A stretch of 64,000 bases of DNA, from NCBI GenBank assembly GCA_040755755.1, contig JBFLZW010000001.1, positions 186,001 to 250,000 on the forward strand, read 5' to 3'. This DNA is from a bacterium (GTDB lineage: Bacteria > SZUA-182 > DTGQ01). Position numbers and translations under genes: made by a program. Below the pieces are notes generated by a model that saw only the letters and a program-made list of their open reading frames with translations, ran no database searches and was not told where the DNA came from. This document shows, piece after piece, positions 1 to 64,000 of this stretch (positions are counted from its first letter, which is position 1; every line of letters begins with the position of its first letter).

Positions 1-170
1 AGTGCATTTACAGCTCGACGAACATTAAAGGAAAAAACGCTGATATCACCTTTGTGGACATGGACCTGCCGATGGACAAAAAGGATGATTACCACTACTT
101 TATCCAGGTGACACAAAAGAACGGGGCCATGGCCTGGACCCCGCCGATCTGTTACCATTTTATACCGTAA
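1..170 (+). CDS. C-terminal fragment of a cut gene, possibly PHP/DUF3604-like metallohydrolase
   Basis: Reading from base 3, 55 codons are open up to a TAA at 168-170; the start lies outside the window. The visible tail includes DDYHYFIQVTQ, then AWTPP. The family of CehA/DUF3604-like PHP metallohydrolases often ends in a YYYVRVTQ...AWSSPIW motif, and the similarity to that ending is the only basis for the guess. It sits 31 bases upstream of the cytochrome gene on the same strand and could be co-transcribed. The frame is certain, the family is not. Confidence 0.5.
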   Translation, partial: CIYSSTNIKGKNADITFVDMDLPMDKKDDYHYFIQVTQKNGAMAWTPPICYHFIP

Positions 171-201
171 CGACTCGGGTTGATAGAAGGGAAAAACCTG
201 C

Positions 202-1416
202 ATGAACAATAGCCTGAAAGACCGGAGAAACCTGAAGGACCGCTTGAATTACCGAGACTTTTTTACCAGGAGAAAGCAGCATATCCTGATTCTGGGTGCC
301 GGAATCGTCTGCGGTGTTCTTTCTCTCTGGGTGTTAAACAACTATGTTCTGGACCGGCCCTCTTTTTGTATCACCTGCCATATGATCAAAAGCGCCAATG
401 ATACCTGGCAGAAAGCCAAGCACAAGCCGGAATACACCAAAAACAGTTGTAATGCCTGTCACGTCGAACCCGGTCTGACCGGCTCGATCAAAGCATCCAT
501 CTACGGTCTGGAAAATGTCTATGTCTTTTTATTCGGCCCCGGAGAGGATGACATTAAAGCCTCAAGGCCTGTCTACTGCACCCAGAAAGGATGCCATGAT
601 CGGATGGAAAAATCCATGCTCGGAAAGAATATCCGGGTGAATCACGGCATGCACATGAAGCAGGGCTATGCCTGTGTCATCTGCCATGATCGGGTGGCCC
701 ATGAAGAATTTGCCATGGTCAGTAATCTGTCCATGATGAAGGATTTCTGCTTTGCCTGCCACAATGACGAGGTAGCGCCCCGCAAGGATTGCAGTGTCTG
801 CCATGTCTATCAGGACCGGATGATGAAAGGGACCGAGACGCCGGATAATCTGGTGGGGATTATCTCACCGCACGTGCAGCCGGATGAAGTCACCTGCCAG
901 AACTGCCACGTTGACCTTGAGGAATCACCCCAAAAAAGCTGCATCAACTGTCACGATGAGACTGTCCTTCCCCAATACCGGCAGGATAAAGCGGATTTCA
1001 ACCAGCGGCTTGCAAAAGTCAAAGCCCAGATTGACGAGATCCAGGACCTGCTGGCGAAAATCAAAAAGGCGGAGCCTGAAAAGTGGGCGGGATCAGGGAA
1101 TCTGGGGAGCTCAGCAGGGAATACCGGCAGTTCCGGTGGGAACCCAGGGAGCTCAGGGGAGAATCCAGGGAATGCTGGGGGGAATATAGGAAACCCTGGC
1201 CAGAACGCACAAAGCTCAGCAGAATCAGGAGGGCCGGATCCTGCCTGGAACCAAACCCTTTCTCTCCTCCAGACGGTCCAGAAAAACTACACGTATCTTA
1301 TCCAGGATAACAGCCAGGGTGCTCATAACAGAAAGCTGGCAGCGGCGATTTTATCCAAACTGGAAGATGATGTCCAAAGGGTGCGCTACTTCATGTATGG
1401 CTACCAGAGATTATGA
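202..1416 (+). CDS. Membrane-anchored octaheme c-type cytochrome, NapC/NirT-like N-terminus
   Basis: A 404-residue protein with one N-terminal membrane segment (about residues 27-48), then eight haem-attachment motifs: CITCH (56), CNACH (83), CTQKGCH (126, a CX4CH variant), CVICH (158), CFACH (183), CSVCH (197), CQNCH (232) and CINCH (247). The anchor followed at once by closely spaced haems matches the NapC/NirT/NrfH quinol-dehydrogenase pattern, so it probably passes electrons from the quinone pool to periplasmic partners. After the haem domain comes a charged helix, then a low-complexity Gly/Ser/Asn stretch (about 294-335) and a C-terminal helical tail. The low-complexity insert is unusual for the family. 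AAGGGA lies upstream of the ATG. No terminal reductase is adjacent, so the electron acceptor is unknown. Confidence 0.88.
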   Translation: MNNSLKDRRNLKDRLNYRDFFTRRKQHILILGAGIVCGVLSLWVLNNYVLDRPSFCITCHMIKSANDTWQKAKHKPEYTKNSCNACHVEPGLTGSIKASIYGLENVYVFLFGPGEDDIKASRPVYCTQKGCHDRMEKSMLGKNIRVNHGMHMKQGYACVICHDRVAHEEFAMVSNLSMMKDFCFACHNDEVAPRKDCSVCHVYQDRMMKGTETPDNLVGIISPHVQPDEVTCQNCHVDLEESPQKSCINCHDETVLPQYRQDKADFNQRLAKVKAQIDEIQDLLAKIKKAEPEKWAGSGNLGSSAGNTGSSGGNPGSSGENPGNAGGNIGNPGQNAQSSAESGGPDPAWNQTLSLLQTVQKNYTYLIQDNSQGAHNRKLAAAILSKLEDDVQRVRYFMYGYQRL

Positions 1417-1435
1417 TCATGAGCAGAACATGAAG

Positions 1436-1460
1436 GGTGGGGCTTCTTTTTTGCCCCACC
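1436..1460 (+). terminator. GGTGGGGC hairpin, probable terminator of the cytochrome gene
   Basis: GGTGGGGC and GCCCCACC form a perfect 8-bp stem with a T-rich loop, 20 bases after the cytochrome stop, followed by a further pyrimidine-rich run. The same hairpin with the same T-rich loop recurs at 46761-46785 and, degenerate, at 59601-59628, so it is also a member of a dispersed repeat family. Confidence 0.55.
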
Positions 1461-1850
1461 TGTTCCTTTTTCTCCTGTGTGCGCACATAACGATGAAAGA
1501 CATCAACCGCTCGTGTTACTTCATCCTCAGCACGGACACGTTCACCCATGGTGAGGGCAGATCATATCTGAGTTGCGTAAGCTTATCGCCTTCAAACTCT
1601 CTGCTGATGGCCGTCTTTCCGGAGGGAGAGCTGCAAGGCTGGCCGGAATGAGCAGAATTCACTTCCTCATGGAAGCCGGGGCACAGACGATCATCCCAAA
1701 AGCATAAAAAGAGCATAGATTCACCCGCCCAATTGGTTTCGCTCACCGCACTATTAATCAACAAGTTTCCAGCCAAATCTTTCGCTGTGATTACTGACGA
1801 GCAATCAAAGATTGATTTTACGACACTATTTTGGTTATACTGGTACCTCA

Positions 1851-1913
1851 GATAAGCTATTGTGGAGATAAGCTGCATGAAGGCAATCGTAAGCTATATG
1901 GAGATAAGCTATC
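1851..1913 (+). repeat. Short direct repeats in the leader of the YchF-like gene
   Basis: GATAAGCTAT (1851), GGAGATAAGCTGCATGA (from 1864) and GGAGATAAGCTATCATGA (from 1900) are near-copies. The middle copy carries its own Shine-Dalgarno-like GGAG and an ATG followed by a sequence resembling the real gene start, so the leader looks like a small tandem duplication of the ribosome-binding region. Confidence 0.6.
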
Positions 1914-2951
1914 ATGAAAGTCGCAATTACGGGACTTAAAGGGAGTGGTAAGACAACCATTTTTAATTCATTGACCGGGCTGGCTGCCAAAACGGGGGGA
2001 TACTCCTCGGAGCAGGACATTAACCTGGGGCTGATCAAGATCCCGGATGAGCGGCTTGATGTTCTGACCCGCGTGTTCGAGCCGAAAAAAACCACGCATG
2101 CGGAAATCACCTTTGCGGACATTGCCATGCCTGCGGAAGAGAAGTTTTCGGCCAAAATACTAGAGAAACTTAAAACTATGGAGGCGATAGTCCTGGTCAT
2201 CAAGGGATTTGATGACGGGAAGGGCGATTTTCACCCGCTGGAAGACCTGGCTTCTGTGGAGAGCGAGCTGCTTTTTTCCGATTTTGCCATTGCCGACAAG
2301 TCGCTTGCCGCTTTCCGAAAAGAGCGCAAGGATCAGAAGCTGATTCAGACCGTGGAGAAGGTTCATGCCTGCCTGGACGGGGAAAAGCCGCTGCGCCTCC
2401 TCGATCTGGACGAGGCCGAGCTCAAACAGCTTGCCGGGTTTGCCTTCCTGAGTATCAGGCCGACCCTGGCAGTGGTAAATATCCCGGAATCCGGGTTCGA
2501 TCCCGGTCTTTATGCCTCCATCCAGGAATATTGCCAGACTCATGGGCTTCGGGTCATGCAGATCATCGGCTCCCTGGAGGAGGAAATCAGCCGGTTGCCT
2601 GCTGGCGAGCAGATAGATTTTCTGCGGGAGATGGGGCTTGAGGAGTCGGCCAGGGATAAATTCATCCGGGAAAGCTACGCCATGATGAACCTGATCTGTT
2701 TCCTGACCGTGGGCAAAGATGAGGTCCGCTCCTGGACCATCCGCCGGGGCACACCGGCAGTGAAAGCAGCCGGCAAGATTCATTCCGATATCGAGCGGGG
2801 CTTTATCCGGGCCGAAGTGGTTTCGTATGAAGATTTTATTAATTGCCAGAGTAGCATGGCCGAGGTTAAAAAAAGGGGGCTCATGCGGCTGGAAGGGAAA
2901 GATTACGAAGTGAAAGACGGCGATATCATTAACTTTCGGTTCAATGTATAG
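1914..2951 (+). CDS. Divergent YchF/Obg-family GTPase-like protein with TGS domain
   Basis: A 345-residue protein with a P-loop (GLKGSGKTT, residues 7-15) and a C-terminal TGS-type domain in which RRGTPAVKAAGKIHSDIERGF-like sequence (from about 277) matches the end of YchF, a ribosome-associated ATPase. Canonical YchF has NVGKS in the P-loop, a DxxG switch (DIAGL) and an NMxE nucleotide motif. Here the P-loop is GSGKT, the switch reads DIAMP so the glycine is lost, and NIPE stands at the base-recognition position. It may therefore be a paralogue with altered nucleotide handling. GGAG lies 10 bases before the ATG. The two sulfatase-TPR genes follow on the same strand after 46 bases. Confidence 0.8.
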   Translation: MKVAITGLKGSGKTTIFNSLTGLAAKTGGYSSEQDINLGLIKIPDERLDVLTRVFEPKKTTHAEITFADIAMPAEEKFSAKILEKLKTMEAIVLVIKGFDDGKGDFHPLEDLASVESELLFSDFAIADKSLAAFRKERKDQKLIQTVEKVHACLDGEKPLRLLDLDEAELKQLAGFAFLSIRPTLAVVNIPESGFDPGLYASIQEYCQTHGLRVMQIIGSLEEEISRLPAGEQIDFLREMGLEESARDKFIRESYAMMNLICFLTVGKDEVRSWTIRRGTPAVKAAGKIHSDIERGFIRAEVVSYEDFINCQSSMAEVKKRGLMRLEGKDYEVKDGDIINFRFNV

Positions 2952-2997
2952 ATGTCTTCTATCCACTTTATTTCTGTTGACTTAAGTGAGGGGTATC

Positions 2998-5943
2998 ATG
3001 ACACGTTCTTTTCAAACCAGGGGTATGATCAAAGACAGAACCAAAAATAGAACCAAAGATACAATCTTCGGCATGATCAGCGGCATGATTAAAACCAGGG
3101 TATTGCTCATTGGTCTTCTCGGTGTATTTATCCCGATATCCGGATGCCTGCGGACTGGCAGCGGTTTGTCCCGACAGGCAAAAGCCCCCCAATTCAATAT
3201 CGTGCTGATCAGCATCGATACGCTGCGGGCTGATCACCTGGGGTGCTATGGCTATAAGGGCACCCAGACGCCGGTCATTGACCAGTTGGCCAGGGAAGGT
3301 GCTCTTTTCTCTCATTGCCTTACGCCTTCTCCGGTCACCATGCCTGCTCACCTGTCCATGATGACCGGTCTTTATCCTCTTTCCCATGGGGTGCGCAATA
3401 ATGGAACTTTCGTGGCCGCTCCGGAGCTTGTGACCCTGGCCGAGGTGCTCAAGGATCAGGGGTATCAGACCGCCGCTTTTGTGGGCTCCTTTGTCCTGGA
3501 CCGCCGGTTTGGCCTGGATCAGGGCTTTGATGTCTTTGATGATTACATGAACAAGGACCAGGAGCTGACGCTCCTTCTCTACAATGAGCGAAAAGCCGAG
3601 AATGTAGTCTCCGAGGCTGAAAAGTGGCTGAAGGCCAATGGCAGCAATAAGCCCTTTTTCCTCTGGCTGCACTGCTTTGATCCGCATGCTCCCTATGAGC
3701 CTCCGAAGCCCTTTGCCGATATATATAAGACTAATCTTTACGACGGTGAAATCGCCTATACCGATCAGACGCTGGGGAGGCTGGTGGTCTCGCTGAAGGA
3801 GATGAATCTCTGGGATCAGACCCTGCTTGTCCTCACTGCCGATCATGGAGAAGGGCTGGGAGATCATGGCGAAAAAACCCACGCTATCTTTATCTATGAT
3901 TCTACTCTGCATGTGCCCCTGATTATCCGCTATCCAAAACTCCTCCCCCAGAACGTGGAAATTTCCCAGGAAGTAACGCTCCTTGACATTTTCCCGACAG
4001 TCCTGGAGCTTGCGGGAGTGGAAAAGGAAATGGATATTCACGGGAAAAGCCTGGTGGGACTGCTGAAGAACGGCAAGGAGGATAAGCCGATACGGCAGGA
4101 GTTTTTCTGCGAGACCTATTATCCTCTTTATAATCACGGATGGAGCCCGCTTGAAGGCATCAGGACCAGCGAGTGGGTTTATATCCGGGCACCGAAACCG
4201 GAGCTTTATCATATGATCGAGGACCGGGGGCAATTGAAAAACCTTTATACCACCCAACAGCAGGTGGCTGACAATCTGGACAGGCAGATGGAGGCGTTAA
4301 AAGCCAGGATCGCCCGCGTCAAGAGCCAGCAGTCGAAGAAAGTGGCTATGGATCAGGAAACAGCCCAGCGTCTGCGGAGCCTGGGGTATGTGGCCACCGT
4401 GCATGAGGCGTCGGGAAAAGAGCTTGCAACCACTTACCCTGACCCCAAGGACATGATCAATACCCTTGATTTTCTCAATATGGGTACCTATTATTTTGGC
4501 AAGGGAGAAACCGAAAAGGCCATCGAGCAGTTTCTGTCGGTGTTAAAAGTCAATCCCAACGATGTATTTACTCATTTCGTCCTTGGTTACATCTACGATC
4601 AGACCGGAAAAACGGACCTGGCCATAAGGGAATTTGAGGAAACCCTGCGCCTCGATCCCCGCTATGTAAGCGCCTACAATGACCTTGGCACGGTGTATAA
4701 CCGGCTCGGCCAGTATGATAAGGCCCTGGAGCAGTTCCGCAAGGCGCTGGAGGTAAATCCGGAATACGCCGAGTCGGTCGAGAACATGGGGGTGGTCTAC
4801 TTTGCCCTCAAAGACTATGACCAGGCACTGAAATATTTCGAGCAGTCATTGCAGATGAATCCGAAAAGTCATAAGGCTTACAATAATATCGGCAGTGTTT
4901 ATCTGGCCTGGGGAGATTATCAGAAAGCCAGGGAATATCTTGAAAAATCCCACCAGATGGACCCCACCTATATCGATGCTTATAATAACCTCGGCAGTGT
5001 ACTGATCAGCCTGGGTGAGTTTGACAAGGCCATCGAGAAGTTCCAGGGCCTGCTGAAGCTGAATCCGCAGCACCTCGAAGGCAGGGTCAATCTGGCCTCC
5101 GCTTATATCGGCAGGGGAAAGTATGATGAGGCGCTCAGGGAGCTGGAAATAGCCCAAAAGATCAACCCGAACATGCCAAAGATTTATAACTGCCTGGGGA
5201 CCCTGTATGTGCGAAGCGAAAAGTTCGCCGAGGCTATTCCGCAATTTGAAAAGACCCTCTCTCTCGATCCCAATTCGTTCGAAGCCCACTATAACCTTGG
5301 TATTGCCTATTTCCGTCTGGGACAGTTGGATATGGCCGTGAAGGAATACCAGGAAGCTCTGCGTCTCAGCCCATCCAATGCTCCCTGCCATGTCAACCTG
5401 GGCATAGCCTACTTTAATCTGCAGAAGGTTGATGAATGCATAGCCGAGTACCAGAAAGCCATCCAGCTCGATCCCCGGAACATCGAGGCAACCATCAACC
5501 TGGGAGTTGCCTATTATACTCAGGGAAAATACGATCTGGCCCTGGAGAATTACCTCAAGGCGGAAAAGCTGAGCCCCAACAACCTCCAGGTGCATGTGAA
5601 CCTCGGCATGACCTATTTTGCTCAGGGATTATTGGACCAGGCTGAGCAGGAATATAAGAAGGGCCTGGAAATTGCGCCCACCTGCCTGGAAGCGCTGGTC
5701 AATCTGGCTATCCTCTATGCGAACCTGGGCAAATACGATCAGGCCATCAGCTATTATCTGGAGGCAGTAAAACACTATCCCCAGAGCCACCTGGGCCATT
5801 ACGGGCTGGGCTATTGCTATTTCCTGAAGGGAGAGATGGACAAGGCTATCGAATCCCTGCAGAAGGTGATTCAATTACAGCCAGGCTATCCTGACGCGCA
5901 GATGCTCCTCGATAAGGCATTAGAGGCCAGGGGCAAGAAGTAG
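2998..5943 (+). CDS. Sulfatase/alkaline-phosphatase-type lipoprotein with about 14 TPRs (paralogue 1)
   Basis: The ATG at 2998 is preferred over an in-frame GTG at 2986 because a GTGAGGGG ribosome site precedes it, giving 981 residues. A hydrophobic segment ends in ISGC (Cys50), a lipobox, so the protein is probably anchored outside the inner membrane. The catalytic domain begins NIVLISIDTLRADHLG (metal-binding Asp74) and has DHGEGLGDHGEKTH for the second metal shell. The nucleophile position reads PVTMPAH: a threonine (114) where type I sulfatases have Cys/Ser-x-Pro-x-Arg. That is more like phospho-type members (LtaS, phosphoethanolamine transferases). From about residue 480 to the end there are about 14 TPRs with frequent YNNLG and NPxxxEA signatures. 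The substrate cannot be read from the sequence. Confidence 0.85.
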   Translation: MTRSFQTRGMIKDRTKNRTKDTIFGMISGMIKTRVLLIGLLGVFIPISGCLRTGSGLSRQAKAPQFNIVLISIDTLRADHLGCYGYKGTQTPVIDQLAREGALFSHCLTPSPVTMPAHLSMMTGLYPLSHGVRNNGTFVAAPELVTLAEVLKDQGYQTAAFVGSFVLDRRFGLDQGFDVFDDYMNKDQELTLLLYNERKAENVVSEAEKWLKANGSNKPFFLWLHCFDPHAPYEPPKPFADIYKTNLYDGEIAYTDQTLGRLVVSLKEMNLWDQTLLVLTADHGEGLGDHGEKTHAIFIYDSTLHVPLIIRYPKLLPQNVEISQEVTLLDIFPTVLELAGVEKEMDIHGKSLVGLLKNGKEDKPIRQEFFCETYYPLYNHGWSPLEGIRTSEWVYIRAPKPELYHMIEDRGQLKNLYTTQQQVADNLDRQMEALKARIARVKSQQSKKVAMDQETAQRLRSLGYVATVHEASGKELATTYPDPKDMINTLDFLNMGTYYFGKGETEKAIEQFLSVLKVNPNDVFTHFVLGYIYDQTGKTDLAIREFEETLRLDPRYVSAYNDLGTVYNRLGQYDKALEQFRKALEVNPEYAESVENMGVVYFALKDYDQALKYFEQSLQMNPKSHKAYNNIGSVYLAWGDYQKAREYLEKSHQMDPTYIDAYNNLGSVLISLGEFDKAIEKFQGLLKLNPQHLEGRVNLASAYIGRGKYDEALRELEIAQKINPNMPKIYNCLGTLYVRSEKFAEAIPQFEKTLSLDPNSFEAHYNLGIAYFRLGQLDMAVKEYQEALRLSPSNAPCHVNLGIAYFNLQKVDECIAEYQKAIQLDPRNIEATINLGVAYYTQGKYDLALENYLKAEKLSPNNLQVHVNLGMTYFAQGLLDQAEQEYKKGLEIAPTCLEALVNLAILYANLGKYDQAISYYLEAVKHYPQSHLGHYGLGYCYFLKGEMDKAIESLQKVIQLQPGYPDAQMLLDKALEARGKK

Positions 5944-5961
5944 GGGGAGTGGGAAGTGATG

Positions 5962-6000
5962 AGTGGTCGGTGGCCAGTGGCCAGTGGCCAGTGGTCAGTA
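5962..6000. repeat. Tandem GTGGCCA/GTGGTCA heptamers
   Basis: GTGGTCGGTGGCCAGTGGCC-type heptamers recur five times between the two sulfatase-TPR genes. The same heptamer array is present inside the coding sequence of the tandem UvrA (37776-37840). Confidence 0.85.
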
Positions 6001-6085
6001 AAAACTGTCAGCTTTCAGATATTCCTGAAGATGAGTCAGAAGTCAGGGGCGGCTCCTCGTGCCGCCTTGAGGAGCCAGGAGAAAC

Positions 6086-9000
6086 ATGAGGATGAGCATA
6101 ACGGCCAAAAGCAGGAAATCGATATCCATCACCTTGTGCTGGATACTCATCGGCCTTTCGTCAGGCTGCGCCCGTCGAATCCGGCCGCTGAATATCGCCG
6201 CGGCGCGCGGAACAGTTGACCGCAGGCCCCATGTACTCCTGATCACCATCGACACGCTCAGGGCCGATCATCTGGGATGTTACGGATACTCCGGCGTGCA
6301 AACCCCGAATATCGATAATCTTGCCCGGACCGGAGTGCGGTTCACCCATGCCTATACCCCGGTGCCGATCACTCTTCCTTCTCACACCACCATCATGACC
6401 GGCCAGTACCCGGTACAGACCGGAGTGAGGGACAATGGCACTTTCCGGGTATCCGGGGACAGCACCACCCTGGCTGAAGTATTCAGGCAGCAGGGCTACC
6501 GGACCGCTGCCTTTACCAGCGCCTATGTCCTTGACTCCCGGTATGGGCTTGACCAGGGCTTTGAAGTGTATGACGATACCCTGGATTCAAAGGGACATAT
6601 GACCTTCCTCGACAGCGAACGCAGGGCAGAGCAGGTGACCGGCTCTGCCCTGTCCTGGATCAGCAGAATGGCTGCTGCATCGCCATTCTTTGTCTGGGTC
6701 CATTATTTCGATCCCCATGCCAGCTATCACCCTCCCAGCCCGTTTGCCGAGCAGTATGCCGGGCATCTCTACGATGGAGAAATCGCCTATACTGATCACT
6801 GGATCGGGGTCCTTCTGGACCATCTGAAAAGCCTTGGCCTGCTCGATAATACCCTGGTGGTCCTGACCTCCGACCACGGAGAAGGACTCGGCGAGCATAA
6901 CGAAAAGACCCATGCTATCTTTATCTACGACACTACCCTGCATGTCCCCCTGATTATGCGCTATCCGAAGAGGATTCCTTCCAATCGGAGCATTGCAGGG
7001 CTTGTCAGAACCCTGGACATTATGCCTACTATTCTGTCCCTGGCGGATATCCCCGCACTCCCATCCTGTGCAGGGATCGACCTGACCAAAGTCATCCGGG
7101 GCGAAGAAAATACTCCTGAGCTTTCGCTCTACTGCGAGACACTCTATCCCAGGATCAACCATGGATGGAGCCCCCTGGAAGGAATCAGAACCGGAGAGTG
7201 GAAATATATCCTGGCACCAAAACCGGAGCTTTATAATCTGGCCGAAGACCCGGCAGAGGTGAATAACCTCTGGGCTGAGCAGGCCGGGAAAGATTCCTCC
7301 CTTCCCTGGCCGATGCGTCTCGATGAATTGAGAAAACAGCTCGGCAGCCGCAAGTCTCCCCAGGGCACACACCTGGCACTGGATCAGGAGGCACGGGAAA
7401 GGCTTCGAAGCCTCGGGTATGTATGGACCAGGAGCCAGGAGTTAGAAGAAAGTAGTCAGCACCCCTCTCCTCCCCTGCCCGATCCCAAGGATATGGTTCA
7501 GGTGCAGGGGGAGATCGACCAGGCGGCATTCTGGATGAACGATGGGAAATATGAGCAGGCCAGAGAGATACTGGTGCGGATTGCCGGGGAAAATCCCGAT
7601 GACCTGTTTGTGCGGTTTCTTCTCGGCCAGGTTTATATTTCTCTCAGGGAGTGGGATCATGCCAGAGAAGAACTCCTCCAGGTTATCGCCAAAAGTCCGG
7701 CGGATGCCGGTGGTGACTCATCGGCATCCGCCGGATATGCGGATGCACGGGTTTATCTTGGCATTGTCTATCTGGAGCAGGGTGAATATGAGAAAGCTGT
7801 CAGGGAACTTACGGAGAGTCTGCAATCAGATGCCGATCAATATCAGGTGTCCTATAACCTTGGCCTTGCCTATACCCGGCTTGGCCGGTTGGATCAGGCC
7901 CTGAGCTATCTCGACCAGGCCCTTTCCCTGAAGCCGGATCAGCCCGATATCCAGAATAACCGGGGAGTCATCCTGGCGCGGCAGGGCAGAATCAGGGAAG
8001 CGATCGAGGCTTACAGCCAGGCCGTCCGGATGGATGAAAAAAATCCCAGGCCCTACCAGAACCTGGCCGCTCTTTACCAGCAGGAAGGGGACCGGGCAAG
8101 GGCCAGGGATGTGCTGAATCAGGCACTCCTTCATAACCCCGATAATGCAGACCTGTACAACTACCAGGCATATCTGGCTATTCAGGCGGGAGAGGACGAG
8201 GAGGCATGGTCACTGCTGGACCGCGGGCTGGCTATAGCTTCCGGGCATGCGGCTCTCCATAATAACCGTGCTGTTCTCTACCTCAAACAGCAGCAGTACG
8301 GGCAGGCCCGGCTTGAGCTTGAGCAGGCCATCCAGAGTGACCCGAATTATATGGAGGCCCGCTACAACCTGGGCCGGGTTTTCGAGCAGGACTGGGAGAG
8401 GACCAAAGATCCCGGCCTGGCCCGCAAGGCACTGGATTGCTATGAGCAGATCACCCGGACTGACCCGAACCACACTCAGGCCCACCTGCAATTGGCTGGC
8501 CTGCGATGCCGTCTGGGGGAAACCGACGAGGCCATCAGCATCTACCGCACGCTCCTCGATCAGGACCCCAACAATATCAAGGTCAGGCTGAACCTGGGAA
8601 TTGCCTATGGCCAGGGGGGGAGAATCGATGAGGCCATTGGCGAATACCGGCGCATCCTCCAGCTTGACCCCAGGAATGCTGAAAGCTGCTTTAACCTGGG
8701 CGTGGCCTATACGCAAAAAGGGGATTTCGCCAAGGCCACAGATGCCTGCCAGCAAGCCGTCCGACTGCGGCCCGACTACCCTGAGGCATCGTTGAACCTG
8801 GGCGTTCTCTACTGGCGGCAGGGACTGATAGACTCGGCCCGCAAAGAGTGGGAAAAAGTCCTGCACTATGATCCCCACAATGCCAAAGCCCATTGCAATC
8901 TGGGTAACCTCGCCCTCAGCCAGCAGGATTTCACCAAAGCCGGGGAGGAATACCGGCAGGCTCTGCAAACCGACCCGGACAGTGTCGAGGCCCACTTCGG

Positions 9001-9253
9001 CCTCGGAGCCGCCTGCATCAACCTGGGGAAAGAAGCGGATGCAGTCAGGGAATGGCAGGAAACCGTGCGCCTTGCTCCGGACAACATCCAGGCACGGATG
9101 AATCTTGCTGTGGCCTACATCAACCGGAAAAACCTCGATCTTGCCCGCACCATGCTGTCTCAGATCCTGCAATTGGATCCTGGCCTAGCCGCAGCCCATC
9201 AGCTTCTGGAAAAAATCACCGAACTTGAGAAAGACGGCAACAGCCGGTTATGA
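6086..9253 (+). CDS. Sulfatase/alkaline-phosphatase-type lipoprotein with about 15-16 TPRs (paralogue 2)
   Basis: A 1055-residue paralogue of the preceding protein with the same layout. The ATG follows an AGGAG site. The signal sequence ends in LSSGC (lipobox Cys28). The catalytic domain starts HVLLITIDTLRADHLG (Asp56) and has PITLPSH with threonine 96 at the nucleophile position, then SDHGEGLGEHNEKTH. The catalytic domain runs to about residue 450, followed by roughly 15-16 TPRs to the C-terminus. The two genes are 142 bases apart and arose by duplication, with the TPR arrays diverging more than the catalytic parts. Such TPR arrays usually mediate protein contacts, so an enzyme tethered to an envelope complex is plausible but not shown. 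Its stop overlaps the convergent DksA-type gene by 6 bases. Confidence 0.85.
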   Translation: MRMSITAKSRKSISITLCWILIGLSSGCARRIRPLNIAAARGTVDRRPHVLLITIDTLRADHLGCYGYSGVQTPNIDNLARTGVRFTHAYTPVPITLPSHTTIMTGQYPVQTGVRDNGTFRVSGDSTTLAEVFRQQGYRTAAFTSAYVLDSRYGLDQGFEVYDDTLDSKGHMTFLDSERRAEQVTGSALSWISRMAAASPFFVWVHYFDPHASYHPPSPFAEQYAGHLYDGEIAYTDHWIGVLLDHLKSLGLLDNTLVVLTSDHGEGLGEHNEKTHAIFIYDTTLHVPLIMRYPKRIPSNRSIAGLVRTLDIMPTILSLADIPALPSCAGIDLTKVIRGEENTPELSLYCETLYPRINHGWSPLEGIRTGEWKYILAPKPELYNLAEDPAEVNNLWAEQAGKDSSLPWPMRLDELRKQLGSRKSPQGTHLALDQEARERLRSLGYVWTRSQELEESSQHPSPPLPDPKDMVQVQGEIDQAAFWMNDGKYEQAREILVRIAGENPDDLFVRFLLGQVYISLREWDHAREELLQVIAKSPADAGGDSSASAGYADARVYLGIVYLEQGEYEKAVRELTESLQSDADQYQVSYNLGLAYTRLGRLDQALSYLDQALSLKPDQPDIQNNRGVILARQGRIREAIEAYSQAVRMDEKNPRPYQNLAALYQQEGDRARARDVLNQALLHNPDNADLYNYQAYLAIQAGEDEEAWSLLDRGLAIASGHAALHNNRAVLYLKQQQYGQARLELEQAIQSDPNYMEARYNLGRVFEQDWERTKDPGLARKALDCYEQITRTDPNHTQAHLQLAGLRCRLGETDEAISIYRTLLDQDPNNIKVRLNLGIAYGQGGRIDEAIGEYRRILQLDPRNAESCFNLGVAYTQKGDFAKATDACQQAVRLRPDYPEASLNLGVLYWRQGLIDSARKEWEKVLHYDPHNAKAHCNLGNLALSQQDFTKAGEEYRQALQTDPDSVEAHFGLGAACINLGKEADAVREWQETVRLAPDNIQARMNLAVAYINRKNLDLARTMLSQILQLDPGLAAAHQLLEKITELEKDGNSRL

Positions 9254-9628
9254 CTCCATCTTTTCCATCTCTTTCTGGCAATCGATGCAGTACCGGACAA
9301 AGGGAAGAGCCTCAAGTCTTTTTTCCGGTATAAAATGGCCACACCTTTGGCAGGATCCATATTCCCCCCTGGTCAGCCTGAGCATGGCATCCTCGATATT
9401 TTTTACCCTCTCATTGTAGGTTTTGGCCAGAGCCCAATCGGTCGATTTATTTTCATCCAGAAACGATAGATCCGCATCATCAACTGCCATATCTGTGATG
9501 GTAGTTCTGATATCGGACACATCCTTATTGAACAGGCGGGCAATTTCCTTTATGGCCTTTTCTTTTTCGTTAGCCAGTATCTGGAGCAATTTCTGTTCAC
9601 GATCCGTTAGTTTTCTTTTGATCTGCAT
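9248..9628 (-). CDS. TraR/DksA-family zinc-finger protein
   Basis: A helical N-terminal region is followed by GSCQRCGHFIPEKRL and YCIDCQKEME, the four-cysteine zinc finger of DksA/TraR/YbiI-type proteins, which bind the RNA polymerase secondary channel and modulate stringent-response promoters. The ATG at 9628 is chosen over an in-frame TTG at 9634 because AAGGGA stands at a proper distance only from the ATG, giving 126 residues. The N-terminal part (DREQKLLQILANEKEKAIKE) is longer in helix and less acidic than classical DksA, and the tip motif is not recognisable, so its exact effect on polymerase is unknown. Convergent with, and overlapping by 6 bases, the second sulfatase-TPR gene. Confidence 0.85.
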   Translation of the reverse strand: MQIKRKLTDREQKLLQILANEKEKAIKEIARLFNKDVSDIRTTITDMAVDDADLSFLDENKSTDWALAKTYNERVKNIEDAMLRLTRGEYGSCQRCGHFIPEKRLEALPFVRYCIDCQKEMEKMES

Positions 9629-9911
9629 AATCAATTTCCCTTAAAAAATACTCCATGACTATCTTATCAATCATCCTCTCCACCCCCTTTGCCCTTCTCC
9701 TCCCCACAAAGGAAGAGAGATGGGATAAGAGAACGGTCAGGAAATTTCGAATTCCCGGATATGATTTCTTAATAAGTCGGACTAAGAGGAAATAATACAC
9801 TTGCCGGACTGTGGAGAATACAGGAATTTCGAAGGAAAGATCAAGTTCGGACGGGAGAGGATCCTGGCTGTTGATTCCAGCCGTTATATTCTTGATCGGT
9901 TTTCTACCCAA
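9597..9911 (-). CDS. Possible small hypothetical protein overlapping the DksA-type gene start
   Basis: A 104-residue frame ends inside the start of the DksA-type gene, overlapping it by 32 bases. It starts at TTG without a clear ribosome site, and no family is recognised. The middle contains a plausible hydrophobic/basic helix (VYYFLLVRLIKKSYPGIRNF). It may be a real translationally coupled upstream gene or a chance frame in an otherwise gene-free stretch. Confidence 0.22.
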   Translation of the reverse strand: MGRKPIKNITAGINSQDPLPSELDLSFEIPVFSTVRQVYYFLLVRLIKKSYPGIRNFLTVLLSHLSSFVGRRRAKGVERMIDKIVMEYFLREIDYADQKKTNGS

Positions 9912-10171
9912 GGGCCAAGCCTACACTTCTGATACTGCTTAAACCTCGTCAGGCTGAAAAAAATCCCTTATCAAAAGTGTAGACCTGACCCTTCCCCTGG
10001 CCTCTCTTGGGCCGGTTTGACCTTCGGTTCATGGCCAGGAACAAAAAATGAACATCTCATTTCAAAGCTCGAGTAATTATAAGTGGTCAGGTCTTGAAGT
10101 GCAAAGTGCCGACTCAAGACCTGACCATTATTGTTTGTCACTAAGAATAATACCAGTACTGGTACTCAGGC
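9635..10171. other. Intergenic stretch with REP-like inverted repeats
   Basis: Apart from the doubtful small frame at 9597-9911, this stretch contains two copies in inverted orientation of a 23-base unit reading TATCARAAGTGTAGRCYTGRC (about 9911-9933 and 9969-9991), and the strong palindrome at 10084-10127. All share the AGACCTGACC core. Confidence 0.6.
10084..10127. repeat. REP-like palindrome TGGTCAGGTCTTGA / TCAAGACCTGACCA
   Basis: A perfect 14-bp inverted repeat with a 16-base loop. It carries no T-run on either side, so it is not a typical intrinsic terminator. The CAAGACCTGACC core resembles REP elements that accompany REP-associated tyrosine transposases in many bacteria, but no such transposase gene is in the window. 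Confidence 0.75.
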
Positions 10172-10534
10172 TTAGTGTCCTGCCGGAGCTTCTGCCGGAG
10201 CCTCCGCTGGGGCTTCTGCGGGTGCCGCTGGGGCTTCTGCTGGTGCCTCTGCGGGGGCTGGAGCTTCTGCTGGTGCCTGAGTACCCTCAGCAGGTGCCTG
10301 TGCGCCACCTTCAACTGGAGCACCGGTCACGTTCTCGTCTGGTGCGGCAGGTGTCTCAGGTTGCACAGCCTCCGGGGCTGGAGCCTCTTCGGCAGGTGCC
10401 GGAGCAACAGCTTCTTCCTTAACCTGCTCCTCCACCTTGGGCTCCTCCTCAGATTGCTTGTTTGGGAGATTGCAACCGGTGGTTCCGATCAAGATCAGGC
10501 CTGAGATTACTAAAGCCGGCCAAAATTTCCTCAT
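10172..10534 (-). CDS. Small Ala/Pro/Glu-rich lipoprotein
   Basis: A 120-residue protein starting MRKFWPALVISGLILIG and then TTGC, a clear lipobox with Cys21. The mature part is almost entirely Ala, Pro and Glu, ending in imperfect AEAPAEAPA repeats. Such rods typically span the periplasm or cell wall, or act as spacers, but no functional domain is present. The ribosome site is close to ideal (AAGGAGGTGA, 9 bases before the ATG), suggesting strong translation. The repeats are also repeats at DNA level (10180-10300), so length variation between strains is likely. Confidence 0.75.
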   Translation of the reverse strand: MRKFWPALVISGLILIGTTGCNLPNKQSEEEPKVEEQVKEEAVAPAPAEEAPAPEAVQPETPAAPDENVTGAPVEGGAQAPAEGTQAPAEAPAPAEAPAEAPAAPAEAPAEAPAEAPAGH

Positions 10535-11302
10535 AACTAATTCACCTCCTTTCTTCCTTTGCCTCGCCTCAATCCATTTATCATAAAATGCAGGCGAGTT
10601 TTTTGCAAACTTCCTGCCTGTCAGCTTTCAGCCAATATCCCGTGGTTTGCTTGACAGGTACTGAATTATTGAGATTTTCTCTTATTACCCTCTTCTATAT
10701 CCTGTTTATAATCTTGTTCATCTATTTAAAAAGCAATTTCTGTACCTGATCTCAAAAATTCCTGCTTCAGGACGTGCACACCAAACAAAAGTCTTTTGCC
10801 TATGAACTAATATATGATATTATTGAAAATTTCACCACGGCCTCTTTTTTATCCAATCCCAGGTTTACCACTCAAGACAGTTCTCGATCACTCTGGTGAG
10901 CGATCTCTTGATTAAGGTCAGTTCATTTTGTGACTGCCCGTGTTCAAATTCTGATCATTACGTCGGCCCGATAAAAGTTGTTCCATCATCCCCCTCTTAC
11001 CGGCCATCTACCTTCACAATATTTAACTCTAAAACTTTGGTAAATAACTAAACAGATCGGTCACTTGCAGAAAAAGGCTCGCAGTTATTCTAACTAATAT
11101 AGCCAAATTAATGACAATTGTCAAATGATCATTCGATTTTAGCGCATCGGAGCCATTTTATCAAGAGAATGTGTGATAGAGAAGCTTGACCACGGATCAC
11201 CGGTCCTCTTCCCTGGTGATAGTGGTTTGCGATTGGACCAGGCCGAGCAAGGTGCATAATATACCATTCTTTTGTAAAATGCGAGTAAAAAATACATAAC
11301 TG

Positions 11303-11338
11303 CTCAGGCACAGAGGCAAAGGCAACTTTGTGCCTGAG
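11303..11338. repeat. CTCAGGCACA foldback repeat
   Basis: CTCAGGCACA and TGTGCCTGAG form a perfect 10-bp stem around a GAGGCAAAGGCAACTT loop. Related sequence with CACAAAG/CTTTGTGCC arms is found at 23702-23850, and a half-copy (ACTCAGGCACAAA) at 57427-57440. Confidence 0.8.
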
Positions 11339-11475
11339 GCATTTTAGCCCCACCCTGCTGTTGCTGGAAATTTGTGACCATGTTTCAATTTTTCTGAAAA
11401 AAAGATTGACGGCAATATCCTGGCAAGTATACGATTACAATACTGCAAACGGGCTAAAACTTTACTTTTTGTTGA

Positions 11476-11555
11476 GAATTCAGGAGCCAAGGAGTCAGGA
11501 GCCAGAATAAAGGCTATCTTTTCTTCTGACTTCTGACTCCTGACTTCTGACTCCC
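11476..11555 (-). repeat. GGAGTCA foldback element, copy 1
   Basis: Arms of GGAGTCA/GGAGCCA heptamers flank a core that reads, on the minus strand, AGAAGAAAAGATAGC and then TTTATTCT. The other arm is the inverse TGACTCC array. A second copy, in opposite orientation, is at 42991-43072; both contain GAGAATTCAGGAG at one end. Confidence 0.85.
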
Positions 11556-11589
11556 AAACTGTTATTTTAACCCTTATCGGGCAAAACTC

Positions 11590-12129
11590 ATGAGTAAGAG
11601 AAGACACGGTAAAAACAGGGCAGGATCAAAGAGCCAACCTCTTGCCGGCGAGAAAATTCCCACCCTATTTACTCCAAAATACCGGGACGGGATTTCCGGG
11701 GAAGAAAGGCAGCTCTTCCTGGAAGCGGTAGAATCATTAAAAGAGTATCAGGGTGATTTAATCGGCGAGAAATTCGATTCTTCTGAAACCCGGCCCCTCC
11801 TTATCAGGCCAAAAAGAAAGTCTTCCTCCCGGCAGCCAGGAAGCCAGGTAACCGCTACCCTGGACCTGCACGGCTTTGCCCGCCCGGAAGCCATAAGGCA
11901 TCTCGAGCGGTTTTGCCGGCTGGCAGCCTGTCGGAGCATTCACACTCTGACGGTCATTACCGGCAGAGGCATCCATTCCCGGAGCCGGAAACCGGTCCTG
12001 AGAGAAGAAGTAATCCGCTGGCTGAATTCCGACCGGGGCCGAAAACTGGTGGAAGCCTATCGGTCAGGCTTTCCGCAGGAAGGAGGAGAAGGAGTCCTGA
12101 TCCTTTACCTGCACCATCCGGTCGGTTGA
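11590..12129 (+). CDS. Smr-domain protein (putative nucleic-acid endonuclease)
   Basis: A 179-residue protein whose C-terminal half is an Smr domain: LDLHG at about 97-101 and TGRGIHS at about 124-130, with a final ILYL strand. Stand-alone Smr proteins are DNA- or RNA-nicking or binding proteins related to the MutS2 C-terminus; the LDxH and TGxG motifs are the conserved active-site elements. The basic N-terminus (KRRHGKNRAGSKS) fits nucleic-acid binding. It stands alone between gene-free stretches, and no MutS2 gene is nearby. Confidence 0.85.
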   Translation: MSKRRHGKNRAGSKSQPLAGEKIPTLFTPKYRDGISGEERQLFLEAVESLKEYQGDLIGEKFDSSETRPLLIRPKRKSSSRQPGSQVTATLDLHGFARPEAIRHLERFCRLAACRSIHTLTVITGRGIHSRSRKPVLREEVIRWLNSDRGRKLVEAYRSGFPQEGGEGVLILYLHHPVG

Positions 12130-12536
12130 GAAGGCATTCCCCAATCTGCATTTCAAACTCTCCCATTCTAATGGCATTTTTTCAAGTTCATAAATTTTTT
12201 TAGTCATTCCCCTATTTTTTTGTAGATAAATTTTTTATTCAAGCCGAATAGAATATCACACTTTTTTTAACATCAACTTTTCGATATCTGCACCTTGAGA
12301 TTGTGCACCCTTAAGTTGTAACACCCGATTTAAAATTCTACCATGATAAATTTTTCTCTTTAGTTGTAATCGCCTGACCCAGGCGAAGAGCACTATCCAC
12401 AAATAAAAACGATCAAATCAGCCATTCCGGTATTGAAGAAGGGAGGGAGGAGCCAGGTAACTATTAAAAAACCCGCTGCGCTTCAAAAAATCCATTTGCT
12501 TGTCTTCTATGATAGACCAGAAAGGAGCTAAAAAAT
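12130..12536. other. Leader region of the PKD-repeat protein gene
   Basis: About 400 AT-rich bases. A short GCCTGACCCAGGC palindrome (about 12372) and a GGGAGGGAGGAG purine tract (12440-12452) are visible. No known riboswitch consensus is recognised. AAAGGAGC stands just before the ATG at 12537. Confidence 0.5.
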
Positions 12537-15500
12537 ATGACCAATTTTCACCGAAAGATTTGGGGAGTTTTTTTCACCGTCAGCCTGTTTTTTCTGCTTT
12601 GCTCCCGCATTTGGGCAGACACGATAACGGCAGGCCCTTTTTCTTATTTTGGCACTCCCTACTTTGCCACTTTTGCCGGAACCCTGACAATCGATGGACA
12701 GGGATCACAGGCTGGCGATATTATTGGTGTGTTTGATAACAGTGTCGGTGCATACGATGGCTGTATCGGAGCTGCAGAAATTACCCAGGATATAGCAGGA
12801 AGCTATCGCGTAGATACTTATGGAGATGATAATCCCAACGATACGGAAAAAAACGGTGCTACGGCTGGTGATACACTGACTTTTAAACTGTGGCGCCCGA
12901 GTACGAATACCCTGTATATTCTTGGCCCGGTCAACGGGAACTCTACATGGCCTGGTCAGGATATAAACACAGTGCTTAACCTTATCTCCACGGGAGTCGA
13001 GCCGGGTGATGCTCCGGTAGCCCGCTTCACCGCTTCCGCCGCCAGCGGCTGTGCCCCGTTGACCGTTCAATTCACCGATAGCTCGCTCAACAATCCCACA
13101 GGCTGGAGCTGGAATTTCGGTGATGGCTCATCCGCCAGCCAGGAGCAAAGCCCAAGCCATGTCTTCAGCCAGGTAGGTACCTATACCGTCAGCCTGACCG
13201 TAACCAGTGCCGCCGGCACAAGTACCCCCTATACCCAGACTATCCAGGCGCTTGCTCTGCCTGATGCCAATTTCAGCGTTAATACAACCAGTGGACACGG
13301 GCCGCTCGAAGTCAGTTTCACCGATCTTTCCACCAATAATCCCACCAGTTGGGAATGGAACTTCGGTGATGGCACGGCCACCAGCTCCATCCGCAATCCT
13401 GTTCATACCTACTCTCGGTCGGGGACTTATACCGTAAGCCTGAAAGTCACGAACGGATGTGGCGAGGACACTATGACCAAAGCGGATGCGGTTACCGTCA
13501 CTGCTCCTGCCTCAAGTCTGCGGGCTGCATTTACCGTTGCCGCCGGCGTCCTGCTGGAGGGATGTTCCCCCCTGGAGGTATCCCTGGTGGACCAATCGAC
13601 AGGCGACCCAGTCAGTTGGGAATGGAACTTTGGTGATGGTGAAATCAGCACTTCCAGAAACCCTGCTCATACCTTCACCCGCTCAGGCTACTACGACATC
13701 ACCCTGAAGGTGAAAAATGCCGAGGGAGATGAGCATAGCCGGACCGAAAGGAAATGGATTCACGTTTTTTCCAAGCCCCTGGCTGATTTCCGGGCAGATA
13801 AAAATGTCGTTTGTGCAGGTGAGACCGTGAAATTTACCAATCTCTCGACCGGTGAGCCCACGATGCTGAGATGGAATTTTGGAGACAACTGGATCAGCAG
13901 CAAGGAAAATCCGGAGCATACGTATGAGAAGCCTGGTATCTACATGGTCCGCCTGATTGCAACGAATATGTGCGGATACAGCATGGAACAAAAAACGAGC
14001 TTCATCCAGGTACGGGCACCCGAGGTAGACTTCGATACCCGGCAAACCGGCAACTGCTCCCAGTTAACCATGCAGTTTACCGCCAAATCGACCCAGGGCA
14101 GCGTCAGCAACTGCCGATGGACCTTTGGCGGTGCCGGTGCCGGCGGTACCAGTAATCAACCGAACCCGACCTATGTCTATCCCAGTCCGGGAACATACAC
14201 GGTCACGCTGACTGCCGATACTCCCTGCGGCCAGGCCACAAAAGAGAAGCAGGTGGTAGTCAGCGGCACACCGGTTGCCAAATTTGCTCCATCGCTCAAT
14301 CCGGGCACGGTCAATCAGAGTATCAAGTTTACCGACAGCTCAACCGGCGGACCGACAGAATGGCAGTGGGATTTCGGAGATCCTGATCAGGGAACCAGCA
14401 CGCAGAAAAGCCCGACCTACAAGTTCAAAACAGCAGGTGAATACCGGGTAACTCTGACGGTCAAGAATAACTGCGGAAGTGCCACCACCACCCGAAACAT
14501 TATCATCGTCAATGCAGGCGACAACGTCAACCCGATTTTTACTGCGGATAGCACGGCCTGTGCCGATGCGCCGGTCAGTTTTGTCACTGCCGCTCCTTCC
14601 GGTGTCACCATCAACGAATGGCAGTGGGATTTTGGTGATGGTCTGGCAGGTACCGGAAGCAATCCCACCCATACCTATCCCTCCTCTGGAACGTATGAGG
14701 TCACGCTCACCGCTTCCGCTGCCAGCAAATCCTACAGCCTCGTAAAATCGATCGAGGTTCATGATCCACCGGCTATCAGTGCCGATGTAACCAGCGGCTG
14801 CGCACCTCTGACCGTTCAGTTCCACGATAACTCCTCTCCTGACGATACCTCCACTGCCTGGCACTGGTCTTTCGGCGACGGGAACCAGAGCACCGTGCAT
14901 GACCCGGTTCACACCTATGCCCAGGAGGGGAATTATGTCGTACGGCTCACCAACGAATGCGGTGAAGCTGTCCCGGTTACCATCGAGGTCAAGAAACCCC
15001 TCAAGGCGGATTTCACGATCAGCCAGACATCCGGCCCGGCTCCCCTGGTGGTAAACTTCCAGGACAAATCAACCGGGGCGACCGATCTGACCTGGGACTT
15101 CGGGGATGGCGAGACTGGCCAATCTCCGGATGGCTCCCATATCTACAACCGTCCCGGCTCTTACAAAATCCGCCTGATTGCCGGTAACAGTGAATGTGAG
15201 AGTGAAAAAAGCCTGCGGGTCGATGTCTATACCCTGAATTCCATCCAGGGAAAGGTTCTGAATTCAGCTACCAACGCGCCGATTTCCGGTGCACGGATCA
15301 GAATTCTGGGAGAGAATCAGGATTATTGGTCAACTCCCAGCGGGGATTATACTATTTCCAGCCTTCGCCCCGGCCTCTATGCTCTCCTTGTTTCGGCGAG
15401 CGGGTATGAAGAAACTCTCATCCAGCAGATCCGGGTAAGGATGGGCAAGGATACGACCCAGAACCTTGCTCTGAACAGAAGCCTCGGTACCATTCACGGA

Positions 15501-17237
15501 CACGTTACCGGACCCTCCGGAAGCGGACCGGTTGCCGGGGCGAAGGTGGTAGCCGTAACCCTGGATGGAGGACTACTTCCGTATATTCAGCAGGCGACTA
15601 CGAATAGCGAGGGGGAATACACCCTTTACCTTGGCCGGGAAGGGAACTACAAATTGATGGTTTCAGGCGAAGGTTATCTGCCCAGGGTGGAAACCAACCA
15701 GGGTGCAGGCTACGAAATTACCGATAACGCAAATCAGCAGGTAGACATTGTCCTGGAACGAAGATCCTGGCAGCCGAAAGTGACCATCTCCTCACGGGAA
15801 ACTCTCGGCACCCAGAATGACAAGCGGATGGAAATATACATCTATGCGGATCAGAATGTCTCGTCGATATCCATCGATTCGGACGACCAGGCAGGCAGTT
15901 TCAGCGCTCCGGAGCCGGTGACCGATCCCGGAAACCGCCCCTGCTATAAAGTGATCTATTCAGGCTACTCTGGAGAGAACATCGACAAGCTCGTAGCCCA
16001 GATAACCTTCAACCGGCGAGGTCAAGGTGTTGCCACGCTGCCCTGTGCTTTCACTATTCAGCCGAATGGCCTGCCTGGTCAGGGCAAGTGCCTGAAGAGC
16101 ACCAGCCAGTTGATTACCCCGGCTGCCGGCGGCAGGATCAGCGGCCTTGGCTGGATAGACCTGAATGGAGACGGTGAAGAGGATTTGTGCGACAACAGCT
16201 TTGTCGATATCCCGCCTGGCTTCATTTCCGAAAGTCAGGGAGCCCCTGGTTCTGCATCCTCTCTGATAGCCAGCCTGGAACGGCGCTCGGATCCGGTATG
16301 GAGCTCGTTGTTTGCCCTCTACCGGCTTAATCTGATGGATGAGACCGGAAACAGGATTGAAAGCGAGGATATAGCGATTAAAGAGGACAATCCTCTCGTT
16401 GTTCATCTGCAATTCGATCCAACCACTTTTGGGGGAAGCCTGGGGGATCTGGTCATCAACTACCAGGATCAGACCGGATCCTGGAAGAGCGGCCTGAAAA
16501 ACGTCCACCTCATCGGCAACACCCTGGTCTTTACGGCTACCGATCTGACCAGCTTTGCCCTGCTGTCGGGCAATTCTGCGCCTTCCCACCTTCTGGCTAA
16601 CCAGGACATCTCCATTCCGACGCGATTGAACCTGATGTGGGATGATAATGCAGATTATGAGCTGGCTTACGAAGTCTGGCGGTGCGTCGATGAGTCGGAT
16701 CCTCGAAGCGATATCCGCTACGCCCTCCTGACCACGATCAATCCTGACGCTACGCAATATACCGATGCCACCTGCCAGCTCGACAGGATGTATGCCTATA
16801 AAATACGGGCAATCACCGACCTGGGGGCCACCGATTACTCCGATTATGCCAGCATGAGAGTCGTTGAGTGCGGATCCGTGCCCGTGACTCCTGCAAATCT
16901 TCAAGTCCAGTCGGTGTCGAAAGATCAGGTGACCCTGGTATGGACCGATATGTCTTCCTGTGAGAGCGCTTTTGCTATCTACCGCCGGGATGGAGACACC
17001 GGAGAATACCGGATAATCAATACCAGACCGGAAAACAGCTATATAGACAGGGCAGTAAAACCAGGATGCAAATATTTCTACAAGGTCACGGCCAGGAGCA
17101 ACCTGGGAGATTCGGGACCCTCAAATGAAGTAGTCATCACCACAGCCCGAAAGAGCAAAAAGAGCAGCGGAATGTGCTTTATTTCCAGCATCTCCTCCTC
17201 ATGGTCAGCCTTTGTACAATGGATAACGGGTAAATGA
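12537..17237 (+). CDS. Large secreted protein with nine PKD domains, two carboxypeptidase-regulatory-like and two FnIII-like domains
   Basis: A 1566-residue protein with a signal peptide (about residues 1-27). Next is a domain with AGDIIGVFD and YGDDNPNDTEKNGA, often found at the start of such surface proteins. Nine PKD domains follow (about 160-900), recognisable by WNFGDG or WDFGDG and HTYxxxGTYTVxL. After them come two carboxypeptidase-regulatory-like (CNA-B-type) folds from about 900, a beta-rich part, and two fibronectin-III-like domains (about 1360-1540). The C-terminus has a short GMCFISSI motif, a hydrophobic stretch and a final lysine, resembling Cys-containing CTERM sorting tails. 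PKD arrays usually act as surface spacers or adhesins; no enzymatic domain is seen. The PKD cysteines (GCAP, NxCG) repeat and may form disulfides. AAAGGAGC precedes the ATG. Confidence 0.88.
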   Translation: MTNFHRKIWGVFFTVSLFFLLCSRIWADTITAGPFSYFGTPYFATFAGTLTIDGQGSQAGDIIGVFDNSVGAYDGCIGAAEITQDIAGSYRVDTYGDDNPNDTEKNGATAGDTLTFKLWRPSTNTLYILGPVNGNSTWPGQDINTVLNLISTGVEPGDAPVARFTASAASGCAPLTVQFTDSSLNNPTGWSWNFGDGSSASQEQSPSHVFSQVGTYTVSLTVTSAAGTSTPYTQTIQALALPDANFSVNTTSGHGPLEVSFTDLSTNNPTSWEWNFGDGTATSSIRNPVHTYSRSGTYTVSLKVTNGCGEDTMTKADAVTVTAPASSLRAAFTVAAGVLLEGCSPLEVSLVDQSTGDPVSWEWNFGDGEISTSRNPAHTFTRSGYYDITLKVKNAEGDEHSRTERKWIHVFSKPLADFRADKNVVCAGETVKFTNLSTGEPTMLRWNFGDNWISSKENPEHTYEKPGIYMVRLIATNMCGYSMEQKTSFIQVRAPEVDFDTRQTGNCSQLTMQFTAKSTQGSVSNCRWTFGGAGAGGTSNQPNPTYVYPSPGTYTVTLTADTPCGQATKEKQVVVSGTPVAKFAPSLNPGTVNQSIKFTDSSTGGPTEWQWDFGDPDQGTSTQKSPTYKFKTAGEYRVTLTVKNNCGSATTTRNIIIVNAGDNVNPIFTADSTACADAPVSFVTAAPSGVTINEWQWDFGDGLAGTGSNPTHTYPSSGTYEVTLTASAASKSYSLVKSIEVHDPPAISADVTSGCAPLTVQFHDNSSPDDTSTAWHWSFGDGNQSTVHDPVHTYAQEGNYVVRLTNECGEAVPVTIEVKKPLKADFTISQTSGPAPLVVNFQDKSTGATDLTWDFGDGETGQSPDGSHIYNRPGSYKIRLIAGNSECESEKSLRVDVYTLNSIQGKVLNSATNAPISGARIRILGENQDYWSTPSGDYTISSLRPGLYALLVSASGYEETLIQQIRVRMGKDTTQNLALNRSLGTIHGHVTGPSGSGPVAGAKVVAVTLDGGLLPYIQQATTNSEGEYTLYLGREGNYKLMVSGEGYLPRVETNQGAGYEITDNANQQVDIVLERRSWQPKVTISSRETLGTQNDKRMEIYIYADQNVSSISIDSDDQAGSFSAPEPVTDPGNRPCYKVIYSGYSGENIDKLVAQITFNRRGQGVATLPCAFTIQPNGLPGQGKCLKSTSQLITPAAGGRISGLGWIDLNGDGEEDLCDNSFVDIPPGFISESQGAPGSASSLIASLERRSDPVWSSLFALYRLNLMDETGNRIESEDIAIKEDNPLVVHLQFDPTTFGGSLGDLVINYQDQTGSWKSGLKNVHLIGNTLVFTATDLTSFALLSGNSAPSHLLANQDISIPTRLNLMWDDNADYELAYEVWRCVDESDPRSDIRYALLTTINPDATQYTDATCQLDRMYAYKIRAITDLGATDYSDYASMRVVECGSVPVTPANLQVQSVSKDQVTLVWTDMSSCESAFAIYRRDGDTGEYRIINTRPENSYIDRAVKPGCKYFYKVTARSNLGDSGPSNEVVITTARKSKKSSGMCFISSISSSWSAFVQWITGK

Positions 17238-17266
17238 TAACCGTTCTCGCTCCCCTTTATTCTGAT

Positions 17267-17292
17267 CCCTCTCTCCCACATGGGGGAGAGGG
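17267..17292. repeat. CCCTCTCCC/GGGAGAGGG hairpin, copy 1
   Basis: A 12-bp stem with one G-T pair and a 2-base loop, 30 bases after the PKD gene stop. Following bases read GGCGGCGGGGTGAGG. Related hairpins are at 43881-43910 and 59527-59553. It may act as a terminator, but it is also a dispersed repeat. Confidence 0.7.
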
Positions 17293-17340
17293 CGGCGGGG
17301 TGAGGAAGAGTGGAGATTCGAGATAAAAATGAGGATTGGA

Positions 17341-20103
17341 ATGAATGACATAAGGACAGGAAGGTCGGCATTTTTCAACCAGGGCATGCGTGTTCTGATC
17401 ATGATCATGGGAGCACTGATCATTCAGGCAGTCTGCATTTTCAACTCCTCCGGCGACTTTGTCAGCAGGGCTGAAGGGGCGGACAGCGGTTCCTGGGAAA
17501 TCCAGTCTCCCCAGATGAATGCAAACTGGCTGAATGATATCTGGGCCACCTCTGACAGCAACGTCTTTGCAGTGGGCTTTGGGATGAATGGAGCAGTTAT
17601 CGGGCATTACGACGGCCAATCCTGGAAAACCATGGAGGCATATCTTCTGGAAGAGCAGGCAGCGGAATTGACGGGCATATGGGGAAGTTCCGCACAGGAT
17701 ATCTTTGCCGTTGGCGGCACTACGGGTCAGGAGGATGGCCAGACTCTCATCTATCACTATAATGGAGCTGCCTGGTCGATAATGAATGCTCCTTTTTCCG
17801 GGTGTCTGCTCGATGTCTGGGGAAGCGGACCGGGCGATGTTTTTGCTGTCGGCATCGCGGGCCTTGTTCTCCACTGGAACGGAATATCCTGGACTGAAAT
17901 GAGCCTGAGTCAGGCCATCGGTGCCGCAGACCCCCTGCCTGACCTCCAGAGCGTCTGGGGGAATGGGCCTGATAACGTATTTGCCGTTGGCATTTATTTG
18001 GACGCCGGCACCCAGCAGCCGGTATCTACCATCCTGCATTACCAGAACGGCCACTGGACCCTGATGCTGGAAATACCTTCAGTCTGCCTCTACGATATCT
18101 GGGGAGCACCGGGAGGAGATATCTGGGCTGCAGGCGATCGCATTTTCCGGTACCGCAACAGTGTCTGGCAGGATGTAACACCAGATGATCTTCAGGAATT
18201 TTGCCTGAATAAGATTGCCGGAAGGTCCGCCAGTGACTTCATAGCTGTGGGAATAGCTGACCTGGCCGGAGAGAAAGGAGTCATACTCCGTTGCGACGGC
18301 CAGACCTGGAGACATGCCGAAGGCCTGGTCGCACCCGGCTACCTCTGTTCAGCCTGGGTCGGTCAGGATGGCAAAATCCTGGTGGTCGGCGGAAACTTCC
18401 TGTACGATTACCCCAGCCTGGGAATTGTCCTGGCCTACGACGGGACTTCCTGGTCCAGCCAATCGGCACGGGCATATGAGGGAACCTGCCTTCAGGTCTG
18501 GGCTGCCAACAGCCAGAACGCCTTTGTAGTAGGTGGACATCCATCCCCGATGACCGAGGAAATGGCCAGGGTTTTTATTGCCCGCTATGACGGTCACACC
18601 TGGACTCCCCTTGACGTGCCGGAACAAGGCGTTCTCTTCGATATCTGGGGCAGCGCCGGCCAGGAATTGTTCGCGGTAGGGGGGAACTGGTGGAAAGACG
18701 ATAATGACCAGACAATTACCGAATCCCTGATCCTGCACAGCACGAATGGCACTGACTGGACCAGAATGCCGGATTCTCCGGGGATCGAAGATATCCTTGA
18801 AGGTGTCTGGGGCTCTTCCTCAAGTGATGTTTATGCAGTCGGAAACAGCATCTACCACTATAATGGATCGGGATGGTCGAAAATGAGCTCGCCCCCCGCC
18901 GGAAGACTCCGGGGAATCTGGGGATGCGATTCCCTCAATGTATTTGCTGTCGGAGACTGGTCGGAAATCGGGGGACAACGGGCAACCATTTTACGCTATA
19001 ATGGCCAGACGTGGTCAGCCATGAGCCATAATATCCAGGATAACCTGTTCAGGGTCTGGTGCAGCTCACCCTCCCATGTTTTTGCTGTCGGAGAAAACCA
19101 TATCTATCATTATAACGGCACAGGCTGGTCCACCATGGATTGTCCGGCTGTCAGCGGATATTATGACATCTGGGGAACATCGGCAAATGATGTCTATGCC
19201 ACCTACGATGTAGCTACCGAAAGACAGTCAGCCAATGGTTCAACCGGTGTTTATTATCAGTGCGGAATACTTCATTATAATGGACAATCCTGGCAGGACG
19301 AAGGTTTTCTCCCCGCCTGCGGACCCCTTTTCGGGATCGGAGGAACTTCCGCCCGGAACCTCTTTGTAGCCGGTGAGCTGGGAACCATCCTCCACCGGGA
19401 AACCCAGGGGCCGGCCAGCATGCAGAAGATCCCCTTGCGGCAGGGATGGAATCTGATCAGCTTTCAGGTCAATGTCTGTATGCACAGCCAGCAGCAGCCA
19501 CCTTCGGATATATTCTTCCCGCCGGGAATTGAATTTCGCCGCACGGGTGATCTGTGCACCTGGCTTTCAGACAGGACCAACTCTCCGATCCGGGATGCGG
19601 CCGATCCGACCCAGGCAGGCGACTGGCAGCGGATTACCTCTTTCGATAATAGAGCGCACCTTTTGGATAAAAGTGCGCCAGCCATTTTCAATAACCTGAC
19701 GTATATCTCGGCAGGGTATGGTTATTGGATCAAAATGAACAAACCGGGATACCTCGTCCTGACCGGCACTCCGCTTCCCTCATCTGCATCCCTGCCTCTT
19801 CAGAAGGGATGGAACCTGGTGGGAGCCGTTTCTCCCGATTCCTGTTACTACCAGGGGGCGGTGCCTCCCTGCCCCCTGCAGGAAACACCATCGGTAAACT
19901 TTATCCCGGTAGCCGGTCCGGTCATTCCGGAGCTTTTCTCTTCAATTACCGGAAAATATCTCCGGGTAACCAGTTTTGACTGTAAGGGGGGCAAGGTCTA
20001 TGATCCCTATGCAGATCCCATTTTCTGCAACCTGAAATATTTTGCTCCAGGATGCGGCTACTGGATAAAAATGTCCGAAGAGGCGTATCTTACTCTTCCC
20101 TGA
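17341..20103 (+). CDS. Secreted repeat protein, probable double seven-bladed beta-propeller, with two C-terminal GWNLIS modules
   Basis: The ATG at 17341 has GAGG six bases upstream; an in-frame ATG at 17329 is the alternative. A signal peptide is followed by about 14 repeats of 40-60 residues, each with a DIWGSSxxDVFAVG-type strand and then HYNGxxWxxM. The number fits two seven-bladed propellers, which is inference. The C-terminal 230 residues contain two modules that begin GWNLISF or GWNLVGA and end GYWIKM, a pair found at the end of many secreted proteins of environmental bacteria. It follows the PKD protein after 103 bases on the same strand, so the two may be expressed together as surface components. 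No catalytic residues were seen. Confidence 0.8.
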   Translation: MNDIRTGRSAFFNQGMRVLIMIMGALIIQAVCIFNSSGDFVSRAEGADSGSWEIQSPQMNANWLNDIWATSDSNVFAVGFGMNGAVIGHYDGQSWKTMEAYLLEEQAAELTGIWGSSAQDIFAVGGTTGQEDGQTLIYHYNGAAWSIMNAPFSGCLLDVWGSGPGDVFAVGIAGLVLHWNGISWTEMSLSQAIGAADPLPDLQSVWGNGPDNVFAVGIYLDAGTQQPVSTILHYQNGHWTLMLEIPSVCLYDIWGAPGGDIWAAGDRIFRYRNSVWQDVTPDDLQEFCLNKIAGRSASDFIAVGIADLAGEKGVILRCDGQTWRHAEGLVAPGYLCSAWVGQDGKILVVGGNFLYDYPSLGIVLAYDGTSWSSQSARAYEGTCLQVWAANSQNAFVVGGHPSPMTEEMARVFIARYDGHTWTPLDVPEQGVLFDIWGSAGQELFAVGGNWWKDDNDQTITESLILHSTNGTDWTRMPDSPGIEDILEGVWGSSSSDVYAVGNSIYHYNGSGWSKMSSPPAGRLRGIWGCDSLNVFAVGDWSEIGGQRATILRYNGQTWSAMSHNIQDNLFRVWCSSPSHVFAVGENHIYHYNGTGWSTMDCPAVSGYYDIWGTSANDVYATYDVATERQSANGSTGVYYQCGILHYNGQSWQDEGFLPACGPLFGIGGTSARNLFVAGELGTILHRETQGPASMQKIPLRQGWNLISFQVNVCMHSQQQPPSDIFFPPGIEFRRTGDLCTWLSDRTNSPIRDAADPTQAGDWQRITSFDNRAHLLDKSAPAIFNNLTYISAGYGYWIKMNKPGYLVLTGTPLPSSASLPLQKGWNLVGAVSPDSCYYQGAVPPCPLQETPSVNFIPVAGPVIPELFSSITGKYLRVTSFDCKGGKVYDPYADPIFCNLKYFAPGCGYWIKMSEEAYLTLP

Positions 20104-20124
20104 CCTTGCTCTTGATACTCGTGG

Positions 20125-20178
20125 GGGGATTTTGGGGATGGCGCATCATGCCTTCCCCAGAATCCCCGCTTTCTTTTC
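20125..20178 (+). terminator. Intrinsic terminator after the propeller-repeat gene
   Basis: GGGGATTTTGGGGATGGC pairs with GCCTTCCCCAGAATCCCC (small internal mismatches), followed by GCTTTCTTTT. It lies 22 bases after the stop codon. Confidence 0.75.
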
Positions 20179-20337
20179 GAAGCTATCCCTGATTCTGCCG
20201 GTTCCTTCATTCAGCAAGCTGTCAAATACTCAATCGATGTACTAAATTTACGTGAATCTTGACGATTACATTCATAGTCACTTATATGGGATAAATGGCA
20301 TACATCTGATGGCACGCATGTATTTAAGGATAGAAGA

Positions 20338-20417
20338 ATGATCTCCCGCAGAGGCGCAGAGGCGCAGAGAATGACCGAAAATAATATCCTCTGCGTCTCA
20401 GCGTCTCTGCGGGAGAA
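20338..20417. repeat. CTCCCGCAGAGGCGCAGAG foldback element
   Basis: TCTCCCGCAGAGGCGCAGAGGCGCAGAG-type arm (written in parts: CTCCCGCAGAGG, then CGCAGAG twice) is followed by a core of about 27 bases and by CTCTGCGTCTCAGCG and TCTCTGCGGGAGA, the inverse arm. This kind of 7-base arrayed foldback is common between genes in several bacterial phyla. It could fold into a long hairpin in RNA. Confidence 0.85.
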
Positions 20418-20534
20418 ATACAACACTCCCGTGTCGTCTTCCCATAAGAGCGATCATAGTATTGCCATATCCTGAAATATGAGGGTATGGTCTTTAATCT
20501 TGATCTTGTTGGCTGAATTTTTCGGAGGATACCG

Positions 20535-21911
20535 ATGGATACGCAAAATCTCAGGAAAAAAAGAATGACCCTTGCTTTTAACGGAGATCTCCAGCTCATT
20601 CCCAGGCTTGCCGCTTACCGGGATGTAGAAAGCATCTTCGGCAAATTGACTCAGGATATACTGGGAGGGGGCCGGGCATCAATGTATCTGGCCAATATCG
20701 ACTTTGGCCGCATCAAGGAAACCATTACCGAAGCCCATCGTCATGGGATCAAATTTATTTACCTCTTAAACTCCATCTGCCAGTCTAACAGGGAGCTCAC
20801 CCGGGATTACAATACGAGGCTTACCCGGTTCATGGAGAAGATTGTCAATGCCGGTACGGATGAAGTCGTCGTTGCCGCTCCCTATATGTTGAGGCTGACC
20901 AAGGAAAACTTCCCCCATGTCAAGGTCATCATATCGACCTTCTGTCTGATCAATGCCGTAAGCAAGGCCAGAAAATGGGAGGACCTTGGGGCAGACCGGA
21001 TCATGCTGGGCTCTGACATCAACCGGAATTTTCGCGTCATTCGCAAGATCCGGCAGGCGGTCAAATGTGAGATCGAGATCTTCGCCAATAACGTCTGTCA
21101 GAGATACTGCCCCTACAGCGTGCCCCATGTATGTTCCATGGCCCACTCATCATCTTCGGAGGACAAGAGCAAGGGATTCGTCATGGACTATCACTCGTGC
21201 TTATGTGCCCGGACCCGCCTGACAAACCCGGCGGAGTTCATTTCCATGGGCTTCATCCGACCCGAAGATATCCAAACCTACATCGATTTAGGGATCGATG
21301 TCTTCAAAGTGGCAGGACGCACCAGGTCATCTGACTGGCTTTTACGAACTGTCAAGGCTTATTCCGAGGAGAAGTTCGACGGAAATCTGGCCGACCTGAT
21401 CGTTTATCCCTATATCATGAGTAAGGATGAGGGCCTTCTGGCAAATGCCGAACAATGGATTTTGCGGCCCCGGCATGTCAACTTACGGGTTCTCTCCATA
21501 TTCCGCCAAATGGAGAAAAGGAACGGAATAGTCTACATTGACAATCGCAAGCTTGACGGCTTTCTCGATTACTTCAAAAACCACGACTGTGAGGGCTCGA
21601 TTTGCGATGTTGACTGCAAATATTGCAGCACAGTGGCCAAAAAAGCGATCACCTTCGATCAGGAGAAATTAGCCCGGCATATCGAGGATCTGGAAACGCT
21701 GATTCGAATGTTCGAAGATCGAAGCGCTTTCAGGAAAAATCCATTGGGTGTGCAGATCGGGGCCAGTATCTGGCGGCTGCTGGCACCAAGGAAGACCAAC
21801 TTTCGGCAGCACGGCCCCAAAGAGGAGATGTCTGACCGGTTGTTAAAAGTTCTTTTCAATGATACAATGGACCGCAGGGAAAGTCAGAATAAGGAGAGCT
21901 TAAATCCCTAA
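20535..21911 (+). CDS. Peptidase U32-family (UbiU/RlhA-like) protein
   Basis: A 458-residue protein with a TIM-barrel-like opening (LAFNGDLQLIPRL) and the central U32 features: EIFANNVCQRYCPYSVPHVC (about 180-200), a conserved SCLCART, and KVAGRTRSSDWL. A second cysteine group, CDVDCKYC, stands at about 357-364. Members of this family (RlhA, TrhP, UbiU/UbiV) bind an iron-sulfur cluster through four cysteines and carry out oxygen-independent or prephenate-dependent hydroxylation of RNA or ubiquinone precursors. The peptidase label is historical. The substrate cannot be told here. CGGAGGA precedes the ATG. The BtuF-like gene starts 41 bases after its stop and may be co-transcribed. Confidence 0.75.
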   Translation: MDTQNLRKKRMTLAFNGDLQLIPRLAAYRDVESIFGKLTQDILGGGRASMYLANIDFGRIKETITEAHRHGIKFIYLLNSICQSNRELTRDYNTRLTRFMEKIVNAGTDEVVVAAPYMLRLTKENFPHVKVIISTFCLINAVSKARKWEDLGADRIMLGSDINRNFRVIRKIRQAVKCEIEIFANNVCQRYCPYSVPHVCSMAHSSSSEDKSKGFVMDYHSCLCARTRLTNPAEFISMGFIRPEDIQTYIDLGIDVFKVAGRTRSSDWLLRTVKAYSEEKFDGNLADLIVYPYIMSKDEGLLANAEQWILRPRHVNLRVLSIFRQMEKRNGIVYIDNRKLDGFLDYFKNHDCEGSICDVDCKYCSTVAKKAITFDQEKLARHIEDLETLIRMFEDRSAFRKNPLGVQIGASIWRLLAPRKTNFRQHGPKEEMSDRLLKVLFNDTMDRRESQNKESLNP

Positions 21912-21952
21912 CAGAGAATTGCCTATATTGCCCTTATCCCGGATACCCCAGG

Positions 21953-22891
21953 GTGAACCGATATCCTTTTCTTTTGTGGCTGGTTATTGCTATTATGTTG
22001 TTCGATCTTCAGGGGAGTGTCACTCGCTCTGCGATGAGCCCCTCTGCCCCTGCGTCCTTTCCTTTTCAGCTCGTGGATGCCACCGGAGAGTCGGTCTCCT
22101 TCCCCGCCTGCCCTGCAAGGATTATCTCTCTGGCCCCTTCAATCACCGAATGCCTGTTCAGCCTGGGCCTGGATAAAGAAATCATTGGAGTAACCACCTA
22201 CTGCGATTATCCGAAAGAAGCCGGAAAAAAGGAGAAGGTCGGCAGCCTGCTCATCCTGGACACGGAAAAAATCCTTTCACTGACACCCGACCTGATTCTG
22301 GCCATTAAGGAGGGAAACCAGGCAGCACAGGTCTTTCGGCTGCGCAAACTTGGCCTTCGGGTATTTGTCCTGAACCAGGCCAAAGAGCTGGGGCACGTCT
22401 ATCGGGATATCGGGCTCCTGGGCTGCCTGAGCGGCCGGAAGACACAGGCTCAAGAGGTGATCAGGAATATGCGGATCAAAGTACGCGAGGTGGAGCAGGC
22501 CCTTTCATCCGTCAGAAAGAGGCCGCTCTGCTTCTGGCAACTGGGTATCAACCCCCTGATAACAGCCGGGAAGAATACCCTGGCCCATGACCTGATCCGC
22601 TTGGCTGGAGGGGAAAATCTGGCTGGCGGCCAGCAGGGGTACATCCACTACAGCCTGGATGAAGTGATTGCCAGAAACCCTGAGATAATCCTGATGATCG
22701 GCATGGGGGAAGCCCTCCAGGGATACCAGGCTCTGTGGGAGAAGTTTCCTCAGCTTGCGGCCAGAAAAAATGGAAAAATTCTGGCTCTCAATCCCGATCT
22801 GGTCAACCGGGCATCCCCCCGCATCGCCGAAGGCTTAAAGAGCCTGGCAGAGGCTTTGCACCCGCAGGCCTTTGTTTCGCCGGGACGATAG
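21953..22891 (+). CDS. BtuF/FepB-type periplasmic binding protein
   Basis: A 312-residue protein starting at GTG, with a signal peptide to about residue 30 and the helical-backbone metal/cobalamin receptor fold: PARIISLAPSITECLFSLGL, then GVTTYCDYP, then LTPDLILAIKEGN. This is the typical start of cobalamin-, haem- or siderophore-binding proteins of ABC importers. There is no permease or ATPase gene beside it, so it either feeds a transporter elsewhere or is an orphan. No cobalamin riboswitch fits in the 41-base gap upstream. A vitamin B12 ligand is most likely by resemblance to BtuF, but a siderophore is possible. Confidence 0.82.
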   Translation: MNRYPFLLWLVIAIMLFDLQGSVTRSAMSPSAPASFPFQLVDATGESVSFPACPARIISLAPSITECLFSLGLDKEIIGVTTYCDYPKEAGKKEKVGSLLILDTEKILSLTPDLILAIKEGNQAAQVFRLRKLGLRVFVLNQAKELGHVYRDIGLLGCLSGRKTQAQEVIRNMRIKVREVEQALSSVRKRPLCFWQLGINPLITAGKNTLAHDLIRLAGGENLAGGQQGYIHYSLDEVIARNPEIILMIGMGEALQGYQALWEKFPQLAARKNGKILALNPDLVNRASPRIAEGLKSLAEALHPQAFVSPGR

Positions 22892-22906
22892 AACTGCCTG
22901 GGTTCA

Positions 22907-22926
22907 AGGACTTTTAAGGAAGTCCT
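22907..22926. terminator. Short hairpin between convergent genes
   Basis: AGGACTT and AAGTCCT form a 7-bp stem with a 6-base loop in the 42-base space between the convergent BtuF-like and secreted-protein genes. A pyrimidine-rich CCTTCCTCATTT follows on the plus strand. It is weak as a terminator. Confidence 0.4.
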
Positions 22927-22933
22927 CCCTTCC

Positions 22934-23575
22934 TCATTTACACTCAATATGAAGCTCTTTATCCTGTCGGATCTGAGGAGTGTAGCGCACGGCCCGCATG
23001 ATATCCTGAAACCTCCATATCTCCTCATAGCCCAGGACAGCCACGTAATCACCACCCTGCTGGTAAGGATCCCAAAAGTAAACCGAGTAAGTACCCGGTT
23101 CCTTCAGCATCTGATCAAACTTCGGTCCCTCATAATAGCTCTTTCCCCCAAAAGGCTCATAAAAGCTCGTCCGCTCCTGTCCGGGCTCCAGGTTCTTGAC
23201 CACAATCGCTCCCTGCCCCTGGGGGAGAGCAAAAGGCAGGCTATCATACTCCGGCTCCGGCAATCCGGGGCCAACGACGGCAAACCAGGGCAGAAAATTC
23301 TCGTAACCGGAACACTCCGGCACCAGAGATTGGACAAAGACCCTGCTCGGTTCAGGGAGGTTGAAAGTATAGACATCGACATCATCTGAAAAACCGTTTT
23401 CGAATTCCAGCCAGGCATAGACCGCGATTGACTGCTCGATTGATCCCGCTACCCGGAAGGGCTGTTCTTCTGAAAAGTCGGTTTCCTCCAAGTATGGCAC
23501 ATGAGAAAAAGCCTGGCCATAGCAGAAAGAAATTACCACAAAAGCTCCTATCCCTATGAAAAATAACCTCTTCAT
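22934..23575 (-). CDS. Secreted protein of unknown function
   Basis: A 213-residue protein with a clear signal peptide (MKRLFFIGIGAFVVISFCYG, then QAFS). The mature part has DVDVYTFNLPEPSRV, a strand pattern seen in pre-peptidase-type beta-sandwich domains that describe a cell-surface module, then LVPECSGYENFLP and GPGLPEPE. It ends with a GTYSVYFWDPYQQGGDYV strand pair. No catalytic motif is recognised. GAGGAGA lies ten bases before the ATG. Convergent with the BtuF-like gene. I regard it as a beta-rich periplasmic or exported protein. Confidence 0.65.
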   Translation of the reverse strand: MKRLFFIGIGAFVVISFCYGQAFSHVPYLEETDFSEEQPFRVAGSIEQSIAVYAWLEFENGFSDDVDVYTFNLPEPSRVFVQSLVPECSGYENFLPWFAVVGPGLPEPEYDSLPFALPQGQGAIVVKNLEPGQERTSFYEPFGGKSYYEGPKFDQMLKEPGTYSVYFWDPYQQGGDYVAVLGYEEIWRFQDIMRAVRYTPQIRQDKELHIECK

Positions 23576-23701
23576 TCTCTTCTCCTCACTTGCTGGATGT
23601 TCCTGTATCGAGGGATTTCCTAAGAATCCCCTATCTGTCCAGAGAAAAGATTCGGATATTTTCAGGAATGGAAGTACATCAATTGCTTCTGTCTCTGTAA
23701 C

Positions 23702-23850
23702 TGCTCAGGTACAGAGGGACAAAGGCACAAAGGGGGAAAAGAAGATATGATGCATATTGAGCACGGTAATCGGGCAGTTGAGCATCGAATAGCCAAAGGT
23801 AACTTTGTGCCTCCGTGTTCCCCTTCGTGCTCTTCGTGTCCCCCTTCTTA
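23702..23850. repeat. CAGAGGGACAAAGGCACAAAG foldback element
   Basis: One arm contains CTCAGGTACAGAGGGAC and AAAGGCACAAAGG; the other has CTTTGTGCCTCCGTG and CCCTTCGTGCTC. The arms are imperfect inverse copies around a core of about 70 bases. Related to the element at 11303-11338. Confidence 0.7.
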
Positions 23851-23907
23851 ATTCCACCAACACCGAGCAACCCTCAGAATCCAAAACCATAAAAGAAGTA
23901 TCGTAGA

Positions 23908-23939
23908 AGGAGGCAGGCATCCGGCGATGCCTGCCTCCT
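23908..23939 (-). terminator. Intrinsic terminator of the GLYGMG-repeat gene
   Basis: A perfect 14-bp stem (AGGAGGCAGGCATC / GATGCCTGCCTCCT) with a CGGC loop, 35 bases beyond the stop of the minus-strand gene, followed on that strand by a pyrimidine-rich TTCTTTTATGG. Confidence 0.75.
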
Positions 23940-23974
23940 CCTTGAACGGTGGTGATTCACCCTGCTTTACATTA

Positions 23975-24877
23975 TTAAATAATCGGCACGGTGGTCAGTG
24001 TAGGCAGTAACGTAGTTGTAGGCAGCAGAGTAGATGCACCCAGTGTAAGGTCGAAGGTACCATAATCGAGCTTGGTATAAAGCTGATCGGCAATCATCCA
24101 GTCACCGGTCATGGTCGTGTCACTGGTCATCACGCAGTTGAGCTGAAGAACGTAGGTAATCAGGTTGATGACGTCATAATATGTGCCGGTGAGGGTAAAG
24201 GTACCGGTTCCGGGATTCGGGCCGGACACGGTGACAGGCGGAATCTTGTATTGATTAAGAGCCAGGAAAGCAGGGCCGGACAGGGCAAGGGTCACGGGAT
24301 CTTCAACCAGATTAAGCGTCATGAGGCCGCCTTTGAGTTTCAGCAGGCTTAACCAGTAACCGCTCCAGTACCCAGCCTGTTCGGCAGCAATAGCAGTAGC
24401 AGGGGCAGGGGCAGGAGTTGTGGTACTGACAGCCGGGGACGACAGGCCGCCCAACAGCCCGCCTAAAGAGCTCAGGCCAAGGAGTCCGCCAAGGCCGCCC
24501 ATGCCGTACAGGCCACCCAGTCCATAGAGTCCCATGCCGTACAGGCCGCCCAGGCCATACAGACCCATGCCGTAGAGGCCGCCCATCAGGCCATAGAGTC
24601 CCATGCCGTACAGGCCGCCCATACCGTAGAGACCACCCAGGCCATAGAGTCCCATGCCGTAGAGACCACCCAGGCCATACAGACCCATGCCGTAGAGGCC
24701 GCCCATACCATAAAGACCCAAGCCGCCATACAATCCTCCCCAACCCATTCCATACAGTCCGCCGTACATCCCATAGTAAGCATTGCTGTTTTTTACATTA
24801 CCGAAAACGAAGGTGAGGCACAATAAGGAAATAATAAACAACAGACAGAAACGGCTTTTCATTTTTGACAAATACAT
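23975..24877 (-). CDS. Secreted Gly/Leu/Tyr-rich GLYGMG-repeat protein
   Basis: The ATG at 24877 is chosen over one at 24892 because GGAGG lies directly before it, giving 300 residues. A signal peptide (MYLSKMKSRFCLLFIISLL, then CLTFVFG) leads into about 110 residues made almost only of GLYGMG and GLYGLGG units. After a Ser/Thr/Pro linker comes a compact domain of about 125 residues with two probable beta strands (TGTFTLTGTYYDV) that has no recognised family. Gly-Tyr-Leu repeats of this kind resemble silk-, glycine-loop- or amyloid-type self-assembling sequences. An extracellular or outer-membrane structural role is inferred only. The DNA repeats (24470-24780) will tend to expand and contract. 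Confidence 0.78.
   Translation of the reverse strand: MYLSKMKSRFCLLFIISLLCLTFVFGNVKNSNAYYGMYGGLYGMGWGGLYGGLGLYGMGGLYGMGLYGLGGLYGMGLYGLGGLYGMGGLYGMGLYGLMGGLYGMGLYGLGGLYGMGLYGLGGLYGMGGLGGLLGLSSLGGLLGGLSSPAVSTTTPAPAPATAIAAEQAGYWSGYWLSLLKLKGGLMTLNLVEDPVTLALSGPAFLALNQYKIPPVTVSGPNPGTGTFTLTGTYYDVINLITYVLQLNCVMTSDTTMTGDWMIADQLYTKLDYGTFDLTLGASTLLPTTTLLPTLTTVPII
24470..24780 (-). repeat. In-gene tandem repeat encoding GLYGMG/GLYGLGG
   Basis: Units of about 18-39 bases such as GGCCTGTACGGCATGGG recur along the first part of the secreted protein gene with few synonymous changes, indicating recent tandem growth. Confidence 0.85.
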
Positions 24878-25770
24878 TTTTTCCTCCAACATCTCCCATT
24901 CAATCCTAACCCAAGGTAATTAAATAAAAAATGACACACATAACCTCATACTTCTTCCTTGCTCATTTCCCCTTCCGCTTTTCACCTCCTTAAGATTCAC
25001 AAAATAGCGACTCCTTAACGGAGTGCTGCTTCCTGCCAATCAATTCCCCAAAGAAATACCATAAGAGCCGTTACGGCCCGTGATACGGGCCGCAATCGAA
25101 GATGAGCATGGACGCAGGAGCTGGAACTGCTATTGGGAAGCATCAGTAAAACAACTGGACCGCGAGAGAACGTGATTCCTGGTTTCTATCAATATATCAA
25201 CATGGTTCTTGCCTTATACCTGACAGCATTGACTATCGAGCAAAGAAGATGCCAAATGGGTATCAACCTGCAAAACTGGTTGATATCATTGCACTATTGT
25301 TCAACCAATACTATCAATATTGGTGGTTTTTTCTCCTTTTATCCATAAAGATTGAGATCATGAGCGGACATTTCGGGCAGGGTATAAACTTAAAGCACCC
25401 CTGTGTAATACTTATAACACGGGAGATAGAGCGATATCGCGGGCTGCCGGACAGGGAGGTAATAAATATTATACAGGGCTCCATAGAGTATATGGACTTG
25501 AGCCATCGCCGGGCCTGTTACGGGCAATAGAGCTCTGCGGAGGAATCTCATTTTTTATGGAGGCTCAGCCTGAAACCCGGCACATGAACTCCGAAATCTG
25601 ATATGTGAAATAGGTACTAAGTTAGTAGTAAATATTGTAGTGGTTTTACTGCATTCTCTCGATATTGTAGTATGCAAAAGAATACAATAATGAACCCCAA
25701 AAGAGTAAAAATTATCAGGATTCAGGAATTTGGAAGCCCGAAAATGGTTTAACAATCAGGAGGAGGCACC
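24878..25770. other. Gene-poor region of about 0.9 kb upstream of the subtilase
   Basis: Divergent promoters for the GLYGMG protein and the subtilase must lie here. A GGCCCGTGATACGGGCC palindrome is at about 25076-25092, and CCTGTTACGGGCAATAG at 25515. A frame at 25249-25530 shows no ribosome site or known motif. No known riboswitch is recognised. Confidence 0.5.
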
Positions 25771-27675
25771 ATGAAGCAAAAACCCTGGAAGCAGAAACTA
25801 TTGCCTTTGAAAATTCTCGTTTTCTCCCTCATGGCTCTATTACTCTCGATAGACCCCTCGCCAAGCTATGCCGGCGTTGCTCTATTTCCAGTCAGGAACG
25901 ACTATATCGTCGTTCTGAAGGATGATATAGAAAGTCCTGAAACTGTAATGGCCGAGATAAAAAAGATGTGCACAATCAAATGCGGCTTTCTCTACAATCA
26001 TTGCCTTAAGGGTTTTTCAGCGATCATACCTGCTCCGGCTATGGCCAAGATCAAGAATGACCCAAGAATCAAGTACATCGAGCCCGATGCCATTGCCTAT
26101 GCTCTTCCGCAGACGCTGCCTCCGGGAGTTGGCAGAATCAAAGCCAATCGCAATAGCATAGCCATGATTGACGGGACTGACCAGCGGGTCGATGTTGATA
26201 TAGCTATTATCGATACAGGCATTGATCTGACGCATCCAGATCTCAATGTAGTCGAGAATGTAAGCTTTGTCCCACGGGTCGGCAGCGGCAATGACGATAA
26301 CGGTCACGGCTCGCATGTTGCCGGGATTGCGGCGGCCATAGACGACGGTGTCGGGGTGGTGGGCATTGCTCCGGGAGCCAGACTGCATGCAGTCAAAGTT
26401 CTGGACCGCAGGGGAAGTGGAAAAATCTCCTGGATCATTGCCGGTATCGATTGGGTGACACAACATGCTGATGAAATCGAGGTGGCCAATATGAGTCTTG
26501 GCAGCGTTGGCTATCTGCAATCCTTGAGGGATGCTGTTATCAACAGCGTCAACAAGGGGGTTGTCTATACAGTGGCAGCCGGTAACGAGGAAGATGATGT
26601 CTATGGGCCGGATGGAGCATTCGGCACCGATGATGATCATGTTCCGGCAGCCTACCCTGAGGTGGCTGCTATCTCGGCCATGTCCGACTTTGATGGCCTG
26701 GCTGGCGGGAGGGGCGGGACAAGCGGCAATGAATCCGATGACACCCTGGCCACCTTCAGCAATTTCAGCACATCGGTCATCGAGGAAAACCCGGTCACTT
26801 CACCTGGTGCAGCCATCGATTTTGCCGCTCCCGGGGTCGATATCTTCTCTACGTATAAGAACGGTGGATACAAAACCTTGAGCGGGACCAGTATGGCCTC
26901 ACCACATGGGGCCGGTTGCGCGGCCCTGTATATCGCCGGGCATGGAAGGGCCCGCAATGCCGCCCAGGTGGCTGCCATCCGGCAAGCCCTGATCGATATG
27001 GCCGAGCCGCAAACTTCCTGGGGTCCATCGAATACCAGAGATCCTGACAGTAACCGGGAAGGGTTGGTGGATGCCGAGGCTATCGATCAGCCAGATGCAC
27101 ATGGTCCTCTGAATCTGATCGTGATCAGGCCTGAGGCTGTCTTCATCCGGAAAGGAAAGACACAGGAGTTTACTGCCACGGGTCACTATGCTGATGGAAG
27201 CGTCAGAAACATCACTGCTTCGGTTATATGGACCAGCTCTGATCCTTCAGTGGCCACCATAGACTCTCATGGTCTGGCCACTGGTCAGGGAGAGGGTAGC
27301 GTCCAGATCACCGCGACCTTCGGGGAAGTAAGCAGCCTGCCTGCTGCCTTGACCGTCATCGAACCGGCATGGCGATCGATCTCCATCACTCCGGTGCCGG
27401 TCTCGATCCGTATCGGGGAAACCCAGCAGTTTACCGCTCTGGCCATTTTCTCCGACGCAACGAGCGAGGATGTCACCAACTCGGTGACCTGGACCAGCTC
27501 TGACCCTTCGGTAGCAACTATAGACTCTCATGGCCTGGCTACCGGGAAAGGAGCCGGAACCACCATTATCACCGCCAGCTCAGGCGAGATTATCAGCCAG
27601 GAAGCTGAATTAACGGTGACCAGAACCAGGACTTGGATCACGTTCATGGATATCTTCAAGCTGGTGAGGAAATAG
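25771..27675 (+). CDS. Secreted subtilisin-like serine protease with two bacterial Ig-like domains
   Basis: A 634-residue preproprotein: signal peptide to about residue 34, an I9-type propeptide (DYIVVLKDDIES to about 108), then an S8 catalytic domain with Asp148 (AIIDTGID), His179 (NGHGSHVAG), Asn272 (AAGNE) and Ser374 (SGTSMASPHG). All catalytic residues are present. Two Big_2-type Ig-like domains follow (about 445-530 and 535-620), each with a WTSSDPSVATIDSHGLATG stretch that is almost identical even at DNA level, a recent duplication. The C-terminus ends in a short TWITFMDIFKLVRK tail. The ribosome site is strong (AGGAGG). treZ starts 4 bases after its stop, so translation may be coupled, although a functional link to trehalose is not evident. 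Confidence 0.92.
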   Translation: MKQKPWKQKLLPLKILVFSLMALLLSIDPSPSYAGVALFPVRNDYIVVLKDDIESPETVMAEIKKMCTIKCGFLYNHCLKGFSAIIPAPAMAKIKNDPRIKYIEPDAIAYALPQTLPPGVGRIKANRNSIAMIDGTDQRVDVDIAIIDTGIDLTHPDLNVVENVSFVPRVGSGNDDNGHGSHVAGIAAAIDDGVGVVGIAPGARLHAVKVLDRRGSGKISWIIAGIDWVTQHADEIEVANMSLGSVGYLQSLRDAVINSVNKGVVYTVAAGNEEDDVYGPDGAFGTDDDHVPAAYPEVAAISAMSDFDGLAGGRGGTSGNESDDTLATFSNFSTSVIEENPVTSPGAAIDFAAPGVDIFSTYKNGGYKTLSGTSMASPHGAGCAALYIAGHGRARNAAQVAAIRQALIDMAEPQTSWGPSNTRDPDSNREGLVDAEAIDQPDAHGPLNLIVIRPEAVFIRKGKTQEFTATGHYADGSVRNITASVIWTSSDPSVATIDSHGLATGQGEGSVQITATFGEVSSLPAALTVIEPAWRSISITPVPVSIRIGETQQFTALAIFSDATSEDVTNSVTWTSSDPSVATIDSHGLATGKGAGTTIITASSGEIISQEAELTVTRTRTWITFMDIFKLVRK

Positions 27676-27679
27676 CCTT

Positions 27680-29533
27680 ATGAGAGTCGGAGCACATTAC
27701 CTGGGCAAGGGGAAGAGTGAGTTTGCGGTCTGGGCCCCCTTCCGGAAAAGTGTGGCTGTGAACATTGTCTCGCCAGAGGCACGGATTATACCAATGGACA
27801 GAGACCTTCGGGGATACTGGAAGGCACTGGTTGAAGGCGTCCCCCCCGGAGCCCGCTACCTTTTCCGGCTCGATGACCAGATGGACCGGCCTGATCCCGC
27901 TTCCCACTTCCAGCCCGAGGGAGTTCATAAGGCATCTTTACTCGTTGATCACCAGGCCTTCGAGTGGGAGGACACGTGCTGGAGGGGAATAGAGCTTTCA
28001 AAGATGATTACCTATGAGCTTCACGTCGGAACATTCACTCGGGAAGGGACCTTTGAAGCCATCATCCCCCGGCTTGACGAAATTCGGGACATTGGCCTCA
28101 ATACGATCGAGATCATGCCGGTTGCCCAATTCCCCGGTGAAAGAAACTGGGGGTATGACGGCGTGTATCCCTATGCTGTCCAGAATTCGTACGGCGGGCC
28201 GCACGGGCTGAAAAAGCTGGTGAACGAGAGCCACAGAAGGGGAATAGCTGTCATTCTCGACGTTGTTTATAATCATTTTGGGCCTGAAGGGAACTATGTA
28301 AGGGATTATGGTCCATACTTTTCAAGCCGGTACCGGACTCCCTGGGGTGATGCGATTAATTTTGACGATACCTACAATACCGAAGTAAGAAATTTTTTCA
28401 TTGAGAATGCTCTGCACTGGTTTTTAAACTACCATATCGACGCCCTTCGCCTTGATGCCATTCATGCCATCTTTGATATGAGTGCCCGGCCTTTTCTTCT
28501 GGAACTGGCAGAAAAGGTTGAAGAATTGTCGAAGCAGGCCGGAAGAAAATTTCGCCTGATTGCTGAAAACGATCTCAATGATCCCAAGGTGATCAGACCG
28601 AGAGAACTGGGAGGGTACGGACTCGATGCCCACTGGTGTGATGACTTCCATCACGCTCTCCATACCCTCCTGACTGGAGAGAACAGCGGGTATTATCTTG
28701 ACTTTGGCCGGATGGAGCACCTGGTCACATCCTTACGGGAGGGGTTTGTCTACTCTGGGCAATATTCCCGGTACCGGCATAAGAACCACGGCAGTTCATC
28801 ACTGGATCGAGGCGCGGATCAGATGGTGGTCTTTGCGCAGAACCACGATCAGGTCGGAAACAGGATGCTCGGAGAACGGCTGAGCACTCTTGTTGATTTC
28901 GAGTCGATGAAACTGGCCGCTGGGGTCCTTCTCCTTTCCCCGTATCTCCCTCTCCTGTTCATGGGAGAAGAATATGGCGAGACTGCCCCCTTTCTCTACT
29001 TTATCAGCCATTCAGACCCGGCGCTTGTCGAGGCGGTGAGGAAGGGCCGGAGAGAGGAATTCGGGGAATTTACCTGGCTGGAAGAGCCTCCTGATCCGCA
29101 GGACCCCCGGACGTTTGTAAACTCAAAGATACACTGGGAAGGGAGGAAGAACGGAAAACAGGGGATACTGCTGAACTTTTATCAGGATCTGATTACCCTT
29201 CGCAGAGAAGTTGCAGCCTTTTCCAACCTCGACAAAAGGAGCATGGATGCATTCGGCCTTGAAGAGGATCTTATCCTCTTCATGAGACGATGGAAAGATG
29301 AAAGCCATATCCTGGGCATCTTCAATTTCAACCTGTCTGATAGGAAGCTTTTGGCCTTTCCATACCGGGAGGAATGGAAAAAGATACTGGATTCCTCGGA
29401 TGAAATTTGGCTTGGTCCGGGTGCACTCCTTCCGGAAAAGATCGTATCCGGTCAGGAAACCATGATCAGACGCCGCAGCCTGGCTATTTACGCCAGGGAA
29501 GAAACCGCCGTTTATCTTGCGAGGCATTCCTGA
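27680..29533 (+). CDS. treZ: Malto-oligosyltrehalose trehalohydrolase
   Basis: A 617-residue GH13 enzyme that releases trehalose from maltooligosyltrehalose, the last step of the TreY-TreZ pathway. It has the N-terminal carbohydrate-binding sandwich (FAVWAPFRKSVAV), then the barrel with YELHVGTFTREGTF, DVVYNHFGPEGNY, the nucleophile strand LRLDAIHAI, the acid strand AENDLND, and FAQNHDQVGNR, the characteristic GH13 regions. Its stop TGA overlaps the treY ATG (TGATG), so the two are translationally coupled. A cytoplasmic site is expected as no signal peptide is present. No treX/glgX debranching gene is in the window. Confidence 0.93.
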   Translation: MRVGAHYLGKGKSEFAVWAPFRKSVAVNIVSPEARIIPMDRDLRGYWKALVEGVPPGARYLFRLDDQMDRPDPASHFQPEGVHKASLLVDHQAFEWEDTCWRGIELSKMITYELHVGTFTREGTFEAIIPRLDEIRDIGLNTIEIMPVAQFPGERNWGYDGVYPYAVQNSYGGPHGLKKLVNESHRRGIAVILDVVYNHFGPEGNYVRDYGPYFSSRYRTPWGDAINFDDTYNTEVRNFFIENALHWFLNYHIDALRLDAIHAIFDMSARPFLLELAEKVEELSKQAGRKFRLIAENDLNDPKVIRPRELGGYGLDAHWCDDFHHALHTLLTGENSGYYLDFGRMEHLVTSLREGFVYSGQYSRYRHKNHGSSSLDRGADQMVVFAQNHDQVGNRMLGERLSTLVDFESMKLAAGVLLLSPYLPLLFMGEEYGETAPFLYFISHSDPALVEAVRKGRREEFGEFTWLEEPPDPQDPRTFVNSKIHWEGRKNGKQGILLNFYQDLITLRREVAAFSNLDKRSMDAFGLEEDLILFMRRWKDESHILGIFNFNLSDRKLLAFPYREEWKKILDSSDEIWLGPGALLPEKIVSGQETMIRRRSLAIYAREETAVYLARHS

Positions 29534-32400
29534 TGCGAATCCCGGTATCCACCTATCGGCTGCAATTGACTCCCTCCTTTGGCTTCAAGGAAGCCAGAGA
29601 GGTGGTAGAGTATCTTTCACAGCTTGGGATTTCAGATATTTATGTTTCTCCGATCTTTAAGGCCAAAAAAGGGTCTCTTCACGGCTATGATGTAGTCGAT
29701 CCTCATCAACTCAATCCTGAGCTTGGAAGCATGAAAGATTTCGAGGAGCTTACCCAGGAGGTCAAAAGGCACGCGATGGGCTGGATCCAGGATTTTGTCC
29801 CGAACCATATGGCCTTTGACAGCGAGAATCAAATGCTCATGCATGTCCTGGAGAATGGCCAAAGCTCGGAATACTTTGACTTTTTCGATATCGAATGGGT
29901 CCATCCCTATGAAGCGAGCATCAGTGGCCGGATACTGGCGCCATTTTTGGGAGGATTATATGGCGTGACCCTGGAAAAGAGAAAAATACAGCTCAGATAT
30001 GATGCGCAAGGTTTTACAATTAATTACTACGACTTCAAATTTCCCCTTCGGATAGAGTCATACGCACGGGTGTTGACTCATGATCATGGGCTGGGAAAGC
30101 TGAGAAAGAAACTTGGAAGGTCTCATTCGGATTATATCAAGCTCCTTGGCGTTCTCTATGTTCTCAAAACCATCTCCTCGAAAGAGGATGCCGGTGAGCG
30201 ATCCGACCAGGTCACCTTCGTTAAAGGAATGCTGTGGGAAATCTATACCCAAAATGCAGATGTCAAAGAGGCTATTGATAATAATATCACGGCCTTGAAT
30301 GGAAAGAGCGGAGATCCTGAAAGTTTCAATTCCCTCGATGATTTGCTTTCAGAGCAATTGTTCAGGCTGTCCTTCTGGAAAGTGGCTAATGAGGAAATAA
30401 ATTATCGAAGATTTTTCAACATTAATGAACTGATCTCCCTGAGAATGGAGGAAAAGCATGTTTTCACCCGCTTTCATTCACTCATCCTGGGCCTGCTGAA
30501 GGATGAAAAGTTTACCGGGTTGAGAGTGGACCATCTTGACGGCTTATACGATCCGGCGCATTATCTGGAGAGATTGAGAGAGGAGAGAGGGGATACTTAC
30601 CTGGTGGTCGAAAAGATTCTTAGTCTGGACGAGGAACTCCTCTCCTCCTGGCCGATCCAGGGAACAACAGGGTATGATTTTCTGAATCATCTTAATGAGC
30701 TTTTTTGCGATAGGAGAAACGTAAATAAGTTTCAGGAGATATACTCTGGCTTTACCGGCTTGAACATCCCGTATGAAAAGATCCTCTATGAAAAAAAGCG
30801 GCTGATCATCGAGAAAAATATGGCCGGGGATGTGGATGGGCTTGCCCGGCTCCTGAAGAGAATTTCCATTAAGGATAGATATGGAAGTGATATCACCCTT
30901 AACAGCCTCAAGAAAGCCATTGTGGAGCTTCTGGCCCTTTTTCCGATTTACCGGACCTACATCAGCTACCATGTTTTTAACGTAACCGATCGCCGGTACA
31001 TCAGTGAGACAATCAGCAAGGCACGGAAAAAAGAGCCTGACCTTGTGTATGAATTTAATTTTATTGAGCAGTTTCTCCTTCTGGCTTTCAGGGATTCCCA
31101 GACCGATGAGGAGAAGAAGGAATGGATCAACTTTACCATGAGATTTCAGCAGCTGACTGGTCCACTGATGGCCAAGGGTCTCGAAGATACCACCTTTTAT
31201 GTCTATAACCGGCTTCTGTCCCTCAATGAGGTCGGAGGCGATCCAAGCAGATTCGGTATCACCAGAGAGGAATTTCACAATTTTGCCGGTAAGAGGGCTC
31301 ACCTTTGGCCTTATTCGCTGAATGCCACTGCGACCCATGATACCAAACGGGGTGAAGACGCCAGGGCGAGAATCAATGTTCTGTCCGAAATACCCGATGA
31401 GTGGGAAAAGAAGATCAGGGAATGGAGTAAGATCAATAGATCCAGGAAGTGCCGGTCGAGCAACGGCCATATCCCTATTCCCGACCGAAACGACGAGTAT
31501 TTTCTCTATCAGTCCCTCATCGGGGCCTTTCCCTTTGACAGCAATGAGTATCCGAACCTGGTCGAGCGGGTAAAAAACTACATCATCAAGGCCATCAGGG
31601 AAGCCAAGGTCCATACCGCCTGGATAGAACCGGATACCGAGTACGAACAGTGTTTCTGTTCCTTTATTGACCAGATTCTGGAACCATCGGAGCAGAACCG
31701 GTTCCTGGAGGATTTTTTGGCATTTCAGAAAAAGATAGCTTTCTATGGGGTATTCAATTCCCTCTCGGAGACGCTGATCAAAATAACCTTTCCTGGCGTA
31801 CCTGACTTCTATCAGGGAACGGAACTGTGGGATTTCAGTTTTGTCGATCCCGATAACCGCCGGCCTGTAGACTTCCAGAAGAGAAAGAAATTTTTACAGA
31901 AGATCAGGGAGGTGAGGGAGAATGACAGTCTGGACTTCATCCATGAGCTCCTGGCAGCCAAAGAGGATGGAAGGATCAAGCTCTTTCTGATCTTCCGGGC
32001 ACTCAGGGCAAGATGGCAGATGCGGGATGTCTTCCGGCAGGGGGAATATCTTCCCCTGAAGACGGGAGGGAAATTGCAGGACCATATTGTGGCTTTCGCC
32101 AGGAGGGTGCCACCACCTGAGGACGAGCCCGAAACGGTGAATAATAGTGTGCCACGGAAAGCGCATCCCTGGGCCATAACTGTCACCCCAAGGTTCTTGA
32201 CTTCGCTGGTCGGTGAGGGGGAATTCCCCTTGGGCTGTAGGGTGTGGGATGATACCTATCTTACCTTTCCAAAGGGGAGCCCATCCTTATGGAAGGATGC
32301 CATAACCGGCCAGATAATCAAAAGCGGGCAAAACCTGCTGATAGGGGATATCCTTCAGCACTTTCCCGGAGCTCTGCTCATCAGCGGGGAGGAAGGATAA
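29533..32400 (+). CDS. treY: Malto-oligosyltrehalose synthase
   Basis: A 955-residue protein starting at the ATG that overlaps the treZ stop; the opening RIPVSTYRLQLTPSFGF is typical. It converts the reducing end of maltodextrin from alpha-1,4 to alpha-1,1, making maltooligosyltrehalose. Family marks seen: HGYDVVDP, GLRVDHLDGLYDP (nucleophile region), EKILSLDEELL with GTTGYDFLN, NATATHDTKRGEDARARI, and FPGVPDFYQGTELWDFSLV-like (here FSFVDPDNRRPVDF). Together with treZ it makes trehalose from glycogen or maltodextrin, a compatible solute and stress protectant. It runs directly into the outer-membrane protein gene (11 bases apart). Confidence 0.93.
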   Translation: MRIPVSTYRLQLTPSFGFKEAREVVEYLSQLGISDIYVSPIFKAKKGSLHGYDVVDPHQLNPELGSMKDFEELTQEVKRHAMGWIQDFVPNHMAFDSENQMLMHVLENGQSSEYFDFFDIEWVHPYEASISGRILAPFLGGLYGVTLEKRKIQLRYDAQGFTINYYDFKFPLRIESYARVLTHDHGLGKLRKKLGRSHSDYIKLLGVLYVLKTISSKEDAGERSDQVTFVKGMLWEIYTQNADVKEAIDNNITALNGKSGDPESFNSLDDLLSEQLFRLSFWKVANEEINYRRFFNINELISLRMEEKHVFTRFHSLILGLLKDEKFTGLRVDHLDGLYDPAHYLERLREERGDTYLVVEKILSLDEELLSSWPIQGTTGYDFLNHLNELFCDRRNVNKFQEIYSGFTGLNIPYEKILYEKKRLIIEKNMAGDVDGLARLLKRISIKDRYGSDITLNSLKKAIVELLALFPIYRTYISYHVFNVTDRRYISETISKARKKEPDLVYEFNFIEQFLLLAFRDSQTDEEKKEWINFTMRFQQLTGPLMAKGLEDTTFYVYNRLLSLNEVGGDPSRFGITREEFHNFAGKRAHLWPYSLNATATHDTKRGEDARARINVLSEIPDEWEKKIREWSKINRSRKCRSSNGHIPIPDRNDEYFLYQSLIGAFPFDSNEYPNLVERVKNYIIKAIREAKVHTAWIEPDTEYEQCFCSFIDQILEPSEQNRFLEDFLAFQKKIAFYGVFNSLSETLIKITFPGVPDFYQGTELWDFSFVDPDNRRPVDFQKRKKFLQKIREVRENDSLDFIHELLAAKEDGRIKLFLIFRALRARWQMRDVFRQGEYLPLKTGGKLQDHIVAFARRVPPPEDEPETVNNSVPRKAHPWAITVTPRFLTSLVGEGEFPLGCRVWDDTYLTFPKGSPSLWKDAITGQIIKSGQNLLIGDILQHFPGALLISGEEG

Positions 32401-32411
32401 AGAACAGGGAA

Positions 32412-33239
32412 ATGATTTCAAAAAGGCTTGCCTCGACCGGCATTCTCCTGTTCATGTTTTTCCTTCCGGCACGGCTGCCCCTGTCTGCTGAATCCAGCCG
32501 GAAACCTGATGAACCCAAATCCGGACAGCAGGACCAAAAACCCCAATACTGGACACTGCGGTACGATCTTGAATACCGGAAGGACACTGGTAATACCAGC
32601 AGCTTTGACCTGCGGACAGGATTCGACCTGAGCATGAAAAGGCCAGAGGATGATCTGCACCTGACTTCCTCCTATGCCAAGGGAAAGACTGACGGTGAGA
32701 TATCAGCGGACAGGATGGACCTTCAGGCCAAGTACAACCGCCTGGTCACCAAGAGCACCTATGTGATGGCTTTTCTCCTGTACGAGCAGGACAAAACCAG
32801 GGATATCGGGAGACGATGGCAGATCGGCCCGACTGTCGGGAAAAGGTTTTATGATACTCCAGAGCTTTTTTTATCCAGCGATGTGGGCCCTATCTGGGAT
32901 GAAACCAGGAGCGCACCGAATGGCCACGTGGACCTGGAAGCATCATTAAAAGGCCTGTGGAATATCGACCTCTCCTATATTCCCTTTGCTGATGTGAAGT
33001 TTGAGCAAAGGATCCGTTCGACTATTGGTTTAAAGACAGCCGATGATTCGGAGGAAACCGGTGATTCAAAGGAAACCGCTTTCGAAATCAATTCGGAAAC
33101 GAGTGTTTATATTCCAGTCTATCAAAGACTGTTCCTGAAATTGAGCCTGATTGACCATTATAACAGCCAGCCTCAGCCGGATCTCAAGGAAAACGACCTG
33201 TCTCTCGTCACTTCATTCTCATACCTGACCCATTTTTGA
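32412..33239 (+). CDS. DUF481-type outer-membrane beta-barrel protein
   Basis: The ATG at 32412 (AGGGA just upstream) gives 275 residues; a longer in-frame start inside treY is unlikely because it would bury the signal peptide. The signal peptide ends near LSAES. The mature part consists of alternating strands (YDLEYRKDTGNTSSFDLRTG, then MDLQAKYNRLVTKSTYVMAF) and ends in SYLTHF, a phenylalanine as the last residue, the usual C-terminal mark of Gram-negative outer-membrane barrels. It resembles DUF481/YdiY proteins, whose function is unknown. It indicates that the cell has an outer membrane. Confidence 0.78.
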   Translation: MISKRLASTGILLFMFFLPARLPLSAESSRKPDEPKSGQQDQKPQYWTLRYDLEYRKDTGNTSSFDLRTGFDLSMKRPEDDLHLTSSYAKGKTDGEISADRMDLQAKYNRLVTKSTYVMAFLLYEQDKTRDIGRRWQIGPTVGKRFYDTPELFLSSDVGPIWDETRSAPNGHVDLEASLKGLWNIDLSYIPFADVKFEQRIRSTIGLKTADDSEETGDSKETAFEINSETSVYIPVYQRLFLKLSLIDHYNSQPQPDLKENDLSLVTSFSYLTHF

Positions 33240-33260
33240 ATCAAGGATTATGGTGTAAGC

Positions 33261-33785
33261 TCAGACTATGGCTGCACCCAATACCCTGTTCATAATTCGC
33301 AGGGCTGCCTCATGGTCTTCCGGAGCAAGGCCGGCCACTCCCCTTCTGACCACTTCGACAGCGTAGCCCCGAAGCACTGCATCCGAGGCCGTAAACATGA
33401 CGCAGATATGAGTAACACATCCGGTGAGCCGAAGGGTATCCACGCCAAGGGTTTTCAGCATGTTATCGAGTCCGGTGTTATAGAAGCCCGAATAGGTGGT
33501 TTTTTCGACAATCAGATCACCGGAGGAAGGCTGTAACTCATCGACCACCTGAGCCCCGGCTGTGCCTCTGACAGCATGTGCAGGCCAGCCAAAGCGTTTA
33601 AACTCCTGATCATCAGGCTCATGAGAATCACAGACATAGATTACCGGATACTCTTCCCGATGAGCTTTTGCTGTCTCCTCCTGAATCACCGGTATTACTC
33701 TTCTGGTTTCAGGAACCTCAAGAGGTGCTCCCTCTTTCACAAAATCATTGAGCATATCAATGATCAGCAATGCTTTTCCGGCCAT
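33261..33785 (-). CDS. Isochorismatase-family cysteine hydrolase
   Basis: The ATG at 33785 follows AAGGAG at six bases, giving 174 residues. The catalytic triad of the family is visible: Asp in LIIDMLNDF, Lys in VEKTTYSGF, and Cys in GCVTHICV. Members include nicotinamidases, isochorismatases and other amide hydrolases. The D-x-Q motif of nicotinamidases that binds metal is not clear here, so the substrate is open. It lies 18 bases downstream of argB on the same strand, so it is likely in one operon, which would give amide hydrolysis alongside arginine synthesis, although no mechanism links them. Confidence 0.82.
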   Translation of the reverse strand: MAGKALLIIDMLNDFVKEGAPLEVPETRRVIPVIQEETAKAHREEYPVIYVCDSHEPDDQEFKRFGWPAHAVRGTAGAQVVDELQPSSGDLIVEKTTYSGFYNTGLDNMLKTLGVDTLRLTGCVTHICVMFTASDAVLRGYAVEVVRRGVAGLAPEDHEAALRIMNRVLGAAIV

Positions 33786-33803
33786 AGTCAACTCCTTTTC
33801 AGA

Positions 33804-34685
33804 TCAATTCACGATCTCTGTCCCTACCCCCTGTTGGGTGAATATCTCAAGAAGCAGACAATGAGATATCCTGCCGTCTACGATATGGATTTTTTTTACC
33901 TGACTGTTGACGGCTTCAACACAGGCCCGGATCTTGGGTATCATTCCCCCGGAAATTGTCCCATCCTGAATAAGCTTTTCTACCTCATTCTGCTTCATGG
34001 TCGAGATAATCTTTCCTTCCTGATCAAGAATTCCGGGGACGTCGGTCAGCAGAATCAGCTTTTCAGCCCTGAGAGCCGAAGCAAGAGATGCAGCCATATC
34101 ATCGGCGTTGATATTCAGGGTCTGTCCATCATCACTCACCCCAACCGGCGCGATAACCGGGATGAAACCATTTTGTTTGAGGTTGATAATAACTTCAGGG
34201 TTCACCCTGTTCACTTCACCGACATAGCCAAGATCGATGATTTCTTCATCGCCGGTTTCCAGTGAAGGTCTTCTGATAACCTTCTTGACCGCTCCGACAA
34301 GGCCACCATCTTTTCCGGTCAGCCCTACGGCCTTTCCGCCGTGACGGTTGATCAGGGTAATAATTTCCTTATTGACCAGACCGCTCAAGACCATCTCAAC
34401 AATATCAGCCGTCTCTCCGTCAGTAACCCGATGCCCATGAATAAAATTGGGCACCTTGCCCATTTTCTTCATCATTTCGGATATCCGGGGACCGCCGCCG
34501 TGAACGATGACGGTATTGATACCAATGTAGTTGAGCAGGACCACATCCTGAGCAAAGGTTTCTTTCAAGGCTGCTTCAGTCTGGGCAGCACCGCCATACT
34601 TAATGACAAAGGTTTTCCCATAAAAATTTTTGATGTAAGGCAGGGCCTCAATCAATATTCCCGCCTTCTCAATCAGTTTTTCCAT
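33804..34685 (-). CDS. argB: Acetylglutamate kinase
   Basis: A 293-residue amino-acid kinase that phosphorylates N-acetylglutamate, the second step of arginine synthesis. Seen: KYGGAAQ near the N-terminus (lysine for phosphate), VHGGGPRISEMM (glycine-rich loop for acetylglutamate), VEMVLSGLVNKEIITLIN, GGKAVGLTGKDGGL, and the ATP loop SGGMIPK with KIHIVDGRISH at the C-terminus. The N-terminal helix (EKLIEKAGILIEALPYI) is of the type present in arginine-inhibited hexameric forms, so feedback by arginine is possible. No other arg genes are adjacent. Confidence 0.93.
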   Translation of the reverse strand: MEKLIEKAGILIEALPYIKNFYGKTFVIKYGGAAQTEAALKETFAQDVVLLNYIGINTVIVHGGGPRISEMMKKMGKVPNFIHGHRVTDGETADIVEMVLSGLVNKEIITLINRHGGKAVGLTGKDGGLVGAVKKVIRRPSLETGDEEIIDLGYVGEVNRVNPEVIINLKQNGFIPVIAPVGVSDDGQTLNINADDMAASLASALRAEKLILLTDVPGILDQEGKIISTMKQNEVEKLIQDGTISGGMIPKIRACVEAVNSQVKKIHIVDGRISHCLLLEIFTQQGVGTEIVN

Positions 34686-34728
34686 GATTACCCCTGACTC
34701 CCTAACCTGAAACCGTTTCCACCAGTAC

Positions 34729-34803
34729 CTAGAGCAAACTCTCTATGTCCTCTTCAATCCATTCCTGGATTATGTCTGCTTCCTTGATCATCTTCATCTC
34801 CAC
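34729..34803 (-). CDS. Possible 24-residue leader peptide or small protein upstream of argB
   Basis: Starting at GTG with AAAGGAGGAACT immediately before it, or at ATG two codons later, there is a short frame (KMIKEADIIQEWIEEDIESL). The ribosome site is the best in the region. It lies 43 bases upstream of the argB start on the same strand. It contains no arginine codon, so it is not a standard arginine attenuation leader. The peptide is amphipathic and acidic. Confidence 0.35.
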   Translation of the reverse strand: MEMKMIKEADIIQEWIEEDIESLL

Positions 34804-34838
34804 AGTTCCTCCTTTCCGCTCAATTATAAGCTCGCTCT

Positions 34839-34859
34839 ATCACTATCGCAGAGTGATAC
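34839..34859. promoter_or_regulatory. TATCACT-N7-AGTGATA palindrome, possible operator
   Basis: A perfect 7-base inverted repeat spaced by 7 bases, lying between the divergent argB and uvrA genes. Size and position fit a repressor or activator site, but no cognate regulator can be named. Confidence 0.4.
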
Positions 34860-35013
34860 ACTCATAATTATATATGAAATTTTGAACTGAGCCAAGGATA
34901 GAATGATTATCCTTCAGGCTGAGAGGGAGATTCAGAAGCCGTGTATCATTTTTTGACTTATTATGGTATTATGTTATGCGTATAAGCTAGACCTAATTTC
35001 ATTATATTGAGAT

Positions 35014-38000
35014 ATGTATAGAAAGACTATGAGCTACAAAGAACAAAGCTACATTAAAATCATTTCCGCCCGCCAGAACAATCTGAAGGGTTTCCAGGTC
35101 GAAATTCCCTGGCACCAGATTACCGTGATTACCGGCGTGAGCGGGTCGGGTAAATCGAGCCTGGCCTTTGACACCCTGTACGCTGAAGGGCAGCGCCGCT
35201 ATCTTGAAACCTTTTCTCCCTATGCCCGGCAGTTTATGGACCGCATGGACAAACCGAGGGTGGAGAGAATCGAGGGTATCCCTCCAGCCATTGCCATTGA
35301 GCAGGGAAGCCCGGTCAGAACCTCCCGCTCTACGGTCGGGACCATGAGCGAGCTTACCGACTATGCCAAACTGCTCTTTGCCCGGATCGGCGAGCTGCAC
35401 TGCCGTCAATGCTCCCGGAAGGTGGTGCGCGACAATCCCGAAACCATCTTTCAGGCCCTGAGCAAGGAGAAGCCGCAAAGCCGCATGATCCTGACTTTTC
35501 CCTATCCGCAGGGTGGTGATCTTGATCCTGAGGCCGTGCGGCAGGAACTTTTACGGCAGGGCTTTTTCAGGGTTCTTGAAGGCGACCAGGTTCTGGAAAT
35601 CGGTGAGGATGCTGACAGGGGAGAAAGGTCAGTGATCGTTGACCGATTTATCCTCCGTCCGGAGGATAAGTCACGGATAATCGATTCCCTTGAGCAGGCC
35701 CTGGGGTTTGGTCAGGGCCATGTCATGGTGCGGATTCCGGGTGAAAAGACCCTGCGGTTCAGTTCTCATCTCCATTGCCCGTATTGCGATCTTGCCTACC
35801 GGGACCCGGTGCCGAACCTTTTCTCCTTTAACAGCCCCCTTGGGGCCTGCCCGACCTGCCGGGGCTTTGGACGGATCATCGAGCTCGATCTTGATCAGGT
35901 TATTCCGAATCCCGGCCTGTCGATCGAGCGGGGAGCGATCAAACCCTGGGATATAGATCGGGAAGAGTATCATGACCTGATCCGCTTCTGCCGTAAAGAG
36001 GGTATTCCGACCAATGTGCCTTTCGAGCGCCTGCCCCGGGATCAACAAAAGGCGATTATCGACGGCGGAGGTGGATTTTACGGCCTGCGGGGCTTTTTCA
36101 AGTGGCTGGAGAGCAAAAGCTACAAGATGCATGTGCGGGTCTATCTGTCCCGCTACCGCGGCTATTTCACCTGCCCGGATTGCCAGGGCAGCAGGTTTAA
36201 GCCCGAATCGCTCCTCTACCGGATCAGGGGGCTGACCGTGGCACAAATCTATGCCCTGCCGATCGGTGAAGCCCTGAGATTCTTTACGAATCTAACCGGC
36301 TGTGCTGCCGGTGAGCGGCAGCCTGATCAGGCCACCATGATGATCCTTCGTGAGATCATCAGCCGCCTGCGGTATCTTGACGAGGTGGGCCTTACCTACC
36401 TCACCCTGGACCGGCAGTCCAGGACCCTGTCGGGGGGAGAGGTCGAGCGCCTGAGTCTGACCAAGGCCCTTGGCTCCTCCCTGGTCAACACCCTCTATGT
36501 TCTCGACGAGCCCAGTGTCGGCCTTCATCCCCGCGATAATCACCGCCTGGTGAGCATCATGAAGGAGTTGGCCAGACAAAATACCGTGGTTGTGGTCGAG
36601 CATGATCCGGAGATTATCACCGGCGCAGACTACCTTCTCGATCTTGGCCCCGGCGCAGGGGAGGAAGGAGGCAGAGTGGTTTATGCCGGTCCATTTTCTG
36701 AAATTGACCGGGCTGAAGGTTCCAAGACTGTCAACTACCTGCTTGGCCGGACAAAGATTCCGGTTCCGGAAGTCCGCAGAAAGCCTGACCCTGAAAAGCT
36801 GATCCGGGTGAAGGGGGCCAGGGCCCATAACCTGAAGGGGATTGACCTGACGATCCCTCTGGGACTTATGGTCTGCCTGACCGGTGTTTCCGGATCGGGC
36901 AAAAGCACGCTGGCTGAGGAGATCATCTATAAGGGAATCAGGAAGAAAAAAGGGTATTCCACGGATAAGCCGGGAGCATTCGATTCCCTGGAGGGAATTT
37001 CGGATATCGAGAATGTCATCCTGGTCGATCAGAGCCCCATCGGCAAGACCCCGCGCTCTAATCCAATCAGCTATGTGGGGGCCTTCGATCCGATCCGCAA
37101 GCTCCTGGCCGGGACACCTGTGGCCAAGGACCGGGGATATACGCCCGGCATGTTCTCATTCAATGTCCGGGGCGGCCGGTGCGAGACCTGCGAGGGTAAC
37201 GGCTTTGAAAAGGTGGAAATGCAGTTTTTATCCGATGTCTACATCACCTGTCCTGACTGCGGTGGGCTGCGCTACAGGGAAGAGGTCCTTGAAGTTACCT
37301 ATAAGGGAAAAAATATCGGCGATATCCTTCAGATGACGTTCTCTGAAGCCAGCAGTTTTTTTCACGACTCACCGGAGATTACCAGCCTCTTTCAACCGCT
37401 GATCGAAGTGGGCCTGGGATACCTTCGTCTGGGGCAGCCGGTCAATACCCTTTCGGGAGGTGAAGCTCAGCGGCTCAAGCTCACGAAACATCTGGCAGTG
37501 CGCACCCGCCGGCCTTTTTTATTCATTTTCGATGAGCCGACCACAGGACTGCATTTCGAGGATATCCATAAGCTGATGTCAGCCTTCCAGAGGCTCATTT
37601 CGGCTGGCCACACCCTCCTGATCATCGAGCATAACCTCGAGGTGATCAAATGCGCTGACTTTATCATCGATCTTGGCCCGGAGGGAGGAGATGCGGGCGG
37701 ATATCTTGTGGCCTGCGGCACACCCGAAGAGGTGGCCAGGGTTTCGGATTCCCATACCGGAAGGTTCCTGAAGAGAGTGGTCAGTGGTCAGTGGCCAGTG
37801 GTCAGTGGAGAGGAGAGAGTGGTCAGTGGTCAGTGGCCTGACTCCTCAAACATAACTATCAGCGGGGCCAGAGAGCATAACCTGAAAAATATTACCGTGA
37901 CCATCCCCCGCGACCAGGTGGTGGTGATTACCGGGATCAGCGGATCGGGAAAGTCGAGTCTGGCCTTTGATGTCCTGTTTGCCGAAGGGCAGCGCCGCTA

Positions 38001-40380
38001 CATCGAGAGCCTGCCCGCCTATGTGCGCCAGTATCTCAGGATCATGGAGCGGCCGGACCTCGATCTTATTACCGGCATTCCACCTACCGTGGCCATCGAG
38101 CAGCGAATGAGCAGCCTGCAGCGGCGATCTACCGTGGCCACGATCACGGAAATCTACCATTACCTGCGCCTTTTGTTCAGCAAGGTCGGTGTGCAATACT
38201 GCCGGTGCAGCCAGCCCATTTCCCCTCAATCCGAGGTGCAGATGCTCAGGAGGCTGAAGGAGGGCTTTTCCGGCCGCACGGTTTTTCTTCTGGCACCCAA
38301 GGTTTTCCGGCGGAAAGGTATCTACCAGGATCTTTTCCGGCAGGCTGTCAAGAAGGGCTATCACCAGGCCAGAGTTGACGGGCGGATCATCCCCCTTGAA
38401 CCAATGCCGGACCTTGCGCGCTACCGGGAGCACTCCGTCGATCTGGTCATCGGGAAGATCGACCCTGGCTCAGCCACCGAAGACGAAATGACTGCGGCCA
38501 TCAGCACGGCGCTTCAGGAAGGCAGGGGGACATTCTCTGTCCTGAGTGCCGAGGGTGGTGCACGGGCAAAGGAGATGCGGGAGGAAATTTTCAGCCGCAT
38601 GGGCTATTGCCCGCACTGCGAGACAGCCTTTGAGCCGCTCGATCCACGGCTTTTTTCCTTCAACAGCCGCTACGGAGCCTGTCCGGCCTGCGAGGGGCTT
38701 GGAATCGTGCCCGAAACCGGAGCAGCCTGCCCCCGATGCCCCCAGTGCCAGGGAAAGCGGCTGAATGAAAAGGCCCTGTCCGTCAGGGTCGCCGGATATA
38801 CTCTGGCTGATATAACCGCTTTCAGTGTGGAGGAAGCCAGGGAGTTTTTCCCTTCGCTGAGACTGAACGACAGGGGCCAGGTTATCGCCGGGCTCCTGAT
38901 TCCGGAAATCATGACCAGGCTGGAATTCCTGATCCGGGTCGGACTCCCCTACCTCACCCTCGATCGCAGCGGGGATACCCTTTCAGGCGGCGAAACCCAG
39001 CGAATCCGCCTGGCCGCGCAACTGGGATCAAACCTTCAGGGGGTGTGCTACATTCTCGATGAGCCGACCATCGGCCTTCATCCCCGCGATAATGACCTGC
39101 TCCTCGATACCCTGTGGCAGCTCAAGACGCGCGGCAACAGCGTGATTATGGTCGAGCATGACGAGGAGACCATCCGGCGGGCGGACTGGGTCCTCGATCT
39201 TGGCCCCGGAGCTGGCCGGGAGGGAGGATATGTCATTGCCCAGGGGAGCCCTGACCACATCCAGAGAGAACCTGCCTCAGTGACCGGAAAATGGCTCCGC
39301 GAAAGCAGCCGCTTTCAGATCACTTCCCGGAACCGAACGGCAAAGGAAGGAAAGTGGCTGACAGTCAAAGGCGCCACTTTGCACAATCTTCAGGATATCG
39401 ATGTTGCTGTTCCGCTTGGCACCCTGGTTGTTCTGACAGGTGTATCCGGCTCAGGAAAAAGCACCCTCCTGCGGGAGATTATCCTGAAAGGTACCAGGGC
39501 GCTGCTGAACAGAGAAAGCATCCCTGATGACCCTGATGCCGGTGGAACCTTCCGGGAGATTGACGGCTGGCAGCACCTTGACCGCATCCTTGAGGTGGAC
39601 CACTCACCGATCGGAAAAACTCCCCGCTCCACGCCGGGAACCTATGTCGGCTTTCATGATGAGATCCGCCGTCTGTTCGCCGGGCTTCCCGAGGCGCGGA
39701 TACGGGGCTTTGGGCCGGGCCGGTTTTCCTTCAATGTGAAGGGTGGCCGGTGTGAGGCCTGCGGCGGCGAGGGAAGGGTCAAGGTGGAGATGAGCTTTCT
39801 GCCCAATGTTTATGTTGACTGCGAGGAGTGCTCCGGCCAGCGGTTCAACGAGGAGACGTTGAGTGTTACTTACCGGGGGAAGAATATCGCCCAGGTTCTT
39901 GCCATGACCATCGAGGAAGGGGCCGAGCTTTTTGCCAGAATCCCCCGGATTGTCCGTCCCCTTCGGCTCCTGACTGACCTTGGCCTGGGTTACCTCCAGA
40001 TCGGCCAGCCGAGCAATACTCTTTCGGGCGGCGAGGCCCAGCGGATCAAGCTGACCTCGGAGCTTGGCAAGACGAGCCACGGACGAACCCTCTACATTCT
40101 CGATGAGCCGACCACCGGCCTTCATCTGGCTGATGTCGAAAAGCTGATGCAGGTTCTCCAGAGGCTGGTTGATCTTGGCAATACGGTGGTGGTTATCGAG
40201 CACAACCTTGAGGTGATCAAGGAGGCAGACTACATCATCGATCTTGGCCCGGAAGGAGGAAAGCGGGGCGGTAAGCTTGTGGCCAAAGGCTCACCGCGGG
40301 AAATCCTGGGGTGCGTGGACAGCTCCCATACTGCGCGGTTCCTGCGCAAGTATCTGGAGGGGGGAGTATCCTCTCTCTGA
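35014..40380 (+). CDS. uvrA: Tandem (double-length) excinuclease ABC subunit A
   Basis: A single 1788-residue frame contains two complete UvrA units: the damage sensor of nucleotide excision repair. Unit 1 (about 1-920) has Walker [10 protein letters not shown], zinc modules ([28 protein letters not shown]), a signature [11 protein letters not shown], a second Walker [27 protein letters not shown] and [11 protein letters not shown]. Unit 2 (about 947-1788) repeats this with [48 protein letters not shown] and [11 protein letters not shown]. Ordinary UvrA is about 940 residues and dimerises; a comparable double form is known in Chlamydia. The linker (about 921-945) is encoded by GTGGTCA heptamers that also occur at 5962-6000. 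The start at ATG 35014 has only a weak ribosome site; ATG 35029 is an alternative. Confidence 0.9.
37776..37840 (+). repeat. In-frame GTGGTCA/GTGGCCA heptamer array in the uvrA linker
   Basis: Seven heptamer copies, interrupted by GAGAGGAGAGA, encode [11 protein letters not shown] and VVSGQWPDS. The same heptamers stand between the sulfatase-TPR genes (5962-6000). The array has kept the frame open and joins the two UvrA units. Confidence 0.85.
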
Positions 40381-41283
40381 ATCAGTTCTTTAAGGGAGCA
40401 TTACCAGATTGTTACAACCGGGTCCCTATGGAGTATCCTTGAACAAATTTGCAAAATTGCCAATTTTAGCATTTTTGCAACAACAAAACTGCCATTTTTC
40501 CGATATTCACCTGTTGAGAGCTGAAAGTTGATTTAGTAATTGTTTGAAAAATAATGTCCGAAAATAGAACAAAGTTTGGCATCCAAGTTGCAATGTTAGA
40601 AAAACAAGAATCCACTAATAAAAGGGGGTGAATTTAATGACTATCTTTATGTTATTATTTTATCTTTTTATCGTGCCAATGGGATCGGATATTATCGAAA
40701 AAGCTGCTCATGGTGATAAGTCCCTACTGAATCAGAACAAGAAAAGTCTATGGTGAAAGGTGCTCATGGTGCTGGAATATCAAAGTTGTTTATCACTTTC
40801 TCTGGGGGGGAGCAGGAGTCAGGTTGAAGGGTGGAATATAAATCCCGTTCCATTATTTCCCACAACATACCTCACTCAACTCCTTCAGGTTAGAGGGCTT
40901 GGCTACTACTCCCCTGGATCTGTATGTGCGCTATTCAGAATTTAATCAGGACCACCTGATTATCCTGATTATCCGCATGAAACAATCTCCCTAAACTTCG
41001 GGGAGACCATTTTCCGAAGGTTGCGGATAGCGGCATCAATTCGTATCCTGCCTGCTACAGCATTTCCCTGATACTTGACAAGGCGATCAATGCTCTTCCG
41101 TGATTGTATTGTATAATAAATAATCATCTTGCTCATTTTTTTTACAATCCAGCAGGTGTTTCCCATCAGTCCCCTCATACCCTTTCCTGATTTCAGCCGA
41201 GATAGTCATTGTCAGGAAGTAGAGTTTCACTTTTACTTACCGACAATTATTACTCAGCGAGTAAAGAGAGGTTAGGTGACAGT
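40381..41283. other. Gene-poor 0.9-kb region after uvrA
   Basis: AT-rich. Contains one credible small gene (40637-40756, listed separately). A frame at 40760-40945 has no start signal. No convincing terminator with T-run follows uvrA. Confidence 0.55.
40637..40756 (+). CDS. Possible 39-residue membrane peptide
   Basis: An ATG with AAGGGGGTGA upstream at a good distance opens a 39-codon frame. The first 15 residues (MTIFMLLFYLFIVPM) form a hydrophobic segment, and the rest is polar (EKAAHGDKSLLNQNKKS). Such a layout fits a small single-span membrane protein. No family is recognised and no neighbour gives context. I include it because of the start signal in an otherwise empty region. Confidence 0.4.
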   Translation: MTIFMLLFYLFIVPMGSDIIEKAAHGDKSLLNQNKKSLW

Positions 41284-41619
41284 ATGGACAAAAAACTCAA
41301 ATCAATCTTGATATTTATTTGTGTCTGGGGCTTGGTGGCTTATCCGGTTTTCGTGGGTTTCGCCTGTGCCGACAGTGATGGAGGGCCGGTAACGTCAGGG
41401 AGGAATAAAGCTTCCATCTTCATGAACATCCTGTCGCTCGAACAGACTGTTACACCCGAAGAGATTGTACCTATTCCGGAAGTTGTTCAGAATATGATTG
41501 AAAATTTGCCAGTGGACATGGAAACTGCTGAAAAAATTAAGGATGATATAGCTGCCTGGACGACAAGGCAGAGAAACCGCATGACGTGGTGGCGGGCACA
41601 TACGATGATCGATTATTAA
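41284..41619 (+). CDS. Small secreted protein of unknown function
   Basis: A 111-residue protein whose first 30 residues (MDKKLKSILIFICVWGLVAY, then PVFVGFACADS) form a signal peptide. The mature part is short and helical (PEEIVPIPEVVQNMIENLP, DMETAEKIKDDI). The ATG at 41284 has AGGTGAC upstream; a longer frame from 41209 is not supported. The mature region contains no cysteine and no recognised domain. It stands alone between repeat-rich gaps. Confidence 0.55.
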   Translation: MDKKLKSILIFICVWGLVAYPVFVGFACADSDGGPVTSGRNKASIFMNILSLEQTVTPEEIVPIPEVVQNMIENLPVDMETAEKIKDDIAAWTTRQRNRMTWWRAHTMIDY

Positions 41620-42250
41620 CTCCATTCATATCCTGCAGGCCGCCACTCATTTTTCCCGGCATGCCTCGACAGCCTTTCCGCCATGAATTGCTCATTGGAC
41701 AATGAACTGATGACGAATGGCTGTCGAGGCACATTTTCAAGAGCCTTTGCCCGATGGTTCCGGGCAGGCTCCATCAACACCGGCACCAGCAAGTTCATCT
41801 CACCGCAAACACAGGGTATAAAGGCAGTATACATAATTATGGGATTACTGTGCATAAACCGTATGACAATTTTTCGCACAACACGAAAGCTCAGAGCTTA
41901 ATTTTTTTGGAGGAAACCCATAAGGATAAAATTTCAGATACTACTTCCCTCAGCCTGTCCATCCAAAGGAGGGAACATAACTCTTTGTAAAGGCTTGACC
42001 TTGACTTTTCCGGGGATGATCCGGAGAGTCCTTTTGGCAGTTGTGAACATTTTTTTAAGGTGTTTGAGTCAGGAAATATTCAATCATTCTCCGGCCTCAA
42101 AAAGGTTGGCATCGAAATTGAAATATAAAACATAAGGCAAAAAGCAGCCTAAAATATGACCGAGGAACATTGTTCAATCCTATTTACAGCAGGAGTGTTT
42201 ATATATTCTGGTACAACGTCGGTGAGTTATTAATTTAAGGAGGTGAACAA
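41620..42250. other. Intergenic region with a strong inverted repeat
   Basis: Holds the 13-bp inverted repeat at 41662-41731 and AT-rich sequence before the acyltransferase gene. Small frames here have no start signals. Confidence 0.55.
41662..41731. repeat. TGCCTCGACAGCC / GGCTGTCGAGGCA inverted repeat
   Basis: A perfect 13-bp inverted repeat with a 44-base interior that itself carries CATTG/CAATG. It lies 43 bases after the small secreted protein gene and has no T-run, so a structured RNA or a remnant mobile end is as likely as a terminator. Confidence 0.65.
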
Positions 42251-42865
42251 ATGGCAGGTCAGATGGATATCTTTGTTCGAAGAGCAAAGACGGAAGAAGG
42301 TTTGAAACGGGTTTTTGATATTCGTTGGGCAGGATATAAAAAGTATGCGAATAGCAAGGAGGAACTTATTGATAAGTATGATTTCGCCCCGAATGTTACT
42401 CTTCTCCTCGCTGAGGATGGATTTCATGAGCCGGTGGGGACGATGAGGATTCTCGATCGACGACACGGGAAAATAGAGCTTGATGAATTTATCGAGGTTG
42501 ACACGCTCATTCCTGAAAATGAAAAGCCATGTGCAGAAATAACCCGCTTCTCATTTTCCAAGCACCTGAAATCAAAATTGATTAAATTCCTGCTCTGGAA
42601 GGCAGTTTTCCGGTATTGCCAGGACAACCAGATCAATACATTGCTGATCTCAATGCCTCCGTCCGCTGCCCGTGACTATCAGCGACTTTTTCTCCTGGAA
42701 GATACCGGCCCTTCAGGGGTGTATCATCACCGCCTCTTGGGAAATACAGAGCATCATACCTTTAAGTGTGATGTTCCCCGGACAATGGAGTTTTTGAGGT
42801 CCAGTAAACATCCACTATATGATTTTTTCTGCACGGATAATCACCCTAATATCAGTATGGACTGA
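42251..42865 (+). CDS. FeeM/LuxI-fold N-acyltransferase-like protein
   Basis: A 204-residue protein with the start of the N-acyl amino-acid synthase (FeeM) and autoinducer-synthase fold: VRRAKTEEGLKRVFDIRWAGYKKY, then GTMRILDRRHGKIELDEF, then CAEITRFSFSKHLKSK. The conserved arginine and the E-x-x-R before the acyl-CoA or acyl-ACP site are there. FeeM makes long-chain N-acyl amino acids; exosortase-associated acyltransferases share this fold. The AAGGAGGTGA ribosome site is ideal. No acyl carrier protein or exosortase gene is adjacent, so the product is not known: a signalling lipid or a lipid-modified amino acid is inferred from the fold only. Confidence 0.7.
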   Translation: MAGQMDIFVRRAKTEEGLKRVFDIRWAGYKKYANSKEELIDKYDFAPNVTLLLAEDGFHEPVGTMRILDRRHGKIELDEFIEVDTLIPENEKPCAEITRFSFSKHLKSKLIKFLLWKAVFRYCQDNQINTLLISMPPSAARDYQRLFLLEDTGPSGVYHHRLLGNTEHHTFKCDVPRTMEFLRSSKHPLYDFFCTDNHPNISMD

Positions 42866-43302
42866 TAAAGGTTCTTTCTATCAATATCTTGACACGGGGA
42901 AATATTACCCGTACCACTTCAGGCATGGATGTGGTCAGCATGCCTCGGCTGTGTCGGTGTATGCTGCATGCCTCTTGAGCCTGGAGTTGAGAATTCAGGA
43001 GTCAGGAGTCAGAAGCCGGGAGTCAGAAGAAAAGATAGCTTTTATTCTAGCTCCTGACTCCTGACTCCTGCGCAGTATATCTTCTTTCCAGCTTCTTGCC
43101 TTGTCGCTGTTTTTCTCCGAAAAGACCGATACCGATGCAGAATCATTCGAGCTTAAGCTGTCGTATGAAGGTGGATATTGGAACCGCTGCCCCGGTCATA
43201 GATATCCATGAGCTATAAGCCAGAGTTGAGCTTGCGCCGCAGGTATTTGTGGTGCGTAAAGTCTAACCATCCATAAGCAATCTGCTGGTGAGGAGATATC
43301 AG
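42866..43302. other. Intergenic region with foldback element
   Basis: About 430 bases containing the second GGAGTCA element (42991-43072) and no supported gene. Confidence 0.6.
42991..43072 (+). repeat. GGAGTCA foldback element, copy 2
   Basis: GAGAATTCAGGAGTCAGGAG, further GGAGTCA heptamers, then the core AGAAGAAAAGATAGC and TTTTATTCTAGC, then the inverse CTCCTGACTCCTGACTCC arm. It is the same element as the one at 11476-11555, placed in the opposite orientation. Confidence 0.85.
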
Positions 43303-43851
43303 ATGAAAAAAGAAATCCCTATTGAACTGGCAAACCGTTTGATTAATCACGGTCCGCTTGTTCTGGTAACTTCACTCTACAAGGACAAAGCCAACATCAT
43401 ACCCGTTGCCTGGCAGACCCCGGTCAGCATCTCTCCCGCGTTGGTGGCCATTTCCATTAATCAGAATTCATTATCAGCGGAGCTCATTGACGCAGCGGAG
43501 GAGTTCGTTATCAACGTGCCACCTATCAGTCTGCTGGATAAAGTAAAGTTCTGCGGGGCCCAGTCAGGGCGGGAAGTGAACAAATTCGACCAGGCGGGAT
43601 TGACGCCTCTCAGGGCCAGGGTAGTTAAACCATCGCTCATTGAAGAATGCATTGGACATATTGAGTGTCAGCTTTTCGGCAGACAGAGCGTGGGTGACCA
43701 TAAACTTTTCATAGGCGGGGTGGTTTCAGCATCCGTTGATGAGGATAAATTCGATAACTTCCTGAAAGCTCATATGGATGGGTGCAGGACACTCCATCAT
43801 CTGTGGGGGAGTTACTTTCTGTCTTCAGGAAACCTGATGCCGCTCGACTGA
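43303..43851 (+). CDS. Flavin reductase-like (flavoredoxin-type) FMN-binding protein
   Basis: The ATG at 43303 has GAGGAGAT eight bases upstream, giving 182 residues. The split-barrel FMN-binding fold is recognised by LVLVTSLYKDKANIIPVAW, then VSISPALVAISINQNSLS, then EFVINVPPISLLDKVKFCG and a final HHLWGSYF. Flavoredoxins and related proteins transfer electrons, for example in thiosulfate or aryl reduction, or reduce free flavin. No partner oxidoreductase is beside it. The Cys in KVKFCGAQSG is typical for the family. Confidence 0.82.
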   Translation: MKKEIPIELANRLINHGPLVLVTSLYKDKANIIPVAWQTPVSISPALVAISINQNSLSAELIDAAEEFVINVPPISLLDKVKFCGAQSGREVNKFDQAGLTPLRARVVKPSLIEECIGHIECQLFGRQSVGDHKLFIGGVVSASVDEDKFDNFLKAHMDGCRTLHHLWGSYFLSSGNLMPLD

Positions 43852-43880
43852 CCTGGTTGCGGGTTAAGGATAAGCCAATC

Positions 43881-43910
43881 TACCCCCTCCCCCTTGAGGG
43901 GGAGGGGGTA
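43881..43910. terminator. Bidirectional hairpin of the CCCTCCCC family
   Basis: An almost perfect palindrome (TACCCCCTCCCCCT / AGGGGGAGGGGGTA) in the 77-base space between convergent genes. It belongs to the same family as 17267-17292 and 59527-59553. Position suggests use as a terminator. Confidence 0.6.
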
Positions 43911-43928
43911 AGTTAGGGGGGAGTCCCC

Positions 43929-44402
43929 TTATTGCATAGCCGCCAGCAGATCATTGCAGACCTGGGCACAACGGGCGCAGGTATCGGAGCATATCTGGCA
44001 GTGCCCATACTGCTCGGCATGTTTCTCGCACTCCTGAGTGCATTCCAGGCATGCCACTATGCACGTCTGGAGCTGGCTGCGCACGACATTCATTGGCGTT
44101 TCAGTCAGCCGGGAAAGCAGCCTGCCGGTTGTGTCGCAGATATCCGCACAATCCGTGTTCAGCCGAATGCATGCGGCGAGCATCGGATCTTTTTCACCCA
44201 CACAGGCATCAGCGCAGGCAGTGCAGGTCTGACTGCACAGGGAGGTTTCATCAATAGCCGCCACCAGCTTATCCCTGTACTTTTCTACCGTCTGCCGATA
44301 AGGATGAGCGTCCAGCATCGCCTCAACATGGTGGCTCGTCACTTCACCATCTTTAGCCTCTGCCGGTGACCATGTGCTGATTCCCAGAAAAACACCAGCC
44401 AA
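43929..44402 (-). CDS. Cys-rich four-helix copper-storage-type protein (Csp/DUF326 family)
   Basis: The mature part holds 16 cysteines in CxxC and CxxxC helices (CSQTCTACADAC, CIRLNTDCADIC, TCIVACLECTQEC, HCQICSDTCARCAQVC), the layout of Csp copper-storage proteins, which fill a four-helix bundle with Cu(I) thiolates. The annotated start here is a TTG at 44402 without a ribosome site. In the same frame upstream lies RRWTVIGWIALILAGVFLG, a twin-arginine-like export signal, but that frame begins at a stop codon that overlaps an ATG (ATGA at 44449-44452) preceded by AAGGAGG. So the true N-terminus appears to need a +1 shift near that ATG, or the sequence has a one-base error there. Csp1 proteins are Tat-exported, so the signal fits. 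Confidence 0.75.
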   Translation of the reverse strand: MAGVFLGISTWSPAEAKDGEVTSHHVEAMLDAHPYRQTVEKYRDKLVAAIDETSLCSQTCTACADACVGEKDPMLAACIRLNTDCADICDTTGRLLSRLTETPMNVVRSQLQTCIVACLECTQECEKHAEQYGHCQICSDTCARCAQVCNDLLAAMQ

Positions 44403-44607
44403 TATCAGCGCTATCCAGCCAATAACCGTCCATCTTCTATTTTCCTCTCATATAATCCTCCTTATAATCCCTTCTTCAGGTATTATTATCGAATAATACT
44501 ACGCTCGCGGGAAAAATGTAACCTGAAGATGTATTCGACAGAAATGAATAAAAGTATTGCCGGGAGGATATGGATGCAGATCAATACACTGCTGAATGAT
44601 ATATAGA

Positions 44608-46005
44608 TCAGCGGGGCTTCAGGGTGGACAGAAAGCAGCCAAGCTGCCATTTTCCCTCTTCACCGATAGTGATACCGAATGAGGGCGAGCCGCACTCTTC
44701 CAGACAACTCTCTCTTCCCCATCCGACGCTCTTTCCAAACCGGACGTACCACCAATAATGTCCATCGGTGAATTGACCGTTATTTGCCTGATCAGCCACT
44801 TCTCCCTTGCTTCCCTCCAGCAGGGTGGTTATCAGCCGGCAATCTTCTCCCGGCCCGCTGCGCAGCTCCAGGCTATGGCCGGACATGACTTCCACACACT
44901 CACCACTACTGAATCTGGAGGAAGGAGGGTCAGGAGGTATGTCCTGAACCATAGCCCCAGGGTAGTAATACTCGAGGATCCGGCGGTAATCAATGCCCTG
45001 ATTGGCCATGGCCTGAGCACCTCGCTGGCACAAGCCGACTCCATGACCATAGAGGGAGGTATAGCCGCAGCCGCACCAGACGCTCCGGCAGTAGGGGAGG
45101 TAATTGATCCAGACTTCCTCGACATTGCGGGTATGCCCATCGCAGTGAGCAAAGTAGTAGGCTTCGATAATGCTGCCTGCATAGGTGGCGACCACCCGCT
45201 GCGTATCGACGACTGCCTGATCCGTATCGCCATAATGCAGCGGCGACCATGCCTGGCAGTGGGTTGTCGTGCAGACATCCGCTCCCTGATCGGCGTGTCT
45301 GCACTGGGTGGCCGCATAGCAGCGGGCTGCCACAGCCTGGGCCCTCAAAGCCTGCTGTGGCCATCCGGTAGCCATTTCCCGCGGAAGAACACCTTTCAGA
45401 TATTCGTCCATGTCCATGACCTCGACATGGCCATCCGGCATCAGAACCCTGATTGCAGCCGGAAGGTAATCTCTCTCCCTGGAAGGAAGGCTGAATCCCC
45501 GCTCTCTTGACCAGTCATCAAGTTTTTCTATCCTGGCCAAAGACTGCTCAGGGAGCATAAGTCTTGAATCTATGATTTTTCGCTGCCAGGGAGAAGGATT
45601 TTTCAGCACCATCTCAAAATCAAGGCGGGTCACCTTTCCCTCGAAAACCCGCTGCAGCGTGTTCGACATACCGATATAACCCACAGCCTGAACACTAACC
45701 TCATACCTGCTGCCGAAAAGGGTGCTTGGCGGAGCGCTCAATTGGTACGTCCCATCAGAGCCGGTGATTACCGAGCGGCCAAGCGCCTTGATGCTCACTA
45801 CGGCTCCGGCGATGGGCTCTTGTGAGCACAGGTCGGTCACTCTGCCCTGAAAGCCGGTTTCAGAGGCCAGGCCCATGCTGCATCCGCCTAAACCGGGGAG
45901 AGATAAAGGAGGAATGACCATGACCAGGGAAAATGTCAGGGCAGCAATAGTCAGAGACATGGTAAAACAGGACGGACCGGGTAATGCCGATGCCTTTTGG
46001 GGCAT
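44608..46005 (-). CDS. SpoIID/LytB-domain protein with carboxypeptidase-regulatory and SH3-like domains
   Basis: The ATG at 46005 (GGAG eight bases before) gives 465 residues. Order: signal peptide, carboxypeptidase-regulatory-like domain (FQGRVTDLCSQEPIAGAVV, about 50-135), then the SpoIID domain (about 200-350) with EYLKGVLPREMATGWPQQALRAQAVAAR, GQVVxATxG-like strand, and YGHGVGLCQRGAQAMA, and at the end an SH3-like region (LELRSGPGEDCRLITTLLEG). SpoIID enzymes are lytic transglycosylases that cut denuded peptidoglycan; in non-sporulating bacteria they take part in wall remodelling. The catalytic glutamate of SpoIID is in PREMA. It is downstream of the PsbP-like lipoprotein gene by about 37 bases, probably one operon. 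Confidence 0.85.
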   Translation of the reverse strand: MPQKASALPGPSCFTMSLTIAALTFSLVMVIPPLSLPGLGGCSMGLASETGFQGRVTDLCSQEPIAGAVVSIKALGRSVITGSDGTYQLSAPPSTLFGSRYEVSVQAVGYIGMSNTLQRVFEGKVTRLDFEMVLKNPSPWQRKIIDSRLMLPEQSLARIEKLDDWSRERGFSLPSRERDYLPAAIRVLMPDGHVEVMDMDEYLKGVLPREMATGWPQQALRAQAVAARCYAATQCRHADQGADVCTTTHCQAWSPLHYGDTDQAVVDTQRVVATYAGSIIEAYYFAHCDGHTRNVEEVWINYLPYCRSVWCGCGYTSLYGHGVGLCQRGAQAMANQGIDYRRILEYYYPGAMVQDIPPDPPSSRFSSGECVEVMSGHSLELRSGPGEDCRLITTLLEGSKGEVADQANNGQFTDGHYWWYVRFGKSVGWGRESCLEECGSPSFGITIGEEGKWQLGCFLSTLKPR

Positions 46006-46042
46006 GGTCAACACTCCATAATCATACGGTAGTGTAGCATTG

Positions 46043-46708
46043 TCATGGTATGAACCGCAGCGTTTTAAGCATCAAATCGAAAATGTCCGCGTAAGCGTGC
46101 TGTCGGGACGGCTCACAGGAAAACACCTGATAGGTATAGCCATTATTGGCCACCCAGACATGAATATAAGAAGCATTGCCCGAAGGCTCGTGCCATACGG
46201 CTTCCCGGTCGCCCTCGGTCACGGTCTTGCCTGCACGCAGTGCCGGATGCTCCGGATTCTCCTTTCTCAGCCAGTCCTTGATCGAAAGCCTGTCCGGATT
46301 CTCCCAGACGATGAGGCTGCAAAAAAAAGCCTTGCTCTGCGGCTGATCATAATCCCTGGCCGGGCTGAAGTCGGTATGCTGCAGGGTATGCCGGACCGGT
46401 ATCCCCGGGGTATGCGGATTATCCTCCCGAACATGCCAGGTGTTCGGGTACTGTATCTCATACCCGTACTGGGCATTGGTATACACCTTCCAGCCGGAGG
46501 CGGGAGCATCTGCCCCCATCAGCGGGGCAGGGGCACTGGTTTTCGCTTCAGCAAGCTCACCGGCAGCATGCCGCGCGGGGGGATGGCAGCTTCCTCCCAG
46601 ACCTGCGATGAGCGCGGCAAGGATGAACAGGGCAAAGGCATAAGCCGAAATCGGCCTTTGTGGCAGGGGAGGGCGCATTATAGGTTTGGCATGAGTGCTA
46701 TTAAACAT
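46043..46708 (-). CDS. PsbP-like lipoprotein
   Basis: A 221-residue protein with a membrane segment ending in LGGSC, a lipobox, then a low-complexity linker rich in Ala, and a domain with VYTNAQYGYEIQYPNTW and WENPDRLSIKDWL. The YGYEIQYP strand is the entry of PsbP/Mog1-like domains seen in many bacterial lipoproteins of unknown role. AAAGGAT precedes the ATG. Together with the SpoIID-domain protein it suggests a cell-envelope pair. Confidence 0.7.
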   Translation of the reverse strand: MFNSTHAKPIMRPPLPQRPISAYAFALFILAALIAGLGGSCHPPARHAAGELAEAKTSAPAPLMGADAPASGWKVYTNAQYGYEIQYPNTWHVREDNPHTPGIPVRHTLQHTDFSPARDYDQPQSKAFFCSLIVWENPDRLSIKDWLRKENPEHPALRAGKTVTEGDREAVWHEPSGNASYIHVWVANNGYTYQVFSCEPSRQHAYADIFDLMLKTLRFIP

Positions 46709-47261
46709 CTATCCTTTGTACGTAACTCCTGACTTCTCCGGAAAAGTTCAGCACATGTAAGGTGGGGCTGCTTTTTTGCCCCACCAAATACCGCGCCCAA
46801 GTCAAAGCGGGTGATCCCGGAATTACATTGCTGCTTTGAATACCCTAGAGCGATGGGAAGCCGCCAGGTATCAGCAATCTTGAGCCTGGAAGTTAATATA
46901 ATCAACTAAACGTGTTTTGTCAACTGCCCCAAAGGGGCCATTTTTCCCAGCGCAGCCTTGGAAAAAGGCTGTAGAGTCTTATTTAGTGGTGGAAAATGCT
47001 GGAGAAAGTGATATAATAAATATTTTTCAGGTGAGTTCTTGCCAGGAGTTTTAACCAGCCGAAGGAATAGACCTATTGCAGCCAGCCATGCCAGGCTCAT
47101 GCTGGTTACCGTCGATATCTGGCCAGATGGCTTTGGTTGTTTTAAGCTGCCTGGACTCGATATATATCCAAGCCTTGTATTCAGCTTACAAGGTCAAGCT
47201 CAAAAGACAGCTTTATCGCCGATAAATTTATTTTATATACAGAATATACAGGAGTATTTAG
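46709..47261. other. Divergent intergenic region before lysS
   Basis: Contains the hairpin repeat at 46761-46785, a GCCCC-AAA-GGGGC stem followed by CATTTTT at 46926-46945, and no supported gene. The lysS ribosome site is weak (CAGGAG at 47250). Confidence 0.5.
46761..46785. repeat. GGTGGGGC hairpin repeat, copy 2
   Basis: Same perfect 8-bp stem and T-rich loop as 1436-1460, followed by AAATACCGC, which also follows copy 3 at 59601. Here it lies between divergent genes, so it does not end either transcript. Confidence 0.8.
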
Positions 47262-48830
47262 ATGGCAGAAAGAAAAAGCCAGCATTGGGGAGATCAGGTT
47301 GTAAATCAGATTCTTGCTCAGCCCAGGGCGGAAGATCATGTTTACCGCATCGTCACCGGAATCACTCCCTCCGGACGAATTCATGTCGGGAATCTGCGCG
47401 AAGTGGTAACGGCAGATGTGATTTACCGCATTTTACAGGAGCGGGGAAAGAAAGCGCAATTGCTCTATGTGGCTGATGATTATGATCCCCTGCGCAAGGT
47501 CTATCCCTTCTTGGACCCGCAGAAGTATCAGAATTTCATCGGTCACCCCCTGAGTGATATTCCCTGCCCCTGCGATCGGCACACAAGCTATGCCGAGCAC
47601 TTTCTGGAGCCCTTCCTGGCCTCCATGAGCCAGTTGAAGATCGATTTCACGGTTTTGCGCGCCAGTGAGCTGTATAAGTCCGGCCAGTACAACGAGGTTA
47701 TATTTCAAGCTCTCGAAGCCAGAGACACCATCGCCGATATTCTCTTCCGGTTGACCGGCAAGGAGATCGATGAATTCTGGTCCCCCTTTGTACCGATCTG
47801 TGAAAGCTGCGGCTCTATGGCTGAAACCAGAGTCACCGGCTGGGACAGGGAGAGAGGGCCGGTGAGCTATTCCTGCCAGCAGTGCGGCAGCCAGGGATCC
47901 ATGCCGGTTCAGGGCCACGGCAAGCTGACCTGGCGGGTTGATTGGCCTGCCCGCTGGAGCTTCCTCGCGGTGGATATCGAACCCATGGGCAAGGACCATG
48001 GCAGCAAAGGGGGCTCGTATGATACGGGCCAGGAGATTGCCCGGCGGGTATTCCACAAGGAGCCGCCTTTTCCGATTGTCTATGAATGGATACGTCTTGA
48101 AGGCATGGGCGATATGTCCTCCAGCAAGGGGAATGTCGTGGCCATTGAAGACGTGCTCAAGGTAGTCCCGGCGGACATCCTTCGCTATCTGATCATCAAG
48201 GCTCAGCCCAAACAGCGGATCAATTTTGATCCGGTGAACCAGTTGCTGAATGTCTTCGATGAGGTGGACAATGAACAGGCCAAATACCGTGATCCGAGGT
48301 CTCTGGAACTTTCCCGGGCCAGCGGCTTTGTACCGATCGGAGTCCCCTTCAATCACCTGATCAACATCGTCCAGATTGCCGGTGGCGATCCTTCCAGGGT
48401 TTCCGCCATCCTCCAGCGGGGTGGATATCAGATCCCCGATTCGACAGCCAGAGAGCTTGAGGAGCGCTGCCAATACGCTCTCAACTGGCTGGAACATTTT
48501 GCGCCTGCCGAGTACCGCTTCGCTGTAGCCGGGGCTGTCCCCCAATCGGTTCAGTCTCTTACTTCCAACCAGCGCAGGGTGCTGGGAAAACTGTCCGCTC
48601 TGCTGAGCACCATGCTTTCCCAGGGAGGCGATATATCCGCCGAAGAGATCCACCGGTCATTCTACGAGGCGGCCAGGGAAGAGAAGGATTTATCGATTAA
48701 AGAAGTCTTTCAGGCTTTTTACACTGCTCTTATCGATAAGGAGAATGGCCCGCGGGCAGGATGGTTCATTAAAACCATTGGGGTGGAATTCGTCCAGAAG
48801 CGGCTCCATGAGGCATCATTGGCGGGGTAG
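47262..48830 (+). CDS. lysS: Class I lysyl-tRNA synthetase
   Basis: A 522-residue class I enzyme that charges tRNA-Lys, a form usual in archaea and found in some bacteria in place of the class II enzyme. Class I signatures: PSGRIHVGNLRE (HIGH-like) and GDMSSSKGN (KMSKS-like). A zinc-binding cysteine group (CESCGSMAETRV, CQQCGS) lies between. KDHGSKGGSYDTG is the lysine-specific region. Whether a class II LysRS also exists cannot be seen. It is followed after 40 bases by the methyltransferase gene. No T-box or other leader element is recognised. Confidence 0.92.
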   Translation: MAERKSQHWGDQVVNQILAQPRAEDHVYRIVTGITPSGRIHVGNLREVVTADVIYRILQERGKKAQLLYVADDYDPLRKVYPFLDPQKYQNFIGHPLSDIPCPCDRHTSYAEHFLEPFLASMSQLKIDFTVLRASELYKSGQYNEVIFQALEARDTIADILFRLTGKEIDEFWSPFVPICESCGSMAETRVTGWDRERGPVSYSCQQCGSQGSMPVQGHGKLTWRVDWPARWSFLAVDIEPMGKDHGSKGGSYDTGQEIARRVFHKEPPFPIVYEWIRLEGMGDMSSSKGNVVAIEDVLKVVPADILRYLIIKAQPKQRINFDPVNQLLNVFDEVDNEQAKYRDPRSLELSRASGFVPIGVPFNHLINIVQIAGGDPSRVSAILQRGGYQIPDSTARELEERCQYALNWLEHFAPAEYRFAVAGAVPQSVQSLTSNQRRVLGKLSALLSTMLSQGGDISAEEIHRSFYEAAREEKDLSIKEVFQAFYTALIDKENGPRAGWFIKTIGVEFVQKRLHEASLAG

Positions 48831-48870
48831 CTTGTGATTGTGCCCGATGGATAGGAAAGGGAGGAGATTG

Positions 48871-50379
48871 ATGCCGGTTCAATTACCACTTATTATTCCG
48901 CAAAAAGACCAGGCAGATCTAATACAAGAGGTGTTTTCTCACGAAAACGTTTGTCCTCAGCAGGAGCGGATTGCCCTTGAAAGAAAATATGCTCCACTCC
49001 TTAAACAGACTGATAAGTTCAGCCGTAAGCTGGTTAGCTACCAGGGCAATAAAGGTGAGGTTATCCACGGATGGATTCAATATAAGGAAGGCTTCTCATC
49101 CCAACTGGTGGAAATTTTAATCCGCAGATTCGGAATACAGCCAGGAGACACTATCCTGGACCCCTTCAGCGGTTCGGCCACTACTCTTCTGGTAGCGAAA
49201 TTTCTCGGTATCAACGCCTTTGGCATAGAGATACTTCCGCTTTGCCACCTCGCCTGGGAAGCTAAGTCGCATGTCCTGGATTATGACCTTCAAGAGCTCA
49301 GACAAGTTTATCAGCAGCTTACTCAAAGTGTGCCGAACAAAGCCTCAGAGCAATTCCCTCATATTGTCATCACGGAGACGGCCTTTCCGCCGGAAACTGA
49401 AAACGACATCATGTTTTATACTCAATGGTTTGAAAATCTGGCTATCAGCGATCCGGCCAGAACACTTTGCAGGCTTGTCGTAACGAGTATTCTCGGAGAG
49501 GTGAGCTATACCAGAAAAGATGGCCAATATTTACGGTGGGATTATCGTTCCGAGAAAATCCGGAGTCGGAATGACACGAAAATTTCTCTCGGTAAAGAGC
49601 CTATTAAAAAGGTAGATAAAGGGCCATTGCCATCAGTGAAAGAGGCACTTCTTCGGTCGTTGAAGGGTATCTTATCGGATATAGAGAAATTCCAGCAGAT
49701 CCAATCCAGAAAGAGTCATCAGGAGGATAGCCAGCAAAAATTGATTCAGGGAAACACCTTAACGGTTTTGCCCGCCTTGGCGGCAGATCAATTTTCCGGT
49801 GTCATCACTTCCCCACCATACTGTAACCGCTATGATTATACAAGGATTTACGCTCTGGAAATAGCTTATCTTCAAAGAGGCCAGGATATTCGGGAATTGC
49901 GGCAGAATCAGCTTTCCTGTACGGTCGAAAGCCATTCAAAATTGAACATATTGCAGAAATGCTACCAGTCTCTTGGCCAGCAAGATAATTACGATAAGAT
50001 CCTCAATACTGTTCAAAATCATCCTGTTTTTACTGAAATCAATGATGCCTTACAGGCAAGGTGGCAGCGTGGGGATATGAATAATAAAGGTGTTCTCAGT
50101 ATGGTAGAACAGTATTTCACCGAACTGACCTTTGTATTTGCGGAGCTTTTTCGCACATGCCGAAGCGGAGCTCATGTAGCCTTTGTGAATGATAATGTAA
50201 GGTATGGGGGTGAAGTGATTCCTGTTGACTTACTGAGTACCAGCCTGGCCGAGAATTTAGGGTTTGAGCCGGTTACGGTGTATGTTCTACCCCAAAGAAA
50301 GGGTAACAGCAGTCAGCAGATGGAGAGGTTTGGCCGCCAGGCATTACGGAAAAGTATTACTGTCTGGAAAAAGCCATAG
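48871..50379 (+). CDS. DNA methyltransferase (SPPY type, probable N4-cytosine) of a type II R-M system
   Basis: The ATG at 48871 directly follows GGGAGGAGATTG, giving 502 residues. The cofactor site reads ILDPFSGSATTLLVAKFLG (about 95-113) and the catalytic motif TSPPYCNRYDYTRIYALE (about 309-326); S/T-PPY is typical of amino methyltransferases acting on cytosine N4 or adenine N6. The order is motif I before motif IV, with a long insert between. The next gene encodes an XcyI-type endonuclease, whose known relatives work with N4-cytosine methylation, so this is the probable protecting enzyme. Base composition is lower in GC than the flanking genes, in line with transfer. Confidence 0.86.
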   Translation: MPVQLPLIIPQKDQADLIQEVFSHENVCPQQERIALERKYAPLLKQTDKFSRKLVSYQGNKGEVIHGWIQYKEGFSSQLVEILIRRFGIQPGDTILDPFSGSATTLLVAKFLGINAFGIEILPLCHLAWEAKSHVLDYDLQELRQVYQQLTQSVPNKASEQFPHIVITETAFPPETENDIMFYTQWFENLAISDPARTLCRLVVTSILGEVSYTRKDGQYLRWDYRSEKIRSRNDTKISLGKEPIKKVDKGPLPSVKEALLRSLKGILSDIEKFQQIQSRKSHQEDSQQKLIQGNTLTVLPALAADQFSGVITSPPYCNRYDYTRIYALEIAYLQRGQDIRELRQNQLSCTVESHSKLNILQKCYQSLGQQDNYDKILNTVQNHPVFTEINDALQARWQRGDMNNKGVLSMVEQYFTELTFVFAELFRTCRSGAHVAFVNDNVRYGGEVIPVDLLSTSLAENLGFEPVTVYVLPQRKGNSSQQMERFGRQALRKSITVWKKP

Positions 50380-50424
50380 AGTTAATAATCCAATCCATAC
50401 AGGTCAGAAGGTTAAGGTGTAAAA

Positions 50425-51357
50425 ATGGCCCCGCCAAGTGAAAAACAGATATGGTCAGTGGACCAGATAGCGAAAAGCGAATTCTTTCATCAAAAGCTTC
50501 ATGAATGGGAACTGCTGGAAATTGCTGACCAGCTTGACAAAATAATGGGTGAAGAGCTGGCGTGGAACAAAGCGGAAATAGAAATTTCAGATGGTGCCTG
50601 GAATAAGGTAATCCATCGGGGAATTAAACCCGTCATGGTCTTTGCTCATCCGCAAATTCTGAGAGATGTACCATGTTCAACCAGGTATTATCGAATGCTG
50701 GCTATGGTTTCCCAAAAATCTATGCACAGGGTTGGACTTTCGAGTAAGCGGCATGAGGATGGGTGTATTCCTGATTATGAAGCATCTTGTGCTATAGCTA
50801 AACACTTAAACAAAATTATCAGTAATCTGGTCGAGTCGGACGAGAAGATAGATGCGCGCGAATTCGATCTCTGGCGAGGAATGGCAGCAGGATCACAAGC
50901 TCAAGGTTCTTGGCAAAATGCGAAAGGCCAGAAAATGGAGCTCACGATAAAAGGTATCATCCGCCGCAGACTCTTTGAGAAGGGCTGGGTCTTAGCGGAA
51001 ATAGATGATACACCACGGGTGGTGTTGAGTGATAAGAGGATAGCAGCCTTTGCCGATGAGCCGGATGTTGGATTCTATGAGAATGATAGAATCATAGCTG
51101 CTGTTGAAATTAAAGGGGGAATAGACACGGCTGGTGTTTTGGAGAGACTTGGAGCGGCAATCAAAAGTCTGCGACGAGCCAAAGAAGAGAATCCGGATTC
51201 AGTTACCATACTTATCTTACAGGGTATATCCATGACTCAGCAATCGATGGTTGACCTTAAGACCAATCGAGAGGCAGTGAACTACTGGTTTACCATTGAA
51301 GAAGTACTCGATGATGAAGACAAGAGAAAGGAAATATTCAGCCTTCTCAGGATTTGA
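50425..51357 (+). CDS. XcyI-family type II restriction endonuclease
   Basis: A 310-residue protein. Its C-terminal third has EPDVGFYENDRIIAAVEIKGGID, a PD-(D/E)xK site with D (PDVGF) and ExK (EIK), and GAAIKSLRRAKEENP helix. The rest, with QKSMHRVGLSSKRHEDGCIP and FDLWRGMAAGSQAQGS, resembles the XcyI/Cfr9I/BstXI-type XcyI family that cuts CCCGGG. Identity is by recall and the specificity is an inference. It starts 45 bases after the methyltransferase stop, in the same direction, a standard R-M order. The CCCGGG sequence occurs in the window at about 36037, 46406 and 58676, so the sites must be methylated if the enzyme is active. Confidence 0.72.
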   Translation: MAPPSEKQIWSVDQIAKSEFFHQKLHEWELLEIADQLDKIMGEELAWNKAEIEISDGAWNKVIHRGIKPVMVFAHPQILRDVPCSTRYYRMLAMVSQKSMHRVGLSSKRHEDGCIPDYEASCAIAKHLNKIISNLVESDEKIDAREFDLWRGMAAGSQAQGSWQNAKGQKMELTIKGIIRRRLFEKGWVLAEIDDTPRVVLSDKRIAAFADEPDVGFYENDRIIAAVEIKGGIDTAGVLERLGAAIKSLRRAKEENPDSVTILILQGISMTQQSMVDLKTNREAVNYWFTIEEVLDDEDKRKEIFSLLRI

Positions 51358-51437
51358 ATCCGTGTTTGGCTTTCATAGTTTTTCCTGTTATCCTCAATAA
51401 CAGTATGAAAGATTTTAGAGAAAGTGGAGAGTAACTC

Positions 51438-51758
51438 ATGAACCCTGAAATTCAGACCATCGTGGCTGAGTTACACCGGCACTTTGAAGCGATTTATGGT
51501 GACCGACTCGTGCGGATGATACTTTTTGGTTCCCAGGCCCGTGGTGACGCCGAACCGGGGTCAGATATTGATATCATGGTAGTCCTCAGAGAGTTGGCAA
51601 GTCCAGGAAGGGAGATCTCCAGAACAGGCGAAATAACGGCTGAGCTCTCGTTGAGATATGATGTTGTAATTTCCTGCACCTTTATCTCTGCTGATTGTTA
51701 TGCAATGGAGCAAAGCCCATTGCTTTTAAATGTGCGCAGGGAGGGGGTGTCCGTATGA
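51438..51758 (+). CDS. MNT-type nucleotidyltransferase (antitoxin-like)
   Basis: A 106-residue minimal nucleotidyltransferase with LFGSQARGDAEPGSDIDIMV (Gly31-Ser32, Asp43 and Asp45). In HEPN/MNT pairs this protein blocks the HEPN RNase, in MntA by adding AMP groups to it. Its stop TGA overlaps the ATG of the following truncated HEPN gene, the usual arrangement. It comes 80 bases after the restriction enzyme gene. The protein appears intact. Confidence 0.85.
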   Translation: MNPEIQTIVAELHRHFEAIYGDRLVRMILFGSQARGDAEPGSDIDIMVVLRELASPGREISRTGEITAELSLRYDVVISCTFISADCYAMEQSPLLLNVRREGVSV

Positions 51759-51925
51759 CTGTGGAGCAGACTGCGCTTCTCCAAAAGTCACAAGAGAGTC
51801 TTCGGGCCGCAAGATTGCTTGCAGAGCAGGGATTTTACGATTTTGCCGTATCTCGCGCCTATTATGCAATGTTTTATGTCGCTGAGGCTTTTCTCTTAGG
51901 TGAGGGCCTTGCTTACTCCAATTGA
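51755..51925 (+). pseudogene. Truncated HEPN-domain toxin gene
   Basis: Only 56 residues: the first helices of a HEPN domain (QKSQESLRAARLLAEQGFYD, then FAVSRAYYAMFYVAEAFLL, then GEGLAYSN) are present, after which the frame ends. Full HEPN proteins of this kind have about 110-130 residues and go on after GLAYS with a His-containing helix that, with an Arg, makes the RNase site. Those parts are missing, so it cannot be active in the usual way. The end of the frame lies 23 bases from the tail of a histidine kinase gene on the other strand, so a deletion or rearrangement has removed the rest. It overlaps the nucleotidyltransferase gene by 4 bases. Confidence 0.75.
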
Positions 51926-51947
51926 ACGTGCAGAAAAGTTTTTGGAA

Positions 51948-54347
51948 CTACCTCCCCTCATCCCCCATCACCCTGTGCAGCTTCTCACTCAGCTCCTCGG
52001 CTCCGTACGGCTTGGCAACCACTTCTTTGAAACCATATTTTTTGTATTCCGACATGATGGGGGCATTGGAGTATCCGCTTGAAACGATGGCCTTGACCCC
52101 GGGGTCGATTTCCCGCAATATCCGGATAGCTTCATCGCCTCCCATGCCACCGGCAATGGTCAGGTCCAGAATGACGCAGTCGAAGGGCTGCCCGGACTCC
52201 AGGGCTTTCCGGTAAAGCCTTACCGCTTCCTCCCCCTCGATGGCAAATTCCACCTCATAGCCAAGAAAACTGAGTATATTACCGGCAACATCCCTCATGC
52301 TTTGCTCATCATCCATGAGCAGGATCCTTCCCTGGCCGGGTTGCAGTCTCTTTTTTCTAATCTCTTCCCTCGCCTTCCTGCTGATTTCCTCCCTGATCTG
52401 CTCTTCGACTGCTGGTTTTTCCTCCGGTACCGGCAGATAAAGAGAAAAGGTTGTTCCCGCTCCGGGACGGGATTCTGCGCTGACATGACCCTGGTGTCTT
52501 TTCATTACGGAATAGACAACCGCCAGTCCGAGACCGCTTCCGCCGGGTTTGGTGGTAAAATAGGGATCGAATATCTTCGGCAGGATTTCAGCCGGTATAC
52601 CTGGCCCCTGATCGATGATTGAAACTTTTACGTATCTTCCCGCCTGGAGCGGCAAACCGGCCTCCGGCCCGACAGTCACATTTTCAGCCTGTATCCTGAT
52701 TACCCCGCCTCTGGGCATAGCCTGGGCAGCATTGATTATGATGTTATGGATTGCCTGGCTGATCTGGTCCTCGTCAATCTCTGCCAGCCATAAATCTTCC
52801 GGCAGTACGAATTCGCTCCTGATTCTGGAGCCGCTCAGGGAAAAGTTGACTGCGTCCCTGAGCAGGCCGGGAACAAAGGTGGTCTTCCTGATCGGCGCTC
52901 CGCCTCTGGCAAAGGTGAGTAATTGATGGGTCAGCCTTTTGGCCTGATTCAAGGATGCGTCTCCTACTCTGGTCAATAATTTAAAATCTTCGGTTCCCGG
53001 CATAATATGCCGCTTGGCCAGAAACAGGCTGCCGCTGAGGACGGTCAGGATATTGTTGAAATCGTGGGCAATGCCGCCAGCCAGAATGCCGAGAGATTCC
53101 AGTCTCTGGGCTCTCTGGAGTTCCTCCGCTATCCTTTTTCGCTCAGTTATGTCCTTGAAATTGATGACTATGCCAATCAGCCGGCCATCGGATTGCCGCA
53201 GAGGAGTGGCGGTGAGGATGCAGGGAATTTTCCTCCCATCACGGCCTGTCAGTTCGGTATCACACTCGATACGCTGCTCGCCAGCCAAAATCCTGGGTAC
53301 CGGGCAGTCAGGGCTTCCACAGAGAATGCTGCTCAATACGTCGGAGCATCTTTTACCCACCGCTTCCTCGCTGCTCAGGCCAAGCATGAAACCCAGTGTC
53401 CGGTTAAAGCGGATCACCCGAAGCTCTCGATCGAGCACACACATTCCATCGCCTGAGGCATCGAATATCTGATTGAGCTGGGTGGAGGCGGATTCGGCTG
53501 CCTCTTCAGCCCTCCCGCGCTCGGCTATCTCCTGCCTGAGCTGTTCGTTGGCTCTGGTCAACTGGCCGGTACGCTCCCTGACCATTTCTTCGAGATGACC
53601 CCGATATCGCTCCAGTTCCTCCTCTGTCTGCTTTCGCTCAGTGATATCCAGAGTAATTCCCAGGAAAGCGGGCTTCCCGCGAAAGGGAATGGAAGCACCC
53701 CACAGGTCCACCCATCGGGGTCCATATCCACCGGGGATTACAAGGCGTATCTCACAGCACCTTGGTGCTGCTTTTCCTGCTTTCAGGTCATTCAAGTAGG
53801 CACGCACCATTTCCCGGTCATCGGGATGGACCAAATCCACGAAACACAGCTCAGTCACTTCTCCGGAGGATCGGCCAACGGTTTCCCTGAAGATGGGATT
53901 GGCATAAACCAGGAGATCATCCTGGGCGATGAAGATGCCGGACGGGCTGTTCTCGGCCAGCGCATAATACCTGCGCTCTACCTCCTGGGAGAGTCTGCGC
54001 GCCCGCAGCAGAATCTCTACCCGTGCCCGCAGCTCTATTGGAATAATAGGCATCAGGATCAATTCATCCACCGTGCGCCACAGGTGCCGGGTGATCATTC
54101 CCACATCGGGCCGGGAGGTGAGCAGCAGAAAGGGCAGATAGACCGGCTGCTCGGAATCTCTCCTGGCCTGCACCTGGTTCCAGAACCGGTCAAGGGAAAG
54201 GCCGTCCAGAATGCCGAGATCAAAAGGGCTGCTTAATTCCTCCTTCTCCTCGGCTAAAATCACCTCATATTCCCTGCTGAGCAACCCGGCCAGAAGGCGG
54301 CGGTTCTCCCTGTTTTCCATAAAAAGAAGTATCCGGTCCATGATCAC
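51948..54347 (-). CDS. Hybrid histidine kinase with degenerate N-terminal receiver, two PAS domains and C-terminal receiver
   Basis: A 799-residue cytoplasmic sensor kinase. Order: receiver-like domain (1-118) with Asp48 but without the metal-binding acid pair (ILLFMENRE in place of LVDDE) and with LMP instead of KP; PAS (about 122-238) with VHPDD and DITERK; coiled coil; second PAS (about 290-402) with KDITERK; HisKA with His428 (GGIAHDFNN); ATPase with IIINAAQA, DQGPGIP and GSGLGLA; a Lys/Arg-rich link; and a C-terminal receiver (about 680-799) with the phospho-acceptor in VILDLT and KP in VAKPYG. It has no membrane segment, so the input is intracellular. It starts at GTG overlapping the stop of the receiver gene (GTGA), in an operon with a KaiC-like gene. 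Confidence 0.9.
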   Translation of the reverse strand: MIMDRILLFMENRENRRLLAGLLSREYEVILAEEKEELSSPFDLGILDGLSLDRFWNQVQARRDSEQPVYLPFLLLTSRPDVGMITRHLWRTVDELILMPIIPIELRARVEILLRARRLSQEVERRYYALAENSPSGIFIAQDDLLVYANPIFRETVGRSSGEVTELCFVDLVHPDDREMVRAYLNDLKAGKAAPRCCEIRLVIPGGYGPRWVDLWGASIPFRGKPAFLGITLDITERKQTEEELERYRGHLEEMVRERTGQLTRANEQLRQEIAERGRAEEAAESASTQLNQIFDASGDGMCVLDRELRVIRFNRTLGFMLGLSSEEAVGKRCSDVLSSILCGSPDCPVPRILAGEQRIECDTELTGRDGRKIPCILTATPLRQSDGRLIGIVINFKDITERKRIAEELQRAQRLESLGILAGGIAHDFNNILTVLSGSLFLAKRHIMPGTEDFKLLTRVGDASLNQAKRLTHQLLTFARGGAPIRKTTFVPGLLRDAVNFSLSGSRIRSEFVLPEDLWLAEIDEDQISQAIHNIIINAAQAMPRGGVIRIQAENVTVGPEAGLPLQAGRYVKVSIIDQGPGIPAEILPKIFDPYFTTKPGGSGLGLAVVYSVMKRHQGHVSAESRPGAGTTFSLYLPVPEEKPAVEEQIREEISRKAREEIRKKRLQPGQGRILLMDDEQSMRDVAGNILSFLGYEVEFAIEGEEAVRLYRKALESGQPFDCVILDLTIAGGMGGDEAIRILREIDPGVKAIVSSGYSNAPIMSEYKKYGFKEVVAKPYGAEELSEKLHRVMGDEGR

Positions 54348-54709
54348 CGTCCGACCAGGCTGCGGATCAGGGTCAGCAGTTCCTTAACCACCAGGGGCTT
54401 GGTCAGTACTCCCCGTGCGCCGTGGCTCAGGCTCTCCTGCTGGAGGGCGTGGCTTGTTCCGGGAGAGATGATCAGAAAAGGAATCGAGGATTTTCGCAAC
54501 CGCTCGCACCGGTCCCAGATGTTCCGGTCGTAACCGGCCAGGTCGAGCAGCACCAGGTCCAGGACTTCCCCCCGGTCGAGGATTGTGTCCAATTCCTCCA
54601 GGGCGCTTACTCCCGTGACCCGATAGCCCTCTTTTGCCAGGAACTGGCTGAGCAGCTCAAGGTTGCGGGGGTTGTGGTCCACAGCCATGATCAGAGGTTT
54701 ATCCTCCAT
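54344..54709 (-). CDS. Stand-alone atypical response-regulator receiver
   Basis: A 121-residue receiver domain alone. Asp56 (LVLLDLAGYD) and Lys104 (LTKPL) are kept, but the acidic pair at the start is reduced to Asp11-His12 (AVDHNP), so metal-dependent phosphorylation may be weak. It lies between the KaiC-like ATPase gene (3 bases away) and the hybrid kinase gene (4-base overlap). The tight spacing suggests that the three proteins work together as a signalling unit. It has no output domain. Confidence 0.85.
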   Translation of the reverse strand: MEDKPLIMAVDHNPRNLELLSQFLAKEGYRVTGVSALEELDTILDRGEVLDLVLLDLAGYDRNIWDRCERLRKSSIPFLIISPGTSHALQQESLSHGARGVLTKPLVVKELLTLIRSLVGR

Positions 54710-54712
54710 CCC

Positions 54713-56176
54713 TCAGCCCTTCTCTTCTGGCGGTTTCACCCATTCCGGGGTTCCGCTCAAAATATTACGCAAACCGGTCAGGGGTTTGCCTACCTTGATC
54801 CCATAGCGGGTGATCTCGAATTCCCGCAGCCTCTTTTCAAAGTCGCTGACCCTCTTTTTCAGCACTCCAATAGCCTTGCGAAGCTCTCCATCGATCTCCA
54901 GGTAGCGCAGAAAGAGAACATTGTCCACCAGATAACTGATACTGCCTTCGCTGACCTGGAACTCGCCGGTTATATTTTTCATCTCGTCAATCAGAAGGAG
55001 GGTGACACCCATATTCACCAGGTACTTCTCAAGAGCATGGATGTTATCAGCCAGATTCTCACCATGAAGGGAAATGCAGTAGCCGCCGATACTGTCGACC
55101 ATGACCAGTTGGGTTTTCATCTCCTCCACTTCGCGACGCACCAGAGAGGCGAATTCATGAGGTGTTACCTTCAGCGGCTCTATCCTGACTATCGAAAGCG
55201 TACCATGCTCGATCATGGACCGCACCGGGATATTGACTGACTCGCTGCGATAGATGATCGTTGCCAGCATCTCCTCTCCAAAGACATAGATCATCGACCG
55301 CTCGCCTCTTCCGGCAGCCTCCTTCATGAATTGAAGGCCGAGAGTGGTTTTCCCCACCCCGCTTGGGCCGCTGATCAGGGTACTCGTGCCCCGCTCCAGC
55401 CCGCCGTGCAGCATCTCGTCCAGTTCCGGCACCCCCGAAGGGACGGTCCCGGCAGTGAACTCCCGGATATACTTTTCGGGTAAAAGGATCGGAAAGACCT
55501 CTATCCCCCGGTCAGTCAGCTTCAGGGTATGGCGGCCGGAGCGAAAGCCGGAGCCGCGAAATTTGGTCACGCTGACAGTCCTGGCCCCTTGTTCGAAGGC
55601 CAGGGTAATAACACCATCACTGATGAACTGCAGATCATCGTCAGGGGCCTGAACACTGCCCTCGGAGGTAAGAAGTACGGTAGCTCCGTTATCAATGAGA
55701 AATCGCAGGAAAGAGAGCACCTGTTTCCGAAACTGAAACGGATCGGCGGTCAGATACCGGAATTGAGTTATGGCATCCACAAAGATCCTCTGGGGCTTGA
55801 GCTTTTCAATGCTGTCGATAATAACCTGGGTAGTAGGTACCCGCTCCACCTCGGCGGGGGAGAAAATGTCGTAGGCCTCCACTTTGGCAAAGAATTCCGG
55901 CTGAGGGCTCAGGTCCAGGAAATTGACATTTTCCAGGTTAAAGCCCATAACTTGCGCATTCTTGCGGATCTGGGGTTCCGGCTCGCCCAGGGTGATGAAT
56001 AACACTTTTTCCCCCTGCTGCACACCTGCAGTGAGGAAATACAGGCCCAGGGTAGTCTTGCCATTCCCCGGCCCACCCCGTACCAGATAGGCACGCTGAG
56101 GAATCAGGCCCCCCTCGAGGATTTCATCGAGTCCCCTGATGCCGGTGGATAAACGGTCAGATAACTTGGTTTCCAT
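54713..56176 (-). CDS. KaiC-like double-domain ATPase
   Basis: The ATG at 56176, preceded by TGAGG, gives 487 residues; a longer upstream frame is less likely. Two RecA-like KaiC domains: domain 1 has Walker A GGPGNGKT (34-41) and FITLGEPEP where KaiC has its catalytic glutamates; domain 2 has GPSGVGKT (270-277) and VFGEEM (Glu301-302). The C-terminal region has VSDFEKRLREFEITRYGIKVGKPL, as in KaiC-family proteins. In cyanobacteria KaiC is a circadian phosphorylation clock with KaiA and KaiB; here neither kaiA nor kaiB is adjacent. KaiC-like proteins beside receiver and kinase genes occur in many bacteria, and their role is mostly unknown. Confidence 0.9.
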   Translation of the reverse strand: METKLSDRLSTGIRGLDEILEGGLIPQRAYLVRGGPGNGKTTLGLYFLTAGVQQGEKVLFITLGEPEPQIRKNAQVMGFNLENVNFLDLSPQPEFFAKVEAYDIFSPAEVERVPTTQVIIDSIEKLKPQRIFVDAITQFRYLTADPFQFRKQVLSFLRFLIDNGATVLLTSEGSVQAPDDDLQFISDGVITLAFEQGARTVSVTKFRGSGFRSGRHTLKLTDRGIEVFPILLPEKYIREFTAGTVPSGVPELDEMLHGGLERGTSTLISGPSGVGKTTLGLQFMKEAAGRGERSMIYVFGEEMLATIIYRSESVNIPVRSMIEHGTLSIVRIEPLKVTPHEFASLVRREVEEMKTQLVMVDSIGGYCISLHGENLADNIHALEKYLVNMGVTLLLIDEMKNITGEFQVSEGSISYLVDNVLFLRYLEIDGELRKAIGVLKKRVSDFEKRLREFEITRYGIKVGKPLTGLRNILSGTPEWVKPPEEKG

Positions 56177-56784
56177 ATACAACCTCATATTAAAATAACA
56201 TATTATTAAATATAGCACTTTTATCGCCTTGGTCTCGCTTTTATACATTTGTCGGACAAATTGCCATAAATCGATGAGATTATCCATATTGGGAGGGATC
56301 ATGGGCATGACAAGGACAAGAGTTAAGTTATTTCATGTGACAATAAAATAGCCGGTCAATGCAGGAGGACATTGACCGGCTGCCTACAGGAAGTAGAGAA
56401 AAACATGTCTATATTATTGATCGAAGAATTAACGCTATTTCTTCGCTATTTTTTTACTCTTTTAGCACTTATTAGGGGCATTTTTTAATACAATTTTCAG
56501 GCTATACGCAGCGCCTGAAAAAGCATATCGGCTGCTATAGAGGCGGGCCTGTCATAACCAATTTTCTCTACTGCAAACGGCTATGAACAGATTCGATGAT
56601 CCTGTATTCTACGTAATTAACTGTACCCCTCTACACAATTCGAAACAATAAAGGGGTTAGCGGGAGAAATACCAAACTGGAATTATGAAGCTTTTATTTG
56701 ATTATGTGGAGTTTTCACATAATCCTCGATTATGGATGCTAAAAAGTACTTGAACGGAATCCAATTAATAGCTATCATATAATT
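56177..56784. other. Divergent space between KaiC-like operon and vapBC
   Basis: About 600 AT-rich bases with the hairpin at 56350-56381. Promoters for both directions should lie here. No gene is supported. Confidence 0.55.
56350..56381. promoter_or_regulatory. 12-bp hairpin with a Shine-Dalgarno/anti-Shine-Dalgarno loop upstream of the KaiC-like gene
   Basis: AGCCGGTCAATG and CATTGACCGGCT pair perfectly around an 8-base loop that reads CAGGAGGA on the plus strand and TCCTCCTG on the minus strand. There is no T-run on the plus strand and only a weak one on the minus strand. It lies 174 bases before the KaiC-like start. Confidence 0.5.
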
Positions 56785-57006
56785 ATGAAAACTACAATTG
56801 ATATTCCAGATGATGAGTTAATGGAAGTGCTCAAACACACCGGAGCTAAGACTAAACGGGAAGCCGTTGTATATGCCATTAAAGACTATAACCGAAGACA
56901 ACGGCTTTCAAGGGTTGCCGAAATTCTGGGTACTTTCAAAGAATTCATGACCCAGGATGATCTTGAAGAAATGCGTGAAGATGATAAATGGAACAAAGAG
57001 AAGTAA
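56785..57006 (+). CDS. vapB: VapB-type antitoxin
   Basis: A 73-residue ribbon-helix-helix type protein: MKTTIDIPDDELMEVLKHTG and KTKREAVVYAIKDYNRRQR are the typical VapB (DUF2191) N-terminus, and the acidic tail (DDLEEMREDDKWNKEK) is the part that usually wraps the toxin. It overlaps the vapC start by 19 bases, so the two are co-translated. VapB normally represses its own operon. Confidence 0.85.
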   Translation: MKTTIDIPDDELMEVLKHTGAKTKREAVVYAIKDYNRRQRLSRVAEILGTFKEFMTQDDLEEMREDDKWNKEK

Positions 57007-57422
57007 TACTGATAGATACGTCCAGTTGGATTGAAGCTTTGCGAAATAATGGAAGAACAGATATTCGCGAACGGGTGAGAATGATGTTGATCAATGGTCT
57101 TGCCGTATGGTGTGATATGGTTGCCATAGAGCTTTGGAACGGTGCGAAAGGGGATTACGAAAAGAGAAAATTAACTGAATTGGAAAATGTAATAACCTCT
57201 CTCCCTATGACGAAAGAAGTGTGGAATTTTGCCCGTGAATTAACAAAGAAATGTCGAAGTGCAGGTGTGAGCGTTCCCGCTGCTGATTTAATAATAACTT
57301 CATGTGCTTTATTTTATAATATCGGAATTGAACACTGCGATAAGCATATAGGTAAAATTTTAGAAATTTTTAAATGCGGCCATGAAACTCTAGGAGGCCA
57401 TATTTCAAACTGTAAAAAGTAA
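56988..57422 (+). CDS. vapC: VapC-type PIN-domain toxin
   Basis: A 144-residue PIN nuclease. The acidic site is complete: Asp10 (LIDTSSWIE), Glu48 (AIELWNG), Asp100 (PAADLIITSCA) and Asp118 (HCDKHI). VapC toxins cut tRNA or rRNA. The neighbourhood is suggestive only: two tRNA genes start 95 bases further on, on the other strand. The pair appears intact. Confidence 0.86.
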   Translation: MEQREVILIDTSSWIEALRNNGRTDIRERVRMMLINGLAVWCDMVAIELWNGAKGDYEKRKLTELENVITSLPMTKEVWNFARELTKKCRSAGVSVPAADLIITSCALFYNIGIEHCDKHIGKILEIFKCGHETLGGHISNCKK

Positions 57423-57479
57423 CAACTACTCAGGCACAAATGCATAGAGAGATAAGGGCATAAGTGGATAGAACAAAAT

Positions 57480-57516
57480 AAGGGGTTAGATCGTATGACC
57501 TAACCCCTTGCTTTTT
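57480..57516. terminator. Bidirectional terminator between vapC and the tRNA operon
   Basis: AAGGGGTTAG and CTAACCCCTT form a 10-bp stem with a 10-base loop, followed on the plus strand by GCTTTTT and on the minus strand by ATTTTGTT. It can end both vapBC and the Val-Asp tRNA transcript. Confidence 0.8.
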
Positions 57517-57517
57517 A

Positions 57518-57595
57518 TGGCGGGGCCGACGAGGCTCGAACTCGCGACCTCCGGCGTGACAGGCCGGCGTTCTAACCAAACTGAACTACGACCCC
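57518..57595 (-). tRNA. tRNA-Asp (GUC)
   Basis: Read on the minus strand: acceptor GGGGTCG pairs with CGGCCCC with one U-G pair, D arm AGTTCAG..AGAAC, anticodon loop CTGTCAC with GTC, T arm with GAGTTCGAGCCTC, discriminator G and an encoded CCA. It lies 47 bases downstream of tRNA-Val. Confidence 0.95.
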
Positions 57596-57642
57596 GTTTT
57601 TTTTAATTTTTTCCTCTGGGCTCCCGGCACAGAGTCCAAATA

Positions 57643-57714
57643 TGGGCGGAACAGGATTCGAACCTGTGACCCCCGGCTTGTAAGGCCGATGCTCCCCCGC
57701 TGAGCTACCCGCCC
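57643..57714 (-). tRNA. tRNA-Val (UAC)
   Basis: Read on the minus strand: acceptor GGGCGGG pairs with CCGCCC, D arm AGCTCAG..GGGAGC, anticodon loop CTTACAA with TAC, T arm CAGGTTCGAATCCTG, discriminator A. CCA is not encoded. First gene of a two-tRNA operon. Confidence 0.95.
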
Positions 57715-57906
57715 GGCTTGCTTGATAGCAGTAATTTATATCATGGCTTACAGACTCTTGTCAAATACTATTTTCACTACCCATGATTCTTTGCTCACGG
57801 GAGCGTCGCCAGGTTTGAGCGAGGTGATGAGGGCACGAGGCATTTACCGGGAGCCTGAACCGGTAACTGCGGCCTGTTGTTGCCTTCGGTATCGGACAAC
57901 GTGTGC

Positions 57907-58182
57907 CTAATAAGCAATCGAGAATGAGGAATAGTCACCGCTGTAATTTTCCCATTGAATGTCAACCTTCCTCACATGCGCTCCAACAGGACCGCGATGG
58001 CACCAGGCAACCAGTCTCTCGACATCCGCCTTTTCCCCTTCGGCCACAACTTCCACGCTGCCGTCACTCAGGTTCCGCACCCATCCTTTTACACCTAACC
58101 GGCTGGCCTCGGATTTGGTTGAGGACCGGAAAAATACTCCCTGCACCATCCCTGAAATGAACAGATGAGCTCGAACCTTCAT
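57907..58182 (-). CDS. acyP: Acylphosphatase
   Basis: A 91-residue enzyme that hydrolyses acylphosphates. The active-site loop is VQGVFFRSST with Arg19, and the second residue is Asn37 in GWVRNLSDGSVEV. Both are present, and length is normal. A GGGAG site precedes the ATG. nrdR ends 65 bases upstream on the same strand. The physiological substrate of bacterial acylphosphatases is uncertain. Confidence 0.92.
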   Translation of the reverse strand: MKVRAHLFISGMVQGVFFRSSTKSEASRLGVKGWVRNLSDGSVEVVAEGEKADVERLVAWCHRGPVGAHVRKVDIQWENYSGDYSSFSIAY

Positions 58183-58247
58183 GATTGTTGCTCCCTATTG
58201 TCTTCCTTATCTTCCAGGAGCCTTGCTCCCTGGAGGTAATTTACTGG

Positions 58248-58718
58248 CTATTTGACTTCCGAAATCCGGTTGTTTGAGATTTCCTGAAGCTCGCTCATGA
58301 ATTGCTTGATATCCTTAAATTGCCGGTATACTGAGGCAAACCGGACATAAGCAATCTCATCCAGGTTGTATAACCAATCCATGACCATTTCTCCAAGGTC
58401 ATTACTTTTGATCTCCTTGCCGCTCAAGTCCTGAACCTTCTCCTCGATCCGGTTCACGAATCCTTCCAGAACATAAAGACTTATCGGCCTTTTTTCACAA
58501 GCTTTAATTAATCCGTTCAGCAACTTGTTCCGGTCAAAAGGCTCCCGGCGGTTATCCTTTTTTATCACCATACAGGGAATCTCTTCCAGCCGCTCGTAGG
58601 TGGTAAATCTTCGATTACAGCCAAGGCATTCCCTCCTCCTGCGTATCGACAACCCCCCTTCACTGTCCCGGGAATCCAGAACTTTACTTTCCGCGGATTT
58701 ACAATATGGGCATTTCAT
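58248..58718 (-). CDS. nrdR: Transcriptional regulator NrdR
   Basis: The ATG at 58718 gives the usual 156-residue length; an upstream in-frame ATG would add 17 unlikely residues. The N-terminal zinc ribbon has MKCPYC (Cys3, Cys6) and CLGCNRRF (Cys31, Cys34), followed by TTYERLEEIPCMVIKKD and an ATP-cone (about 49-140). NrdR represses ribonucleotide reductase genes when dATP is high, binding NrdR boxes. No nrd gene is in the window. Confidence 0.94.
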   Translation of the reverse strand: MKCPYCKSAESKVLDSRDSEGGLSIRRRRECLGCNRRFTTYERLEEIPCMVIKKDNRREPFDRNKLLNGLIKACEKRPISLYVLEGFVNRIEEKVQDLSGKEIKSNDLGEMVMDWLYNLDEIAYVRFASVYRQFKDIKQFMSELQEISNNRISEVK

Positions 58719-58857
58719 ACGGCAACACCCCCATCGGCAATCACTCCATTCACCGAAAAAATGAACCACCGGGGAGAAAAAACATCAGCTCTCTAATTAT
58801 ATTATTCTTCCAATAAAATATCTAGCAGATTCCGTTTAATTGAGCGAAAGATATGTG

Positions 58858-59439
58858 CTATCTTCCGGCAGGGGAAAACACCTTATCCAGAGGAATCTCA
58901 AGGCCGGGAATAATTCCTGCCTTCAACACCTGGCTGCGGGAATGGATCTCAGAACCAGGAAATCTCCCTGCCGATAGCCGGTATATCTCTACCGTCTCTT
59001 TATCAGGATCAATTATCCAGTATTCCTTCACCCCGAAAGCTTCATACAGATCCTTCTTCAACACCTGGTCATAACTTCTGGTAGAGGGTGAAAGAATCTC
59101 CACGATGAGATCGGGTGGCCCCTGGATGTTATCTTCGGTAATAATACCCTTATTTTGATTTGAAACATAAATCAGATCAGGTACCACGATATCGTGATCG
59201 GACAGAATAACATCACAGGGAGCATAAAAGAGCTCGCCCAGTTCCTGTTCCCTTAAGAAGGATGCAATTATTATTGCCAGATTTCTTGAAATCCGCTGAT
59301 GCCGGGTGCTTGGTGAAGGGCTCATGAAATGATCTCCATCGATTATCTCATGCCGTTTCCCATTATCAGGAAACAGCACATAATCCCGATAGCTTAACTT
59401 CGGGCGATTCTCCCTGTTTTTTAAGCTCAGTGATTTCAT
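58858..59439 (-). CDS. Uma2-family (DUF820) putative endonuclease
   Basis: A 193-residue protein of the Uma2 family, with YELIDG-like strand (here RHEIIDGDHFMSPSPSTRH), VPDLIYV and PPDLIVEILSPSTRSYD, then KEYWIIDPDKETVEIYRL. The PD-(D/E)xK core (D in VVPDLI, E in VEIL with the following K near KKDLYEAFG) is kept. These proteins are abundant in cyanobacteria and some other bacteria; a restriction-type role is assumed but not shown. AGGAGCTGAG stands before the ATG. The gene is 139 bases upstream of nrdR. Confidence 0.82.
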   Translation of the reverse strand: MKSLSLKNRENRPKLSYRDYVLFPDNGKRHEIIDGDHFMSPSPSTRHQRISRNLAIIIASFLREQELGELFYAPCDVILSDHDIVVPDLIYVSNQNKGIITEDNIQGPPDLIVEILSPSTRSYDQVLKKDLYEAFGVKEYWIIDPDKETVEIYRLSAGRFPGSEIHSRSQVLKAGIIPGLEIPLDKVFSPAGR

Positions 59440-59526
59440 AAGCTCAGCTCCTGTCAGTTAATACGGGATTACTGCTTCTCAATATCATTAACTTGGCACT
59501 ACTTACCAAAAGGCCCCTCACCCCAG

Positions 59527-59553
59527 CCCTCTCCCCCCAAAGGGGGGCGAGGG
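59527..59553. repeat. CCCTCTCCC/GGGGCGAGGG hairpin, copy 3
   Basis: CCCTCTCCCCCC and GGGGGGCGAGGG with an AAA loop, preceded by CTCACCCCAG, the inverse of the GGGGTGAGG beside copy 1 (17267-17305). Confidence 0.75.
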
Positions 59554-59600
59554 AGTGGAGGAGGGCTATCCCCCATGAGAAAGGCATCGACCACAGGTAG

Positions 59601-59628
59601 GGTGGGGCTGCTTTTTTGCCCCCCACCC
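59601..59628. repeat. GGTGGGGC hairpin repeat, copy 3
   Basis: GGTGGGGCTGC-TTTTTT-GCCCCCCACC, followed by CAATACCGC as in copy 2. It has two extra C residues in the right arm. Confidence 0.7.
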
Positions 59629-59830
59629 AATACCGCATGCGATCTCATCGCCAATCCTAACTGGTCGAGTAATTCCCCTGTAGTGCGCTCAGCTTTCATC
59701 TTTATTTTACTATGGTTATTAACCATAAGCAACGAAATAGGAATTTCACGGGAATATTGGGAATATATCGGTGAGAAGTATCAAGAGCGGGAAGGATGAT
59801 ATATGGAGGGATTGCAGGCTGGCTGCTCGA

Positions 59831-61006
59831 TCAATCCATAGGCATGATTTCCTGGTACAGAAGTTCGAGCTGCCGGATCATATGATGCAGATCAAATCCC
59901 TGCACCAGGAATCGCTGAGCTTTTCCGGTGTATGCCAGTTGCTCCGGATGTTGCAGCGCGGATATGACCCGCTCAGCCATGGCCGCTGGATTGCGGGGCG
60001 GCACCACATATCCATTGATCCCGTTCCGGACAATCTCCCGGTTTCCGTCAATGTCGGTGGCGACAATGGGAATTCCGGCTGCTGTGGCCTCTACCAGGAC
60101 CAGGGGCAGCCCCTCCCAGAGGGAGGTGAGGACCAGCACGTCAAGCTCAGGCAAAATCCGCTCGACATCTTCTCTCCAGCCGGCAAGGACAAGGCGGTCG
60201 GAAAGGGACAGCCTCTGAGCCAGACTGCGGATTTGCGGCCGCAGTTGTCCATCGCCCACCATCATGAAGCGGGCTTTCGGGAAAACCCGGCTCACCCGCT
60301 CAGCCATCCGGATAAAGTCCAGGGGAGATTTCTGCGGTTTGAAGCAGGCCACCATGCCGATGAGCGGTGAGGAATCCTCTTTCATGGCCCCCTGCTCCTG
60401 CATCACCTGATCACGGTCCCGGAAAAAGCGGTGAAGGTCAATGCCGCACCTTATCACCCTCCCGTGCCCGATCCTTCGGCAGATGCCGAGCTTTTGGGCC
60501 AGCTTCAGATTGGCACGGGAAACAAAGATGATCCGGGTGCTGACCCTGGCAGCCGCCTTTTCCAGAAAGATATAGAGCTTTCGCGCCAGGGGCCGCTGAT
60601 AATCATGGAAACCGAATCCATGGACCGTATGGACAATGCAGCCAATCCCGGCGGCAGCGGCAGCCATTCGCCCAAGAATCCCGGCTTTTGAGCTGTTGGT
60701 GTGGACGATGATCCTCGGATTTTCCATCTTTTCCCGGTGCAGGATCAAAATAAGGTGAACCAGGGCGAGAAAATCCCACACCGGGTGAACCTGGCGGTGA
60801 AGGGCTGGAACGAAAATGCACTTCACCCCTTTCAGGGACCTGGCCTTTTGCACAAGAAGGCCGTGCTGACCGCTGATCAAAACAGGCTCGAATCTGCTCC
60901 GGTCCAGATTCTCCACCGTAGACAGAGTAGCTTCCTGAGCCCCGCCAAGCTCCAGCTTGGTGATGATCTGAACGATCCGGATTTTCCCGGTTTTTGTATC
61001 CGGCAT
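59831..61006 (-). CDS. GT4-type glycosyltransferase
   Basis: The ATG at 61006, with AGGGGG upstream, gives 391 residues. Opening IVQIITKLELGGAQEATLST is the usual acceptor-side start of GT-B fold glycosyltransferases of family 4; the C-terminal donor site is GMVACFKPQKSPLDFI, MVGDGQLRPQI and WEGLPLVLVEATAAGIPIVA with the paired glutamates (EX7E). It adds a sugar to a lipid-linked or polysaccharide acceptor. It is followed upstream, in the same direction, by the UGM-like and WecA-like genes, so these three genes probably form a polysaccharide or O-antigen-type operon. Confidence 0.9.
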   Translation of the reverse strand: MPDTKTGKIRIVQIITKLELGGAQEATLSTVENLDRSRFEPVLISGQHGLLVQKARSLKGVKCIFVPALHRQVHPVWDFLALVHLILILHREKMENPRIIVHTNSSKAGILGRMAAAAAGIGCIVHTVHGFGFHDYQRPLARKLYIFLEKAAARVSTRIIFVSRANLKLAQKLGICRRIGHGRVIRCGIDLHRFFRDRDQVMQEQGAMKEDSSPLIGMVACFKPQKSPLDFIRMAERVSRVFPKARFMMVGDGQLRPQIRSLAQRLSLSDRLVLAGWREDVERILPELDVLVLTSLWEGLPLVLVEATAAGIPIVATDIDGNREIVRNGINGYVVPPRNPAAMAERVISALQHPEQLAYTGKAQRFLVQGFDLHHMIRQLELLYQEIMPMD

Positions 61007-61038
61007 GTTTCCCCCTGTGAGAATGTCTTCGGGAAAGA

Positions 61039-62346
61039 TTATGCGGCTACCAGGGCATTCACTGTCCTGGCCGTTTCCATCCCGGCTACAAGTGCCTGTC
61101 CCATCGAGGAATATTCCCATCCGCCGTAGCGGCCAACCGAGTGGATGTCCTGAGTCTGCAGATACTGCCGGATAACGGGCAGGGATTTCTGGCGGTGTGA
61201 ATCGAAAGTTACATAAGCACAGGGAATATCGAGAAAAGAATGTGAAATGACCAGATCGCTTTCCCGCAGCAGGCCGCAGTCGATGAGTTTGGACAGCGTC
61301 AGTTTCAGCATCCTGTCAGGATCGATCTGCTCGCCGGGCAGGTGGGAAATTTCCACATAGAGTGAGCTGGACCCTGAAGGCGCTACTCCGGAAGAAAAAT
61401 TGGTGGGGAAACCCACCCGGTAGAAGGGATATTCTGATTCCGGGAAATAAATCCAGTGCTGATCCGAGACTTTCTCGCGGGCTACACCGAGATTGAGACA
61501 AAATACCGAGGTGGAGCGCAGGTTTTCAGCCAGGGATTTTATCTGCGCCGGGGCATCGCTGATTATCCTGACAAGCTCCGGCAGAGGGATGGAAGAGATA
61601 AGCTGCTGGTAGCCGATTGATTCCCCATCCTGAAACCAGACCGCCTTTTTCCGGGTTTCGATCCTGACTGCTTCCATGCCGGTCCGGACCCTGTTAATCG
61701 AGGGCAAAAAACTCTTGCCGAGAACCTCTATCCCCCCCTCGGCAGGATAGTAAAAGGTCTGATTATAACCATATTCCTGCTCGTTCTGGTTAAAACAGCC
61801 CTTCACGACCTCCTCCAGATTGGGGACGGGAATCATGGACAAGGCCCAATCAAAGGTCATCTCCGCTGGATCGATCCGCCACATCTTCTGATTGTACGGC
61901 AAGAGAAAATGTCTGGCTATGCCCTGTCCGAAATTCCGGACTACCCAGTCTTTGAAGTTTTCCGGCGGCTGGGAAGTCGGAGATTGCTGATGAGTGCGTA
62001 AAAGCTCCAGCAGGCATTCGCAGATGACTTTCTGCGGCAGGCCGCTGAGATGGGCCTGAAACGGATACGGCAGATAGGTCTTATGAGTGTGAATACTGGC
62101 TTTCCGCTGATGGGAAACCCAGAAAATGTGGCCGATAGCTTCAATCAGATTCCTGATCCGGTTATCGTGAAAGTGAAGCAGATGGCCGGTGAAGTCAAAG
62201 GTAAAACCATCGCGGCAGACAGAGCGGCAAAGCCCTCCTGCCTCCTGCTCTTTTTCAAACAGCTCATATTCCTGCTTCAGATGATAGGCAGCGCTCAATC
62301 CGGTCAGACCTGCTCCAAGAATCACAACTTCAGTTTCATACGGCAT
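61039..62346 (-). CDS. FAD-dependent oxidoreductase of the UGM/protoporphyrinogen oxidase-like group
   Basis: The ATG at 62346 follows GGGAGGATC, giving 435 residues. The FAD-binding site is VVILGAGLTGLSAAYHL, followed by FEKEQEAGGLCRSV and FDFTGHLLHFHD. PLPYNQKMW-like (here LLPYNQKMWRIDPAEM) and GGIEVLGKSF also resemble UDP-galactopyranose mutase and amine-oxidase-type proteins found in polysaccharide clusters. The C-terminus has SVGRYGGWEYSSMGQAL, the FAD-closing segment. It is placed 32 bases upstream of the glycosyltransferase, so a sugar-nucleotide or lipid-sugar substrate is more likely than haem. Confidence 0.8.
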   Translation of the reverse strand: MPYETEVVILGAGLTGLSAAYHLKQEYELFEKEQEAGGLCRSVCRDGFTFDFTGHLLHFHDNRIRNLIEAIGHIFWVSHQRKASIHTHKTYLPYPFQAHLSGLPQKVICECLLELLRTHQQSPTSQPPENFKDWVVRNFGQGIARHFLLPYNQKMWRIDPAEMTFDWALSMIPVPNLEEVVKGCFNQNEQEYGYNQTFYYPAEGGIEVLGKSFLPSINRVRTGMEAVRIETRKKAVWFQDGESIGYQQLISSIPLPELVRIISDAPAQIKSLAENLRSTSVFCLNLGVAREKVSDQHWIYFPESEYPFYRVGFPTNFSSGVAPSGSSSLYVEISHLPGEQIDPDRMLKLTLSKLIDCGLLRESDLVISHSFLDIPCAYVTFDSHRQKSLPVIRQYLQTQDIHSVGRYGGWEYSSMGQALVAGMETARTVNALVAA

Positions 62347-62390
62347 ACGATCCTCCCACATGCATTGCAAGGCTATGAGTTAAAAGTACT

Positions 62391-63389
62391 TCACATGGTC
62401 ATATCAATCTTTTTCAAGAGATATCCAGCCAGAAGGAAGAAGGCGATGACGAGAAAGACAATCAGTCCGGCCCAGGCCGTCGTTACGCTGATCAGGATCA
62501 GGCTGCACACTCCCAGAACCACCGAAATCCCATAGGCCAGAAGAACGGTGGCCTGCTTGGATAAAGCCCACTTGCGCAGCCGGAGGGCAAAATGATCGTT
62601 GCTCCCTCTCAGGATCGACATGCCGCGGCGGTAGCGGATATAACTGACAAAGATCATCTCAAACAGCGGAACTCCCAGAATCATGAGGGGTGCAACCAAT
62701 CCCAGGCTGGACCTTTCGGTATATCTGCCGATCATGGCCATGGCCCCCAGCAAAAGGCCCAGCAGGAGACTTCCGGCATCCCCCAGATAGATTTTGGCTG
62801 GGAAAAAATTATACCGCAAAAATCCCAGCAGGCTTCCGGCCAGAGCCAGAGTGGCTACGGCAATGGCCTGGTTATGATTCCACTGGGCAATGACAAAGAG
62901 AAAGAAACAGGAAACAAACGATACTCCTGCCGAGAGCCCATCCATGATATCGATCAGGTTCAGGGCATTGGTCATGCCGACCAGCCAGAAGAAGGTCAAA
63001 GGAATGCTGATCCACTCAGGGATAAAGGACAGCCGGATCATGATCCCGCATTTGATCATGGCCAGGGCTGCAATCACCTCCCCCATGAGTTTCACCTCAG
63101 GCGGCAGGTTCCCCACATCGTCAATAATGCCCAGCATGACCACAATGCTCCCCCCAAGGAGCAGCCCCATGACCTGGGGATCGAAGTCCGAAAAGGTGAG
63201 GGCCAGAGAAAAGAGAAAGGAGATAAACACCGCTACACCCCCAAGGTAGGGAATCGCGGTCTCCTGATTCTTCAGCTTTCCATCGGGCCGGTCAACAATA
63301 TTGAGCTTGATCGCCCCCGTCCGGATGAGCGGCGTGATATGCCATGATAGAGCCAGGGCAATGACAAAGGAAAGAATGGCGGAGAGCAT
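62391..63389 (-). CDS. WecA/TagO-like polyprenyl-phosphate glycosyl-1-phosphate transferase
   Basis: A 332-residue polytopic membrane protein of the MraY/WecA family, which links a sugar-1-phosphate to undecaprenyl phosphate to start polysaccharide synthesis. Motifs: GIIDDVGNLPP (Asp pair), NALNLIDIMDGLSAG, KIYLGDAGSLLLG and ILRGSNDHFALRL (the last replaces the HxH of some members). About ten hydrophobic segments are visible. Start at ATG 63389 preceded by AGGTG. It heads the three-gene glycan cluster on the minus strand. Confidence 0.9.
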   Translation of the reverse strand: MLSAILSFVIALALSWHITPLIRTGAIKLNIVDRPDGKLKNQETAIPYLGGVAVFISFLFSLALTFSDFDPQVMGLLLGGSIVVMLGIIDDVGNLPPEVKLMGEVIAALAMIKCGIMIRLSFIPEWISIPLTFFWLVGMTNALNLIDIMDGLSAGVSFVSCFFLFVIAQWNHNQAIAVATLALAGSLLGFLRYNFFPAKIYLGDAGSLLLGLLLGAMAMIGRYTERSSLGLVAPLMILGVPLFEMIFVSYIRYRRGMSILRGSNDHFALRLRKWALSKQATVLLAYGISVVLGVCSLILISVTTAWAGLIVFLVIAFFLLAGYLLKKIDMTM

Positions 63390-63419
63390 TGACGCACCTA
63401 TATTAATTGACGCACCTAT
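63388..63419 (-). repeat. Tandem duplication of the WecA-like ribosome-binding region
   Basis: On the minus strand ATAGGTGCGTCAAT occurs twice, separated by TAAT, the second copy ending at the start codon. Each contains the AGGTG ribosome site. Confidence 0.8.
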
Positions 63420-63455
63420 GGCAAATGGACTATAGTATAAAGGGAGGTGATAATT

Positions 63456-63758
63456 ATGAGTAATGATAACGATGTCTATGATGTAGCAGCAGCAGGGGCA
63501 AAATTATCTGCTCTTATCAGCGAGGTTGAGCATCAGCAGAAGAAAGTGTTTATTACCCGGCAGGGGAAAAATATTGCCGTCATTATACCGTTTGAGGAAT
63601 TCATCAATCAGCAAAGCAGGGAGCAGGCAAAAAATGGCTTTTGCCTGGCTCAGGGTGATTTGGCGGATATGAATACGGAAGATTTTGACAGGTTTCTCGA
63701 CGATATCTATCAGGCACGGGAAGAAGCCTTCGAGAGGAAGGTTGATATTGATATGTAG
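63456..63758 (+). CDS. Phd/YefM-family antitoxin
   Basis: The ATG at 63456 directly follows GGGAGGTGAT; the protein has 100 residues. The N-terminus (VYDVAAAGAKLSALISEVEH, then VFITRQGKNIAVIIPFEEF) is the Phd/YefM DNA-binding fold, which represses its own operon and neutralises a Doc, YoeB or other toxin by its C-terminal tail. No toxin gene follows on the plus strand before the end of the window (242 bases), so the partner is missing or lies elsewhere. Confidence 0.82.
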   Translation: MSNDNDVYDVAAAGAKLSALISEVEHQQKKVFITRQGKNIAVIIPFEEFINQQSREQAKNGFCLAQGDLADMNTEDFDRFLDDIYQAREEAFERKVDIDM

Positions 63759-63794
63759 TAAGAGTATGTGCGTTGGAATTTTTTGCCCGGCCTG

Positions 63795-64000
63795 TCATCC
63801 TGAGAGGGCTGTGAGATGGTCCAGTGCAACATCTTTTTTGAGTTGCCTGATGAGCTTTTTGATTGTCTTGGCTGTTGAATCAATAACAATTACTTCAGGA
63901 GGAATCGAGAACTCAAAGTAGAGTTTAAAATCCTCCTGCGTGGCAATGAGGATCATCGCAGAAGCATGTTTGGTCTTTGAAGCTTCATACAGTGAGCAGG
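63795..64000 (-). CDS. C-terminal part of a minus-strand gene cut by the window end
   Basis: Sixty-eight codons are open on the minus strand, ending at a TGA (63795-63797). The visible protein reads HASAMILIATQEDFKLYFEF, SIPPEVIVIDSTAKTIKKLI and ends LDHLTALSG. No family is recognised; the start is beyond the window. It is convergent with the Phd-type antitoxin gene (36 bases apart). Confidence 0.5.
   Translation of the reverse strand, partial: CSLYEASKTKHASAMILIATQEDFKLYFEFSIPPEVIVIDSTAKTIKKLIRQLKKDVALDHLTALSG

Follow-up and report, generated by a model that had tools for sequence, protein, structure and literature searches.

A KaiC-like ATPase and outputs headed by a pseudo-receiver: a candidate signalling module recurrent in bacteria and haloarchaea

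Our main finding is that a KaiC-like ATPase encoded in the window (the whole 64,000-nucleotide stretch analyzed here) probably belongs to a recurrent signalling module, in which the ATPase is independent of KaiA and KaiB and is coupled to an output via a dedicated N-terminal pseudo-receiver, designated PsR. Homologs of KaiC occur widely in bacteria and archaea; KaiA is absent in most cases and KaiB in many. A survey concluded that, beyond cyanobacteria, KaiC systems must reach their output by a path unlike that of Synechococcus (PMC5520375). An adaptor that stays by KaiC while the output changes is a concrete candidate for such an alternative path; if the proposal is true, it would be a plug-in switch letting KaiC-type proteins without KaiA and KaiB drive cell responses. 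More tentatively, we suggest that it may represent a widespread, undescribed output system for these KaiCs, with PsR, which is absent from Pfam, as the general adaptor to histidine kinases, cyclic-di-GMP enzymes, a phosphatase or a transcription factor in bacteria and haloarchaea, and with a metal-site-defective lone pseudo-receiver as modulator.

The locus and its three proteins

The gene of a lone receiver lies between those of a KaiC-like double-domain ATPase and a hybrid kinase, all three together on the minus strand. The sequence-only reading had described them as 3 bases apart or overlapping, and the coordinates bear this out:

54713..56176, minus strand: KaiC-like double-domain ATPase, 487 aa from ATG
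54344..54709, minus strand: lone pseudo-receiver, 121 aa, after a 3-base gap from the kaiC-like gene
51948..54347, minus strand: hybrid histidine kinase (PsR-PAS-PAS-HisKA-HATPase-REC), 799 aa from GTG
53958..54341, minus strand: N-terminal KaiC-associated pseudo-receiver (PsR) of the kinase, from profile and AlphaFold fold
53133..53909, minus strand: the two PAS domains of the kinase (Pfam)
52425..53084, minus strand: kinase core, HisKA (His428) and HATPase_c, motifs intact
51978..52325, minus strand: C-terminal canonical receiver of the kinase (Pfam and residues)
56350..56381, minus strand: hairpin and then a T-rich run, lying 174-205 bases upstream of the ATG of the kaiC-like gene

A further in-frame ATG upstream of the kaiC-like start, at 56308, is unsupported by relatives. 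The kinase may begin at GTG 54347, with a 4-base overlap (GTGA), or at ATG 54341, with a 2-base gap and a length of 797 aa. The kaiC-like leader folds more stably than shuffled sequences (z -2.4) and matched no family in an Rfam search; its hairpin may be a candidate attenuator.

The ATPase is a member of the KaiC superfamily, with two PF06745 stretches (1.5e-76), and its catalytic motifs are intact: the invariant P-loop residues are present (GGPGNGKTT and GPSGVGKTT), CI carries the glutamate E65 and CII an EE pair. Judged by its sequence, it is nevertheless not a clock KaiC. Its score against the circadian model TIGR02655 is 182.6 bits, under the curated cut-off of 546.25, while the canonical KaiCs that share cyanobacterial genomes with its relatives reach 579-1036 bits; the relatives themselves, 46-68% identical to the window protein, form a clade distinct from those canonical KaiCs. 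The KaiA-binding C-terminal tail is absent, the protein stopping about 5 residues past the aligned part, where clock KaiCs extend 20 or more. The S431/T432 phosphosites do not occur as a pair, the window protein having an S431-like Ser and a Tyr at the T432 position; throughout nearly all of the clade the Ser is kept, and the Thr position is occupied by Tyr, Phe or His. No kai partner gene lies at the locus, and to this extent the earlier statement that the system lacks KaiA and KaiB stands. For KaiB it has to be restricted to the locus, because a KaiB-family gene (87.7 bits, cut-off 27) is present elsewhere in the genome, in a kinase-receiver-KaiB cluster on a different contig (C24).

The lone receiver matches Response_reg in Pfam (1.2e-11), and its AlphaFold model has a receiver fold (pLDDT 91.8). 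A pseudo-receiver is defined as a receiver fold in which one or more of D, DD, T and K are missing (PMC12632262), and the protein falls under this definition: D11-H12 stands in place of the acid pair, as the sequence-only reading had seen in noting the loss of one metal-binding acid, and D56, S82 and K104 are present. Among 25 lone receivers, none has the second metal-binding acid (DD2), although all 25 conserve Asp and Lys, and 24 of them Ser/Thr. The replaced acid is the one that binds the metal directly, and in 20 of the 25 the residue there is basic; acid loss at DD2 is typical of pseudo-receivers (PMC12632262).

In the third protein, Pfam detects PAS, PAS, HisKA, HATPase_c and a C-terminal Response_reg; the HisKA histidine (correctly numbered His428 when counted from the GTG), the HATPase motifs and a receiver with standard residues identify it as a hybrid histidine kinase. 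In its N-terminal 125 residues Pfam detected no domain. This part, PsR, has a receiver fold both by profile comparison and by its AlphaFold model, with a hydrophobic residue at the DD1 position, Met at the Lys position and a long last helix running into the output part. Across 69 PsR sequences the DD1 position is hydrophobic without exception (69/69) and the Lys is rare. PsR is therefore a pseudo-receiver by the same definition, in agreement with the earlier view that the kinase starts with a receiver-like domain devoid of the acid pair. Its nearest sequence is REC2 of PleD, and the predicted fold resembles PleD (TM up to 0.84), long C-terminal helix included. The PsR profile separates the KaiC-linked copy in its own genome (172 bits) from ordinary receivers (44 bits), as it does in most other genomes (120-182 bits versus 54 or less), with the exception of a Microcoleus paralog at 82-90 bits.

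Conservation of the pair and exchange of outputs

We defined the module as a KaiC of the window clade adjoining a gene headed by a PsR profile match; the window contains it, with scores of 815 bits for KaiC and 167 bits for PsR, and of 170 bits for the lone receiver. Among 35 KaiC relatives found without use of neighbouring genes, a PsR-headed gene is next or next but one in 32, and in 24 the lone receiver lies between, in the same gene order. Conversely, a KaiC of the window type is adjacent at 36 of the 40 PsR-anchored loci sampled, which in haloarchaea include divergent and convergent KaiC/PsR pairs; the lone receiver was found at none of the sampled haloarchaeal loci. Sampled PsR loci without a KaiC alongside are L159, L160, L193, L194, L118 and the Microcoleus paralog (L097/L098), and L031 has KaiC and the lone receiver but no PsR gene. 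Suspected fusions at L156 and L186 were rejected, as they proved to be overlapping frames.

The module occurs in cyanobacteria, other bacteria and haloarchaea. Its distribution is patchy and plasmid copies exist: PsR is present in 64 of 145 haloarchaeal genomes, is rare among bacteria, and the near relatives of the host are without the PsR module.

What follows PsR varies. The parts fused behind it are HisKA, HisKA_3 or HWE kinases, HD-GYP, GGDEF/EAL, a SpoIIE phosphatase or a BAT-HTH_10 regulator, many partners having PAS or GAF sensors. A histidine kinase comes next in the set in most bacterial members; loci L056, L057, L061 and L064 combine the lone receiver with a GGDEF-EAL partner and have no kinase in the set. 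Compared with other kinase members, the window protein is more conserved in PsR (mean identity 47%) than in its kinase core (23%).

Distance matrices are correlated between KaiC and PsR (r 0.81, 69 loci) and between KaiC and the lone receiver (r 0.97, 25 loci), each with p 0.0005 by permutation. For the kinase core of these genes the correlation is nearly as high as for PsR (0.79 versus 0.83); since the two are barely separated, we make no strong claim of co-evolution, and the correlated trees owe something to shared descent. The conservation of KaiC with a PsR-headed output across bacterial phyla and haloarchaea, together with the correlated distances, makes a functional chain likely. The absence of a conserved gene order, which the sequence-only reading had named as a refutation, was looked for and is not what the loci show. 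The three-gene chain first proposed is partly supported, as a likely functional link, but its core is reduced to two genes, KaiC and PsR-output: the lone receiver is best read as an accessory, with the full order at 24 of the 35 loci, and the kinase is one of several interchangeable outputs.

A proposed working and its alternatives

We propose that the double-ring ATPase would adopt different states through ATP hydrolysis, perhaps with autophosphorylation of the single Ser that it keeps, and that PsR would read these states by direct contact. PsR is not expected to be phosphorylated; it would be a docking and dimerising domain, comparable to REC2 of PleD and to the pseudo-receivers of CikA and KaiA, and its long last helix would relay the change to the attached output. 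In the window this output would be the PAS-sensing hybrid kinase, signalling via His428 and the canonical receiver at its own C-terminus, and in bacteria the lone pseudo-receiver may compete or co-assemble with PsR. Such an adaptor would supply a mechanism for pseudo-receivers, whose activation is called a mystery (PMC12632262).

The direction could be reversed, with the kinase regulating KaiC: proteins with PAS and PsR would sense the environment and, via PsR contact, control the ATPase state or the phosphorylation of a KaiC-like effector, the effector binding, for example, other regulators. The sensors on many partners fit this scheme, as does CirA, another haloarchaeal KaiC homolog, proposed to bind CsmR and to fine-tune a transcription factor (PMC13286277). 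We consider it rather unlikely, however: several partners (GGDEF/EAL, HD-GYP, BAT-HTH_10) are clearly output enzymes or DNA-binding proteins, and therefore better placed downstream. It is improbable, too, that the lone receiver is the true phosphorylation target of the kinase, with a weak or altered metal requirement, in an ordinary phosphorelay beside KaiC. Its conserved Asp, Lys and Ser/Thr and the kinase that follows in most bacterial members speak for this, but the directly metal-binding acid is replaced in all 25, and the lone receiver is also kept at the GGDEF-EAL loci, where the set is without a kinase.

The KaiB-family gene on contig C24 is in favor of a residual KaiBC-type timing system that makes use of its product; such a system is very improbable, however, for a locus devoid of kaiB, whose KaiC scores under the circadian cut-off, has no KaiA-binding tail and belongs to a clade apart from the canonical clock KaiCs of the same cyanobacteria. 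Nor do we give much credit, and indeed hardly any, to the idea that the genes are only a transfer unit, travelling together on plasmids and islands with no functional coupling. Patchiness, plasmid copies and the absence of the module from the host's nearest relatives are in its favor, but adjacency persists across very divergent loci despite changed orientation, spacing and output; PsR heads unrelated outputs yet stays beside KaiC, which linkage alone can hardly explain. We accordingly retain KaiC coupled to its output through PsR as the preferred reading.

Relation to known systems

In the Synechococcus KaiABC clock, as proposed for the module, histidine kinases (SasA and CikA) read the state of KaiC, and pseudo-receivers occur in CikA and KaiA. 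The module differs in having neither KaiA nor KaiB, no SasA-type KaiB-like domain and a KaiC of another clade. PsR stands at the N-terminus of the output, whereas the pseudo-receiver of CikA is C-terminal; by domain order, the window kinase, with its canonical C-terminal receiver, is not a CikA. PleD (REC1-REC2-GGDEF) shares with PsR the closest sequence, a similar fold and a helix leading into the output, but in the module the other receiver is a stand-alone protein, the outputs are mostly not GGDEF, and KaiC is present.

On alphaproteobacterial plasmids (Rhizobium, Agrobacterium, Sphingobium, Sinorhizobium), a KaiC gene likewise overlaps or abuts that of a kinase with a degenerate receiver-like N-terminus, but this KaiC belongs to a sister clade (about 39% identity). 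The PsR profile did not match the N-domain of these kinases, and the profile-profile match of the rhizobial N-domain is weak (35% probability), so that the pairs are a parallel and not members.

Parts of the KaiC-PsR picture are already in print. Archaeal KaiC-like ATPases were presented as signal transduction hubs by Makarova, Galperin and Koonin 2017 (mBio), as cited in PMC5847659 and PMC13286277; as related there, these ATPases too are tied to two-component parts, with KaiC-REC fusions in Methanosarcinaceae. Compared via those citing papers, the module differs in its separate genes, in the dedicated pseudo-receiver heading swappable outputs and in its presence in many bacteria, and the haloarchaeal examples may overlap. 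In Haloferax volcanii, cirC, a full-length KaiC homolog (52.7 kDa) with light-dark-dependent expression, lies beside 'fixL', an annotated sensor kinase (Maniscalco et al. 2014, PMC3941300), a pair whose likeness to the module is one of annotation; that paper describes no pseudo-receiver or module. The KaiC-PsR model is testable in tractable organisms, Haloferax being an obvious one, as a cirC deletion strain exists (PMC3941300). In the same genus, a plasmid locus of Haloferax larsenii (L197) has three neighbouring genes, for KaiC, a PsR-kinase and another PsR-type kinase.

Two pseudo-receivers beside a KaiC-like ATPase

The operon consists of three genes on the minus strand of the window:

56176..54713, minus, KaiC-like double-domain ATPase, 487 aa (Pfam: two KaiC domains)
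54709..54344, minus, lone receiver, 121 aa (Pfam: one receiver domain)
54347 (GTG start) or 54341 (ATG start)..51948, minus, hybrid histidine kinase (Pfam: PAS-PAS-HisKA-HATPase-REC)

The sequence-only reading described genes 3 bases apart or overlapping, and indeed a 3-base gap separates the first two; the kinase gene then overlaps the receiver gene by 4 bases if it starts at the GTG, or follows it after 2 bases if it starts at the ATG. Its phospho-acceptor, His428, is correct when counted from the GTG, and motif inspection found the kinase's ATP-binding motifs and C-terminal receiver intact. Kinase residues 1-125 gave no match in the Pfam scan. The kaiC-like gene has in its 5' leader a hairpin with a T-rich tail (window 56350-56381), a possible attenuator or upstream terminator; an Rfam search with it gave no match.

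Both the lone receiver and the N-terminal domain of the kinase, here called PsR, are pseudo-receivers by the published definition (PMC12632262), as anticipated from the loss of one metal-binding acid in the former and of the acid pair in the latter. The second acid position is acidic in none of 25 lone receivers (15 Arg, 3 Lys, 2 His, 3 Ser, 2 Cys), which keep Asp56 (25/25), Lys104 (25/25) and Ser/Thr82 (24/25); in the PsR, the first acid position is hydrophobic in 69 of 69 sequences and the lysine is lost in nearly all. AlphaFold models of the PsR and the lone receiver are confident (pLDDT 89.7 and 91.8) and both match receivers, PleD being among the best PsR matches (by sequence, PleD REC2 specifically); the modeled PsR ends in a 27-residue helix. 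Profile comparison relates the two domains to each other with 97% probability.

The KaiC-like protein scores 182.6 against a circadian cut-off (TIGR02655) of 546. It keeps the P-loops, the catalytic glutamates and a Ser at the S431 position, has Tyr at the T432 position, and lacks the C-terminal tail by which KaiC binds KaiA. In the tree it groups with the KaiCs of other PsR loci and is separate from the canonical clock KaiCs that the same cyanobacteria also carry. Sister to this group is an alphaproteobacterial plasmid KaiC, whose gene, as in PsR loci, overlaps or abuts that of a kinase with an N-terminal degenerate receiver, although this receiver is at best distant kin of PsR; coupling of KaiC to a degenerate receiver may therefore be a wider theme. 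In alpha- and betaproteobacterial plasmid loci (L195-L207), where the two genes overlap or abut, the kinase's receiver-like domain reads GRDA...TEEAL...WSDLPF...ERP, and its relatives occur in 217 plasmid records, chiefly of Sinorhizobium and Agrobacterium. The host itself encodes a second KaiC-like protein, of 949 aa with divergent KaiC domains (L095, contig C36), and a 99-aa KaiB-family protein in a kinase (MASE3-HisKA)-receiver-KaiB cluster (L094, C24:61000-69387); no KaiC was found in that stretch, and a KaiC-free use of KaiB is possible.

Conservation of the KaiC-PsR association

KaiC relatives were searched independently of gene neighbors, yielding 35 loci (46-68% identity to the window protein). 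Their hosts are cyanobacteria, gammaproteobacteria including Nitrococcus, one haloarchaeon, and one bacterium each from KSB1, the Halanaerobiaceae and Sumerlaeota. KaiC is associated with PsR: a PsR-headed gene lies next or next-but-one in 32 loci (L059 assigned by reading), and the three-gene order, with the lone receiver in between, is kept in 24. As for the three exceptions, the contig stops at L058, L065 encodes a single KaiC domain, and at L031 both KaiC and the lone receiver are present but the PsR gene is absent. Side observations concern two loci with disrupted kaiC-like genes: an in-frame TAG splits one between its two rings, receiver and PsR genes following (L158:5127-6503, genome G406), and a transposase-like gene apparently interrupts another near its C-terminus, with the rest of the C-terminal part on the far side of the insertion, adjoining a PsR-HWE kinase (L099, G025).

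Searches from the PsR side used a profile of the kinase N-terminal domain (alignment A1). It gave 172 bits for the KaiC-linked copy against 44 for ordinary receivers in the host genome, and mostly 120-182 against at most 54 in 23 genomes reached via the loci. PsR was found in 64 of 145 sampled haloarchaeal genomes and, at a stricter cut-off, in 7 of 194 from cyanobacteria; the figures were 3 of 249 for the Nitrococcus phylum, 2 of 149 for that of locus L060, and 7 of 386 for a broad sample of bacteria that includes the host. A KaiC gene directly adjoins the PsR gene, in same, divergent or convergent orientation, at 36 of 40 PsR-anchored loci (one, L155, being the contig of L045 found again), the others being L159, L160, L193 and L194. 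As KaiC genes are only a few of the thousands present, we estimate chance adjacency at well below 1 per cent. In some haloarchaea a single KaiC gene precedes a pair of PsR kinase genes (L171, L189, L191 and Haloferax larsenii L197). A second Microcoleus kinase (855 aa; L097, L098), with a PsR-like N-terminus (82-90 bits in the genome comparison, 79-85 bits at these loci) and no adjoining KaiC, is probably a paralog that lost its KaiC.

Outputs of PsR and a possible mode of action

The output attached to PsR is exchanged between lineages. Pfam scans identified a HisKA kinase in most bacteria, HisKA_3 in KSB1, HWE/HisKA_2 in G025 (whose PsR scores lower) and PAS-HD-GYP in L049 and L052. Gammaproteobacteria have GGDEF-EAL, Halanaerobiaceae GGDEF-HD-GYP, several haloarchaea BAT-HTH_10 and a single member SpoIIE. 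Between the window kinase and other kinase members, mean identity is 47% for the PsR and 23% for the kinase core. Response_reg scored in no PsR member except for the window's own C-terminal receiver, an unusual feature of this member, and one further protein; PsR thus falls outside the Pfam receiver model.

Most economically, PsR would read the state of KaiC by contact and hand it on to the attached output, while the lone pseudo-receiver could serve bacteria as an accessory, competing for the KaiC-PsR contact or completing it. Pairwise distances correlate between KaiC and PsR (0.81) and between KaiC and the lone receiver (0.97); part of this is explained by shared descent, because kinase core distances correlate as well. 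KaiC-like ATPases as hubs and KaiC-REC fusions in methanogens are already covered in PMC5847659, and cirC adjoining 'fixL' in Haloferax volcanii in PMC3941300. The literature searched, which did not take in a key 2017 paper, contained no account of a dedicated pseudo-receiver, of its changing outputs or of a three-gene form in bacteria.

Origin of the operon

On one side of the operon lie restriction-modification genes, on the other a pair resembling a toxin-antitoxin system:

48838-51357 and 51438-51758, adjoining the operon, DNA methyltransferase (N6_N4_Mtase), XcyI-type restriction endonuclease and small nucleotidyltransferase
56783-57422, divergent from the operon, VapBC-like pair: a short ORF resembling an antitoxin, which overlaps a gene for a PIN-domain protein

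The host's nearest relatives compared, from its own genus up to its own class, lack both KaiC and PsR, and the KaiC-like protein has its closest kin in cyanobacteria and unplaced bacteria. With these flanking genes, the simplest reading is that the operon was acquired horizontally.
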